Source: a virus | DNA length: 42,984 nucleotides | Direction: 5' to 3' (one strand) | Virus record (IMG/VR): IMGVR_UViG_3300046740_000068 | Location: 1-42,984 of that record | Shown: piece by piece, positions 1 through 42,984 of the stretch | Position numbering within the stretch: position 1 is the first letter of the stretch | How the letters are laid out: the number at the start of each line of letters is the position of its first letter | Notes under the pieces: model-generated | The model's database searches: none | The model's input: only the letters and a program-made list of their open reading frames with translations | Told to the model about the DNA's origin: nothing | Translations under genes and position numbers: made by a program

Positions 1-435
1 TGTCGTGGAGAAGGCGTTGACGATGTCCTGCTCTGTCGTCGCGAGCGTGCCGCTGTCCTGCGTGGCGGTCACAACCGACCCAATGCCGGTAGAAATCGTC
101 TTCGACCCGTTCAACGTCGTGAGAATCGCTGATGTCGTGGTCGGTGTCACGGTCGCCGATGCGGCCAGCACCGCAACGATCCCCTCTGGGAAGGTGTAAA
201 TCTTCGTCCCGCCGCCGACGTGCGACTGAGACAACGACACCGCGACGTTAGTGAGCGTAAGCACCGTCTGATGGAATGGCCCGAAGGCGGATTCCGAGGC
301 GACGACCGTGGCCGCTGCGACGACGCCGGCCGCGTTGCTGGTGCCGGGAAGAATCGGCCCGTCGAACTTCCACGTTCCGGTTGGGTTGTAATCGGAGGAG
401 ATTTGAAACGTTCCTCCACTCTGGTAATTCGGCAT
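1..435 (-). CDS. Capsid-associated structural protein, C-terminus cut by window edge
   Basis: Only the first 145 codons are present; by comparison with the full copy at 41600-42238 (212 residues) about 67 residues are missing. The ATG at 435 follows an AGGAG ribosome site. The protein is rich in Thr, Ala, Val and Ser, without transmembrane or enzymatic motifs. It carries the segment FHQTVLTLTNVAV and later TFPEGIVAVLAAS, a pattern known from phage capsid-associated proteins encoded just after the coat gene. It differs from the other copy by scattered substitutions, for example around residues 67-73 and 117-127. It is probably a decoration or minor capsid protein, inferred from position. The truncation is a window-edge artefact, not a mutation. 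Confidence 0.75.
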   Translation of the reverse strand, partial: MPNYQSGGTFQISSDYNPTGTWKFDGPILPGTSNAAGVVAAATVVASESAFGPFHQTVLTLTNVAVSLSQSHVGGGTKIYTFPEGIVAVLAASATVTPTTTSAILTTLNGSKTISTGIGSVVTATQDSGTLATTEQDIVNAFSTT

Positions 436-492
436 GTGTCGCTACTCCTGAAGGAATGGGGAGCGAGCCGATGCCCGCCCCCGCATGCCGAA

Positions 493-1095
493 TTAACCGA
501 TCACGACTCCGATAGCGCCAGCTGTGGCAATCGGACACCACACGCCGCCTTGTGCGCGAATCGTGAACGTCGCGTTCGCGTGTGCCGGCCACGTCGCCGT
601 GTCGGACCCGGTCGTGTCACCGTAGAAGCCGGCCGAGTTGGTCAGCACATGCGCGGCGGCTGTGGTCGAGATGAACGTGATGGTGTTCGTCTGATCCTTC
701 GTCGGCAACGCGATGGTATACGCACCAGCGGTCGCCTTCGTGAGGAAGAAGAACGTGTTCGACGTCGGAAGCCCTGTGCCGCTCGGTCCGACAATCGCGC
801 CATCGACGCCGAGGCTCTGACTGGCGTAGATCGCGCCAGGCGTGACACCGGAGTTGATGAAATCGATGGTCGCTCCGTAGACAACTGGAGCCAGTTGGCC
901 GTGCGACGATGCCGGCGTGCCTTGATAGCCAGGCACGACACCGAGGACGGGCGTGAGGTTGTTCGACGTGATTCGCATCCACTCGGTATCGACCATCGCG
1001 AGCATCTTGGGAATCGCGCCAGTGGCCGAGGTCAGGTTGATGACGATGTCGTTGACGGCTTTATTCGCCGCGAGAGTCGTTGCAACAAGCGCCAT
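493..1095 (-). CDS. Putative capsid decoration / minor capsid protein (copy A)
   Basis: This 200-residue protein is encoded directly downstream of the coat gene. The ATG at 1095 starts two bases after the coat stop region, so translation is likely coupled. The sequence is beta-rich and low in charge, with a Gly/Thr-rich C-terminal part (GFYGDTTGSDTATW, then TFTIRAQGGVWCPIA near the end). It has no signal peptide or membrane segment. A long reading frame continues upstream of the ATG into the coat gene, but that extension lies out of frame over the real coat protein. The copy at 42296-42898 has the same length and 13 substitutions, all between residues 4 and 140. The role as a decoration or head-stabilising protein is inferred from location and composition. 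Confidence 0.75.
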   Translation of the reverse strand: MALVATTLAANKAVNDIVINLTSATGAIPKMLAMVDTEWMRITSNNLTPVLGVVPGYQGTPASSHGQLAPVVYGATIDFINSGVTPGAIYASQSLGVDGAIVGPSGTGLPTSNTFFFLTKATAGAYTIALPTKDQTNTITFISTTAAAHVLTNSAGFYGDTTGSDTATWPAHANATFTIRAQGGVWCPIATAGAIGVVIG

Positions 1096-1097
1096 GA

Positions 1098-2336
1098 TTA
1101 ACCCCCCACCCGCACACCGAGTTCCTGCCGCAGCACCGCCGTGCCGTAGAGGACATCGAGGCGCTGAATCCACTGGTCCGACGTTGCGACGTAGTCGCGG
1201 ATGACGCGAATCGACTTGCCCGATTTCTTGGACGACGCCCGCCGCGCGACGTCGGTCCCACCCGGCAACGGCATATCGACCATTGCGAGCGTGCCGAAGT
1301 CCTTGTGACAGACGATGTTCTGCGGGCTCGATTTCGCCGAGATGGTCGAGAACGACGCGGCCGGCGTATCGAACACGTAGACTGGCGTGCTCGAAGCAGG
1401 CATGTTCGTGATGTTCTGGAGCTGCGAACCTGGCCCGATCATCGCGGGCCCCACCGGAATCGTGATGGTCCCGGTCGAATCTGATGTGGTCGCCATCACG
1501 ACGAACTGCGCCGTCTGCCCGGTGCTCGAATACGACTGCGGATTGACGAAGTTGACCGGAGTCGATGTCGAAACGAACGAGACGACGTCGCCCGCGTTCA
1601 GCGTGGTCGATGTCCACGAGCCGGTGACGATGGTGGACGCACCAGACGTCGCCGTGGTCGTCACAGTCGGCGTGCCGCCGAGCGTGCCAACGGTATGCAC
1701 GTAGATGTTCTGGTCCATCTCCCACCGGAAGCCGACCGCACGCCGCATCGAGCCCGTCAGATACTGCTCCGCGATTTCGCCAGACGGTTCGAGCAGCCCC
1801 TTCAGCGTGCCAACCATCGTGTTGTCCGCAATCGGGTTGAGGAACACGAAGCGATTGCGGTCCATCGGAGCCGCAAGGTTGTCGAGCTTCGTCTTCGCGC
1901 TGAGATAGGTCTCGAGCTGCGTCGGCGTGGTGCCGGGAGTCCCGACGAACATGTTCAACCCCTGTGCGAGGTTGTTCACGTCCTGGTCAACGAGGTTGTC
2001 GAGGCGCACGATCTGCGGCATCAGCACGCGCTTCCGGTAGTCATCGATGTCGAGCAGCAGGTTCTGCGAAGAGACCTGCGTATCGACGCCGCGCTGATAC
2101 GAGAGCGTCAACGGGACGAAAGTTTCGGTAATCGCCTCGATTTGTGCCGCCTGTCCGAGGCGGCCGATGTAGCGTGGCGGCTTGCGGATGGAGAGCGTCT
2201 GTCCGAGGACAGCCCCTCCGAACTCGAACTGGTCGGAGTATTCGCTGTTGATGTGCGTCATCGTGCTATCGGTGTTCTCGAGCACGTCGAGAGCCTCGTA
2301 GGTCACGATGTCGTTGGTGAGAAAGGTATTCGCCAA
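1098..2336 (-). CDS. Major capsid protein, P22 gp5-like coat family
   Basis: This is the 412-residue coat protein that forms the icosahedral shell around the scaffold. The N-terminal part resembles the P22 coat family: a helical N-arm followed by a segment with SIRKPPRYIGR and a conserved DIDDYRKRVL stretch. A Ser/Thr/Val-rich insertion lies around residues 215-290, where P22-type coats carry their extra I-domain. The C-terminus ends with a P-domain-like segment (DQWIQRLDVLYGTAVLRQ). The start is TTG at 2336, with AGGTG seven bases upstream (2344-2348). That ribosome site lies in one arm of an 11-bp inverted repeat. The position after scaffold and before the capsid accessory genes supports the call. 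Length is close to the roughly 430 residues of P22 coat. Confidence 0.88.
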   Translation of the reverse strand: MANTFLTNDIVTYEALDVLENTDSTMTHINSEYSDQFEFGGAVLGQTLSIRKPPRYIGRLGQAAQIEAITETFVPLTLSYQRGVDTQVSSQNLLLDIDDYRKRVLMPQIVRLDNLVDQDVNNLAQGLNMFVGTPGTTPTQLETYLSAKTKLDNLAAPMDRNRFVFLNPIADNTMVGTLKGLLEPSGEIAEQYLTGSMRRAVGFRWEMDQNIYVHTVGTLGGTPTVTTTATSGASTIVTGSWTSTTLNAGDVVSFVSTSTPVNFVNPQSYSSTGQTAQFVVMATTSDSTGTITIPVGPAMIGPGSQLQNITNMPASSTPVYVFDTPAASFSTISAKSSPQNIVCHKDFGTLAMVDMPLPGGTDVARRASSKKSGKSIRVIRDYVATSDQWIQRLDVLYGTAVLRQELGVRVGG

Positions 2337-2339
2337 TGT

Positions 2340-2412
2340 CAGGCACCTGTGCTGTTCTCGCCTCCATCCCTACCGGCTGATTGGGAGGATGCGAAAGTAC
2401 TACAGGTGCCTG
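2340..2412 (-). promoter_or_regulatory. Inverted repeat masking the coat-gene ribosome binding site
   Basis: The arms 2340-2350 (CAGGCACCTGT) and 2402-2412 (ACAGGTGCCTG) are perfect 11-bp complements separated by 51 bases. In the coat transcript the proximal arm contains the AGGTG ribosome site, which ends seven bases before the TTG start at 2336. Folding would therefore occlude initiation. The 132-base leader 2337-2468 holds no convincing gene. Translational control of coat synthesis is inferred; only the repeat and its overlap with the ribosome site are seen. Confidence 0.6.
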
Positions 2413-2468
2413 CCGTCGAGGCCGGGAGAGCGACGGCGCGGCGTAGGATTGCGAGAGATTCTACACGA

Positions 2469-2660
2469 TCAGACGTTGAGAGTGTTCATCTTCTGCTCTT
2501 CAGGCGTTAACTCATGCTTGCCACCGCATCCGCGCTTAGAGCAGAACCACAAGTCCCATGCGATTTGATACTTCCACCACGGCGAATGAACATGATCCAC
2601 ATCCTGTGGAGGATGCTGATACCACGGCGTAGCTATGAGAGTAGTTTGACCTTCTCTCAC
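2469..2660 (-). CDS. Small protein between scaffold and coat, unknown function
   Basis: This is a 63-residue reading frame starting with GTG at 2660, overlapping the scaffold stop in a GTGA junction. It is Trp- and His-rich in the middle (HSPWWKYQIAW) and has two cysteines in CSKRGCGG, too few for a confident zinc site. The C-terminal LTPEEQKMN is helical. The coupled start and the lack of another gene in the interval support expression. I do not recognise a family. A capsid assembly accessory role is only suggested by its neighbours. Confidence 0.5.
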   Translation of the reverse strand: MREGQTTLIATPWYQHPPQDVDHVHSPWWKYQIAWDLWFCSKRGCGGKHELTPEEQKMNTLNV

Positions 2661-3607
2661 CGATACCTCGGCTTCACGCCCCGTTCGGCGGCCCGTTTCG
2701 CGCGGTATTCGTCGTAATTTCCGCCCTTCGCCGCGATTTCTGCCGCTGTCGTCGCCGTGGTCTTGCCGCCAGCCTGCACCGGCTGATAGGGTGGCGGAGC
2801 TTTCGTAGCACGTTGAGCCTGCGGCGATGCCTGTTGAGCGCCGTTCGACTCAGGAGGGAGTAACCGAGCCACCGCGAAGCCGAACGCCCGATCATCGAGA
2901 CCCGCGAGACGCGTGGCTTCTGCCGCGTCCTTCGCGAGCTTGTAGACGACGTGAGCGCCGCCGGGAATCTCCATCAGCATCTGCACCCGAGCGACAGCCG
3001 TGGCAGGGTCCGGCGAGAGGTCTACGTCAGCCCCGGGCCCGGTCTTCAGCACGGTATCGAAGTCTGGATACAGCGCGGTAGCACTCGCACGCTCTGCGGT
3101 CCATTTCTCGACGCGCGTGCTGTGAGCTCGCTCATCGGCTGCTTTCCGGTCTCGCTGCTCGGACTTCCAGTCGGTGAGGTCTTCGACGTAGTCGCCATAT
3201 GTCTTATACGTCGTGCCGATTTCGTCTTCTGATGGCTTCGGACGGGTTCCGGACGGCACCGACACCGGAGCAGAGGCTGCTGGGGGTGACTCCGGTTTCC
3301 CAGCCGGTGCCGTCCGTTTCTCGAGCGCTTCGAGCCGTTCGGCCAGCGCTACCGCGCGTTCGTTGGCTTCCGTGGCCCGTCGTCGCTCTTCGTCTCGCTG
3401 TTGCGTGAGTTCGCTGAATCTCGCCTGTCCGCGCGTCTGCTTGGATTCCGGCGTGCCTTCCGGCTTCGCGCTGGCCTTCGACTCGACCTGAGGCTCTGAA
3501 CGGTCTACCGCCTGCTCCAGTGCCTCAATCGACGTGCCTGGACCGCCTGTGAGTACTCGCCCGTTCTGCTCGACGCTGACGTTCGGCGATTCTTGCGTCT
3601 CGTTCAC
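2657..3607 (-). CDS. Putative scaffolding protein
   Basis: This 316-residue, highly charged, low-complexity protein lies between portal and coat, where P22-like phages place the scaffold (P22 gp8 is about 300 residues). A predicted coiled coil spans roughly residues 60-100 (ELTQQRDEERRRATEANERA). A Pro/Ser-rich linker follows, and the C-terminus is strongly basic (YRAKRAAERGVKPRYR), like the coat-binding helix-turn-helix tail of P22 scaffold. The start is GTG at 3607, overlapping the previous stop (GTGA). It is expected to direct coat assembly and be released from the head before or during packaging. The function rests on position and composition; sequence identity to known scaffolds is low by eye. 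Confidence 0.7.
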   Translation of the reverse strand: MNETQESPNVSVEQNGRVLTGGPGTSIEALEQAVDRSEPQVESKASAKPEGTPESKQTRGQARFSELTQQRDEERRRATEANERAVALAERLEALEKRTAPAGKPESPPAASAPVSVPSGTRPKPSEDEIGTTYKTYGDYVEDLTDWKSEQRDRKAADERAHSTRVEKWTAERASATALYPDFDTVLKTGPGADVDLSPDPATAVARVQMLMEIPGGAHVVYKLAKDAAEATRLAGLDDRAFGFAVARLLPPESNGAQQASPQAQRATKAPPPYQPVQAGGKTTATTAAEIAAKGGNYDEYRAKRAAERGVKPRYR

Positions 3608-3762
3608 TTCGCCTTCTTTTTTTCTGCTTTCGTCTTCCGCTGTTCTGACAAGGCAATCGCAATCGCCTGCGGACGACTTTTCACCACCGGACCTGTCGAA
3701 GACCCGCTGTGTAGTTCGCGTTGCTTGAACTCGCGCATGATTCCGGCGATATTCGTTGGCAT
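3604..3762 (-). CDS. Small basic phage protein, DUF6496-like
   Basis: This 52-residue protein starts at the ATG at 3762, overlapping the previous TGA (TGATG). It contains MREFKQRELHSG and then KSRPQAIAIALSEQRK, the recurring core of small phage and bacterial proteins grouped as DUF6496. The C-terminus is a Lys-rich tail (KTKAEKKKAK). It sits immediately upstream of the scaffold, a frequent place for this family in podovirus-like genomes. The biochemical role is unknown. The basic tail suggests nucleic-acid or capsid binding, which is inference. Confidence 0.65.
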   Translation of the reverse strand: MPTNIAGIMREFKQRELHSGSSTGPVVKSRPQAIAIALSEQRKTKAEKKKAK

Positions 3763-3941
3763 CACTTCACCAGCCCACGCATCCCGGCCACGATTCCCGC
3801 CCGCATCTCTTCAGGCAGCAGCGCCACGACAGCATCTAGCTTCGCCTGCGTCTCGCAGAGCCGTGCGAGCTTCTTGAACCGCTCAGATGACGTGAACTGC
3901 GGCTGCTTCAGCACGGCGTCTGCTATGTCGCGTGCGGTCAT
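3762..3941 (-). CDS. Small helical protein, unknown function
   Basis: The 59-residue product starts with MTARDIADAVLKQP and is predicted to be entirely helical, ending GIVAGMRGLVK. The ATG at 3941 overlaps the preceding TAA (TAATG), and its TGA overlaps the next ATG. This tight packing is the main evidence that it is real. No family recognised. Confidence 0.55.
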   Translation of the reverse strand: MTARDIADAVLKQPQFTSSERFKKLARLCETQAKLDAVVALLPEEMRAGIVAGMRGLVK

Positions 3942-4261
3942 TACGCGCCGGGTGTCGCCGCGTCCAGCGCTGACAGCGAATCCGCAATGCCGCTGACCTT
4001 CGAGAACAGCGCGTCTACCTGCTCCGGTGTCGCGCCAGCGCTCGCGTTCTTCAGTGCTTCGATCTGCGCCTTCAGGTCGGCTACGTCGCCGGCCACGCCG
4101 GATACCGACGCCACGATGGCATCGAGCTTCGCGTTCACATCATCGAGCTTGCTCATGATTTGGGCTTCCTGTTGGAGGATTCGTTTAAGTAGCACCTGAA
4201 CCGGGTCTACGGTTTCGTGCAAGTATACATTGAGACTGATATTTCCGAGGTCTACAGTCAT
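3941..4261 (-). CDS. Small coiled-coil protein downstream of portal
   Basis: This 106-residue protein starts at the ATG at 4261, four bases inside the portal stop (ATGA). Residues 1-20 are hydrophobic and beta-like (LGNISLNVYLHE). From about residue 35 it forms a long heptad-patterned helix (IMSKLDDVNAKLDAIVASV and VADLKAQIEALKNA). It resembles the many small coiled-coil proteins encoded around phage portal genes. A trimeric structural or assembly role is possible. No specific function can be assigned. Confidence 0.6.
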   Translation of the reverse strand: MTVDLGNISLNVYLHETVDPVQVLLKRILQQEAQIMSKLDDVNAKLDAIVASVSGVAGDVADLKAQIEALKNASAGATPEQVDALFSKVSGIADSLSALDAATPGA

Positions 4262-6624
4262 TCAGGTTTCACAGGTTCTGGTGCAAGCGCGGCCGCCTGC
4301 TCGGTCTGTTCCAACGCCTGCTGGTGTCCTTGGTCGCCTTGCTCAAGCGCCTGTTCATGTCCCTGAGACGCGAGCGCCGATTGACCCGCCACGCCGGCCG
4401 CGCCTTGCTCGAGCGCCTGTGCGTGCTGTTGCTGGCCCATCGCTACCTCGTGGACCCGGTCATGTTGCGCCTGTTCGGCCTGATGGTCAAGCGCGATGGC
4501 CTCTTCGGTCATCCCGGCAATCGTATCGATGTGCTGCGCCTTCGCCGAGATGCGCGCGACCTCGATCGACGTGGCATCCTTCATCGATTGCAGCTTGATT
4601 TGCAGGTCGGCCTTGAACTTCTCCACGTCCGCATCGATCTGCGCCTTCTGCAACATGCCCTTCTGCTTGACTTCTTCCTTCGCGCCATCTACGGCAATCT
4701 TCTGCTGCGCTTCCTGCAACTGACCCTGCATGGCCTGCATCTGCGCCTGCACCTGAGGCGGAATCGAGCCGTCTTCCGGCTTGTCTTGCAACTGTGGCGG
4801 CAGCGCTCGCCTGAGTTTCTCGGCGATGCCGTGAGAACCCTCGAAATCGAGCTGCTCGACGTAATCCGGCGTGGCGACGGCGGCCATTTCCGGCGGCAGA
4901 TGCGGAATCAGTTCACCGAGCGCCGCCGCGCCCTCTTCGCGCTTCGTCGCAGACGCCTTGCCGACCTTCACCGCGACGGCGTAGCGCCCTTTCGACAGGT
5001 CGTAGAACTGCGCTACGCCTGGCGGCATCTGCGCGGCTTCTTCCGGCGAGATAGGAATCGGCGTGCCTGCCTGCACCACGAAATGCTGGCCGATGATGAC
5101 CTTCTCACTGACGTCGTCCTGTCCGAGCACATGCAGCACCTGTCCAGGTCGCACGATCTTCGGCAGAATCTCGAGAATCATCTCACCGGCGTAGATGAGC
5201 GCCCGCTGCACACCCGCGCCGTAGTTGCTGTTCGACAGGTCGGATTGCCCTTGCAGCGCCTGAATCGCCCGTCCGCTGCGCTCCTTCGGATTCGTGTTCC
5301 CCAGGCCAGCATCGTAAATGCCCGTCGTGGCCTTGATGGCTTCCTCAGACACGCGCATGAGTTCCACGGCGGCCTGAATCGGGGCTTCGGTGCTGTTGCG
5401 CTGCGGCGGCGGCAACGGATGGCCGGCTACGTCAACCGGGTCGTAGGGCAGGTAACTGTAGTTGAACGTGTTCGCGGTCTGCCAGATGTCCTTGTAGTTC
5501 TCGACCTGTCCAGCCGCAGCGACGAATGGTGCCTTCGGAGCCAGCGCGAACGTCTCCATCGCGCCGCTGTAGGTGTAGTTCACCATCCGCTGCGCGTCCA
5601 TCCCCTCAGAGATGATGCCGCGAAGGATGATGTCACCATCGACGTTTAATTCCTCGCCGAGCACTGGAATCAGCGGTATCCTCGAGCCGACCCACGGTAA
5701 CTCTTCGAGAATCTCGCAGGCGTTGATCTTCCAGCCTTCGACGGTCGGACGCCGCACGACGCGCCAGGAATCGACGGCAACACCGTCCACGTCCTTCGGC
5801 GGCTTAATGCGCTTGCCGTCCTTGTGCGGAATCTCTCGAATCGAGCCGTCTTCGAGCGCCACCCACGTCTCTTCGGTAAACGTCACGCGCCAGTATTCGG
5901 CGATGCGGATGATGTCCTGCGACACCCACGATTTCATCTTTGGGTCGCCGCTCGACATGAAATCGTCCAGCCCGCGCGAGTCTGCCCACGGCCAGCGGTC
6001 CTTGAACTCGTCGCGTGCGAGGTCTTCCGTCACGAACATGAACAGCGCGTCAGACCGCGTCGGCTTGTTCGCGGACGGGTCGCAGTAGACGCTCAGTGAG
6101 TTCGTGATGCGTTCGAGGCAGGGTTCTTGGTCGAAGGCTTCAACGCCAGCGTCGGGGCTGGGGGCATCGTCAACGTAATCAGTCCGCAGTCGGAACCATC
6201 CCAATCCGGCCTCGATGGCTCCATCGGCCGCCCATTCAATAGGCGATTCATCTCGCGCCTGATTCTGAATGCGTCGTAGGTAGCCCTTATAAATCTCAGC
6301 AGTATCATCATCAGCCCCATGCCCTTCCGGCGTGACGTCGATGGCGAAATTCGCGGTCTTGATTTGATTGGAGACTTGCCGAACAGGCTGAGAAAGGCGG
6401 TCAATCGTGAGGCATGGTCTCGCGGGTTGCGCCGCTACACCTTGGAGCGCGTTCTTACCCTGTCGAGCCGTTATGATGTCAGGGTCCCACTGGTCGCCGG
6501 CTCTGAACTGCTTCGCCGCGAGGATGCGCTTGCGTTGCTTCTCTTCGTGCTCGTCGCACCGCTGCCAGCGCTCGCGAGCCTCCGCGATGATCGGGTCGAT
6601 GCCGACAGAAGGCGTGGAGGCCAT
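4258..6624 (-). CDS. Portal protein, P22 gp1-like
   Basis: This 788-residue protein would form the dodecameric ring at one head vertex through which DNA enters and leaves. Early features include the QFRAGDQWD segment and RPCLTIDRL, typical of P22-type portals. The central part carries the stem and clip regions, including NPKERSGRAIQALQ and YAGEMILEILPKI. The last 200 residues are Gln/Ala-rich helix with repeated QALEQG units, reminiscent of the long C-terminal barrel helix of P22 portal (725 residues). The start ATG at 6624 abuts the upstream gene stop. It is followed by the coiled-coil and scaffold genes, as expected for this module. Confidence 0.9.
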   Translation of the reverse strand: MASTPSVGIDPIIAEARERWQRCDEHEEKQRKRILAAKQFRAGDQWDPDIITARQGKNALQGVAAQPARPCLTIDRLSQPVRQVSNQIKTANFAIDVTPEGHGADDDTAEIYKGYLRRIQNQARDESPIEWAADGAIEAGLGWFRLRTDYVDDAPSPDAGVEAFDQEPCLERITNSLSVYCDPSANKPTRSDALFMFVTEDLARDEFKDRWPWADSRGLDDFMSSGDPKMKSWVSQDIIRIAEYWRVTFTEETWVALEDGSIREIPHKDGKRIKPPKDVDGVAVDSWRVVRRPTVEGWKINACEILEELPWVGSRIPLIPVLGEELNVDGDIILRGIISEGMDAQRMVNYTYSGAMETFALAPKAPFVAAAGQVENYKDIWQTANTFNYSYLPYDPVDVAGHPLPPPQRNSTEAPIQAAVELMRVSEEAIKATTGIYDAGLGNTNPKERSGRAIQALQGQSDLSNSNYGAGVQRALIYAGEMILEILPKIVRPGQVLHVLGQDDVSEKVIIGQHFVVQAGTPIPISPEEAAQMPPGVAQFYDLSKGRYAVAVKVGKASATKREEGAAALGELIPHLPPEMAAVATPDYVEQLDFEGSHGIAEKLRRALPPQLQDKPEDGSIPPQVQAQMQAMQGQLQEAQQKIAVDGAKEEVKQKGMLQKAQIDADVEKFKADLQIKLQSMKDATSIEVARISAKAQHIDTIAGMTEEAIALDHQAEQAQHDRVHEVAMGQQQHAQALEQGAAGVAGQSALASQGHEQALEQGDQGHQQALEQTEQAAALAPEPVKPE

Positions 6625-6858
6625 TTACGAATCGAATTTCGCCGGTTGTTGACTTTGAACAGCGACGTATGGAGAACCTTGCGCGATTAAACGATCTGAC
6701 CGTCTCACCACGGCGTCTTGAACCGCATGAACTCCGAAGACTTCCACGAGGTCAAGATATGCCGTCGCGAGCACCTTCGCCATCCACACGTAATCGCTGT
6801 CGTCATGCACGACCATTTCGCACATGCGCCGCGCTTCCTCGTGCTCTTTCGGAGTCAA
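6625..6858 (-). CDS. Small helical protein upstream of portal, unknown function
   Basis: The 77-residue product begins MTPKEHEEARRMCEMV and is helical and acidic in its first half. The ATG at 6858 overlaps the previous stop (ATGA), and the TAA is directly followed by the portal ATG, so it is co-translated with portal. No recognised domain. Confidence 0.6.
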   Translation of the reverse strand: MTPKEHEEARRMCEMVVHDDSDYVWMAKVLATAYLDLVEVFGVHAVQDAVVRRSDRLIAQGSPYVAVQSQQPAKFDS

Positions 6859-7274
6859 TGCTTCCTCTTCTGGTCCCGCCGCAGATCCTTCATCGCCGCC
6901 CGCAACCCTTCGGTCAGCGCAGAGCGCGTCGTGGCCCGCGTGTCGAACTGCGTAATCTCGTCAATCCGCATCATGCCGTGCAGCGCGTGCAGTTGCGCCT
7001 CTGGATTCGGACCGGCCAGCCGCACCATATACGACCACACCGACCGCAGGATGTCGCCGTCGATGACCATGCCGTAGCGCCAGGCTCGCGTTGCCGTGCG
7101 TAGCCACTTATCGAGCCCGTCCGTGACGATGGTGAGCAGGAATGGCCGATTGCGCTCGACGGTTCGCAGGAAGTTGCAGATGACGTCGCTCGTGAACTTG
7201 GCACGAGCCGAGGCGTAGCCGGCGTTCGGAAGTTCCGGTAGGCGTGAGGCGGATTCGGCAGGCGTGTCAGACAA
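6855..7274 (-). CDS. Unknown protein in packaging module
   Basis: About 139 residues, predicted mostly helical, with LLTIVTDGLDKWLRTATRAW in the middle and a strongly basic C-terminus (MKDLRRDQKRKH). The start is uncertain. A TTG at 7274 gives an 8-base overlap with the previous gene and has AAGG upstream. An ATG at 7322 would add 16 residues and overlap by 56 bases. The basic tail could contact DNA or the portal, but no family is recognised and no function is claimed. Confidence 0.55.
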   Translation of the reverse strand: MSDTPAESASRLPELPNAGYASARAKFTSDVICNFLRTVERNRPFLLTIVTDGLDKWLRTATRAWRYGMVIDGDILRSVWSYMVRLAGPNPEAQLHALHGMMRIDEITQFDTRATTRSALTEGLRAAMKDLRRDQKRKH

Positions 7275-7467
7275 TGGCGTGCCTTGCGAAATGCCACGCG
7301 AGCCGTGCGAACTCGTAGGCATGCTGTGCGCTCCACGGCTGCGACTCGCGCTCATCGACGCGCAGGAACGTCACGGCTTGCTGCCCGAACTGCGCTGCCC
7401 AGAACGCAGGCCAGTCGCATTGAAGCTGTTCGCGCTCGTGGAGCAGTGCCGTATTGATGTCAGGCAT
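7267..7467 (-). CDS. Small protein, unknown function
   Basis: This 66-residue product has many Trp, Phe and Gln residues (WPAFWAAQFGQQA) and a helical C-terminus (AYEFARLAWHFARHAIV). It starts at the ATG at 7467 and overlaps its neighbours on both sides by a few bases. The composition fits a real small phage protein rather than a shadow frame. No homologous family recognised. Confidence 0.5.
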   Translation of the reverse strand: MPDINTALLHEREQLQCDWPAFWAAQFGQQAVTFLRVDERESQPWSAQHAYEFARLAWHFARHAIV

Positions 7468-7537
7468 GTAGCGCGTTCACGAAAGACGCGAGCCGACCGA
7501 AGCCGCAGTAGCGATACAGCCGGTATCTGGTTCGCAT
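7460..7537 (-). CDS. Possible 25-residue basic microprotein
   Basis: The ATG at 7537 opens a 25-codon frame beginning MRTRYRLYRYCGFGRLASF and ending eight bases inside the next gene. It fills an otherwise empty gap between two coupled genes. The dense Arg/Tyr composition is unusual and could bind nucleic acid. It may instead be only a translational coupler. Evidence is limited to packing and composition. Confidence 0.35.
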   Translation of the reverse strand: MRTRYRLYRYCGFGRLASFVNALHA

Positions 7538-7558
7538 GGTCGGGGATTATACGTCAAC

Positions 7559-7801
7559 TCAACCGTTCTGCGCCACTGGTAGGCCAACCCGCACGCCCTT
7601 GTCAACCAGCCGCACGCCCTCGTCGGCATACCGCTCGACTGGTCCCTCTCGCGGAACAACCCAAGCCGTGCTCTCGTCGGTGAACGCGAGCAATGTGTTC
7701 TGATCCTCAAAGAATCTCGAATACGCACGGATCACCGGAGCACCGACACGCGCTGAGAGCTTCCTGAGTTTCGCTGGGTTGCAGACGCGATTCAAGCCCA
7801 T
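7559..7801 (-). CDS. Small protein downstream of large terminase, unknown function
   Basis: This 80-residue protein starts at the ATG at 7801, three bases after the terminase stop. Its N-terminal half is basic and helical (NPAKLRKLSARVG, then VIRAYSRFFEDQ). The C-terminal half is Val/Gly-rich and likely beta. Immediate coupling to terminase suggests expression in the packaging operon. No recognised motif. Confidence 0.55.
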   Translation of the reverse strand: MGLNRVCNPAKLRKLSARVGAPVIRAYSRFFEDQNTLLAFTDESTAWVVPREGPVERYADEGVRLVDKGVRVGLPVAQNG

Positions 7802-7804
7802 GAT

Positions 7805-9277
7805 TTACCCCATCCACGCCTGTCCAGACGACCGTATCGTCGGCCGCGCCATCGGCTTCTGCTCCACCTTCGCCCGCACCGGCACCGCAAACGTCAGCGC
7901 CAGCGCATCGCCATCGTCCGGACTCGCCACGTTCCGCTTCTGCATTGATTCCTTCGACTCCAACACGAGCTGATTCTTCACGTTCAGATGGAAGCCAGGC
8001 GCACACAGGTCTGTCGCGAGTCGCTGATCCTTCGGGTCCACGCAGCCGCGCGGTAGCCATTCCTTCAGCGACCGCCACATGAACGCGCGCATGTTCGCGT
8101 CATGCACGTCGCTCCCAGGCCCGCCGAAGTTCACCTCATGCACCTGCGTGAAGCCCATCTGCCGCAGCCGCGACACGATGACGGCACCGAACGCCGCGTC
8201 GATGAACATCGCATCCGGCTTCTGCGAGATGAGCGCCTCTGCGAGCCGCGAAATTAGCATCTGCCGGTCGTTCGCCACGGTCTGCTCGCCCGTAAGACGA
8301 ATCGGCGGAATCGAGCGAGCATCGAAGCCACGCCGAAACCGGCAGACCGACCATGCCTTACCTCCACCAGACACATCGACGCCGGCAACCAGCGGCTCGC
8401 CGAAGATAGGCTGAAAGGTGTTCCGCTGGGCAGATGCGACACGCGCCGCATCGATGAACTGCAACTCGTCAGCGTTCGGCGGGAGGCCGCGAACACGCAC
8501 CCTGAAGAAATCGGAGTCTTCACCATAATCCTCAGCCCACTCCGCAATCGTCCGTTTATTGGCGAACTTCGTGTCCCGCGAGTCCAGGCAGGTGATGTCC
8601 CAACGGTCTCGACGGCCGCCGAACGCGATGGCATTGAATGCGCCGGTATTCCGCGTTGGGTTGCCGAATGCGAAGATCATCGGCTCTCCGTCCGTCAGCC
8701 CGCCCTCGGCAACCTCCCAGATTTTATCCGGTATCGCGCTCGCCTCATCGAACACGTAGAGCGACGTTGATGCCTTCGTGTGCTGTCCAGCGAACGCCTC
8801 TGAGTTCTCAGCTGCACAACTTGCCGGCGCACAGAACCACGTCGCTCGAGAGCCCTTGCGATACATGATCGCGCTGTTGATTTCAAACCAATGCGCCGTG
8901 ATGCAGCGCTCAGACCACTCTCGGATGGCGGCCCATGTCTTTTTCTCGAGCTGGTCGTTCGTGTTCGCGGTGATGGTGCCGCGCATATCGGGCCTGGTGC
9001 TCATGACCCAATTCACGATCATCCCGACGAGCGCAGATTTCCCTACGCCGTGACCCGTCGATGCGCCCATGCGAATCGGCGGCACCGGCTCTACGCCATC
9101 GAATCGGTTCTCGCGCACGCGGCGGCCGAGCGCTTCGAGGAACTCGCATTGCCACTGGTCTGGGCCGAGTTCGCCGTTGATGGGCCAGGGGAAGGCCCAG
9201 CGCACGAAGCCAAGCGGGTCTAAGGCAAAGCTAGCTACAGCTTCAGCAAGGTCGGTATCGAGACTGGCTGATGGCAT
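7805..9277 (-). CDS. Terminase large subunit (packaging ATPase/nuclease)
   Basis: This 490-residue motor powers DNA translocation into the prohead and cuts the concatemer. Seen directly: a Walker A motif GASTGHGVGKSA (residues 71-82), a Walker B LYVFDEAS with catalytic Glu (173-180), and a coupling-motif-like FAFGNPT (202-208). A C-terminal RNase H-like nuclease follows, with acidic residues at AGVDVSGGG (D301), MFIDAAFG (D360) and SPDDGDALA (D457 region). Length and domain order are normal for large terminases. The start ATG lies inside the end of the preceding small gene. Together with a P22-like order this fits headful packaging, which would also explain a circularly permuted genome; headful use is inferred. 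Confidence 0.95.
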   Translation of the reverse strand: MPSASLDTDLAEAVASFALDPLGFVRWAFPWPINGELGPDQWQCEFLEALGRRVRENRFDGVEPVPPIRMGASTGHGVGKSALVGMIVNWVMSTRPDMRGTITANTNDQLEKKTWAAIREWSERCITAHWFEINSAIMYRKGSRATWFCAPASCAAENSEAFAGQHTKASTSLYVFDEASAIPDKIWEVAEGGLTDGEPMIFAFGNPTRNTGAFNAIAFGGRRDRWDITCLDSRDTKFANKRTIAEWAEDYGEDSDFFRVRVRGLPPNADELQFIDAARVASAQRNTFQPIFGEPLVAGVDVSGGGKAWSVCRFRRGFDARSIPPIRLTGEQTVANDRQMLISRLAEALISQKPDAMFIDAAFGAVIVSRLRQMGFTQVHEVNFGGPGSDVHDANMRAFMWRSLKEWLPRGCVDPKDQRLATDLCAPGFHLNVKNQLVLESKESMQKRNVASPDDGDALALTFAVPVRAKVEQKPMARPTIRSSGQAWMG

Positions 9278-9444
9278 TTTTCGTGCGTTTCAATCCAAGC
9301 GTGGGCGCTTTCTATCTCTATATATGCGGCTTCAACCTTCGCGTATAGGTCGAGGTATCCCTGTGCGATGAACCGAGCGACGTAGTCGCTCGATGTGTTG
9401 TTCGCATACGCAAGCGCGAAATTCTTTAGTTCTTTGTGCGTCAC
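9235..9444 (-). CDS. Small helical protein between the terminase genes
   Basis: A GTG at 9444, overlapping the stop of the preceding 15-codon frame (GTGA), gives 69 residues beginning MTHKELKNFALAYANN. It is predicted helical (RFIAQGYLDLYAKVEAAYIEIESA) and overlaps the large terminase start by 43 bases. An upstream in-frame GTG at 9480 would add 12 residues but lacks a better ribosome site. The function is unknown; position suggests a packaging accessory. Confidence 0.5.
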   Translation of the reverse strand: MTHKELKNFALAYANNTSSDYVARFIAQGYLDLYAKVEAAYIEIESAHAWIETHEKCHQPVSIPTLLKL

Positions 9445-9488
9445 CGGAACCAGCCCATGAGCGCGTCCATCCAATCCCACCAGTCCAT
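9441..9488 (-). CDS. Possible 15-residue Trp-rich leader peptide
   Basis: A strong ribosome site (GGGGGAG) precedes the ATG at 9488 and the sequence MDWWDWMDALMGWFR, which has five Trp. The TGA overlaps the GTG of the next gene. It could be a membrane-active microprotein or simply a leader that brings ribosomes to the weakly signalled downstream start. Confidence 0.4.
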   Translation of the reverse strand: MDWWDWMDALMGWFR

Positions 9489-9489
9489 A

Positions 9490-9921
9490 TCACTCCCCCT
9501 TCCGATGTTCGCGCTTCCACGCCTCGAGCCGCTCGCGGATGCGGTCGCCGTCGTGCACGATGACTTCCTGCTCCTGCTCCTTCGGCTTGTCCACGATGCG
9601 GTTCAGGATGTCGGTGATGTCGCGTCCGTCAGGGTCTTTCGTGTGGATGCGATACGTCGAACCTGCCTCCGCGTTCGGATGGTTCATCGCAGCTTCAATC
9701 TGCTTCGGGTCTTCGACGTGCCGCCACTCGCCGCTCTCTGGGTCGCGGAGCATGAAATGCTGGAGGCCGAGCGCTCGAGCCTCCTGCGCCTGGAGCAGCG
9801 GCATCATCTTCGGTAGCCAATACGTGCGGTAGACGTCGCGCATCTGCTGCTTCGACGGGATGTTCTGCGCTGGCTTCGGGTAGCCGAGCTTATCCCAATC
9901 GGTCAGGTCATCATCAGCCAT
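9490..9921 (-). CDS. Putative terminase small subunit
   Basis: The likely product has 143 residues, starting at the ATG at 9921, which overlaps the previous TAA (TAATG). A longer frame extends upstream but runs over the neighbouring small gene. It begins MADDDLTDWDKLGYPKP, has a helical region (YWLPKMMPLLQAQEARALG) and a charged C-terminus (RIRERLEAWKREHRKGE). The segments EDPKQIEAAMN and DILNRIVDKPKEQ resemble C-terminal parts of small terminases that bind the packaging site and recruit the large subunit. A clear N-terminal helix-turn-helix is not visible, so the call depends largely on position two small frames before the large subunit. Confidence 0.55.
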   Translation of the reverse strand: MADDDLTDWDKLGYPKPAQNIPSKQQMRDVYRTYWLPKMMPLLQAQEARALGLQHFMLRDPESGEWRHVEDPKQIEAAMNHPNAEAGSTYRIHTKDPDGRDITDILNRIVDKPKEQEQEVIVHDGDRIRERLEAWKREHRKGE

Positions 9922-10028
9922 TACGGTGCCCACTGCGGCGTACCGAGGAATCGCGCGAACGCGGAGAGTGCCACGGCGACAACCACACCGATGACCACGA
10001 GCGCCAGCCAGAAGCAGACACCCCGCAT
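9921..10028 (-). CDS. 35-residue single-span membrane protein
   Basis: The ATG at 10028 encodes MRGVCFWLALVVIGVVVAVA followed by a short polar tail. One hydrophobic span covers about residues 5-25. The TAA overlaps the next ATG. It is too short to classify. A holin-like or inner-membrane accessory role is possible but not shown. Confidence 0.45.
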   Translation of the reverse strand: MRGVCFWLALVVIGVVVAVALSAFARFLGTPQWAP

Positions 10029-10048
10029 GGCTCGCGATTCTATCATGG

Positions 10049-10243
10049 CTATCCCACGAACTTGTGATGCAGCGCAGCACGGTCCTGCACCTGCTGACGA
10101 TACCGAGCGTCGTGCTCAGCCAGCGCCGCAAGCGCTCGCATCAGCGCGGCCGACGTGTCCTCGTAGGCCGCCTGGAGCGCCTGAATCTGCCGGTCCTTCT
10201 CCGCGAGCTGGGCCAGCCAGCCGGCGTCTCGATGCTCAGTCAT
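10049..10243 (-). CDS. Small coiled-coil protein
   Basis: This 64-residue product starts at the ATG at 10243 with a good AGGAG site upstream. It is almost entirely one predicted amphipathic helix (LAEKDRQIQALQAAYEDTSA, then ALAALAEHDARYRQQ). It is the first gene after the repeat-rich region 10244-10406 and may be transcribed from within it. A dimeric regulator or assembly factor is possible; no family recognised. Confidence 0.6.
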   Translation of the reverse strand: MTEHRDAGWLAQLAEKDRQIQALQAAYEDTSAALMRALAALAEHDARYRQQVQDRAALHHKFVG

Positions 10244-10255
10244 GTCGGTCTCCTG

Positions 10256-10404
10256 TTACCACCGTTACCAGTTACCACCCATATTCCAAGATTACATACG
10301 AAGTAGCATGTGTATGTTATATATAAGGTAGAAACAAGTGGTAACGTGGTAATAGTCTAAGGATTTTCGCGTTTCCACGTCGTTTCCGCCTCGTGATATT
10401 ACCA
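10256..10404. repeat. TTACCA repeat cluster, candidate replication origin
   Basis: Six copies of TTACCA lie in a 149-base non-coding stretch: direct at 10256-10261, 10265-10270, 10272-10277 and 10399-10404, inverted (TGGTAA) at 10339-10344 and 10347-10352. Several are extended to TTACCACC. Between them lies an AT-rich core (about 10281-10338, including TTATATATAA and a CATAC/GTATG inverted pair) in an otherwise GC-rich genome. It sits immediately downstream of the VapE-type ATPase gene. This is the layout of an iteron origin with an unwinding element. Operators for the flanking gene are an alternative. Confidence 0.5.
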
Positions 10405-10406
10405 CC

Positions 10407-11627
10407 CTAACTGTCCTCTTTAAACCACACTTTCGCCGTTTTGCCGCTTTTTAGCCTCGTTGGGCGTCGTTTCCACCCTGCTAAGGAAAGTATCTTGGCA
10501 ACCTGCATTTGAACGCGCTTGTTCTCGATGCGGTCGATGGTGAAATGGAGCGGTCCGAGGAGGATGTCTTTCACCATCACGCCGTCAGCGGTAGGCTGAA
10601 TATCGCACCAGTCGAGGACGACGCTCGTCCATTCGTGGTGGAACTGCCGTTCAGCTTGAATCTCACTGGTTTGGGCTGGCATCTGCCACCAGAACGCGCC
10701 TTCGCGACAGGCGTTGACGGCTTCCGCGAAGAGTTGTTCTCTGGCCGCCTCGAGCAGTGACAGGTTGATGTCGCCGCAGCGCACCGGCCAGAATCGACGC
10801 AGCCCGGTTTCATCGTCTCCCCATTCGGTGCTATTCGTGGTGCCGGCGAACACGCATTGACGGGGATAATCAACCGTGTGCTGGCCGTAGCTGGGTCGGT
10901 AGGTGTCGCAGGCTGTCGAGAGCATGTTCTTCGCGGCGGTGACGTCAGCCTTCGTAAACGATTGGAGTTCCGCAATCTCAACCAGCCATTTACCGCGTAG
11001 CACCTTCAGGAACTCGACTCCTCCGGCAGCGTGATGGCTCGTGGCGAACCAGTCGCCGCCGAGGCACGCGAGCGCAGATGATTTACGGATGCCTTGAGCG
11101 CCCTCGAAGACTGGCATCGTATCGAGCTTGCAGCCTGGAAAGAGGATTCGCGCGGCCATACCGATGAAGAAATTGCGGCTAGCAGCTCGCGTGTAGTCGG
11201 TGTCGTCGGTGCCCCAATAATCAGCGAATGCATGGTCGATGCGCGGTGTGCCGTCCCACGTCAACGAGTTCAGCCAATCGCGCACGCAATGCCTCGAACG
11301 CTGACGCGCGACGTATTGCACAGCTGCAGCCACCGTGGTTTTACTGACCGCTCGAATGCCGTAGGTCGCCTGCATTTCAACGGCGACTCGCGTATCGTCA
11401 TCGTCTCGCCAGTGTCGGCGCGGGCTGTTCTCGAGGAACACGCGGTCTAGAAACTCGTCATACCAGATGCGCCCAACGGCATACATTGGGTCATGCTGGA
11501 GAACGTAGACGACGTTGGAATGATTTGGGAAAGGCACACCGTTCGCGTTGCGGGCCAGGTCGGCAACCCACCGAGTATCAGCGGTGCTCACAACGCACAG
11601 AGGCGGGACGATTGACGCATCTGACAC
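10407..11627 (-). CDS. VapE-type P-loop ATPase, putative replication helicase
   Basis: This 406-residue protein matches the virulence-associated E family, phage and plasmid P-loop ATPases related to superfamily 3-like helicases. Seen: a region with RHCVRDWLNSLTWDGTPRID (about 112-131), a Walker A-like EGAQGIRKSS (175-184), a Walker B-like WLVEIAEL (214-221), and the downstream AGTTNSTEWG and GLRRFWPV motifs typical of the family. The C-terminal 80 residues are basic. The start is GTG at 11627, with AGGAAG close before it. It would act in phage DNA replication, probably at the adjoining repeat cluster. A separate primase is not visible. Family VapE is well supported; the helicase role is inferred. 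Confidence 0.85.
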   Translation of the reverse strand: MSDASIVPPLCVVSTADTRWVADLARNANGVPFPNHSNVVYVLQHDPMYAVGRIWYDEFLDRVFLENSPRRHWRDDDDTRVAVEMQATYGIRAVSKTTVAAAVQYVARQRSRHCVRDWLNSLTWDGTPRIDHAFADYWGTDDTDYTRAASRNFFIGMAARILFPGCKLDTMPVFEGAQGIRKSSALACLGGDWFATSHHAAGGVEFLKVLRGKWLVEIAELQSFTKADVTAAKNMLSTACDTYRPSYGQHTVDYPRQCVFAGTTNSTEWGDDETGLRRFWPVRCGDINLSLLEAAREQLFAEAVNACREGAFWWQMPAQTSEIQAERQFHHEWTSVVLDWCDIQPTADGVMVKDILLGPLHFTIDRIENKRVQMQVAKILSLAGWKRRPTRLKSGKTAKVWFKEDS

Positions 11628-11650
11628 CTTCCTTGAAGAGGTGAAGAGGA

Positions 11651-11715
11651 GTCGGGCTCGCGCCTGTTCAAGGCAGGCGCTACGCTCGCGCGAGGACCGG
11701 CCAGCCCCGCCCGAC
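11651..11715 (-). other. Structured 5' leader of the VapE gene
   Basis: A closing stem GTCGGGC (11651-11657) pairs with GCCCGAC (11709-11715). Inside it are a perfect 7-bp hairpin, GCGCCTG (11660-11666) with CAGGCGC (11674-11680), and the palindrome CTCGCGCGAG (11685-11694). The arrangement resembles a multi-branched RNA lying between the promoter and the GTG start. Whether it is a regulatory RNA is unknown. Confidence 0.45.
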
Positions 11716-11720
11716 AGAGG

Positions 11721-11748
11721 ATATTATATCAGACTATCAGAAAGTCAA
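11721..11748 (-). promoter_or_regulatory. Predicted promoter of the VapE gene
   Basis: The minus strand shows TTGACT (11743-11748), a 16-base spacer and TAATAT (11721-11726), just downstream of the mom-like gene stop. The spacer holds the direct repeat TATCAG-AC-TATCAG (11727-11740, plus-strand reading), a possible operator. It lacks the inverted repeat shared by the other three promoters. Confidence 0.55.
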
Positions 11749-11757
11749 GCACTCGTT

Positions 11758-12324
11758 TCACGATTTCAGCGCCAAATCGTAAATAAAACGATGCTTTGAG
11801 ACTCTTTGACGCCTGATGGTGTCTACGCCTAATGGCACATGTGATGCTCTACTGTAACGCTTTCCATTCTCGGCGTTTACAAGATCGTATCTGTCTCTCT
11901 TGTCTCCGGTCATACCATCAGGTGTGAAATTCGCGGCGCGATAGATCGTGCCTTGATGACCAACTGAAGGATCAGCATACGTGACGATTATTCCAACGTC
12001 GCGATGATGTTTTTTGATGTATTTGATGCTCTGAGAAATAAGCCACGTTTCACCGTTCTGTGGAACTTCGTCCCCAATCCATAGACGTGCCATTTCCCAT
12101 GTCAGCACACCATATCTCACTGATGTTTCAGGAGGAGGAAGCGCGTAAATAATCATGCCGCAGGAGAACACATCACGGAGCATCATTAGTGCGAGCGTTA
12201 CCACTCCTGGCCGCGTGCCGAGATAATGAAGCCTGATAAATTCAGAGACATCTCTTGTTGAGCAAGGACACACAGAGCACGACTGCCGCCATTCGCGATT
12301 AAATACAGGACGTTCAGGCTTCAT
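11758..12324 (-). CDS. Mom-like DNA adenine modification enzyme (GNAT fold)
   Basis: This 188-residue protein resembles phage Mu Mom and its many phage relatives, acyltransferase-fold enzymes that convert adenine to a bulky N6-modified base resistant to restriction. Diagnostic segments seen: RLHYLGTRPG (31-40), WEMARLWIGDEVPQNGET (near 76-93), and YADPSVGHQGTIYRAANF (116-133), the conserved core of the family. The C-terminus is basic. Cysteines at about 16, 19 and 21 (CSVCPC) could bind metal. It overlaps the upstream 92-residue gene by 11 bases. The gene is visibly richer in A and T than its neighbours, suggesting recent acquisition. The exact modification made here is not known. Confidence 0.8.
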   Translation of the reverse strand: MKPERPVFNREWRQSCSVCPCSTRDVSEFIRLHYLGTRPGVVTLALMMLRDVFSCGMIIYALPPPETSVRYGVLTWEMARLWIGDEVPQNGETWLISQSIKYIKKHHRDVGIIVTYADPSVGHQGTIYRAANFTPDGMTGDKRDRYDLVNAENGKRYSRASHVPLGVDTIRRQRVSKHRFIYDLALKS

Positions 12325-12592
12325 GGTTCATGAATTTCGCTGCATCGTTAGTCGCCTTAAATGCGTCGTGAACACGACCCATAGCCTGATCAATGACGTC
12401 CATTGCAAATGCCGTTCGCCAGTCGCCTTCGCGCTTAACTGCGTCATACCATTGGCCATCAACGGTAGACCGAAGATATTCCTTGACGCGATAGAGCCGA
12501 TCCAATGCCCGCTCCGAGGCTTGACGTGCTTTCGCGTCGAATATCGTTTTCTTGCGCAGAGGCCAACCACCACGGTTCCTTTGGAATCTCAT
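12314..12592 (-). CDS. Small helical protein co-transcribed with the Mom-like enzyme
   Basis: This 92-residue, basic, helical protein (AKARQASERALDRLYRVKEY) ends AAKFMNHEA and overlaps the Mom-like gene by 11 bases. In Mu, mom is preceded by com, a small zinc-finger translational activator. This protein has no cysteines, so it is not Com-like by sequence even though its place is similar. The ATG at 12592 is only seven bases past a predicted -10, so the message may be leaderless. Function unknown. Confidence 0.6.
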   Translation of the reverse strand: MRFQRNRGGWPLRKKTIFDAKARQASERALDRLYRVKEYLRSTVDGQWYDAVKREGDWRTAFAMDVIDQAMGRVHDAFKATNDAAKFMNHEA

Positions 12593-12598
12593 ATAGGG

Positions 12599-12627
12599 AG
12601 TGTATTCTAAACAGAATCGGTTGTCAA
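12599..12627 (-). promoter_or_regulatory. Predicted promoter with shared inverted repeat, Mom operon
   Basis: The -35 TTGACA is at 12622-12627 and the -10 TACACT at 12599-12604, with a 17-base spacer. The spacer contains the inverted repeat ATTCT-N4-AGAAT (12604-12617), also found in the promoters at 15225 and 16645. The -35 lies inside the end of the VRR-NUC gene. Repressor or activator binding between -35 and -10 is inferred. Confidence 0.65.
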
Positions 12628-13032
12628 CACCCTAATCAATTCCTCTTCGCTCCGCACGATGCGCCCGATGCCGCCATCGACCACGACGGCATCAATCCAC
12701 GCCTGCTGCCGGCGTAGATGGTCGGCCTGCGTGGTGTCGCGGCCTGGCTTCTTGACCTCGATGGCGGTGAATACGGCCACCTTCTGCCCGACCATCTCCG
12801 GCGTGATGATGCGCACCTGATAGCCGACGAGGTCGCTGCTGCCGACGCCGAGGCCAAATGTGATCCATCGTCCCCAGCTATCCTTAAGCCTGCCGACCGT
12901 GTTTCGCATGAGCCGCGTGCGGTAGAACGATGCGGTTCTCGTGCAGCGCTCAAGCAGGTTCGATTCCTCGCGCTTGCGCGGTATCGGCGTGTGCTTCGCG
13001 ATGAGGGCTTGGAGCGCGGTATCCTCAGCCAT
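12607..13032 (-). CDS. VRR-NUC domain nuclease
   Basis: This 141-residue protein starts at the ATG at 13032 (TAATG with the upstream stop). It shows the VRR-NUC layout of the restriction-endonuclease-like superfamily: GSSDLVGY with the metal-binding Asp, a beta strand ending AIEVKKPGRDTTQADHLRRQ (Glu-x-Lys catalytic pair), then AVVVDGGIGRIVRSEEE. Stand-alone VRR-NUC proteins in phages are thought to process branched DNA such as Holliday junctions. It would act in replication or recombination next to the VapE module. Length is usual for the phage type. Confidence 0.85.
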   Translation of the reverse strand: MAEDTALQALIAKHTPIPRKREESNLLERCTRTASFYRTRLMRNTVGRLKDSWGRWITFGLGVGSSDLVGYQVRIITPEMVGQKVAVFTAIEVKKPGRDTTQADHLRRQQAWIDAVVVDGGIGRIVRSEEELIRVLTTDSV

Positions 13033-13727
13033 TACAGTGAACACACGCGGCAAGCTGAATTGTTGACTCGCGTATCGCGCGGCACGTCACCAGCCTCGAA
13101 CCGCTCGCGAAGACCACGCAATGACGCCGGCCACGAATCGCGCTGGGCTGAGCGGAACGTGTGTCCGTGCTTCTCTTCAAGGCCCACACCGTGCTCGTAG
13201 CGGTCAGGATGCTGCCGCCAGAGTTCCCACCATTCAATGAGCCTCTGGCCGTAGCAGAGCGCACAATCCGTTCTCGCAGGCACCGTGACGCCTTGCTCTG
13301 AGAGGTAGGAGAAGACGCGGCTGATGTCCCATCCCCATTCCCTGAGCGGATAGCGGTATGTCGCGTAGTCGCCGTAGAGCCCGACGCGCGACTCTTCATC
13401 AGCCCGCAGCCCGACGAGTAGCGATGAGCCAGGATGCCTGACGAGCCACGCGATGCACGGCTCAATCTTGATCTGTCGCGTGCACCACCGCATCCTGAAG
13501 TTTGGCAGCGCATCGTGGAAGTCGATCCACTCCATCAGCGACCGATTCGGCGGCATCACGAGCGGACGGTTCACACGTTTGACGATGGCCGCGATGTGTG
13601 CATCAAGCGCTGGTAGTTCATCGCCTGTCGGCGTGAAGAGCAGCGTGAAATCCTCGCCGAGTTCAGCGAGTCTGAGAGCGCAGGCTGTGGAATCCTTCCC
13701 GCCAGAGAACGCAAGGAATTGCGTCAT
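13032..13727 (-). CDS. PP-loop ATPase, PAPS reductase / DndC-like
   Basis: This 231-residue protein has the nucleotide-binding motif SGGKDST at residues 8-14, characteristic of adenine-nucleotide alpha-hydrolases including PAPS reductase and DndC. Further landmarks are RMRWCTRQIKIEPC near 105, LVGLRADEESR, and paired cysteines DCALCYG and SACRVCSL at the C-terminus, which may hold metal. Such genes are common in tailed phages, where their substrate is usually unknown. Placement with Mom-like and nuclease genes raises a role in DNA or tRNA modification, but sulfur transfer is not demonstrated. It overlaps the upstream gene by ATGA. Confidence 0.8.
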   Translation of the reverse strand: MTQFLAFSGGKDSTACALRLAELGEDFTLLFTPTGDELPALDAHIAAIVKRVNRPLVMPPNRSLMEWIDFHDALPNFRMRWCTRQIKIEPCIAWLVRHPGSSLLVGLRADEESRVGLYGDYATYRYPLREWGWDISRVFSYLSEQGVTVPARTDCALCYGQRLIEWWELWRQHPDRYEHGVGLEEKHGHTFRSAQRDSWPASLRGLRERFEAGDVPRDTRVNNSACRVCSL

Positions 13728-13996
13728 GACATCTGCCCGCGCGTAAACCGAGCCATCTCTTCGCGCATCACGGCGATTTCAGCCTGAAGCGATTCTAGCC
13801 GCTCGGACGGTGCCGATTTCCACGACGACAGCAGGAACCGAGCCATCGAGAGCTGATTCAGCGCATCGCAGAGCGCCTCTGTCGCGATGTCGCGTTCCAT
13901 CACGAGGATGTCGAGTTCGCTCTGTGCCTGCTTAAGCTGCGTCTCGGCGATGCGGAGTTCGATCGCGGTGCATTCGAGTCTGAGCGAAATGCTCAT
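13724..13996 (-). CDS. Small coiled-coil protein heading the minus replication operon
   Basis: The ATG at 13996 has a GGGAGG ribosome site and gives 90 residues. A longer frame upstream lacks support. The protein is one long predicted coiled coil (LRIAETQLKQAQSELDILVM, then LQAEIAVMREEMARF). It overlaps the PP-loop gene by ATGA and is the first gene of the leftward operon. It may be an oligomeric DNA-binding or regulatory factor; no family recognised. Confidence 0.6.
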   Translation of the reverse strand: MSISLRLECTAIELRIAETQLKQAQSELDILVMERDIATEALCDALNQLSMARFLLSSWKSAPSERLESLQAEIAVMREEMARFTRGQMS

Positions 13997-14182
13997 GGTG
14001 TCAGCCTCCCTTCGGCTGAAGGTGTTGGGCACGTCCACGGAAGGGAGCCGGGACGCTGCACGAAGGCAAGAGCGGCCGCTCCGCCCAACGACGGGAACCG
14101 TAGCACTGAATGTGTGCAAGCGCAAGAGGGAATCGGGCTATGCTTAACGAATGCGTGCAAGGCCCCCAGATGAAAACTAGCC
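13997..14182. promoter_or_regulatory. Divergent intergenic region
   Basis: This 186-base gap separates the leftward operon (start 13996) from the rightward one (start 14183) and should hold promoters for both. I see a hairpin CAGCC-N7-GGCTG (about 14004-14020), a longer-range CTCCCTTC/GAAGGGAG pair, and a weak leftward candidate (TTGCGC, 17 bases, TACGGT). The shared ATTCT-N4-AGAAT element is absent here. Assignments are weak. Confidence 0.35.
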
Positions 14183-14464
14183 ATGAGCCCAAACTCGTAT
14201 CCGTCATTTGCCGACCTGGACCGCGTGTCGGAGAACTGCGTTGAGGGTCATAAGCGCGTGGTCGCTACGACACTTGACCTACGTGCGAGAATCGACCACA
14301 TCCCAGACCGCTACATTTCGCGGCAGGAGTTCGAGGACTACAAGGATCTGATTGACGAGCGATACGGTAGAATTGCCAAGGTCGTGGACAAGGTGATGTG
14401 GACTATCGCGTTAGGCGTCTTGGCGGCAGGATTGTCGATGCTGCTGCCATTGGTGAAGCATTGA
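14183..14464 (+). CDS. Coiled-coil protein with C-terminal membrane anchor
   Basis: The 93-residue product has a soluble helical part (DLRARIDHIPDRYISRQEFE, then LIDERYGRIAKVVDKV) and one C-terminal hydrophobic span, WTIALGVLAAGLSMLLPLV (about 73-91). The tail is only two residues, so most of the protein would face the cytoplasm. It is the first gene of the rightward operon. Tail-anchored phage proteins of this shape are often annotated as holins or tail-associated membrane proteins. The role is uncertain. Confidence 0.6.
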   Translation: MSPNSYPSFADLDRVSENCVEGHKRVVATTLDLRARIDHIPDRYISRQEFEDYKDLIDERYGRIAKVVDKVMWTIALGVLAAGLSMLLPLVKH

Positions 14465-14466
14465 AC

Positions 14467-14592
14467 ATGTGCCTGACGTGCAAGCGGAAATGCTCGCTGC
14501 TGGAGGACATTTTCTACATCACCTTCGGAGCGCTGGGTATGGGCTATTGGATGTTCGCCGCCGTGCAGGCTCTCCTGGTGATCATGCAATGA
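14467..14592 (+). CDS. 41-residue membrane protein
   Basis: The ATG at 14467, two bases after the previous stop, encodes MCLTCKRKCSLLEDIFYITF and then a hydrophobic GALGMGYWMFAAVQALLVIMQ. The N-terminus has three cysteines and basic residues (CLTCKRKC), which would stay in the cytoplasm. Its TGA overlaps the next ATG. It is possibly a lysis accessory given its neighbours; unproven. Confidence 0.5.
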   Translation: MCLTCKRKCSLLEDIFYITFGALGMGYWMFAAVQALLVIMQ

Positions 14593-14804
14593 ACTTCTGG
14601 GAACCGAAATCCCTGTTCAAGAGCCGAACCTTCTGGTTCAACGCGGCCACCGGCATCGTCGCGATTCTCAGCGCGTCCGATGTCGTGAAAATCATCCCCA
14701 CGCGATACGCGCCGGCAGTCTCAGCGGTCGTGGCCGGCATCAACATCATCCTGCGGCTCTACACCACGGAGCCCGTCAGCATCAAGCCATTGAGGAACAC
14801 ATGA
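14589..14804 (+). CDS. Holin-like small membrane protein
   Basis: This 71-residue protein starts with NFWEPKSLFKSRTFWFNAAT and contains two hydrophobic segments, FWFNAATGIVAILSA and YAPAVSAVVAGINIILRL, followed by a polar TTEPVS tail. The pattern (Lys-rich start, FWFN, two spans, NIILRL-TT-P) recurs in small phage proteins annotated as putative holins. Start and stop overlap its neighbours by ATGA. Holin function would be to permeabilise the inner membrane at lysis. No endolysin is evident beside it, so the assignment stays tentative. Confidence 0.5.
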   Translation: MNFWEPKSLFKSRTFWFNAATGIVAILSASDVVKIIPTRYAPAVSAVVAGINIILRLYTTEPVSIKPLRNT

Positions 14805-15214
14805 AAGTCGGTATTCGCTCCATCACGCGCGGGAAATTCGTCACGAATTGGGACAGTCCAGCGCTCGTGGCAGACCGCGACGAAATCGGTCCAGGCGAAG
14901 AGTTCGAGTTGGTCGTGCTCGACGCGCCTGAACCCATCGAACCGCCAGTGCCGCCTGTCGTGCCGCAGCCGCCGACACTGCCGCCGTATCAGACGTGGCA
15001 AGGCAGCGATAGAGATTGGTTCGGCCAGTGCGTCTACGGTAAGCCGTTCGGACAGCAGACGCTGCTCGAACTCGAGCCGACGCTGAATGCGAACGGCTGG
15101 ACGTTGACGCCGCCGAACGCGAACGGTGAGCGCACGAAGGTGCATCCGCCGAATGGGCCGTGGGTCCGCGTAGGCTTCGGTGAGGGGTATTGGGTTTGGG
15201 TCGAGCAGCCCTGA
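14801..15214 (+). CDS. Protein sharing a C-terminal domain with an ejection protein
   Basis: The product has 137 residues. Residues 1-45 form a small beta domain (GKFVTNWDSPALVADRDEI), residues 46-62 are a proline-rich linker, and residues about 87-137 form a domain with W-T-L-T-P-P-N-A-N-G, P-N-G-P-W-V-R-V and G-E-G-Y-W-V-W. The same pattern appears in residues 83-127 of the putative DNA-transfer protein at 24429-25280 (SPPNASG, PDGQWVRV, GEGHPVW). A ligand-binding or virion-contact role is suggested by the sharing, but no named family is recognised. The ATGA overlap couples it to the holin-like gene. Confidence 0.6.
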   Translation: MKVGIRSITRGKFVTNWDSPALVADRDEIGPGEEFELVVLDAPEPIEPPVPPVVPQPPTLPPYQTWQGSDRDWFGQCVYGKPFGQQTLLELEPTLNANGWTLTPPNANGERTKVHPPNGPWVRVGFGEGYWVWVEQP

Positions 15215-15224
15215 TTCTCTAGAG

Positions 15225-15253
15225 TTGACACGCGATTCGTTTTAGAATAGCCT
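15225..15253 (+). promoter_or_regulatory. Predicted promoter with shared inverted repeat, lipoprotein operon
   Basis: TTGACA (15225-15230), a 17-base spacer and TAGCCT (15248-15253). The spacer holds ATTCG-TTTT-AGAAT (15235-15248), a slightly imperfect copy of the ATTCT-N4-AGAAT element seen at two other promoters. A GGAGG ribosome site follows before the ATG at 15270. Confidence 0.65.
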
Positions 15254-15269
15254 CTCTCGCGGAGGTTGT

Positions 15270-16136
15270 ATGAAACGAATCGTGCTGCTCATCCCGCTCC
15301 TGTTCTCTGCCTGCGCCGACTCGCCTACCACGCCAACACGCATCGACTCCACGTTCTCAGCACAGCGACAGCTCGATCCGACGCGCAGTGTGTTCACGTT
15401 CGGTCCGGCGCTCGGAGCCGCGAGCGTGACGAACACGACCGCGACAGCCGATACGTTCACGTTTATCGTCTGGAAGGCTGACGATGCCGTGAATCAGATC
15501 GACGTGGCACACGACACCGTGACGCTCGCGCCAGGTGCATCGTTCACCTTCAGTGTCGGGCTCTCGGTCGCGCCGTGCAGCTCGTATCAGCCTGACATCT
15601 ACAAGGGCTTGCCGAAGGCTGAACGCTACACCATGAGCGACGTCGGCAATTATCTCTACGCTGGTGGACCGCTGGTAGGTCCGCGACAGCACTGCCGGAA
15701 TCCGCCAGACCCGCCGAAGGAGTGCATCGGCTGCACGCCGACTACGACGTGTGTGATATGTCCCATCGATCCGGTGTGCAGTGCCGATTCATTCTCAGCG
15801 CTCGAAGGCCACGTTGACGACGTCACTATCGTCGTGCATGCGACGGTGAAGCCATCCTACGACGGCATCGTGTTCTACCTCACGCCGTATGGTGTTCCTG
15901 CGTTCAGGCGTGGTGATGGCGATCTGCCATTGCCACAGACCGCAGGCAGCATCACGCGACAGGTGCTGCACGTCGGCGAGAACGTCATCACAGCACCGCT
16001 GGTCAGCCCTGCACTGTTCGCCGGCTGGCAGTGGGAAGGTGGATGCACGCGCGGGCCAGAGCTGTTGACGGAGGAGAACTACCGCGCGTTCACGTATCTC
16101 GTCAGCGGCTGGGGAAATTTCGAGGTGATGCATTGA
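15270..16136 (+). CDS. Phage-encoded lipoprotein, unknown function
   Basis: This 288-residue protein begins with a lipoprotein signal peptide: basic start MKR, hydrophobic IVLLIPLLF, and the lipobox FSAC with the modified Cys at about 15. Asp at +3 (CAD) leaves its final membrane uncertain. The mature part is beta-rich, with a cysteine cluster around 135-160 (CIGCTPTTTCVICPIDPVC) that probably forms disulfides. It has its own promoter and a GGAGG site. Secreted phage lipoproteins are known to block receptors or DNA entry of competing phages, as with T5 Llp. That role is a hypothesis here. A very tentative alternative is a late envelope or lysis factor. Confidence 0.75.
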   Translation: MKRIVLLIPLLFSACADSPTTPTRIDSTFSAQRQLDPTRSVFTFGPALGAASVTNTTATADTFTFIVWKADDAVNQIDVAHDTVTLAPGASFTFSVGLSVAPCSSYQPDIYKGLPKAERYTMSDVGNYLYAGGPLVGPRQHCRNPPDPPKECIGCTPTTTCVICPIDPVCSADSFSALEGHVDDVTIVVHATVKPSYDGIVFYLTPYGVPAFRRGDGDLPLPQTAGSITRQVLHVGENVITAPLVSPALFAGWQWEGGCTRGPELLTEENYRAFTYLVSGWGNFEVMH

Positions 16137-16417
16137 GATTCGTTGATATTGAAACACACCCTGAGCCAGATCATCGCGTATCGTATCGGTTCTGGTATGA
16201 CGAGCGTATTCATGCGCTCGTTCTCGACAAATACGAAGAAGCACGGCGTAATACACCACGACACAAGTTCCGACCTGTTACGACGTGGAGTCGAATAGGT
16301 AGACGTTCAGACCAATCTGATCTTCCAGTGGCTGTGTCTCTTGATGTGCTTGAGTCAGCACGATACCAGTTCACGACATCGCTTCGTGTGCTATGGCGAG
16401 ACGAGGTGACGCGATGA
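16133..16417 (+). CDS. Small phage protein, unknown function
   Basis: The likely start is TTG at 16133, overlapping the lipoprotein stop (TTGA) with GAGGTGAT upstream, giving 94 residues. It contains FVDIETHPEPDHRVSYRFWY and then KYEEARRNTPRHKFRP, and ends VLWRDEVTR. This basic, mixed alpha/beta pattern is found in uncharacterised phage proteins. Its stop overlaps the next gene (ATGA), so it is translationally linked to the HTH protein. No function assigned. Confidence 0.6.
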   Translation: MRFVDIETHPEPDHRVSYRFWYDERIHALVLDKYEEARRNTPRHKFRPVTTWSRIGRRSDQSDLPVAVSLDVLESARYQFTTSLRVLWRDEVTR

Positions 16418-16641
16418 CACAATACCAGACGATCTCGCTCCGTGCGCTGCGGTCGGTCCTGAGCGAGCGCATCCGCGATGCTGGTGGCTGCTCCGCGTTC
16501 GCGGCGAAGCACGGCCTGACGCGGGCGGCGTGGTCGAATATCGCCAGAGGCCACAAGAGCCCAGGTCCGCAGGCGCTTGCCATCCTCGGCTACGAGGAGA
16601 TTCCGCCACGATTCCGGCGGTGTGAAAATAATTCAAAATAG
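16414..16641 (+). CDS. Small helix-turn-helix DNA-binding protein (Cro/XRE-like)
   Basis: This 75-residue protein starts at the ATG at 16414 (ATGA). It contains a probable HTH: ALRSVLSERIRDAGGCSAFA followed by KHGLTRAAWSNIARGHKSPG and PQALAILGYE, matching the helix 2-turn-helix 3 pattern of Cro/XRE proteins. It is produced from the promoter at 15225 and sits just before the promoter at 16645; both carry the ATTCT-N4-AGAAT element. It is therefore the best candidate for the protein that binds this element as a dimer. The binding is inferred, not shown. Confidence 0.65.
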   Translation: MTQYQTISLRALRSVLSERIRDAGGCSAFAAKHGLTRAAWSNIARGHKSPGPQALAILGYEEIPPRFRRCENNSK

Positions 16642-16644
16642 TCG

Positions 16645-16673
16645 TTGACAACGTATTCTAGTTAGAATACAGT
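16645..16673 (+). promoter_or_regulatory. Predicted promoter with shared inverted repeat, recombination operon
   Basis: TTGACA (16645-16650), a 17-base spacer and TACAGT (16668-16673), with the perfect inverted repeat ATTCT-AGTT-AGAAT at 16655-16668. An AT-rich stretch lies directly upstream (16622-16640), possibly an UP-like element. It drives the operon 16694-21197. Confidence 0.7.
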
Positions 16674-16693
16674 CCTCTGTAGAGGTGATGGAC

Positions 16694-17038
16694 ATGGGAC
16701 GCACATCGAATCGACGCGCGGCGAACTCAGCGAATCGGCGGCTTGGTATTTCGGCTGGTGCCTGGTTCGCGGCACAGTCGTTCAACGGCGGCACGCGCGG
16801 TGATGCGCCGAGAGCGGTGCTGCTTCAGTGCTCAGAGTGCAAGCGCGAGGTGTTCACGCTGGTCGAGGGCATGTGCTTCACCTGCCACGCGCCGGTAGAC
16901 GGCAAGCCGCTGCGCAGGATGACGAAGGCGCAGATGTCAGATCCGCATACCTGCGGCGTCACCGGCCGTCAGCACGTCGATGGCATGGACGGCAACTGGC
17001 TGGACTGCGCTGAAGCGCGGCGCAGGCTCGGCATCTAA
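16694..17038 (+). CDS. Zinc-ribbon small protein
   Basis: The ATG at 16694 has AGAGG eight bases upstream and gives 114 residues. GTG 16685 or ATG 16688 would add up to three residues. The N-terminus is basic (GRTSNRRAANSANRRLG). Two CxxC pairs, CSEC and CFTC, about 17 residues apart, form a probable zinc ribbon. The C-terminal part includes CGVTGRQHVDGMDGNW. First gene of the recombination operon; likely a nucleic-acid-binding or regulatory factor, family not recognised. Confidence 0.6.
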   Translation: MGRTSNRRAANSANRRLGISAGAWFAAQSFNGGTRGDAPRAVLLQCSECKREVFTLVEGMCFTCHAPVDGKPLRRMTKAQMSDPHTCGVTGRQHVDGMDGNWLDCAEARRRLGI

Positions 17039-17073
17039 CCTCGTTCGACACTCGGGAAGGGAGCCCGCGAGCT

Positions 17074-17259
17074 ATGACACATTACATTCCGCCATTCACC
17101 AGAATCAACGGACCGAAGCAGGAGACAGTCTGCAAGACCTGGATTCGTCCGAGCGAGCACAGCAACGAGCCGACGTGCGCGACGTGCCAGCGCTGGCTGG
17201 AGCAGGACGCGGCAGACACTCGGACGGCTGAGGAGATGTTTGGCGAGGTGCAGTCATGA
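17074..17259 (+). CDS. Small cysteine-containing protein
   Basis: This 61-residue product has three cysteines (VCKTW, then CATCQRW) that could form a partial metal site. The second half is acidic and helical (LEQDAADTRTAEEMFGEV). Its stop overlaps the next ATG. Unknown function. Confidence 0.5.
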   Translation: MTHYIPPFTRINGPKQETVCKTWIRPSEHSNEPTCATCQRWLEQDAADTRTAEEMFGEVQS

Positions 17260-17480
17260 AGAAGATCACCTACGGATTCATGGTTTACATCACGGCTGAA
17301 GAGGCCACAGACGACGATGGCTTCACTCCGCAGGAGGTTGAGCGTCTACTGAAGACCACGCTCAACCACTACAGCGGTCCGCTTAACAAGGAGCGCCTCT
17401 CGCTGTCGGTCGATTACGAACTCGTGTCCACTACGGATGTGCCAGATGTCGTCTACGTGGAGGTGCCAGTTGTCCGATAA
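17256..17480 (+). CDS. Small acidic protein, unknown function
   Basis: The 74-residue product begins MKKITYGFMVYITAEEA, has a helix with TPQEVERLLKTTLNHY, and ends in a Val-rich strand (DVVYVEVPVVR): a ferredoxin-like alpha/beta pattern. ATGA overlap with the previous gene, and an 11-base overlap with the FEN-RecT gene. No family recognised. Confidence 0.55.
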   Translation: MKKITYGFMVYITAEEATDDDGFTPQEVERLLKTTLNHYSGPLNKERLSLSVDYELVSTTDVPDVVYVEVPVVR

Positions 17481-18993
17481 GCTCGTCCTCATCGACCTGT
17501 CTGGCATCGCGCATCCGATCTTCCACATGCAGGACGGCGACAGCAACCCGAACGCGGTCAGCACCGCGATCGTGGAGCGCATTCGAGCGATGGCCTCGGC
17601 ACATCCGCACGTTGCCATCTGCTGCGACAGCGGCCGGTCGTTCCGCAAGGACATCGACCCTACGTATAAGGCGAACCGTCAGGACAGCGACAAGGACGCC
17701 GAACGCGCACGCATCCGGCATCAGATTGACCTGGCGACTGAGATTCTGCGCGGCGACGGCTTCCCGGTGTGGTCCGCGAAGGGTTTCGAGGCAGACGACC
17801 TGATTGCGAGCGCGGTGCATTCAGAGCTATTGAACGTCAAGAACCTAGACGATTCATTGCTCATCATTAGCCCTGACAAAGACCTTCGCCAACTCGTCTC
17901 AGAGCGCGTCAACGTGCTGGCCCCGGCCAACGGCGACAGGCCAGAGAAGCTCTACGACGCCGAATCGGTCTACCTGAAGCACGGCGTCACGCCGAACCAG
18001 CTCACGGACTACCTCTCGCTTGTCGGCGATACGTCCGACAACATCCGAGGCGCGAAGGGCATTGGCGAGAAGACCGCCGCGAAGTTGATTACGCAATACG
18101 GCAACCTTGATGACCTGTATGCGGCCATCGACGCCGGCACGACGGACATCAAGCCGGCTGGTCTGGCCTCGCTGACCGAGTTCCGAGAGCGCATGGACAC
18201 GGTCCGGTCGCTGATTCGGCTGCGGACCGACGCGCCGCTGCCGTTCGAGGAGATATTCCGAGAGCGCGTGCCGCAGGATGTTGCGGTGTTTGGGGAGGAC
18301 GAGATGGAGGACGACATCGAATACGCCATGCCGACGCTGGAGGCTGGATTCCCGCAGGGGATTATCGACGTGGAGCCGCAGAAGGCACCGGAGCCGGAAA
18401 TGCCGAAGATGGAAGAGACCTATCAAGGCGACACGGTCGTCACTCGCATCGGCACGTTTAAGACGAACCAATCACTCGCGGTACAGCCGGCCGAATGGGA
18501 ACGCGGGCTAGAACCACGGTCGATGGACGAAGCCGTGAAGCTGGCTGACAGACTGATGGCTTCGCGGCTGTTCAGCGCATACGGCCATCCTGCCGGCATC
18601 CTCGCCACTGTGCTCGCCGGCCGCGAACTCGGCATTCAGGCAATGGCATCACTGCGAGCGTTCCATATCATCGAAGGGAAGCCGACGTTGAGCGCCGGGG
18701 CTATCGTCGCGCTCATCATGAAATCCGGCAAGTCGGAATACTTCCGGCCCGTCGAGCGCACCGCAGACCGCGCCACGTTCGTGACGAAGAGACATGGCGA
18801 CCCTGAGGTGTCAATGACGTTCACCATCGAAGAGGCGAAGCAAGCATGGTCGAAGGACGCCGCCGCGTTCGGCAAGAGCGCCTGGGGTAAGCATCCGGCC
18901 GACATGTGCGTGGCGCGGTGCTCATCGAAATTGGCACGGCTCGTCTACCCTGACGTGGTGTTCAACCTGTATGCGCCTGAGGAGTTCGACTGA
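17470..18993 (+). CDS. Fusion of FEN-type 5'-3' nuclease and RecT-like annealing domain
   Basis: This 507-residue protein starts with TTG at 17470 after a GGAGG site. Residues 1-270 are a complete FEN/Pol I 5'-nuclease: VLIDLSG, DIDPTYKANR (61-70), GFEADDLIAS (105-114), ISPDKDLRQL (133-142) and GDTSDNIRGAKGIGEKTA (186-203), retaining the metal-binding acidic residues and the helix-hairpin-helix. A Pro/Glu-rich linker (about 300-320) follows. Residues 350-507 resemble RecT-type phage annealing proteins: AVLAGRELGIQAMASLRAFH region, IIEGKPTLSAG, then KHPADMCVARCSSKLARLVYPDV. Usually these activities are separate genes, as in Red alpha/beta or RecE/RecT. One chain would couple end resection with strand annealing. 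No internal stop or frameshift is seen. Confidence 0.85.
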   Translation: MSDKLVLIDLSGIAHPIFHMQDGDSNPNAVSTAIVERIRAMASAHPHVAICCDSGRSFRKDIDPTYKANRQDSDKDAERARIRHQIDLATEILRGDGFPVWSAKGFEADDLIASAVHSELLNVKNLDDSLLIISPDKDLRQLVSERVNVLAPANGDRPEKLYDAESVYLKHGVTPNQLTDYLSLVGDTSDNIRGAKGIGEKTAAKLITQYGNLDDLYAAIDAGTTDIKPAGLASLTEFRERMDTVRSLIRLRTDAPLPFEEIFRERVPQDVAVFGEDEMEDDIEYAMPTLEAGFPQGIIDVEPQKAPEPEMPKMEETYQGDTVVTRIGTFKTNQSLAVQPAEWERGLEPRSMDEAVKLADRLMASRLFSAYGHPAGILATVLAGRELGIQAMASLRAFHIIEGKPTLSAGAIVALIMKSGKSEYFRPVERTADRATFVTKRHGDPEVSMTFTIEEAKQAWSKDAAAFGKSAWGKHPADMCVARCSSKLARLVYPDVVFNLYAPEEFD

Positions 18994-19214
18994 TGAAATG
19001 CTCATGCAACGACCCGAACTGCTCTGGAGAGGTGAATTTCGACTCTGGGTCTGGATTCCTTATCGCTGAAGGTAAAGGACACGTAATCGGACTGTATCTC
19101 AATATTGAAGGGGCTGTAGCGCTTGCGAAACAGCTCAAGTCGTTCGTGATAGAACAGATGGAAGAACCGAGTTCTAACTACCTCGTTGAGATGAGGGATG
19201 ACGTCCATGACTGA
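18993..19214 (+). CDS. Small cysteine-rich N-terminus protein
   Basis: The 73-residue product begins MKCSCNDPNCSGEV, three cysteines suggestive of metal binding, followed by a Gly-rich beta region and a helix (AVALAKQLKSFVIEQMEE). The ATG at 18993 overlaps the fusion gene stop by one base. Its base composition is slightly richer in A/T than its neighbours. Unknown function. Confidence 0.55.
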   Translation: MKCSCNDPNCSGEVNFDSGSGFLIAEGKGHVIGLYLNIEGAVALAKQLKSFVIEQMEEPSSNYLVEMRDDVHD

Positions 19215-19602
19215 AGAACTCGCTCTACTCCGCGAGATTCGGGACATCATGGCCGAACTGCTCGCGCTGTCGAAATCGAAACGCGCCGCAGCGCCATATC
19301 TCGTCGCGAGCGATGCCGACATTGACGGTCCGCACGGCGATCCGGTCGTGAAGTTCCTGCCACGCGACTGGACCGGCGACGACTTCAGGCAGCAGACGTT
19401 TTCGCAATGCACGCCGACGTTCTTGGATGCGCTCGCGAACGCATACGAGTATTTCGCGGCGAAGAAGAAGGCTGAGAATGACCCGAAGGCGAAATGGGAA
19501 GACCTATCAGCGGCACGCGCGCGTGGCTGGTCCGCTCGACTGCGGGCTGGCTGGAAGCCGAAGGCGGCCGATATGCCGAGCGAGAAGGACATCGCATGGT
19601 AG
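19207..19602 (+). CDS. Conserved-type phage protein, unknown function
   Basis: This 131-residue protein has an N-terminal helix (LALLREIRDIMAELLALSK), then DDFRQQTFSQCTPTFLDALA, NAYEYFAAKKKAE, and SAARARGWSARLRAGW. This pattern (QCxPxFLDALAxxYEYFA, then ARARGW) recurs in phage recombination operons without a known role. An in-frame ATG at 19198 is an alternative start. It overlaps both neighbours by a few bases. Confidence 0.6.
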   Translation: MTEELALLREIRDIMAELLALSKSKRAAAPYLVASDADIDGPHGDPVVKFLPRDWTGDDFRQQTFSQCTPTFLDALANAYEYFAAKKKAENDPKAKWEDLSAARARGWSARLRAGWKPKAADMPSEKDIAW

Positions 19603-19832
19603 CCACATGGCCACTCCGCAACGGACCTGACCTGCCGGAAGCCGCTGTGCTGTTCGCGCTGGCGCTCGAGCGCGACGGCCACACGCTGTCGGTGCAGACG
19701 ACGCTCGACAACCGCAGCGATCTACTGGTGTCGAATCGCTCGACGCTGACACGCGAGCAACTCGCAGGCATTAAACAACATCGGAAGTCAATCCTAGCGC
19801 TGCTGGCGTATGACGCACCAGAACCGCGATGA
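19596..19832 (+). CDS. Small helical protein, docking-domain-like
   Basis: The ATG at 19596 overlaps the previous stop and gives 78 residues. The sequence LFALALERDGHTLSVQTTLD followed by TREQLAGIKQHRKSILALLA resembles short helical modules (TubC docking-like) seen in phage replication operons. It overlaps the methyltransferase start by ATGA. No function assigned. Confidence 0.55.
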   Translation: MVATWPLRNGPDLPEAAVLFALALERDGHTLSVQTTLDNRSDLLVSNRSTLTREQLAGIKQHRKSILALLAYDAPEPR

Positions 19833-20743
19833 TAATCAGAGCCGATGCACGGCACATCCCGCTCATCGATGGCTGCGTGCAGTGCGTAGTGACGTCGCCA
19901 CCGTATTGGGGCTTGAGAGACTATGGCAACAGTGAGCAGATCGGACTGGAGTCGAAGCCAGACCTGTATGTGGCCGCGCTAGTCGCGGTGTTTCGCGAGG
20001 TGTGGCGCGTGCTCCGGGACGATGGGACGCTGTGGCTGAACTTGGGGGATAGCTATAACAGCAGCAGTCAGTTCAACCACGATGTCAGCGGCTTGTCGTC
20101 AGGCGCGCGCTATTCGGAAGGCACGCCGACGCAGTGGCCCGGTCATCGCGCGCTGATTCCCGGCCTCAAGTCGAAAGACCTCGTCGGCATCCCCTGGCGC
20201 GTCGCGTTCGCGCTCCAGGCCGACGGCTGGTATCTTCGCAGCGACATCATCTGGCACAAGCCGAACCCGATGCCGGAATCCGTCACCGACCGCCCGACGA
20301 AGGCGCATGAGTACCTGTTCCTGCTCGCGAAGTCGGAGCGGTATTCCTACGACGCGGTGGCGATTGCGGAACCCACGACGGAGCCACAGTTTCGCCTGCG
20401 CGTAGATCCAGCTATGCGTAAGGGTCGCTCTGACGATCGAGTTGATGGGGTGTCCAACTGTGGCGTAGGCGTATCGCGCAATAAGCGCAGCGTCTGGACT
20501 ATCCCCACGATGCCCTACGCTGGCGCGCACTTCGCGACGATGCCGGAAGCGCTGGTCGAGCCATGCATCCTGGCTGGTTGTTCGGTCGGCGGCATGGTGT
20601 TCGATCCGTTTCTCGGCAGTGGCACAGTTGGCGCGGTCGCTGAACGTCTCAGTCGCCGATGGGTTGGCACTGACCTGAGTTATCATCATCTCGCTACGAA
20701 GCGCACATCGCAACGAGGCTTAATATTCTCAGAGCCGAGATGA
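19829..20743 (+). CDS. DNA methyltransferase, N4-cytosine/N6-adenine type
   Basis: This 304-residue SAM-dependent enzyme has catalytic motif IV TSPPYWG (22-28) near the N-terminus and SAM-binding motif I FDPFLGSGT (258-266) near the C-terminus, the permuted beta-class order. Other landmarks are LWLNLGDSY, YLRSDIIWHKPNPMPES and RWVGTDLS. SPPY is used by both N4-cytosine and N6-adenine enzymes, so the target base cannot be decided. No matching restriction enzyme lies next to it, so self-protection or regulation is likely. Full length, no missing motif. It overlaps its neighbours by ATGA. Confidence 0.92.
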   Translation: MIIRADARHIPLIDGCVQCVVTSPPYWGLRDYGNSEQIGLESKPDLYVAALVAVFREVWRVLRDDGTLWLNLGDSYNSSSQFNHDVSGLSSGARYSEGTPTQWPGHRALIPGLKSKDLVGIPWRVAFALQADGWYLRSDIIWHKPNPMPESVTDRPTKAHEYLFLLAKSERYSYDAVAIAEPTTEPQFRLRVDPAMRKGRSDDRVDGVSNCGVGVSRNKRSVWTIPTMPYAGAHFATMPEALVEPCILAGCSVGGMVFDPFLGSGTVGAVAERLSRRWVGTDLSYHHLATKRTSQRGLIFSEPR

Positions 20744-21066
20744 AGGAACTGACCTGCTATCACGGCAATCCGTGGCTGGATCATTTCGATCCGCCCATCG
20801 GCACAGGTCAAGGATGTAGCCTGTGTCAGACTGACATCCGAGGAGAACGACACGACATGGCGAAACAGAGCAAGTTGGATCTGGAAATACAACTCGCGAA
20901 GGACAGGCTGGAGGTCGCGCGTAGCAGCTTTTCTATTGCCGACAACGTCTACATGGCGCTGCTGCGTGCGAAAGGCCAAGACGAGACAGCGTCAGAGCCG
21001 AAGGTGAAGCGCGGACGGAAGGCGAAGGGACTGCCGAAGCCGAACGGCGCAGAGGTGACGGCATGA
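20740..21066 (+). CDS. Small protein with possible zinc site, unknown function
   Basis: This 108-residue protein has a His/Cys-rich N-terminus (CYHGNPWLDHF, then GCSLCQTD), a central coiled coil (LDLEIQLAKDRLEVARSSF) and a Lys/Arg-rich tail (KVKRGRKAKGLPK). An internal ATG at 20857 with GGAG 12 bases upstream could start a shorter product lacking the Cys part. ATGA coupling favours 20740. Confidence 0.5.
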   Translation: MKELTCYHGNPWLDHFDPPIGTGQGCSLCQTDIRGERHDMAKQSKLDLEIQLAKDRLEVARSSFSIADNVYMALLRAKGQDETASEPKVKRGRKAKGLPKPNGAEVTA

Positions 21067-21197
21067 ATAGCCTCTACATCGCCGCCGCGCTGTTCTGGGT
21101 CGCCTGGCTGCTGCGCCGGAAGCCGACCGAAGCCGCTGTGTCGTCCGCGTGGGTCAGGCAGCAGATTGCGGAACGCGGCAAGCGGCAGCAGCCGTAG
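21063..21197 (+). CDS. 44-residue membrane protein
   Basis: The ATG at 21063 (ATGA with the previous stop) encodes MNSLYIAAALFWVAWLLRRK, one hydrophobic span, and a basic soluble tail (WVRQQIAERGKRQQ). Last gene of the rightward operon, facing the leftward virion genes. The 93 bases to the next stop (21198-21290) show no clear terminator hairpin. Function unknown. Confidence 0.5.
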   Translation: MNSLYIAAALFWVAWLLRRKPTEAAVSSAWVRQQIAERGKRQQP

Positions 21198-21290
21198 ACT
21201 TCGCGCGGTGGCGGTCAGTGGTCGGCAGGGTAGGGATACCAGTCGAGGCCATTGGGGCAATTCTGCCGTGAGAAGCCGTCACCGCGTCGA

Positions 21291-22898
21291 TTACTTTATT
21301 TGCCACTCTCCAACACCGACACGTTCTAGGCTAAGGCCGATTTTATTAGCGGCTCTTTCCAGTTCAGCGATGCCGCCTGTGCTATTGACTCTGAATATCA
21401 GCCCTTGCGAAGTTGATTTAGCTGATTTTCGCAATGGTCCGGTCAGTGAATTCAACAACCTATCTGTCTGAGATGGCGTGGCTGCTGGTTCTACCGGCTT
21501 CGGCGGATCGATCGGCATATCCGCAAGGTCCGACACCTTCCCGCGAGCCTTCCGCGCCGTCGGAGGATTCGACGGATTCTGGACGTAGAGATCTCCGCTC
21601 TTGACGTAGCCCGTAGGTTTTTTCGTGACGACTTCATCCCAAAGCGCAGCACTGATTGGACGACCCTCTGTATGTAGTGCTTTCACATAGTCATAGGCAG
21701 CTAGGTCTGACCTACCACCGCGCCTATCTACAAAGAATTTAGCAATATCAGATTCGCTGTATCCAGCAGTTTCCCCGCTAGAAATAGGCGTCTTCGCGGC
21801 TTCTTCTGCCTTACTGAATTTACCAGTGGCTGAATGTATTCGTCCCTGCTTCGCAATCTCTTCAAAGTCTTTAACGCTCTGTGGTTCAGCCTTCTGCATC
21901 TCGGCAAGATCCGAAACCTTGCCCATAGCTTTTCTAGCAGTCGGCGGATTCGACGGCAGGCCAGATTTATTCGGCGGAAACCGGCGCTCTGCGTCTGACG
22001 GCGTGCCCCAGCGCTTCGCGAGTTCGGCCGCCGCTTGCTCTGCGGTAATCTTCCCGGCTTCGACGTCCTCCAGCACCGGCTTCGCGTCAGCCTTCAGCGA
22101 CTCCTGATAGGCGGCACGACGCTTCGCGATCGCCTCTTCGTTCAGGATCTGCTGCGGGCTCTTGGACGGTGCAGTCGGCTTCGCCATCGACGGCTCTGGC
22201 GGGCCTTCTGGCACTGGCACTGACGACGGCGACGGCCGTGGAGCCATGACCGGCTCAACCTGCGGCGCGGTCATGCCTTGCGCCTTCGTGGCTGCGAGAC
22301 GTTCGCCGATCTGCTGCTGCGTCAGACCGCCGGCCGGCACGCGCTGCGAGAGGTCGAGATGCGCTGGCGGTTCGACTGGTGCTGATGGAGGAGCAGGCGT
22401 TGAGCTCGCACGCGGATAGCCAGGCTCAGACACTGGCCCTTCTGGCACTGGAGGCTTCCCACCGCGCCGGTAGCCTGACACTCCGAACGCGATGACTTCA
22501 GCCACGCCATCAGGCACGCCGACAGCTTTCAGCGCACGGCGCGATACCTCGAACTTGACGACTGGATTCGCGGTCTTGACGGCTTCCTTCAGTCCGGCAA
22601 CCATCCCACCAGCGCTCGTCGCCGCAGCGATACCCTTCGCAGCCTGTCCGACCATCAGCGCATCTTCAGGAGCGATGCCGACACCGCCGACCGTGGCGAT
22701 GTTCGAGTCAAGTCGCGGCTTATCTTCTGGCGGGACGTGGATGTTCACGCCGAATACCTTGAAGTCTCTGCCTCGTGGCGGCTCTGGAACAGTCGCCGAT
22801 GAACCGACATCTCCGCTCATCAGCGCGGTCACGTCGTCACCAGACTTGATGCCGACCATCAGCGACGTGACGTCTTGTCCGCTCTTGATGTCGGCCAT
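21291..22898 (-). CDS. Putative internal virion / DNA ejection protein with duplicated motifs
   Basis: This 535-residue protein is the last of four leftward genes placed like P22 genes 7, 20 and 16 (ejected proteins). The start is ATG at 22898 (TGATG); a GTG at 22901 is equally possible. Near the N-terminus IKSGQDVTSLM is followed by IKSGDDVTALM, a short tandem repeat. A hydrophobic Ala/Gly stretch spans about 85-110. Later, SNPPTARKAMGKVSDLAEM recurs as SNPPTARKARGKVSDLADM, flanking a segment of about 105 residues whose DNA is AT-rich. A DNA-ejection role is inferred from location and composition only. Confidence 0.55.
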   Translation of the reverse strand: MADIKSGQDVTSLMVGIKSGDDVTALMSGDVGSSATVPEPPRGRDFKVFGVNIHVPPEDKPRLDSNIATVGGVGIAPEDALMVGQAAKGIAAATSAGGMVAGLKEAVKTANPVVKFEVSRRALKAVGVPDGVAEVIAFGVSGYRRGGKPPVPEGPVSEPGYPRASSTPAPPSAPVEPPAHLDLSQRVPAGGLTQQQIGERLAATKAQGMTAPQVEPVMAPRPSPSSVPVPEGPPEPSMAKPTAPSKSPQQILNEEAIAKRRAAYQESLKADAKPVLEDVEAGKITAEQAAAELAKRWGTPSDAERRFPPNKSGLPSNPPTARKAMGKVSDLAEMQKAEPQSVKDFEEIAKQGRIHSATGKFSKAEEAAKTPISSGETAGYSESDIAKFFVDRRGGRSDLAAYDYVKALHTEGRPISAALWDEVVTKKPTGYVKSGDLYVQNPSNPPTARKARGKVSDLADMPIDPPKPVEPAATPSQTDRLLNSLTGPLRKSAKSTSQGLIFRVNSTGGIAELERAANKIGLSLERVGVGEWQIK

Positions 22899-24424
22899 CA
22901 CTCAGCCTTCCACGTCGTTCCGCCATCGCTTGACACGGCGAACTTGCCAGGATGCCCAGGAATCTCACGACGCATCGCCGCCGCGTTGTCTGGGCCAGCC
23001 ATCGGCTTCTCATCCAGCTTGTAGCGGCCAGCCGTCGATTTATGCGCCTCCACGTATCGCTTGTAGGCCACCTGTTCCACGATGTCCGCGAACTTCGACA
23101 TGTCGCGCTGGATGTCTGGCGGCACCGGCTGCCCTTCGGCTCTTTTGCCGACCCAGCCTGAGATATTGTCCCAGAGATTGCCGGCATCGCCTGCCGCCTT
23201 GAACTCAGCATTCGGAATCCGGCTGAATCCTTGCGCTCTCATGGCCGTCATGGCCGCTTCGGCCTGCTGCATCGACCCCGCGAATTTATTACCGGCCTTA
23301 GCTGCGGCGACCGTGTCACGGAGCGTGGCGGCTGCGGCTTTCGCATCGAGATAGGGCTTCTCGACCTTGTCCGTCAGTTCGCGCCGGCCGGCCTGTTGCT
23401 CTTGGAACGTCTGCGCTCGTGATTGCTGTGCCACTTGCGCTCCAATGGCGTTCGCCTGACGGTCTGCCGCCGCGCTTGCGCTGGTGTCGGTCGCGAGGGT
23501 TTTCTCCTTCTCGTAGGCTTGAGCGAATGCCGCATCCTCTGGAGGAATCGGCATCTTCCGCATCGACCGTGATTGGATGTCCAGATAACGTGCCTTGTCG
23601 GCTTCAGCGCTTGGCTTCGGCTTGAGCGTTCCTGCTATCTCAGCCTCTTTATACGCGGCATTCGCATTCGCTTCTCGTGCCTTTGCGGCTTGTTCGGTCT
23701 GTGCTGATTCGTCCTTTAGATGGGCATCCATGCGCTTCTGGAAGCCAGCGAAATGAGAGCCGAGATGTGCCGCGAGCGTCTTGACTGAGGCTTCCTGTGA
23801 TTCTGGAGGCGCTTGAGCCGTTGCAGCCGCGAGTTTTTGAATCTGCTGCGATTCCTCTGGTGTGAATGCCGCCGACCCGAGTTTGCCAGCCGACGCCAAC
23901 GCGCCAGGATTCCCACTGCGCCATGCGTTGTAGAGCAGTTCAGACGCCTGCTCGTCCTTCGCGTCCTGCACCGCTTTCACGCTCTTGTTGTGGGCATCGA
24001 ACACCGGCTGGTATTTCGACCACACCGAGCCGGGAAGCTTCGACATCGCCTTGTTTTGGTCAACGAGCCCGGTTGTAGGGTCGATGGATTCTTGGAAGGC
24101 TTGGTCTACCGCCTGATTCTCAGCATCCTGCCGCTTCAGCTTATCAGCCTGCGCCTTCCGCTCGTCAATCTGCGCCTGCACGTCCTGCTGTTGCAGTTGA
24201 AGAGACTTCGTCTTCGCCATCTGCGCCGGGATGTCGGCGATCGAATTGCCGATATTCGAGATAGCAGAACCCCAGATGGCACCCTTCGCGGCTGCGGCGT
24301 GCGACTGCGCTTCAGCATTCGAGGTCAGCGCGGATGCGGCAATCTTCGCCTGCTCGCGTCGTGCTTCGGCTGCGTCGATGCCGGATTGCTGCGTCAGTTG
24401 GCTGATGGTCGTGGCGAATCCCAT
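22898..24424 (-). CDS. Putative internal virion / DNA ejection protein, helical
   Basis: The product has 508 residues, almost wholly predicted helix and Ala/Gln-rich. It starts at the ATG at 24424. The first 110 residues form a coiled coil (SLQLQQQDVQAQIDERKAQA). Further heptad-like stretches occur at about 225-260 and 320-370. The C-terminus is a short beta hairpin (KFAVSSDGGTTWKAE). No enzymatic motif is seen. The gene follows the two DNA-transfer-like genes and is coupled to the next by TGATG. It most resembles ejection proteins that leave the head before DNA and line a periplasmic conduit; inferred. Confidence 0.6.
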   Translation of the reverse strand: MGFATTISQLTQQSGIDAAEARREQAKIAASALTSNAEAQSHAAAAKGAIWGSAISNIGNSIADIPAQMAKTKSLQLQQQDVQAQIDERKAQADKLKRQDAENQAVDQAFQESIDPTTGLVDQNKAMSKLPGSVWSKYQPVFDAHNKSVKAVQDAKDEQASELLYNAWRSGNPGALASAGKLGSAAFTPEESQQIQKLAAATAQAPPESQEASVKTLAAHLGSHFAGFQKRMDAHLKDESAQTEQAAKAREANANAAYKEAEIAGTLKPKPSAEADKARYLDIQSRSMRKMPIPPEDAAFAQAYEKEKTLATDTSASAAADRQANAIGAQVAQQSRAQTFQEQQAGRRELTDKVEKPYLDAKAAAATLRDTVAAAKAGNKFAGSMQQAEAAMTAMRAQGFSRIPNAEFKAAGDAGNLWDNISGWVGKRAEGQPVPPDIQRDMSKFADIVEQVAYKRYVEAHKSTAGRYKLDEKPMAGPDNAAAMRREIPGHPGKFAVSSDGGTTWKAE

Positions 24425-24428
24425 CGCG

Positions 24429-25280
24429 TTATCCTGTCGGCGGCTGAATGGTTTGCGGCTTGCCGAGCGTAGCCAGCCCTGAGAGCTTCGTATACGGCCT
24501 GTCTTGGTTCTGCTGGAAGATGTCTCGATTCAGGTTGTATTGACCGAGCGCACGGTTATACGCCGTATCGTTGAGGCCAGCGGCCATGCCATATTCCCCA
24601 AACGCCCGATTATATTGCTTGTCGCTGAACGCTGAGGCAAGACCTTGACCGAACTGGTCAAGCGATTTCAGCGTGCCGCCTGTCAATAGTGTGCCCTTCG
24701 CCGCCGCTCCGCGCTCGACGCCTTGCAGTCCCTGTCCGAGTTGGAATTGGTAGTTCGGATCATTCGCAATCTGCGTCGGATCTGGCGCTTGGAATGGAGC
24801 CATGTTAGCAGGCGCTTGGAACTGCTCGGTCCACGGCGTCAGCAGCGAGCCGTCAGCCATGCCTCCGACGCTGCCAGCCGAGCCACCAGTTCCGCTGCCT
24901 TGCGGAATCCACACCGGATGCCCTTCGCCTTCACCGATGACTCGGACCCATTGACCATCAGGCGTCTGAATCTTCGAGATGGCCCCGCTCGCATTCGGAG
25001 GCGAGATGTGGAAGCCTGCCGCTTCTAGTTCCTGCTGATGGGCGAGCAGGCTGGCTTGGTCGTTCGCGCCGCCCATGATTTGCTGGTAGGTCTGCTGGTA
25101 GTTGCCGTTCTGCGGCGTGGCCTGCTGACCTACGGATGCGCTGACAGGCCAATTTTGCGCGTTCAGCGGCATACCGTCAGGCCCGATCTGGTCGCCGGGA
25201 AGGAAACTCGACGCGCCAGACGGGATACCGCCCTGCACTCCGGTCGTTCCAGGCTGCGGCTGTTGGTCAAACCAGCTCAT
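24429..25280 (-). CDS. DNA transfer protein-like (ejection protein)
   Basis: This 283-residue protein is Gln/Gly-rich. Residues 83-127 form the SPPNASG...PDGQWVRV...GEGHPVW domain also present in the protein at 14801-15214. Residues about 165-283 contain DPNYQFQLGQGLQGVERGAA, KGTLLTGGTLKSLDQFGQGLA, YNRALGQYNLNRD and YTKLSGLATLGK, the pattern of phage proteins annotated as DNA transfer proteins. It overlaps the upstream ejection gene by ATGA. It would be packaged in the head and delivered into the envelope. The ejection role is inferred from the family pattern and P22-like placement. Confidence 0.65.
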   Translation of the reverse strand: MSWFDQQPQPGTTGVQGGIPSGASSFLPGDQIGPDGMPLNAQNWPVSASVGQQATPQNGNYQQTYQQIMGGANDQASLLAHQQELEAAGFHISPPNASGAISKIQTPDGQWVRVIGEGEGHPVWIPQGSGTGGSAGSVGGMADGSLLTPWTEQFQAPANMAPFQAPDPTQIANDPNYQFQLGQGLQGVERGAAAKGTLLTGGTLKSLDQFGQGLASAFSDKQYNRAFGEYGMAAGLNDTAYNRALGQYNLNRDIFQQNQDRPYTKLSGLATLGKPQTIQPPTG

Positions 25281-26605
25281 GCTGTCGCTCCTTGCTGCAC
25301 CGGCTGCGCGCCGAGCGCGATCCAGTGCGGGGCTTCCGATGCGGGCTTTTGTTCGACTTCGCCGGTCGGTGCTCTGAGCGTCACCGTTTGCTGGGAGGAT
25401 GGTGATGTCTGTGCACTCGGTGCGAGCGATGACACACTGCCTGGATTCGGCACGACCTTGAAGCTATTCGGTCCAGTCGCCGCCGAGCCAGGCACGACAG
25501 GAGCCGCAGCCGCCGATTGCCCGATCGGCACGGTCGGCAGCGGTGTCACGTTACTGGATGGCGTGCCGAGTCCGAGCAGTTGCGAGAGCTTCGTGACAGC
25601 AGCGCCACCAGCCCCGGTATACGGCGACAACTGCTGCTGGTTCGTGTTATACGCACCGATTTCGTTGTTGTAGCCCTGCTTGGCGAAATCCAGCGCATTC
25701 TTCGTGCTCTCAGCCTGAATCCGTGCCGCTTCCGTCGAGGCGTCCGCGTTAATCTTCGCGGCTGTGGTGTTCGCGTCGGCGATGATCTTCGCGGCGTCAG
25801 TCTGAGCGCCGGCCGCCTGACTCGCTCCGTAGACGCCGAACGCGCCCTGCGCGATGGTGCTCAGAACCGATGGCGTGGAGAGCGCGGATAGCGACTTCGA
25901 GAGGATGCCAGTCGTGGCCGCTGGTGTGACAGATGGCGCGGTAGCCGCCGCCACAGCACCGGACGGCGCGACAACCGGAGTAGAGCCTGCAAGCGGTGCG
26001 ATGGTCTCAGAGGCCAGAGGCGCGGCTGCGGCTTCAGGTGCTGTGCCGAGTCCAGCCGCAGTGGTCGTCGCACCAGCACCGCCTAGGCCAGCCGATGTGC
26101 CTTCGAGCACAGGAACCGACGCGCCGAGTTCAGGCACCGTCGTAGACGCGCCGACGTCGCCGGCCAGCGCGGACCCACCAGCCCCGACACCAGCGATACC
26201 AGCCCCGATGATGCCACCAGCCGCGATGGTGCCAATCAGCGTGCCCCAATCGATGCTGCCCTTGTAGGTGCCTGCCTTGTCGTCCCACTGCGAGCCCTTC
26301 CGAAACGGGCCAGACTTCTCATACATGAAATTCCACGCGCTCGACGGGTCGCTGCCAGGAATGCGGTAGGACATCCCTTCTTTCGTCAGTTGCCCGTCAG
26401 CCGTCTTGCCGGTGTCAGAGTTCTGCCAGACAATCCACGGCGGAACGTAGCTTTTCGTGGTGCCGTTCAGCGTGTAGACCCGCCCGTCAGACTCGGCGTG
26501 GTAGCCAGCGCGTTCGGCGAACTGGTCGAAGTCTGGCGGCAGCAGATACTGGACAGGCGCTGCTTTTGCCGGAGCCGTGCGGGCGTTCGGATTCATCAGC
26601 GCCAT
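25277..26605 (-). CDS. DNA transfer protein-like (ejection protein), with glycine-rich hydrophobic region
   Basis: 442 residues. The N-terminal 115 residues contain YLLPPDFDQFAERAGY and YRIPGSDPSSAWNFMYEKSG. Next is a Gly/Ala hydrophobic stretch likely to insert in membrane (TLIGTIAAGGIIGAGIAGVG, about 122-145), then a long Ala/Thr/Pro-rich region. A coiled coil (ADANTTAAKINADASTEAAR) leads to YNNEIGAYNTNQQQLSPYTG and VTKLSQLLGLG, shared with DNA-transfer proteins. It is the first of the four ejection genes; its ATG directly follows the fibre gene stop. Membrane insertion is inferred. Confidence 0.6.
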   Translation of the reverse strand: MALMNPNARTAPAKAAPVQYLLPPDFDQFAERAGYHAESDGRVYTLNGTTKSYVPPWIVWQNSDTGKTADGQLTKEGMSYRIPGSDPSSAWNFMYEKSGPFRKGSQWDDKAGTYKGSIDWGTLIGTIAAGGIIGAGIAGVGAGGSALAGDVGASTTVPELGASVPVLEGTSAGLGGAGATTTAAGLGTAPEAAAAPLASETIAPLAGSTPVVAPSGAVAAATAPSVTPAATTGILSKSLSALSTPSVLSTIAQGAFGVYGASQAAGAQTDAAKIIADANTTAAKINADASTEAARIQAESTKNALDFAKQGYNNEIGAYNTNQQQLSPYTGAGGAAVTKLSQLLGLGTPSSNVTPLPTVPIGQSAAAAPVVPGSAATGPNSFKVVPNPGSVSSLAPSAQTSPSSQQTVTLRAPTGEVEQKPASEAPHWIALGAQPVQQGATA

Positions 26606-28327
26606 TTATGTCTCCAGCCAGGATAGGAGCGTATTATACACGCCATAATTCGGTGTCGCGCCGTTTTGCGTCATCACGAAGATGCCGACTTGATCCGCTG
26701 TGAGGAAATTCGTTCGTCCCACCGAGTGCAGTTGGGTGAAACTCACGCCATCTGTCGAGAACGACGAAATACGATTCGTGCCGTCGTCGGTAATGCGTAG
26801 GAACATCGGCGTAGCCACCGGAGACCCGACCGCGACGTATGCTCCTGCTGATGATGTCGCACTGTTCCATTTCTCAATTTGGAGTTGATAGGCCGGTGTC
26901 AGCGCTGTGTTGAAACCTACCCCGTTGGTCGCCATCGTTCCGGCCCCAGACGCACGAAAGAGAATCCCGCATTGAAGAACATTCTTGAGCGGGAATCCTG
27001 GGATAATCGCTGCCGTAATCGTGTAGGGTGTGCTTGGAGCCGTCTTAACTCGGGCCACGAGGTTATTCGTATTGCCGCCTCCCGGCCCGAACAGCACAAT
27101 ACCGCCATTCGTCGTCGTGACCGTCGAAGAGCCCTGATTAACCCATGTTGAGATGCTCGCTAGTCCAGGGTCGGTGAACGGGAACGCCGGCCCCCACGGA
27201 GACCATGATGCGCCGCCAGCAGACCGCTGAATCCAGAAGCCATCATTCGGGAAATAGAGGTCGCCGGCAGTCGGTGAACCTGGCAGACTCGCCTCTGCTC
27301 CGGTGCTAGTGATATTGAACGTCCCGCCAGGCGGCACAGTGTAGCCACCGACACCATTGAGGAACTTTGTGCTGTCGTTTGGCAATTTCGGGGCGAAGCC
27401 GTGCGCGGATGTCGTCACGTCAGCCGTGGTGACGTTCGTTAGGGACAGGTCGGCTTCAACCACCGCGCCGAAGGTCGGGTCTCCGCTCGCGTTGCCGTGC
27501 AGCAGCGTCGTGGTCGTGCCGAGCGAGGCCAGCGCGGAGACATCGACACCACCATTGCCTTTGATCAGCGCATGATTCGTCAACGTGCCGGTGTTGGTCA
27601 CACTGCCGCTGCCGCTACCAGTCGGGACGGTATACGCTCCGGTGCCGTCAAGGTATTTCGTCGCGTCGTTCGGCAAGATCGGCGCGAACCCATGCCGAGC
27701 GGTCGTCACGTTCGCTGTCGTCACGTTCGACAGAGACAGGTCGGCTTCGACTACGGCTGCGAAGGTTGGATCACCAGCGGCGTTACCGTGCAGCAGCGTC
27801 GTGGTCGTTCCAAGTGAACCGAGCGCAGACACGTCAGCGCCGCCATTGCCGTGAATCAGTGCGTGGTTCGTGAGCGTGCCAGTATTCGTGACGGTGCCTG
27901 TCCCGCTCACGGTCTGGAAACTCGGATCGGCCCCGGCACCATTCGACGTGAGCACCTGGCCTGACGAACCAAGCGAAGCGAGCGCGGAGACGTCCACGCC
28001 GCCATTGCCGACGATGACCGCATGGTCTGTCAGTGTGCCTGTATTTGTGACCGTGCCTCCTGTGCCACTCGTCTCGAACGTCGGATCCGCGCCGGCCCCG
28101 TTGCTGGTGAGCACCTGGCCTGCCGTGCCGATGTCGTTAATCGCCTTGATGTCGCCAAGTCCGTTGCCGAGAATCACCGCATGATCGGTGAGGTCGCCAT
28201 CGGTATGCGTAACGGCCGCCGATAGCCCCTGCACGAGCTTTTGAAAGAACAACTGAAGTGCGCGCGTCATCCGGCCATCGGTCGTCTTCACGACGGGTTC
28301 CGGTGTCGGGATGTAGAGTTCAGCCAT
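26606..28327 (-). CDS. Tail fibre with tandem repeats and lectin-like C-terminus
   Basis: The product has 573 residues. The N-terminal 35 residues (PEPVVKTTDGRMTRALQLFF) probably attach to the virion. Residues about 45-330 hold repeated units such as VTNTGTLTNHALIHGNGG, VDVSALASLGSS and QVLTSNGAGADPSF; two longer units include NVTTADVTTSAHGFAPKLPN. The C-terminal 230 residues look like a beta-sandwich of the concanavalin/LamG kind (QCGILFRASGAG, ITDDGTNRISSFSTDG). It would contact host surface glycans. No intramolecular chaperone or enzyme motif is seen. The ATG overlaps the previous TGA by one base. Confidence 0.7.
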   Translation of the reverse strand: MAELYIPTPEPVVKTTDGRMTRALQLFFQKLVQGLSAAVTHTDGDLTDHAVILGNGLGDIKAINDIGTAGQVLTSNGAGADPTFETSGTGGTVTNTGTLTDHAVIVGNGGVDVSALASLGSSGQVLTSNGAGADPSFQTVSGTGTVTNTGTLTNHALIHGNGGADVSALGSLGTTTTLLHGNAAGDPTFAAVVEADLSLSNVTTANVTTARHGFAPILPNDATKYLDGTGAYTVPTGSGSGSVTNTGTLTNHALIKGNGGVDVSALASLGTTTTLLHGNASGDPTFGAVVEADLSLTNVTTADVTTSAHGFAPKLPNDSTKFLNGVGGYTVPPGGTFNITSTGAEASLPGSPTAGDLYFPNDGFWIQRSAGGASWSPWGPAFPFTDPGLASISTWVNQGSSTVTTTNGGIVLFGPGGGNTNNLVARVKTAPSTPYTITAAIIPGFPLKNVLQCGILFRASGAGTMATNGVGFNTALTPAYQLQIEKWNSATSSAGAYVAVGSPVATPMFLRITDDGTNRISSFSTDGVSFTQLHSVGRTNFLTADQVGIFVMTQNGATPNYGVYNTLLSWLET

Positions 28328-28632
28328 CAGCTCGCGCCAAGCACCGCGATGATATTAGTGGCCGACCAAATCGTGACGCCCGCCGCGCTCTTGAGCACGA
28401 AATCATACGCTGGCGAAGTCAACGGATAGACCGGGCCAGACGTCCTGCCAGCCGTGTTCAACACGATGGGATTAGGATAGGGCAGCGTCAGCCCGACGTT
28501 CGTATACAGCGCCTGCTCAACGAGACCGCTCGTGCCGGCTTGGAAGCTATAGAGCATCCCTCCAGACAGCGGCGTGCCGTCAGTGCCGAAGAATTGTTGA
28601 ATCGGGACAGGGAGAACAGCAGCAACAGCCAT
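28327..28632 (-). CDS. Stand-alone fibre-adaptor-like protein (copy 1)
   Basis: This 101-residue protein contains LPVPIQQFFGTDGTPLSGG, followed by LYSFQAGTSG, NPIVLNTAGRTSGPV and YDFVLKSAAGVTIW. This pattern usually forms the N-terminal virion-binding domain of a long tail fibre in podovirus-like phages, functionally like the P22 tailspike head-binding domain. Here it is a separate gene directly upstream of a fibre gene. A paralogue lies at 32425-32700. It likely anchors or adapts the fibre to the tail. The ATG at 28632 is followed by an otherwise ordinary beta-rich fold. Confidence 0.65.
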   Translation of the reverse strand: MAVAAVLPVPIQQFFGTDGTPLSGGMLYSFQAGTSGLVEQALYTNVGLTLPYPNPIVLNTAGRTSGPVYPLTSPAYDFVLKSAAGVTIWSATNIIAVLGAS

Positions 28633-28634
28633 AT

Positions 28635-31600
28635 CTATGCCTCGTATGCGCCGGCCGTGGTCGTCCCTGTCGTTGGACGCGCCGCGCCAGTGATGTCGGT
28701 GTCGATGTAGGAGATGCCGATCCCAGCCGTGAGCGCTGGACTGCCACCCTGCACCGTGTAATCGTTCGCTCCAGCATTGGTGAATAGCGGGTCCGTGCCA
28801 TTGTCGATGCTATTCGTGTGCGTGGTTCCGCTGCCGATGTTGGAGTAGTCGGTGCCGTTCCCGTAGGAGATGTTGTTCCGCGCGACGTTTGACGATCCGG
28901 CGATGATGATGCCCTCGTGTGAGCAGGCCGATACCGTATTGTAGAGTATCTGACATGAACTTCCTGCGATGGCGATGCCCTGCCCGCCAGGATCTGAACC
29001 AGATCCTGAGATGTTGTAAAACAGGTTGTTGTAAATCTGGTTGTTGTTCCCGTAGCAGATGATGCCCCACAACTGCCCGATGTTCGAGTTCCGAGACTCG
29101 TCGTGGATGATGCAGTTCCTGATGATGTTGTTGTCAGGACTCGCCCCGTCATCGTTGAAGACCTGGATTCCAGCACCCTTATTGCTGGATATATTGCATC
29201 CTTCTGCGAGATTATTCGGACCAGCGATGTAGATGCCGTATCCGTTATTTGCGAAAGTTCCAGTTCCAGGTCTACCACCTCCGGTTATGGTCAGGTTGAT
29301 GAACTCATTTCCGCCGACCATGACAGGTCTTCCGCCGTGAATCTCTAAGCAATGTGCTGCGAATCCACTATAGGCGGAATTATCTGTGGTCATGCCTATG
29401 ATGGTAGAGTTCTGGATGCGAATGTGATGCGGTTCTCCGGCTGCATCGCACACAAACGCAACGGTATCGTAGACGCCGGCAGTCGAGCCGTTCATATTGA
29501 TGCCGTCGAACTCGATATAGTGCTCAGACCCTTCATGGAACCGAATGCACGCTCCAGGATTCCCGACAAACGGAGTCGTCGGAAACATCGTCACGGTTTC
29601 GTTGTTGTAGTTCGCAATGCGGACCTTGTTAGCCCAAGACGTGCCGCTCGGACAAGAGGATAGCCCCTCGTTATATGTGCCCTGTCTGACGAACAGCGTA
29701 TACGACGGGCCGAGCACCGAGACGCCTTTCGTGATGGTGCGAAACGGGCTCGCGAACGTGCCTGGATTGTTGTCGTTGCCATTGGTCGCCGTGTAGAACG
29801 TGCCAACCGAAGGGATGTCGCTATACGTCGCCACGACGGTCAGGTTCGCAAACGGCATCGTGACCGTGGTCGAAGCAGCCGCAGCGTTCGCGATGGAAGA
29901 TCCGCCGCCAGTCCAGCCGGCGAACTGCTTGCCAACCGCCGGCGTATCCGCGACGATGCTCACCACCGTATTCGCGGAATAGTTCCCGTCACCGCTGCCA
30001 GCCGTGACCGTCAGAGTATAGAGCACCGGGTTATCGATATACGTAGCAGTCACTGTGACGTTCGCAGCAGGCATCGTCACGGTTGTGCTCGGTGATGACG
30101 CATTCGCTACCGTGCCTCCGGTCCATGCCGAGAACACCTTCCCAGCGGCCGGTGCATCAGCCACAATGGTGTTCACGGACCCCACGAGATAGGAGCCGTC
30201 TCCAGTGCCGTTGTTGACGGTGAGCGTGTAGGACGTTCCAGGCACATTGAACGCAGAGACGAATACAGGCCCAGCCGGTTGAGTTACCGTCGTGCTCGAG
30301 GCGTTGACGTCAGCGACGTAGGCCGTATCACCGTTCCAGTGTCCGAAGACGTAGCCTGGCTGTGCCGCGTCAGCAACAATCGCTTGCACATGCCCAGCTA
30401 CGTAGCTGCCACTCCCGCTACCGTGCTGGATATTCAGCGTATAGGTAGGTGGTGGCGTCGTGGTGTAGGTCGCCGTGACCGTGGTATTTCCGGTAATGGT
30501 CGTCGTGGTCGAAGGAGACGACGCAGAGGCAACCGTGGCCCCGGTCCAGACGTTGAACACGTCGCCGGCTGCCGGCGCATCAGCGGTAATCGTGACGACA
30601 GTTCCGCTCAGATACGACCCGTCACCGCTCCCGTTAACGACGGTGAGGGTATACGTCGGCAGGTCGGAATACGTGGCCGTCACGGTCACAGCCGCCGCCG
30701 GCATCGTGGCGTTGGTGCTCGATGCGGCAGGGTTCGCGAGCGCTGACGTGTCGCCTGTCCACGCGCTGAACGCCTTGCCAACCGCAGGAGCGTTCGCCAC
30801 GATAGGGTTAACCGATGCCGCAGCGAAGTTGCCCCCACCAGTGCCGTTAATGACGGTCAACGTGAACGTCGCCGCAAGGGCATACGTCGCCGTTACCGTC
30901 GTCGTGCCGGTGACAGTAATCGTGGTGCTAGCTGAACTCGCATCGGCAACCGTGGCCCCGGTCCATGCGTCGAACGTGTTCCCGGCCGTTGGCGTATCAG
31001 CCGTGATGGTGACGACCGTGCCGCTGGGATAGGTGCCGTCCCCAGAGCCGTTGACGACCGTGAGCACGAACGATGGTGCCGCCGTGTAGGTAGCCGTAAC
31101 GGTGACAGCCGACGTGCCGATGGTAATCGTCGTGCTCGAGCTCGAAGGACTAGCGACGGTCGCCCCGGTCCACGCGTCGAACACCATGCCCGCCGCCGGC
31201 GCATTCGCCACGATGGCGACAACGGCGGATTCCAGGTAGTTCCCGCTTCCAGAGCCGTTCACGACAGCCAGTGTATAGAGCGGGCCTGTCGTGTCCACGT
31301 AGGTCGCGGTGACGGTTTTATTCCCGCTCATCACGATCGATGTGGACGGAGCAGAAGCCGACGCGACAGTATCGCCGGTCCAGAGGTCGAAGACTTTCCC
31401 TGTCGCCGGAGCGTCAGCGACAATCAGCGCGGTCTCTCCGGTCAGGTAGGAGCCATCCCCTGTGCCGTTGTTCACCGTCAACGTGACAGTGGCAGCGTTC
31501 ACATACGTTGCCGTGACCGTGAGCGCGAATGCCGGCATCGTCACAGTCGTCGATGCGCTCGACGGGCTCGTGACCGCACCGCCACCGCCCGTCCACGCGC

Positions 31601-31955
31601 TGAATACCTGACCGACTGGCGGTGCATCGGCGACGATGGCTTGAACATGGCCTTCGACGTAGTTTCCGTCGCCTGTGCCGTTGACGACGGCAAGGGTATA
31701 CGTGGCAGGGTCTGCTGACACGTAAGTCGCCGTGACGGTGAGGTTGCCAGTCATCGTGATCGTCGTAGACCCGCTGGTCGGCACCGCCACTGTTGCTCCT
31801 GTCCACGTCGAGAAGAGTTGCCCTGCGCTCGGTGCCGTCGCGGTAATCGTGACAATGGAACCGGCCAGGTAGACGCCATCTCCAGCACCGCTGTTGACGA
31901 CCAACGTGTAGTTCAGACTCGGAACGTCAGACGCCTTCTGCGCGATGATGCTCAC
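28635..31955 (-). CDS. Giant tail spike: ten InlB-like repeats plus beta-helix
   Basis: This 1106-residue protein starts with GTG at 31955 (GTGA). Residues about 15-715 contain ten copies of a 70-residue unit: YTLTVVNGSGDGSY, then IVADAPAAGKVFSAWTG, then STTVTM and TVTATY. This matches the divergent InlB B-repeat (Flg_new-like) fold. The last 390 residues begin FYTATNGNDNNPGTFASPFR and show repeating Asn/Ile-rich turns (NNQIYNNLFYNISGS, ARNNISYGNGTDYSN), a right-handed parallel beta-helix typical of glycan-cleaving or glycan-binding spikes. The repeats probably form a long stalk with the beta-helix at the tip. Its DNA is AT-richer over the beta-helix. Confidence 0.8.
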   Translation of the reverse strand: MSIIAQKASDVPSLNYTLVVNSGAGDGVYLAGSIVTITATAPSAGQLFSTWTGATVAVPTSGSTTITMTGNLTVTATYVSADPATYTLAVVNGTGDGNYVEGHVQAIVADAPPVGQVFSAWTGGGGAVTSPSSASTTVTMPAFALTVTATYVNAATVTLTVNNGTGDGSYLTGETALIVADAPATGKVFDLWTGDTVASASAPSTSIVMSGNKTVTATYVDTTGPLYTLAVVNGSGSGNYLESAVVAIVANAPAAGMVFDAWTGATVASPSSSSTTITIGTSAVTVTATYTAAPSFVLTVVNGSGDGTYPSGTVVTITADTPTAGNTFDAWTGATVADASSASTTITVTGTTTVTATYALAATFTLTVINGTGGGNFAAASVNPIVANAPAVGKAFSAWTGDTSALANPAASSTNATMPAAAVTVTATYSDLPTYTLTVVNGSGDGSYLSGTVVTITADAPAAGDVFNVWTGATVASASSPSTTTTITGNTTVTATYTTTPPPTYTLNIQHGSGSGSYVAGHVQAIVADAAQPGYVFGHWNGDTAYVADVNASSTTVTQPAGPVFVSAFNVPGTSYTLTVNNGTGDGSYLVGSVNTIVADAPAAGKVFSAWTGGTVANASSPSTTVTMPAANVTVTATYIDNPVLYTLTVTAGSGDGNYSANTVVSIVADTPAVGKQFAGWTGGGSSIANAAAASTTVTMPFANLTVVATYSDIPSVGTFYTATNGNDNNPGTFASPFRTITKGVSVLGPSYTLFVRQGTYNEGLSSCPSGTSWANKVRIANYNNETVTMFPTTPFVGNPGACIRFHEGSEHYIEFDGINMNGSTAGVYDTVAFVCDAAGEPHHIRIQNSTIIGMTTDNSAYSGFAAHCLEIHGGRPVMVGGNEFINLTITGGGRPGTGTFANNGYGIYIAGPNNLAEGCNISSNKGAGIQVFNDDGASPDNNIIRNCIIHDESRNSNIGQLWGIICYGNNNQIYNNLFYNISGSGSDPGGQGIAIAGSSCQILYNTVSACSHEGIIIAGSSNVARNNISYGNGTDYSNIGSGTTHTNSIDNGTDPLFTNAGANDYTVQGGSPALTAGIGISYIDTDITGAARPTTGTTTAGAYEA

Positions 31956-32428
31956 CGAGACATCCCAGATTGATTAGGGATAGCCAATGGTGAGGCTTGA
32001 ATGTCCGGTGTCTGCGCTCTCTCGATGTCTCTGTAGAGAGGATACTGCTCACCGACCGATGCGAATGGCGACAAGCCCTTAACGATCCGTTCGCTGGCGA
32101 ATTTCACTGCCTTATCAACGACAGATTTTGGCATCTTGTCGCCATCTGACATATTCAGCAGCGTCTTCACTTCTTCTCGGCTCAAGGTAGGCACGATTGA
32201 TGGAATCTCCATCTCTTGACCACCAAGATTCACACCGATTGAAAACTCCGACATCACGCCACCGCTTTTATGCTTCAGCGGTCCGAGAAAGCCTAGCCCC
32301 TTCGGCTCTTTGCTGTTGTATCGGTTGCCGTATCCAAAATCAGGCGGATTGATTTCACGACTAGGCAGAACTGGCTGTTCAGGACTACCGATAGAGGCAA
32401 GTTGCGACAGGTTGGTAAAATTCATCAT
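31952..32428 (-). CDS. Uncharacterised phage protein of virion region
   Basis: The ATG at 32428 (ATGA with the previous stop) gives 158 residues; a TTG nine bases upstream is an alternative. The core GFLGPLKHKSGGVMSEFSIG followed by EMEIPSIVPTLSREEVKTLL and VDKAVKFASERIVKG matches a pattern repeatedly found in small phage proteins near tail or internal-protein genes, role unknown. Its DNA is clearly AT-richer than the surrounding fibre genes, suggesting separate ancestry. Confidence 0.6.
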   Translation of the reverse strand: MMNFTNLSQLASIGSPEQPVLPSREINPPDFGYGNRYNSKEPKGLGFLGPLKHKSGGVMSEFSIGVNLGGQEMEIPSIVPTLSREEVKTLLNMSDGDKMPKSVVDKAVKFASERIVKGLSPFASVGEQYPLYRDIERAQTPDIQASPLAIPNQSGMSR

Positions 32429-32700
32429 GCCGTCCAAACCGTGACACCGTTCGCGTCCTTCAAGATGAAATCATACGACGGCGCGAGCAGCGGATACGCA
32501 GGTCCAGGCATTCGGCCGTAGGTGCTCAGTGTGATCGGGTTGCCGAACGGCGTCGTCAGGTCGGCATCCTGATACAGCGGCTGGAGGACAGAGTAGGCGG
32601 TCCCGGCCTCGTAGCAGTAGAGCAGCCCGTTCGCCAGCGCGACACCGTTCGCGTCCATGAACTGCTGAATCGGGACAGGGAGAACGGCTGGAGTGGTCAC
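32425..32700 (-). CDS. Stand-alone fibre-adaptor-like protein (copy 2)
   Basis: The likely start is GTG at 32700, overlapping the preceding TGA (GTGA), for 91 residues beginning MTTPAVLPVPIQQFMDANG. It continues with LYCYEAGTAY, NPITLSTYGRMPGPAYPL and YDFILKDANGVTVW. It is clearly paralogous to 28327-28632 across its full length. It is encoded before the small unknown gene and the giant spike, so each large fibre or spike may have its own adaptor. That pairing is inferred. Confidence 0.65.
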   Translation of the reverse strand: MTTPAVLPVPIQQFMDANGVALANGLLYCYEAGTAYSVLQPLYQDADLTTPFGNPITLSTYGRMPGPAYPLLAPSYDFILKDANGVTVWTA

Positions 32701-32897
32701 GCGATGTTGTGCCTCTGGATACAATCGCAATCACACACATTTTGCCCATGCCGAATGCACGCCTCGTTTTGGCATTCAGGGCAATAAGGGCCAGGACAGA
32801 ATCCACCGCAGTTGCAAATCCTGCAATCTTCCTCAAAAAGAGAGTGCGACTTCTTATCGTGGAGACATGCATCACACAAGTCTTCGTCTAGGTTCAC
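32697..32897 (-). CDS. Cysteine-rich putative zinc-binding protein
   Basis: The 66-residue product starts with GTG at 32897 (GTGA). It holds about twelve cysteines in CDACLHD, CRICNCGGFC, YCPECQNEAC and VCDCDC, enough for two or more zinc sites. It is lodged between virion genes, where a cytoplasmic regulator is unexpected. Composition is AT-richer than its neighbours. It may be an inserted moron-type gene. Function unknown. Confidence 0.6.
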   Translation of the reverse strand: MNLDEDLCDACLHDKKSHSLFEEDCRICNCGGFCPGPYCPECQNEACIRHGQNVCDCDCIQRHNIA

Positions 32898-34093
32898 GAT
32901 GTCCCCTCAGTCATGTCCACGTAGCAGTCAAGGAATGCCCAGAACACCGGGTCAGACACGCGAATCTTGCACGCCCAATTCCGGCCGCGTCCGAGGCGAT
33001 TGAGATACGTGCGCTTGCTGGTCTCACCGATTTTACCTGGATTCAGCGTGTAGCCGTTGCCCCACGTCACTCCGCCGTCTCGAGAGAACCAGATCGCCAC
33101 GACTGGATCGCTGCCCTGCCCTGTCACGAGCCCCTGTCCAGCCTGAATCAGCAGTTCGATGCGGTCGAGGAACAGCATCAGATTCGTCTCGAATGGCAAT
33201 GCGAAGATGCGCTCTCTCACGCTCGGATACGTCGTGGTAGATGGCGTCGGAGGCGTCGGAGGCCGGTCGAAATAGAGAAGATGCATGCGAATCGGATCGG
33301 CAGATGTCGCGCTGACTCGTATCCGACATGCGATACGCGTATCAAGGCCAATCGGATAGACCGCCGGAAGAAACGTGTTCTGGAACCCTTGGTCACCGAC
33401 CCACGAAAACGTATTCCTGAACGTGGTCATGACCACTTCGGCACCAGCTAATCCTGATCCGATGTCCATCTCGTAAGACTCGCCGCCCCATAAATTGCTT
33501 GGCTGAGGACCCACAGCAAGCAGCATCGTGCCTGCACCAATCAGCGTCACGACTTCGACCCATGCCGAATTCACCCAAGGGCTTGCGTTCGGCGTCAGGA
33601 GTGCTCCGCTCGTGAGCCATCCAGACCCAGAGCCAGTTGGCGCGTAGTTATACGCTGCGGTCGTCGCGGCACCGTTAGACAGCCCAACGCTATACATCAG
33701 CGCGAAATGGTATGTGGTGCTTGTGGCTGAGATGGAGCGCAGTCTCACCGAGAGCCGAGCATTCGCATCAATGTTCCCAATCGCCACCGGAAGCATCAGC
33801 ACTTCATACGCACAATTCACCTGATTGGCCGAGATGAGCAGCGGCGCACTGATGGAGACTTCCTCACCGGCACCGCCAGTGCCGAACTGCATCTCAAGGT
33901 TGTCATTTCCTGTCGATCCCCCATTGTCGAGTTCAGCGCAGATGCCGACGATATAAATCGGATCGGCAATGGATAGCGCGGGGATAAATTCAACCCACGA
34001 GGAAAACACCCCTGCACTCGACGCTGTCGAAATCGCTAGGCTGTTCGCCGCCGCCGGCCATACCTGAATCGGTTCCGCCGTTAGGATGCTCAC
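32894..34093 (-). CDS. Virion protein with two beta domains and a gp10-like C-terminus
   Basis: 399 residues, GTG start at 34093 (GTGA). Two tandem beta domains of about 130 residues each contain SWVEFIPALS... and NSAWVEVVTLI..., then EMDIGSGLAGAEVVMTTFRN, related to the domains of the next gene upstream. Residues 292-399 differ: FETNLMLFLDRIELLIQAGQ, LVTGQGSDPVVAIWFSRDGG, LGRGRNWACKIRVSDPVFW. This resembles the C-terminal part of P22 gp10-like DNA-stabilisation proteins, which is absent from the gp10-like gene at 34914-36086. It probably completes the tail hub. Confidence 0.6.
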   Translation of the reverse strand: MSILTAEPIQVWPAAANSLAISTASSAGVFSSWVEFIPALSIADPIYIVGICAELDNGGSTGNDNLEMQFGTGGAGEEVSISAPLLISANQVNCAYEVLMLPVAIGNIDANARLSVRLRSISATSTTYHFALMYSVGLSNGAATTAAYNYAPTGSGSGWLTSGALLTPNASPWVNSAWVEVVTLIGAGTMLLAVGPQPSNLWGGESYEMDIGSGLAGAEVVMTTFRNTFSWVGDQGFQNTFLPAVYPIGLDTRIACRIRVSATSADPIRMHLLYFDRPPTPPTPSTTTYPSVRERIFALPFETNLMLFLDRIELLIQAGQGLVTGQGSDPVVAIWFSRDGGVTWGNGYTLNPGKIGETSKRTYLNRLGRGRNWACKIRVSDPVFWAFLDCYVDMTEGTS

Positions 34094-34914
34094 AGCGGCT
34101 TCTCTAAGTATGTGATCGAGCAGGTAATCGTGCGCGTGCCGCTGGTAGACTGCGAGCGCGTCCGAGCAGATAGACGCGATGACGACGGGATGTTGTCCAG
34201 CGGATTATACAGCGGGAAGTACGACGGTCCGTCCACGGTCTGAATACCAGTGTGATGAAAACGAATCGTGGTCAGCACGACTTCAGAGGCAGCCGCGCCG
34301 ATGCCGATGTCCACTTCCCAACTCATATCAAGGCTTAAGAGCTTGATGACGATGCCTGTCAAGATAGTTGCAGCGCTGGTCGAGGCCACCAACGTTGTCC
34401 ATGTGCTGTTCGCCCATGCCGATGCGCCAGTCGTCAGCGAGATGGACGTCGCGGCTGATGGCGCTGGCTTCTGCGGCTTGGCGGTGACGAGCAGATCCCC
34501 GATGATAGGCTTCTCATAATACTTCAGCGCTACGGCCCACGTCGGAGTAGCTCCGGTGTTCGACTTCCTCATCCGAGCCGACACCCGCGAACCGTCAGGA
34601 ATGTTGTCGAGCGGAATCGGCAGCGGCAATCCACCTGGATTGGCGTGCTCTGGGTCTCCGTAGGAGCCGCGAAACGTCGTCACGACAGACTCTGAGCCTC
34701 CAGAGCCTGTCCCGATGTCAATCTCGAAGTCCTTCGCGACGTTGTCATTCCCAGGACGCACGATGATGCCGGTCACGACGATGTCAGCAGCCGCCGTGGC
34801 GATGAGTTCCACCCAGGCCGAGTTGCCCCAAGCGCTCGCGTTCGGCGTGAGTTCGACAGGGTCTGCGGCCGGAGGCGCGAATAGTTGCGGATTCCGAATG
34901 GTCTGGAGTGCCAT
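34090..34914 (-). CDS. Virion protein of two tandem beta-sandwich domains
   Basis: 274 residues, ATG at 34914 overlapping the gp10-like stop (TAATG). It is an internal duplication: LTPNASAWGNSAWVELIATA and LTTGASAWANSTWTTLVAST open the two halves; each then has a DIGxGxxxSEVV-type strand, LDNIPDGSRVSARMR or LDNIPSSSRLSARTR, and ends YYEKP or TYLEKP. The same fold seems to occur twice in the next gene. It lies inside the tail-hub gene set and is probably a surface decoration or fibre-attachment module. No named family recognised. Confidence 0.6.
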   Translation of the reverse strand: MALQTIRNPQLFAPPAADPVELTPNASAWGNSAWVELIATAAADIVVTGIIVRPGNDNVAKDFEIDIGTGSGGSESVVTTFRGSYGDPEHANPGGLPLPIPLDNIPDGSRVSARMRKSNTGATPTWAVALKYYEKPIIGDLLVTAKPQKPAPSAATSISLTTGASAWANSTWTTLVASTSAATILTGIVIKLLSLDMSWEVDIGIGAAASEVVLTTIRFHHTGIQTVDGPSYFPLYNPLDNIPSSSRLSARTRSQSTSGTRTITCSITYLEKPL

Positions 34915-36086
34915 TAGGCGTCCGTCAGCTCTTCATCGAAGTATTCGAGCGACATCTCATAAATCGTGCCGGTCAGACGGTCTCCAACGAGATGCATGCC
35001 CGCGAAGGACATGTGACACTGTCCGCGTCCGAGCATCCATTGAATCGTCGTAGAATCCCACGTCGCTCGCTTGTGCCATCGGTCAGTCGAGAGGTCGTAG
35101 ACGAGCGTCCATTGGCAACCAGGCACCAGCAGGCAGTAGTAGCGATGGGTGTCTTCCTGGTAGCACCAGGCGACAGACAGACGTAAATCGTGACGACTGA
35201 TGCCGTCGAGGACATTACCAGACGACTGAATCAGTGCCGTGATGGCCGGCGTGCTGATGATTTTCGGTGACAGCCCGTCAAGCGCCCAGACGCAGCCCTG
35301 CCCGTCATCGTTCTGTCCAAGCCAGAACAGCGTGTTCTCGAGCCGTCGAACAGAGAACGGCGCGACACTGCCGGATTCCATGAACTCGCCGGATGTCGGT
35401 GCGAACGGGAACAGCGGATCGCCAGAGTCATACCAGAACTCAGAGGTCTTGCGGCCGAGTATGGCGATGACGCGATGATTCCGCACCAGCGCGTTGATGT
35501 CGTCGCTCGCTTCAGAGCGTTCGGCCACGTCGAGCGCATCCCAAGACGTTCCGTCCTCGAGCGCGGAAATCTGAAACTTCCGCGTCTCGGTGACGAGCGC
35601 GAAGAAATAGCCGTCCATGAACTCGCCCATTCGCACACGTTCAGGGAAGCCAGGGTCGGTAATCTGCGTGAGCGTATTCGCTGACAGATCGAAGATGTAG
35701 CCGAGTTCTCCACTCGTGATGAACAACTGAAATCCTGCCGTGCCGTTGGAGCAGATTGATGGGAGGTAGACGGCCGGCGAGAGCGTCGGAGAATAGGCGA
35801 TATACGTTGCCGGCGTCGTCGGAAACACCTCGTAGAGCGTATTGCCAGCAATGGCGAAGGCGCGGTCAAGGGTTGCAGGGCTGAAGAACATCGCCGTCAC
35901 TGGCGCAGTCGGAAGATTCACCCACGGACGCAGTCCAGGCGTGCCTCGAAGGTATGGATTCGCGACCTTGACGTTGCCAGGCGACACGGTTTCGAGGAAG
36001 AGGTTAATCGTCTCTTCAGGGTCGGCCGTGGTGCTCGCACCGACGTTCGACGGACCGACGAAGCCTGGAACCGGAGTGCGGGCCAT
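34914..36086 (-). CDS. P22 gp10-like packaged DNA stabilisation protein (N-terminal part)
   Basis: This 390-residue protein starts at the ATG at 36086 with ARTPVPGFVGPSNVGASTTA and the NLFLETVSPG and YLRGTPGLRPWV segments typical of gp10-type tail hub proteins that plug the portal channel after packaging. The body has repeated beta blades, including FLGQ-like FWLGQNDDGQG and WMLGRGQCHMSFAGMHLVGD. It ends abruptly after IYEMSLEYFDEELTDA, where homologues normally continue with a TGQGSDP-containing domain. That missing domain appears at the C-terminus of the protein at 32894-34093. Function: closing the head after packaging and attaching spikes. Confidence 0.75.
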   Translation of the reverse strand: MARTPVPGFVGPSNVGASTTADPEETINLFLETVSPGNVKVANPYLRGTPGLRPWVNLPTAPVTAMFFSPATLDRAFAIAGNTLYEVFPTTPATYIAYSPTLSPAVYLPSICSNGTAGFQLFITSGELGYIFDLSANTLTQITDPGFPERVRMGEFMDGYFFALVTETRKFQISALEDGTSWDALDVAERSEASDDINALVRNHRVIAILGRKTSEFWYDSGDPLFPFAPTSGEFMESGSVAPFSVRRLENTLFWLGQNDDGQGCVWALDGLSPKIISTPAITALIQSSGNVLDGISRHDLRLSVAWCYQEDTHRYYCLLVPGCQWTLVYDLSTDRWHKRATWDSTTIQWMLGRGQCHMSFAGMHLVGDRLTGTIYEMSLEYFDEELTDA

Positions 36087-36087
36087 A

Positions 36088-36267
36088 TCACCGGAACCGA
36101 GGAATCGGCACGTCGAGAATACCGAATGCTGAGAGCAGGTAGAGCACGAGGCACAGCACCACGACCACGCGAATGACCGTTTTGATGGCCGCGTCCATAG
36201 GAATGTAGTTCTCGATGAGGTAGAGGCAGACGCCAGCGATGACGAGCAGGATAATGAGTTGAATCAT
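36088..36267 (-). CDS. Small two-span membrane protein (Thivi_2564-like)
   Basis: The ATG at 36267 gives 59 residues with two hydrophobic segments: MIQLIILLVIAGVCLYLIEN, a short loop YIPMDAAIK, then VIRVVVVLCLVLYLLSAFG. The pattern (membrane span, YIPMD, second span) matches the small family called Thivi_2564 membrane proteins, frequent in phages. It could act as a holin or lysis accessory. A longer in-frame upstream extension lacks support. Confidence 0.65.
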   Translation of the reverse strand: MIQLIILLVIAGVCLYLIENYIPMDAAIKTVIRVVVVLCLVLYLLSAFGILDVPIPRFR

Positions 36268-36269
36268 GG

Positions 36270-36968
36270 TCAGTTCCCTACTCCAAGCAGCAAGAGCCGA
36301 CGTCTCGTGGCAACAGTGACAGGCGTGCCGAATGCCGCCGCGAATAGTGACCAATGCGCGGACGTATCACCATCCGTCATTTGCGGCGTGTTGTCCGAAC
36401 TGCTGATGAGGTATTGATCGCCGTAATACTGGACCGCATCTCCGGTGATGGCAAATGCGTTGAACGTGTAACTCGTCCCGCCAGCCGTGCAGCCTGGGTT
36501 TCCGAAACTCGAACCAAGACAGAGAAACACCGCTTCGCCTGATCCGTGAGACACCGTCGCGGTAGACATGATGTTCGATGGAGCACTGGTCGCCGATCCG
36601 AACTGAAATGGCGAAATATACGGGTCCGATGTCGGAACGCCGCTCAACTGCCACCGAGCCCACGCGCGATACGTCGAAGATCCGCTCAATGACAGCGTGA
36701 CCGTGTTCGACGCATTGCCGAGACAGTTATATGCCCGAAACATACAAATGTTCGGCCCTCCACCAGATCCTGTTTGCGTGGTGCCGACTTGCACATACGT
36801 GTTGCCTGCGGTGTCGGTCGGCACACCAGAAGGCGTGATGGTCCCATCATCGATGACGAACGCGACAGCCGTAAAATTACCAGCCGTGAGACTCGTCGCT
36901 GTTGTCGCGATTGACGACGAACTTGACGTATTGCCGCCACGCGAACCGTTCACGAACGCAATCGCCAC
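36270..36968 (-). CDS. Beta-rich virion protein, unknown function
   Basis: 232 residues, GTG at 36968 adjoining the previous stop. The composition is Ser/Thr/Gly-rich with little charge: TAGNFTAVAFVIDDGTITPS, then ARWQLSGVP and SHGSGEAVFLCLGSSFG, suggesting a beta-sandwich. The C-terminus is RRRLLLLGVGN, a short Arg/Leu-rich end seen in some phage tail proteins. No signal peptide. Likely a surface-exposed virion protein; not certain. Confidence 0.55.
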   Translation of the reverse strand: MAIAFVNGSRGGNTSSSSSIATTATSLTAGNFTAVAFVIDDGTITPSGVPTDTAGNTYVQVGTTQTGSGGGPNICMFRAYNCLGNASNTVTLSLSGSSTYRAWARWQLSGVPTSDPYISPFQFGSATSAPSNIMSTATVSHGSGEAVFLCLGSSFGNPGCTAGGTSYTFNAFAITGDAVQYYGDQYLISSSDNTPQMTDGDTSAHWSLFAAAFGTPVTVATRRRLLLLGVGN

Positions 36969-37271
36969 TTAGGTGAACTTATGGAACGCCTGCGTGATGG
37001 CTGCGTAGACGTGATCCACCTGAGCATCGGTCGCCACCTTGCCGAGCAGCGATGTCAGTTCGTCATACGCCGCTTGCGTCGTCGCCACGTCAGGAAAACC
37101 AAACTTCGACCGCATATACTCGCCGACGACGCCTGTCTCTTTCATGGTGTCCATCGTGCCGACGAGGTCGATGAGCCGTTGCACAGAAGCCGAGAGCGGC
37201 GACATCACGCCCTGAATCAGTTGCCCGTAGGCTGATGTCTTGTCGTAGGGAAGATGTGTATAGTCAGCCAT
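36969..37271 (-). CDS. Small helical protein, unknown function
   Basis: The 100-residue product is helical (SASVQRLIDLVGTMDTMKET, then AAYDELTSLLGKVATDAQVD). The ATG at 37271 overlaps the preceding TAA (TAATG). The P22 gene order would allow a tail needle here, but it is too short and lacks an obvious fibrous repeat, so I leave it unassigned. Confidence 0.55.
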   Translation of the reverse strand: MADYTHLPYDKTSAYGQLIQGVMSPLSASVQRLIDLVGTMDTMKETGVVGEYMRSKFGFPDVATTQAAYDELTSLLGKVATDAQVDHVYAAITQAFHKFT

Positions 37272-39385
37272 TAGGCTCCTTTGTATCCGCTGATGCTCAC
37301 CTTCGTGCTTGAGCCGGTCGTCACGTTCGCGACGTAGACTGCGGTAGCCGTCGTGGGCTGACGCAGCGGTGTCGGGAAGACGAATGTTCCACCACCACCA
37401 CCTGTAGTCGCCACTGCGGCTGCTGGAGCTGGAATCACATAGAATGCCGTGCCACCGCTGCCATCTTGAATCGAGATGTCTGTCGATACCGTCGTGCTCC
37501 CGTTGCTCACGGTAATCTGCGTGATGTAGTTCCGCAGGCCAGATGCCGGGGCAGCGAGCGTAATGGTCGATGTCGTGCCGGTCATCGCCGATGTCATCGC
37601 GAACGATACGAAGTTCTCAGGGTTGGCATACGGCAGAACGATGAGCTTGCCGACGAGGTCGGCGACGAGCTGCACCTGACGGGCTGTCGTCACGGCAGCG
37701 TTCTCGCTCGAGACAGCCTGTGCGCCGAGGTTCGTCGGGTTTCCGGTGATGGCGACATTCGTGGCATTCGGCCCGCCAACCGCGAGAATCCCGGCCGCAG
37801 AGCCGCCATTGACCGTCGTGGTCCCGTTGACCTGAGCCAAGTTGATCGCGCTGTTCGCGTCAGGAGTTACGAGCAGCTTGTTCGTCAACTGCGGCTGGTC
37901 GGTCGCGAGCACGACGCGCTGAACACCAGTGCCGCTATTGCCGGTGCCCATCGTGACCGTGACGCCGTTCATCTGCGCGACGTTTACTGACTGATTCGCA
38001 GGCAATGCGACCGAATCAGGCGTCACGAGCAGCTTCGTCATGCTCGCGACACCCTGAATCGTCAGGACGCCGCCTGCCGCAGAACCTGCCGTCCCGGTGC
38101 CGACGACCGCAGCGTTCAGGTTCGCCGCAGTCGCCTGCGTCACCGCTGTAGTCGATGTAGTGTCGAGCACCGCGTGTAGGCTTGTGCCTGTGGTCTGAAC
38201 GACGGTGACGTTACCCGTGACCGCCGTCGTGGACCCGGTATCCGTGATGACGTGACCGATGACCGCCGACGATGCATCGTTGATGATGTGAAACGGCGTG
38301 TTGTCGGACGCGATGGTGACGCGCTGCGAGCCGGTGCCAGTCGTGCCGTTGCCCATCAGCGGCGTGACGGCGTTGATCTGCGAGACGTTGACGCTCTGGT
38401 TCGCCGGTAGCGCAACGCTGTCAGGCGTGACCAATAGCTTGGTCATTGACGCCACGCCTTGCACCGTGAGCACGCCGCCGGCGGCCGTGCCAGCCGTGCC
38501 TGTCCCGACGACGGCTGCGTTCAGGCTGGTCGCTGTCCCTTGCACGACCGTGACGTTGCCTGTCACCGCTGTAGTCGAACCGCTGTCGATGATGACGTGG
38601 CCGCTATCGACCACCGTATGCAGGTTCGTGCCGGTTCCCTGCACCACCGTGACGTTTCCGGTGACGGTCGTAGACGTGAGCGATACCGGCACCGCAGAGG
38701 CCCGCAGTTGGGTGTCAGTCAGTCCACCAGTCGTCACCGTGCCGCTGATAGGAACAGGCGTAGCGCGGAGTTGCGTATCGGTGAGCCCGCCAGTCGTCAC
38801 GGCAAATGCGGTGTTGTCCGAGGCAATCGTGACCCTGAGCGAGCCTGCCCCGGTGACACCGTTTCCGGTGAGCGGCGTCTCAGTGTTGATGCCGGTCAGG
38901 TTGACGTCGCTACCTGGCCCGCCGCCGCTCGCAACGTAGGGGTCTCCGTTCGTGTCCACCAGCACGACGGTCAACGGGTTGCTATTGGTGTAGTCTTCGA
39001 CCGTCGCCTTGATGGTGTTGTCAACGCCGTCCACGATGACTGTATCGCCGCCGCCACTGCCGCCGCTGACCTGGTAGGTTGCCTCGAACGATGGCCCGTT
39101 CGCCGTCAGCACGTCGGTGTCGTCGCCGAACACCGGCACCGACTGCGGGCCAGTCAGGAAGTCGTCAGGCACTCCCACCGTGACCGTGATACCGGCTTCC
39201 TGCACACGCGCCTGCGTGCCGTTCACCCCGCGCTGGACGAGTGCCTGCGTCGGTGTCAGGACGCGAAGCACGCGGCAGTATTCGGACCCAAGTGCGAGCA
39301 GTTGCCCGCTCTCTAGGTCTACGTCATCGAAGAGCGTAATGCTCTGAGAGGAAGCCGTGAGTGCGTGTGCGAGCGTCGTTGTCAT
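37271..39385 (-). CDS. Repeat-rich structural protein
   Basis: 704 residues, ATG at 39385 (ATGA). The first 90 residues are a compact beta domain (ITLFDDVDLESGQLLALGSE, then RVLRVLTPTQALVQRGVNGT). It then consists of irregular repeats: VTGNVTVVQGTATSLNAAVV, GTGTAGTAAGGVLTVQGVAS, MTKLLVTPDSVALPANQSVN and TGTGSQRVTIASDN, some twice with near identity. The C-terminal 100 residues end STKVSISGYKGA with a Gly-rich FVFPTPL segment. This is a fibrous Val/Thr-rich virion protein; part of it may line or decorate the tail. Recombination between its repeats is plausible. Confidence 0.6.
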   Translation of the reverse strand: MTTTLAHALTASSQSITLFDDVDLESGQLLALGSEYCRVLRVLTPTQALVQRGVNGTQARVQEAGITVTVGVPDDFLTGPQSVPVFGDDTDVLTANGPSFEATYQVSGGSGGGDTVIVDGVDNTIKATVEDYTNSNPLTVVLVDTNGDPYVASGGGPGSDVNLTGINTETPLTGNGVTGAGSLRVTIASDNTAFAVTTGGLTDTQLRATPVPISGTVTTGGLTDTQLRASAVPVSLTSTTVTGNVTVVQGTGTNLHTVVDSGHVIIDSGSTTAVTGNVTVVQGTATSLNAAVVGTGTAGTAAGGVLTVQGVASMTKLLVTPDSVALPANQSVNVSQINAVTPLMGNGTTGTGSQRVTIASDNTPFHIINDASSAVIGHVITDTGSTTAVTGNVTVVQTTGTSLHAVLDTTSTTAVTQATAANLNAAVVGTGTAGSAAGGVLTIQGVASMTKLLVTPDSVALPANQSVNVAQMNGVTVTMGTGNSGTGVQRVVLATDQPQLTNKLLVTPDANSAINLAQVNGTTTVNGGSAAGILAVGGPNATNVAITGNPTNLGAQAVSSENAAVTTARQVQLVADLVGKLIVLPYANPENFVSFAMTSAMTGTTSTITLAAPASGLRNYITQITVSNGSTTVSTDISIQDGSGGTAFYVIPAPAAAVATTGGGGGTFVFPTPLRQPTTATAVYVANVTTGSSTKVSISGYKGA

Positions 39386-39774
39386 GACGCTGGTTCAAGC
39401 ATTCGGCCGCAGGTTGGACACATATGCTGCTTCGCGGTCAATCCGATGTCGAGTTGCTGACGTCGCGGCGGTCGGATGGTCTCGGCTTCTGGCTCGGTCG
39501 CCTCGTCCTTCGAGCGCTCATACATGAAACTGTCCGAGGACACCATGATGGGCGTGCCAGCCGGCCAGGACCGCGCGATGGTGCTCCGAGCGCCGCGAAT
39601 AACCTTTGCCTGCGTCTTCGACAGCACGCCACTGACCGCGAGACACTCTTGGTCTGACGGTTCGGCATCGGCCGGAATCAGCATCTCGGTATCGAGCGTC
39701 AGCGGGCCAGACGAAACCGTGATGGTCTGGTCTCGCGTGCTCAACGGTTGTAGCAGAATGACGTTGAACTGCAT
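39382..39774 (-). CDS. Small virion-region protein with C-terminal CxxC
   Basis: The ATG at 39774 overlaps the previous TAA (TAATG) and gives 130 residues. It starts MQFNVILLQPLSTRDQTITV, continues with SDQECLAVSGVLSKTQAKVI and ARSTIARSWPAGTPIMV, similar in layout to the N-terminal domain of the next gene (both contain a QA-V-RG segment). It ends CPTCGRMLEPAS, a single CxxC. Function unknown, likely structural. Confidence 0.55.
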   Translation of the reverse strand: MQFNVILLQPLSTRDQTITVSSGPLTLDTEMLIPADAEPSDQECLAVSGVLSKTQAKVIRGARSTIARSWPAGTPIMVSSDSFMYERSKDEATEPEAETIRPPRRQQLDIGLTAKQHMCPTCGRMLEPAS

Positions 39775-40052
39775 TACGTGCTCGCGTAGAGCGCAATCAT
39801 CAGCGTGGCTGTCGTGGTCGCGCTGTAGACGCGAATGGCTCGCACTGGCAGCAGCGAACCAGCGGCGCAAGTGAACTCCACGAGCGAGCCATCCTGCATC
39901 ACGGCTTTGACGATGCCGATTCCGCCAACCCAGATGGCATCACACGGCTTGACGTATTGCCCGTCAGTCGAGACCGAGCCGTCGAAATTTACGGTGTCGC
40001 TTTTCGTGATTGGAACAGCCTTAGCGAATGAGGCGTTATAGCTCTGGGACAT
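39774..40052 (-). CDS. Spike-base-like / head decoration small protein
   Basis: The 92-residue product contains PCDAIWVGGIGIVKAVMQDG, VEFTCAAGSLLPVRAIRVYS and TTATLMIALY. This arrangement (DAIxVGG, xxDG, LPVRAxRV, TTATxLVALY) matches the small spike base proteins named after Rhodobacter capsulatus RCAP_rcc01079 and their phage relatives. It would form an oligomeric base for fibres or head spikes. The length is normal and the start ATG at 40052 is clear. Confidence 0.65.
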   Translation of the reverse strand: MSQSYNASFAKAVPITKSDTVNFDGSVSTDGQYVKPCDAIWVGGIGIVKAVMQDGSLVEFTCAAGSLLPVRAIRVYSATTTATLMIALYAST

Positions 40053-40058
40053 GAACCC

Positions 40059-40802
40059 TCAATGCGCCGATGGCGCGGAAATCGAATCGCTCAGGATGTT
40101 GTAGCCACCGGACCCACCGCGCGGAATCAGCGCCGGATCGCAGCCGAGCAGACCTGGATCGACGTTCTGCCGCTTCATCAGCGCGTAGGCATCTGACGCC
40201 AACTGCGGGAGCAGCGGCGGAATCGGCCGAGAAAACGGCGTGCAGATCTTCAGCGCCAACTGGTAGTGATACGCCTGCTGGTAGCCTGGCGGCCCGGTGA
40301 GAATCGAATCGAGTGTCGCCGGCACGCCGACAGCCTGCGGCGCGTAGAGCATCAACGTCACGTCCTGCGTCGGCTCCGGCCAGATGTAGAGCGTGCCGTA
40401 TGTCGTGTCAATCGAGGTCTGGTAGTAGAACTGCTGCGGGAGCGCTGACTGCAATAGCTTGATGGTGTTCTGGCTGTATTGGTCGTCATTCATCTGCGCC
40501 ATCGGCGTCTCGACAGCCGGCGACGAGCCTGGAATGACGTAGTTCATCGTGTTGATCCATACCGGGCGAGCCGCGACGATGTTACCAGTTGGCCCGATGG
40601 TCTGCGTGCTGGTGCTCGACGGCCACGGAATCGACAGCGCGGACTGCACAGACAGCGTGAGCCGGTCTGCCGCCCATGCGTCAATCATCCGCTGCCCGTA
40701 GCGGAGACAGAGCTGCGCGTCAGGCGCGGACATCGTCTCGCCCTGTCCGAGCGCTCCGATCTCCATCATCGCGTCCGTGGCGATGTCGCGGAATGTTGGC
40801 AT
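40059..40802 (-). CDS. P22 gp4-like head completion protein
   Basis: The product has 247 residues. The helical N-terminus (FRDIATDAMMEIGALGQGET, then YGQRMIDAWAADRLTLSV) matches the P22 gp4 family, which assembles under the portal ring after packaging to extend the channel. Later segments include NDDQYSQNTIKLLQSALPQQ, YYQTSIDTTYGTLYIWPEPT and the C-terminal LPQLASDAYALMKRQNVDP. The order coat, accessory genes, gp4, gp10 is as in P22 once the window is closed into a circle. The ATG at 40802 is preceded by the 146-base non-coding region. Confidence 0.82.
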   Translation of the reverse strand: MPTFRDIATDAMMEIGALGQGETMSAPDAQLCLRYGQRMIDAWAADRLTLSVQSALSIPWPSSTSTQTIGPTGNIVAARPVWINTMNYVIPGSSPAVETPMAQMNDDQYSQNTIKLLQSALPQQFYYQTSIDTTYGTLYIWPEPTQDVTLMLYAPQAVGVPATLDSILTGPPGYQQAYHYQLALKICTPFSRPIPPLLPQLASDAYALMKRQNVDPGLLGCDPALIPRGGSGGYNILSDSISAPSAH

Positions 40803-40818
40803 GTGCTAAAATGCCTCA

Positions 40819-40945
40819 CTCGCTACAGGAAACGAATAAGGGGCTCCAGTAGCCGGTGTGGTGCAGTGACCCTGAAAAACCCTCAGCCATGAGCCTAAAA
40901 TACGGCCATGAGCGGTGAAGCTGGTAAGCACCGGACTGTAGCGAG
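40819..40945. repeat. Intergenic region bounded by a 10-bp inverted repeat
   Basis: The arms CTCGCTACAG (40819-40828) and CTGTAGCGAG (40936-40945) are perfect complements, closing nearly the whole 146-base non-coding gap upstream of the gp4-like gene. Inside are a repeated CTCATGGC element (leftward reading) and a short GGCT/AGCC hairpin. There is no U-run terminator and no tRNA-like TPsiC motif. It may be a structured leader or a processing site. Confidence 0.45.
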
Positions 40946-40948
40946 CCT

Positions 40949-41449
40949 TCACGCCGTCTTCCGCCCTGCCGCCGGCTGAATCGCCTTCAGGACCGCCGCG
41001 AGTTGGTCATCGGTCAACCCGGCCATGGCTTCCGTTGCCGCTTCCAGCCGCTTCGTCTGCTGTGCCTTCACGACGAGCGCCCGGTCTTCTGGCGACAGGC
41101 TCTGAAGGATGTCAGCGACCATCTGCGTAGGAGTCATCACGCGGCTCGTCGGAGGCTCCGTGGTGTATTGGTCGGCGTGCGCCGCGCGTTCCTGTTCGGA
41201 ATGCACGGTTATTTCGTCGCCGGTCTGCTTGTTCCACATGAGCTGCGCGTAGGCCCCAGGCTTCGACACGTCCCAATCGCGCGGCGTCTCCGTAGACATG
41301 AAAAATGTCGGACGCGGGTCTTTGTCGGTCGGCGTGAGCCGTAGATCGTGCAACTGACGCGCACGAATCGGCGAACGGCCAGACGCCGGCATGCCGCTGA
41401 CTTGCGATTCCAGTTGCTGAAGTCGAGCCATCAATGCATCGAGATCCAT
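40949..41449 (-). CDS. Virion-region protein with coiled-coil ends, unknown function
   Basis: 166 residues, ATG at 41449 overlapping the previous TGA (TGATG). The N-terminus is a short coiled coil (LDALMARLQQLESQVSGM). The middle is polar with KDPRPTFFMSTETPRDWDVS and YAQLMWNKQTGDEITVHSE. The C-terminal part is helical (VVKAQQTKRLEAATEAMAGL) with a basic end. It lies between capsid accessory genes and the head-completion gene. No family recognised; likely assembly-related. Confidence 0.55.
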   Translation of the reverse strand: MDLDALMARLQQLESQVSGMPASGRSPIRARQLHDLRLTPTDKDPRPTFFMSTETPRDWDVSKPGAYAQLMWNKQTGDEITVHSEQERAAHADQYTTEPPTSRVMTPTQMVADILQSLSPEDRALVVKAQQTKRLEAATEAMAGLTDDQLAAVLKAIQPAAGRKTA

Positions 41450-41616
41450 CAGTGCTCCAATTCCTTCAAGAGTTCCAGCTTCGCGTCGATTTCTCGGATG
41501 TCGCTACCGGCGTCCTGCACCGCATGCCAGTCGCCAGCCTTGACCTTGGAGAGCAGATAGGCGACGAGTGCCGCCTTCTGCTCCGCGAGGTCTTCGCGTC
41601 TAGTAGTCGCCGGCAT
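41449..41616 (-). CDS. 55-residue helical protein
   Basis: The ATG at 41616 lies 17 bases inside the end of the upstream gene; the TGA overlaps the next ATG. The product starts MPATTRREDLAEQKAALVAY and ends in a charged helix (IREIDAKLELLKELEH). Heptad-like and acidic, resembling small chaperone-like phage proteins. Unknown function. Confidence 0.55.
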   Translation of the reverse strand: MPATTRREDLAEQKAALVAYLLSKVKAGDWHAVQDAGSDIREIDAKLELLKELEH

Positions 41617-42238
41617 ACACCCACAGCACCGTCACGGTTCCGCTCCACGTCGTTGTGGCGTTGCCGTCGATGTCGGCGGCAGTCGGAATACCAGCGTTCA
41701 GGTAAATCGCCTGCGCCGTCGTGTGTCCGTCGTATTTCAGCATCGTAGTTGCTGAGAGGTAGCCGCTTCCGGCCGTGCCGGCGATGTTGATCGTCGCAGA
41801 CGACGTTGACGAGAAGGCATTGACGATGTCCTGCTCTGTCGTGACGAGTGTGCCGCTGGCCTGCGCTGCCGTGATGACCGACCCTACCCCTGTTGAGATG
41901 GTCTTCGACCCGTTCAGCGTCGTGAGAATCGCTGATGTCGTGGTCGGTGTCACGGTCGCCGATGCGGCCAGCACCGCAACGATCCCTTCAGGGAAGGTGT
42001 AGATCTTCGTCCCGCCGCCGACATTGGCCTGAGAAATCGCCACCGCGACGTTCGTCAGCGTCAGCACCGTCTGATGGAATGGCCCGAATGCTGATTCCGT
42101 TGCCACGACCGTAGCCGCCGCGACGACGCCGGCCGCGTTGCTGGTGCCGGGGAGAATCGGCCCGTCGAACTTCCATGTGCCGGTTGGATTGTAATCGGAG
42201 GAGATTTGAAACGTCCCTCCACTCTGGTAATTCGGCAT
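41600..42238 (-). CDS. Capsid-associated structural protein (full-length copy)
   Basis: 212 residues, ATG at 42238 with an AGGAG site. It is the complete version of the gene cut at the start of the window. It includes FQISSDYNPTGTWKFDGPI, SAFGPFHQTVLTLTNVAV, TFPEGIVAVLAAS, and ends in GTVTVLWVYAGDY, a beta-rich pattern shared by capsid-associated phage proteins whose C-termini read GTVTVxW-(8)-GDY. A decoration or head-fibre role is inferred from its place after the coat gene. Confidence 0.75.
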   Translation of the reverse strand: MPNYQSGGTFQISSDYNPTGTWKFDGPILPGTSNAAGVVAAATVVATESAFGPFHQTVLTLTNVAVAISQANVGGGTKIYTFPEGIVAVLAASATVTPTTTSAILTTLNGSKTISTGVGSVITAAQASGTLVTTEQDIVNAFSSTSSATINIAGTAGSGYLSATTMLKYDGHTTAQAIYLNAGIPTAADIDGNATTTWSGTVTVLWVYAGDY

Positions 42239-42295
42239 GTGTCGCTACTCCTGAAGGAATGGGGAGCGAGCCGATGCCCGCCCCCGCATGCCGAA

Positions 42296-42898
42296 TTAAC
42301 CGATGACGACGCCGATCGCGCCAGCCGTGGCAATCGGACACCACACGCCGCCCTGAGCTCGAATCGTGAACGTCGCGTTAGCGTGCGCCGGCCACGTTGC
42401 CGTGTCAGACCCGGTCGTATCGCCGTAGAACCCGGCTGAGTTGGTCAATACATGCGCGGCTGCCGTGGTCGAGATGAACACGATGGTGTTCGTCTGATCC
42501 TTCGTCGGCAACGCGATGGTATACGCACCAGCGGTCGCTTTCGTGAGGAAGAAATACGTATTCGATGTCGGCAGTCCGGTGCCGTTCGGACCGACAATCG
42601 CCCCATCAACGCCGAGACTCTGGCTGGCGTAGATAGTGCCAGGCGTCATGCCGGAGTTGATGAAATCGATGGTTGACCCGTAGATGACCGGAGCCAACTG
42701 ACCGTGTGACGATGCCGGTGTGCCGTTGTATCCAGGCACTACGCCAAGCGTCGGCGTGAGCACGTTCGACGTGATCCGCATCCATTCGGTATCGACAATC
42801 GCCAGCATCTTCGGAATCGCACCAGTCGCCGAGGTGAGATTGATGACGACGTCGTTAACGGCTTTATTGGCCGCGAGAGTCGTTGCAGTCAGCGCCAT
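42296..42898 (-). CDS. Putative capsid decoration / minor capsid protein (copy B)
   Basis: 200 residues, same start and stop context as copy A at 493-1095. There are 13 amino-acid differences, all between residues 4 and 140, for example at 46, 50, 58, 84 and 87; the last 60 residues are identical. No indels. The reading frame is fully intact, consistent with strain variation under selection to keep the protein rather than decay of a duplicate. Function as for copy A. Confidence 0.75.
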   Translation of the reverse strand: MALTATTLAANKAVNDVVINLTSATGAIPKMLAIVDTEWMRITSNVLTPTLGVVPGYNGTPASSHGQLAPVIYGSTIDFINSGMTPGTIYASQSLGVDGAIVGPNGTGLPTSNTYFFLTKATAGAYTIALPTKDQTNTIVFISTTAAAHVLTNSAGFYGDTTGSDTATWPAHANATFTIRAQGGVWCPIATAGAIGVVIG

Positions 42899-42900
42899 GA

Positions 42901-42984
42901 TTACCCTCCCACCCGCACACCGAGTTCCTGCCGCAGCACCGCCGTGCCGTAGAGGACATCGAGGCGCTGAATCCACTGGTCCGA
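42901..42984 (-). CDS. Coat protein C-terminus, cut by window edge (second copy)
   Basis: Only the last 27 codons and stop are present, matching the end of the coat gene at 1098-1181 (…AVLRQELGVRVGG). The remaining coat gene would continue past the window end and is represented in full at 1098-2336. It is a fragment by truncation, not a pseudogene. Confidence 0.8.
   Translation of the reverse strand, partial: SDQWIQRLDVLYGTAVLRQELGVRVGG

Follow-up and report, generated by a model that had tools for sequence, protein, structure and literature searches.

In the Lambda Exo/Redbeta and RecE/RecT systems (EATR, SynExo), a 5'-3' nuclease of the PD-(D/E)XK fold is coupled to a separate annealase of the RecT/Redbeta family, and the partners of the RecE/RecT and λ pairs are not interchangeable (PMC5052646). 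Residues 1-177 of Redbeta are enough for annealing and residues 178-261 bind λ Exo (PMC9512822); in truncated Redbeta annealing remains, whereas recombination is abolished (PMC5052646). Known SSAPs have been described as featuring an N-terminal annealing domain and a partner-binding C-terminal region (PMC11783212), and a survey reports that Firmicutes RecT proteins are typically paired with an exonuclease of the RecE/ExoVIII type (PMC8093625). RecT-like proteins of actinophages (Giles gp53, Adora gp56, Thermobifida P1312), which are among the closest isolated-phage relatives of the annealing core described here, are likewise encoded by a gene of their own near a RecE gene and carry a long C-terminal tail, unlike that core. 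A second family of 5' nucleases, FEN/53EXO, includes T5 D15 FEN, T7 gp6 and the 5' nuclease domain of PolA, none of which has an annealase attached. In T7, the FEN-type exonuclease is paired with the annealing protein gp2.5, whose OB fold sets it apart from RecT proteins.

The window analysed here, the whole of a 42,984-base virus record that encodes P22-like portal and coat proteins, features a gene in which a nuclease and an annealase are covalently joined in one polypeptide (Table 1), an arrangement identified in 42 records including this one. Compared with the Lambda Exo/Redbeta and RecE/RecT systems, the annealing core is homologous; the nuclease, however, has the FEN/53EXO fold in place of the PD-(D/E)XK fold, and the core is C-terminal and without the partner-binding region. 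Both domains and the idea of pairing them are familiar; the departures are the type of nuclease, the single chain, the C-terminal position of the core and the lost tail. The 507 codons run uninterrupted from the TTG to a stop codon ending at 18993, the start of the frame being overlapped by an upstream gene (17256-17480). The initial annotation had described a Pro/Glu-rich linker within one open frame, and the frame indeed crosses this region without a stop or frameshift, the linker being modelled as disordered; across the family it measures 49-121 aa, and little of its sequence is shared.

Table 1. The fused gene, its translation signals and its parts, in positions of the window.
Feature	Position	Strand	Basis or remark
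Shine-Dalgarno sequence GGAGGTG (GGAGG at 17459-17463)	17459-17465	+	5' of the TTG start; read directly in the sequence
Fused FEN-RecT gene, 507 aa, TTG start at 17470	17470-18993	+	Open frame; same layout in 41 other viral loci
FEN/53EXO 5' nuclease domain, residues 1-268	17470-18273	+	Pfam PF02739 and PF01367; matches to Taq, T5 and M. smegmatis Pol1/FEN; Foldseek
Pro/Glu-rich disordered linker, residues 270-346	18277-18507	+	pLDDT < 50
Possible internal ATG start, residue 279, behind GGGGAGG	18304-18306	+	Would yield a free annealase; unproven
RecT/Redbeta single-strand annealing core, residues 347-507, without the usual C-terminal tail	18508-18990	+	Profile, fold and tail comparison

A sigma-70-like promoter match (TTGACA, 17, TACAGT; 10/12) lies at 16645-16673 on the plus strand, ahead of the rightward cluster that holds the fusion gene. 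A DNA methyltransferase is encoded at 19829-20743 on the same strand, and the DNA matches to isolated phages listed for positions 1-25000 of the window fall here, at about 80% over 0.2 kb. Elsewhere, the minus strand encodes a Mom-like DNA modification protein (11758-12324; Pfam Mom, 2.1e-22) and a PAPS-reductase-like protein (13032-13727) overlapped by a VRR-NUC-like nuclease gene (12607-13053), the latter two possibly acting in DNA modification or junction processing.

Membership of the N-terminal domain in the FEN/53EXO 5' nucleases is established by homology, by fold and by nine metal-binding acids. The window nuclease is matched by the Pfam families 5_3_exonuc_N (1.9e-25) and 5_3_exonuc (2.2e-24) and by a PHROG exonuclease profile (2.3e-38), so that the FEN nuclease first proposed for residues 1-270 is supported with a boundary within a few residues of that proposal. 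Its nearest PDB sequences are Pol I 5' nuclease domains and M. smegmatis FEN, and its nearest folds by Foldseek are plastid exonuclease, ExoIX and T5 FEN. The catalytic acids D9, D53, E107, D109, D110, D136, D138, D187 and D190, common with Taq Pol I and agreeing in position with the Taq alignment, are kept in all 41 aligned fused proteins, as are the positions of R59, Y66, K67 and R70.

The C-terminal core is placed among the RecT/Redbeta homologues by sequence homology and by the Rad52-like fold predicted for it. PHROG RecT-like profiles match it at 8.5e-17 and 1.7e-9; Pfam RecT reaches 0.0034 on the window protein alone, below the gathering score, and E<=0.01 in 33 of the 38 members of the domain alignment (best 3.7e-9). 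When the family profile was compared with the PDB, Redβ177 was the only significant match (E 6.7e-6), with the residues W..P..M...ARL..G.Y..E common to both, and the annealing-family profile also picks up RecT proteins of isolated phages, Giles gp53 among them, at E of about 1e-14 to 1e-39. The model of the core (pLDDT 92.7) features a three-stranded sheet followed by a long helix, for which the first-ranked PDB structure in Foldseek is Redbeta (7ujl; E 4.9e-4, probability 1.00, with a modest TM-score of 0.54) and the second Listeria A118 RecT (7ub2; probability 1.00, with a modest TM-score of 0.43). An annealase of RecT type had been anticipated at residues 350-507, and profile, fold and homology concur to within a few residues; assignment of this region to another, non-annealing family was examined and is ruled out by the PHROG RecT-like matches, the Redβ177 profile match and Foldseek. 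The core does not share the N-terminal placement described for known SSAPs, lying behind a nuclease of 270 aa and ending in a tail of 0-12 aa (median 3 in 41 fused proteins, two of which, L005 and L045, end at a contig edge and are uninformative on the tail). It is nevertheless filed under the RecT homologues, since N-terminal placement is a general description of SSAPs and not a criterion of homology.

When viral contigs were searched with the annealing domain, 12 loci were recovered, 11 of them fused; searching with the full-length alignment raised the number to 41 fused IMG/VR loci besides the window, all with the same one-frame architecture that the initial annotation had suggested looking for in other phage genomes; full-length identity extends down to 27%, and the 41 include near-copies (for example L001/L005 and L042/L043). 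The nuclease domains of the fused proteins form one clade with support of 100/99 and the annealing domains one clade with weak support (81/59), for which a single origin of the fusion is the simplest and probable reading. Two other long FEN reading frames, L069 and L087, pair together in the FEN tree outside the fused clade, and a third, L065, is PolA by Pfam. Within the family, dN/dS in eight pairs of relatives is 0.09-0.57 (nuclease), 0.06-0.35 (annealase) and 0.26-0.80 (linker); both domains are under purifying selection, and the linker is looser. Together with the clades and the low identities, this marks the fusion as old and conserved. In two pairs, dS differs between the gene halves (L037/L039: nuclease 0.23, annealase 2.25; L002/L004: nuclease 0.18, annealase 0.63), as if phages had exchanged annealing domains, the junction lying close to the linker. 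A P22-type portal was detected by Pfam in about half of the 42 fused records and was weak or absent in the rest, some contigs being fragments; perhaps the fusion occurs in more than one type of virion, or perhaps the portals are highly divergent.

The fusion was not found in 50,697 phage records, in 72,556 plasmids or in 781 sampled genomes from two bacterial groups, and among genome contigs, searched with patterns that lay in the nuclease half, no match extended to the annealing core. Compared with a library of predicted viral structures, the protein has as its top match UniProt A0A6J5MUB0 (uncultured Caudovirales phage, 462 aa; 510 alignment columns, 40% identity), whose entry title, 'PIN_53EXO domain containing protein', refers to the nuclease domain and mentions neither an annealase nor a fusion; this entry is probably an instance of the fusion that a database already contains. 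No description of a RecT-FEN fusion was found in the open-access literature.

Unfused relatives of the core provide the context in which the fusion can be read. A RecE/ExoVIII-type gene lies directly upstream of the unfused homologue in Thermobifida P1312, Gordonia SmokingBunny, Giles, Propionibacterium E1, Mycobacterium prophiT36-2a, Hilltopfarm, Erwinia phiEt88 and Escherichia phiv142-3, and a RecE-type gene is one gene away in Adora; in Microbacterium Pickles13, the homologue stands behind a gene annotated 'exonuclease', and no exonuclease neighbour is annotated in Komagataeibacter phiKX1, Salinibacter 10_1 or Rhizobium RHph_TM3_3_3. The contrast drawn at the outset with two-protein RecE/RecT systems is thereby upheld, and both arrangements have one order in common, the nuclease being upstream or N-terminal and the annealase downstream or C-terminal. 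Neither YqaJ (matched in the control genomes of E. coli and B. subtilis) nor DUF3799/RecE (matched in the positive controls P1312 and Adora) was detected in any of the 42 fused records, of which 27 are at least 35 kb; several are fragments, where the absence of RecE is weaker. Since the unfused relatives pair with RecE-type resection exonucleases that are missing from the fused genomes, a replacement of resection is suggested. The PolA polymerase domain was also detected in none of the 42 records; the nuclease is therefore not serving a phage Pol I, and the fusion as the replication partner of a phage PolA is rejected. Two loci (L079:2265-4708 and L062:2495-4717) feature separate RecT and FEN genes within about 0.4 kb of each other with one small gene between, RecT coming first, in the opposite order to the fusion, and so show the partnership in two-gene form; they were considered as direct ancestors and rejected, their FEN proteins falling outside the fused clade.

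The C-terminal tail offers a second comparison. In 16 unfused homologues, the tail after the conserved core measures 59-241 aa and often comprises a linker and a further stretch, helical by eye; by analogy with Redbeta, such tails may dock a nuclease. The simplest reading is that fusion would have rendered a docking tail unnecessary, although L194, an unfused homologue in a bacterial genome, has a tail of 13 aa with no FEN gene seen within the 2.3 kb read, so that fusion need not accompany a short tail.

The fused protein is probably a one-chain exonuclease-annealase recombinase doing the work of RecE/RecT or λ Exo/Redβ, with covalent linkage replacing docking. The linkage itself points to a functional pairing of the two domains; the activities, their order and the linkage standing in for docking are inferred. 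At breaks or phage ends, the N-terminal FEN-type nuclease would strip the 5' end to expose 3' single strands, on which the RecT/Redbeta core, held by a flexible linker of ~75 residues, would load before annealing them to a complementary strand. Any 5' flaps remaining after this step may likewise be trimmed by the nuclease, and the linkage would take over the docking that Redbeta makes via its C-terminal domain. That the FEN nuclease took the place of RecE, and covalent linkage the place of docking, is the best reading of these comparisons. The fuller version, in which a FEN replaced a RecE-type exonuclease, the tail became dispensable and one enzyme resects, anneals and trims, maybe without host- or phage-specific partner contacts, is held tentatively, with confidence a little short of even. 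Such a protein may be a self-contained recombination enzyme, as first proposed, and host proteins may assist it. Because FEN enzymes favour flaps and nicks, usually with lower processivity than lambda Exo, their resection may be weak, or host enzymes may do it instead. Redbeta-type annealases assemble as long helices, into which subunits each carrying a 30 kDa N-terminal domain might not fit.

One alternative is a role confined to back-end processing, in which the RecT core mainly targets and anneals, the FEN domain merely trims 5' flaps, and host nucleases (RecBCD/AddAB, RecJ) make the 3' strands. The flap specificity of FEN enzymes, the flaps that arise when partly overlapping strands anneal and the lack of a phage PolA in the 42 records all fit this role; it is nevertheless unlikely, as the absence from the fused genomes of the RecE-type exonucleases that accompany unfused relatives suggests that resection itself was replaced. 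Distinctly less probable is an Okazaki-fragment or replication-fork factor for which recombination is a by-product of RNA primer removal and lagging-strand annealing. Primers are removed by the FEN homologues in PolA, SSAPs act at lagging-strand gaps, and the window encodes a VapE/primase-helicase-like protein; the helicase gene, however, is elsewhere and on the other strand, the fusion gene sits in a plus-strand cluster of small genes and a methyltransferase, and no fused record has a PolA polymerase.

Production of separate working nuclease and annealase proteins, by processing or by internal initiation, is very improbable. In 17 of 35 fused genes, the window's among them (18304), the first part of the linker contains a Shine-Dalgarno sequence with an ATG, and the raw count seemed enriched; against synonymous-codon shuffles, however, the 17 sites seen compare with a mean of 13.1 and are reached in 28 of the 500 shuffles (in 4 of them when genes are counted), leaving a weak excess in a region picked post hoc, and GGAG tends to arise from the acidic linker peptide itself. 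The window has two in-frame linker ATG codons behind GGAG-type ribosome-binding sequences, at 18304 and 18400. An assembly artefact or frameshift fusing two adjacent genes, conceivable for a single metagenomic contig, is refuted by the 41 other loci, which have different linkers and the same one-frame architecture.

The fusion is an exception to the published generalisation that all SSAP annealing domains are N-terminal (PMC11783212). The need for the contact between λ Exo and Redβ is incompletely understood, and a natural fusion without the tail is a ready-made test of physical coupling. In hosts where efficiency suffers from mismatched partners, a recombinase that brings its nuclease along in a single gene could also serve as a portable tool for recombineering.
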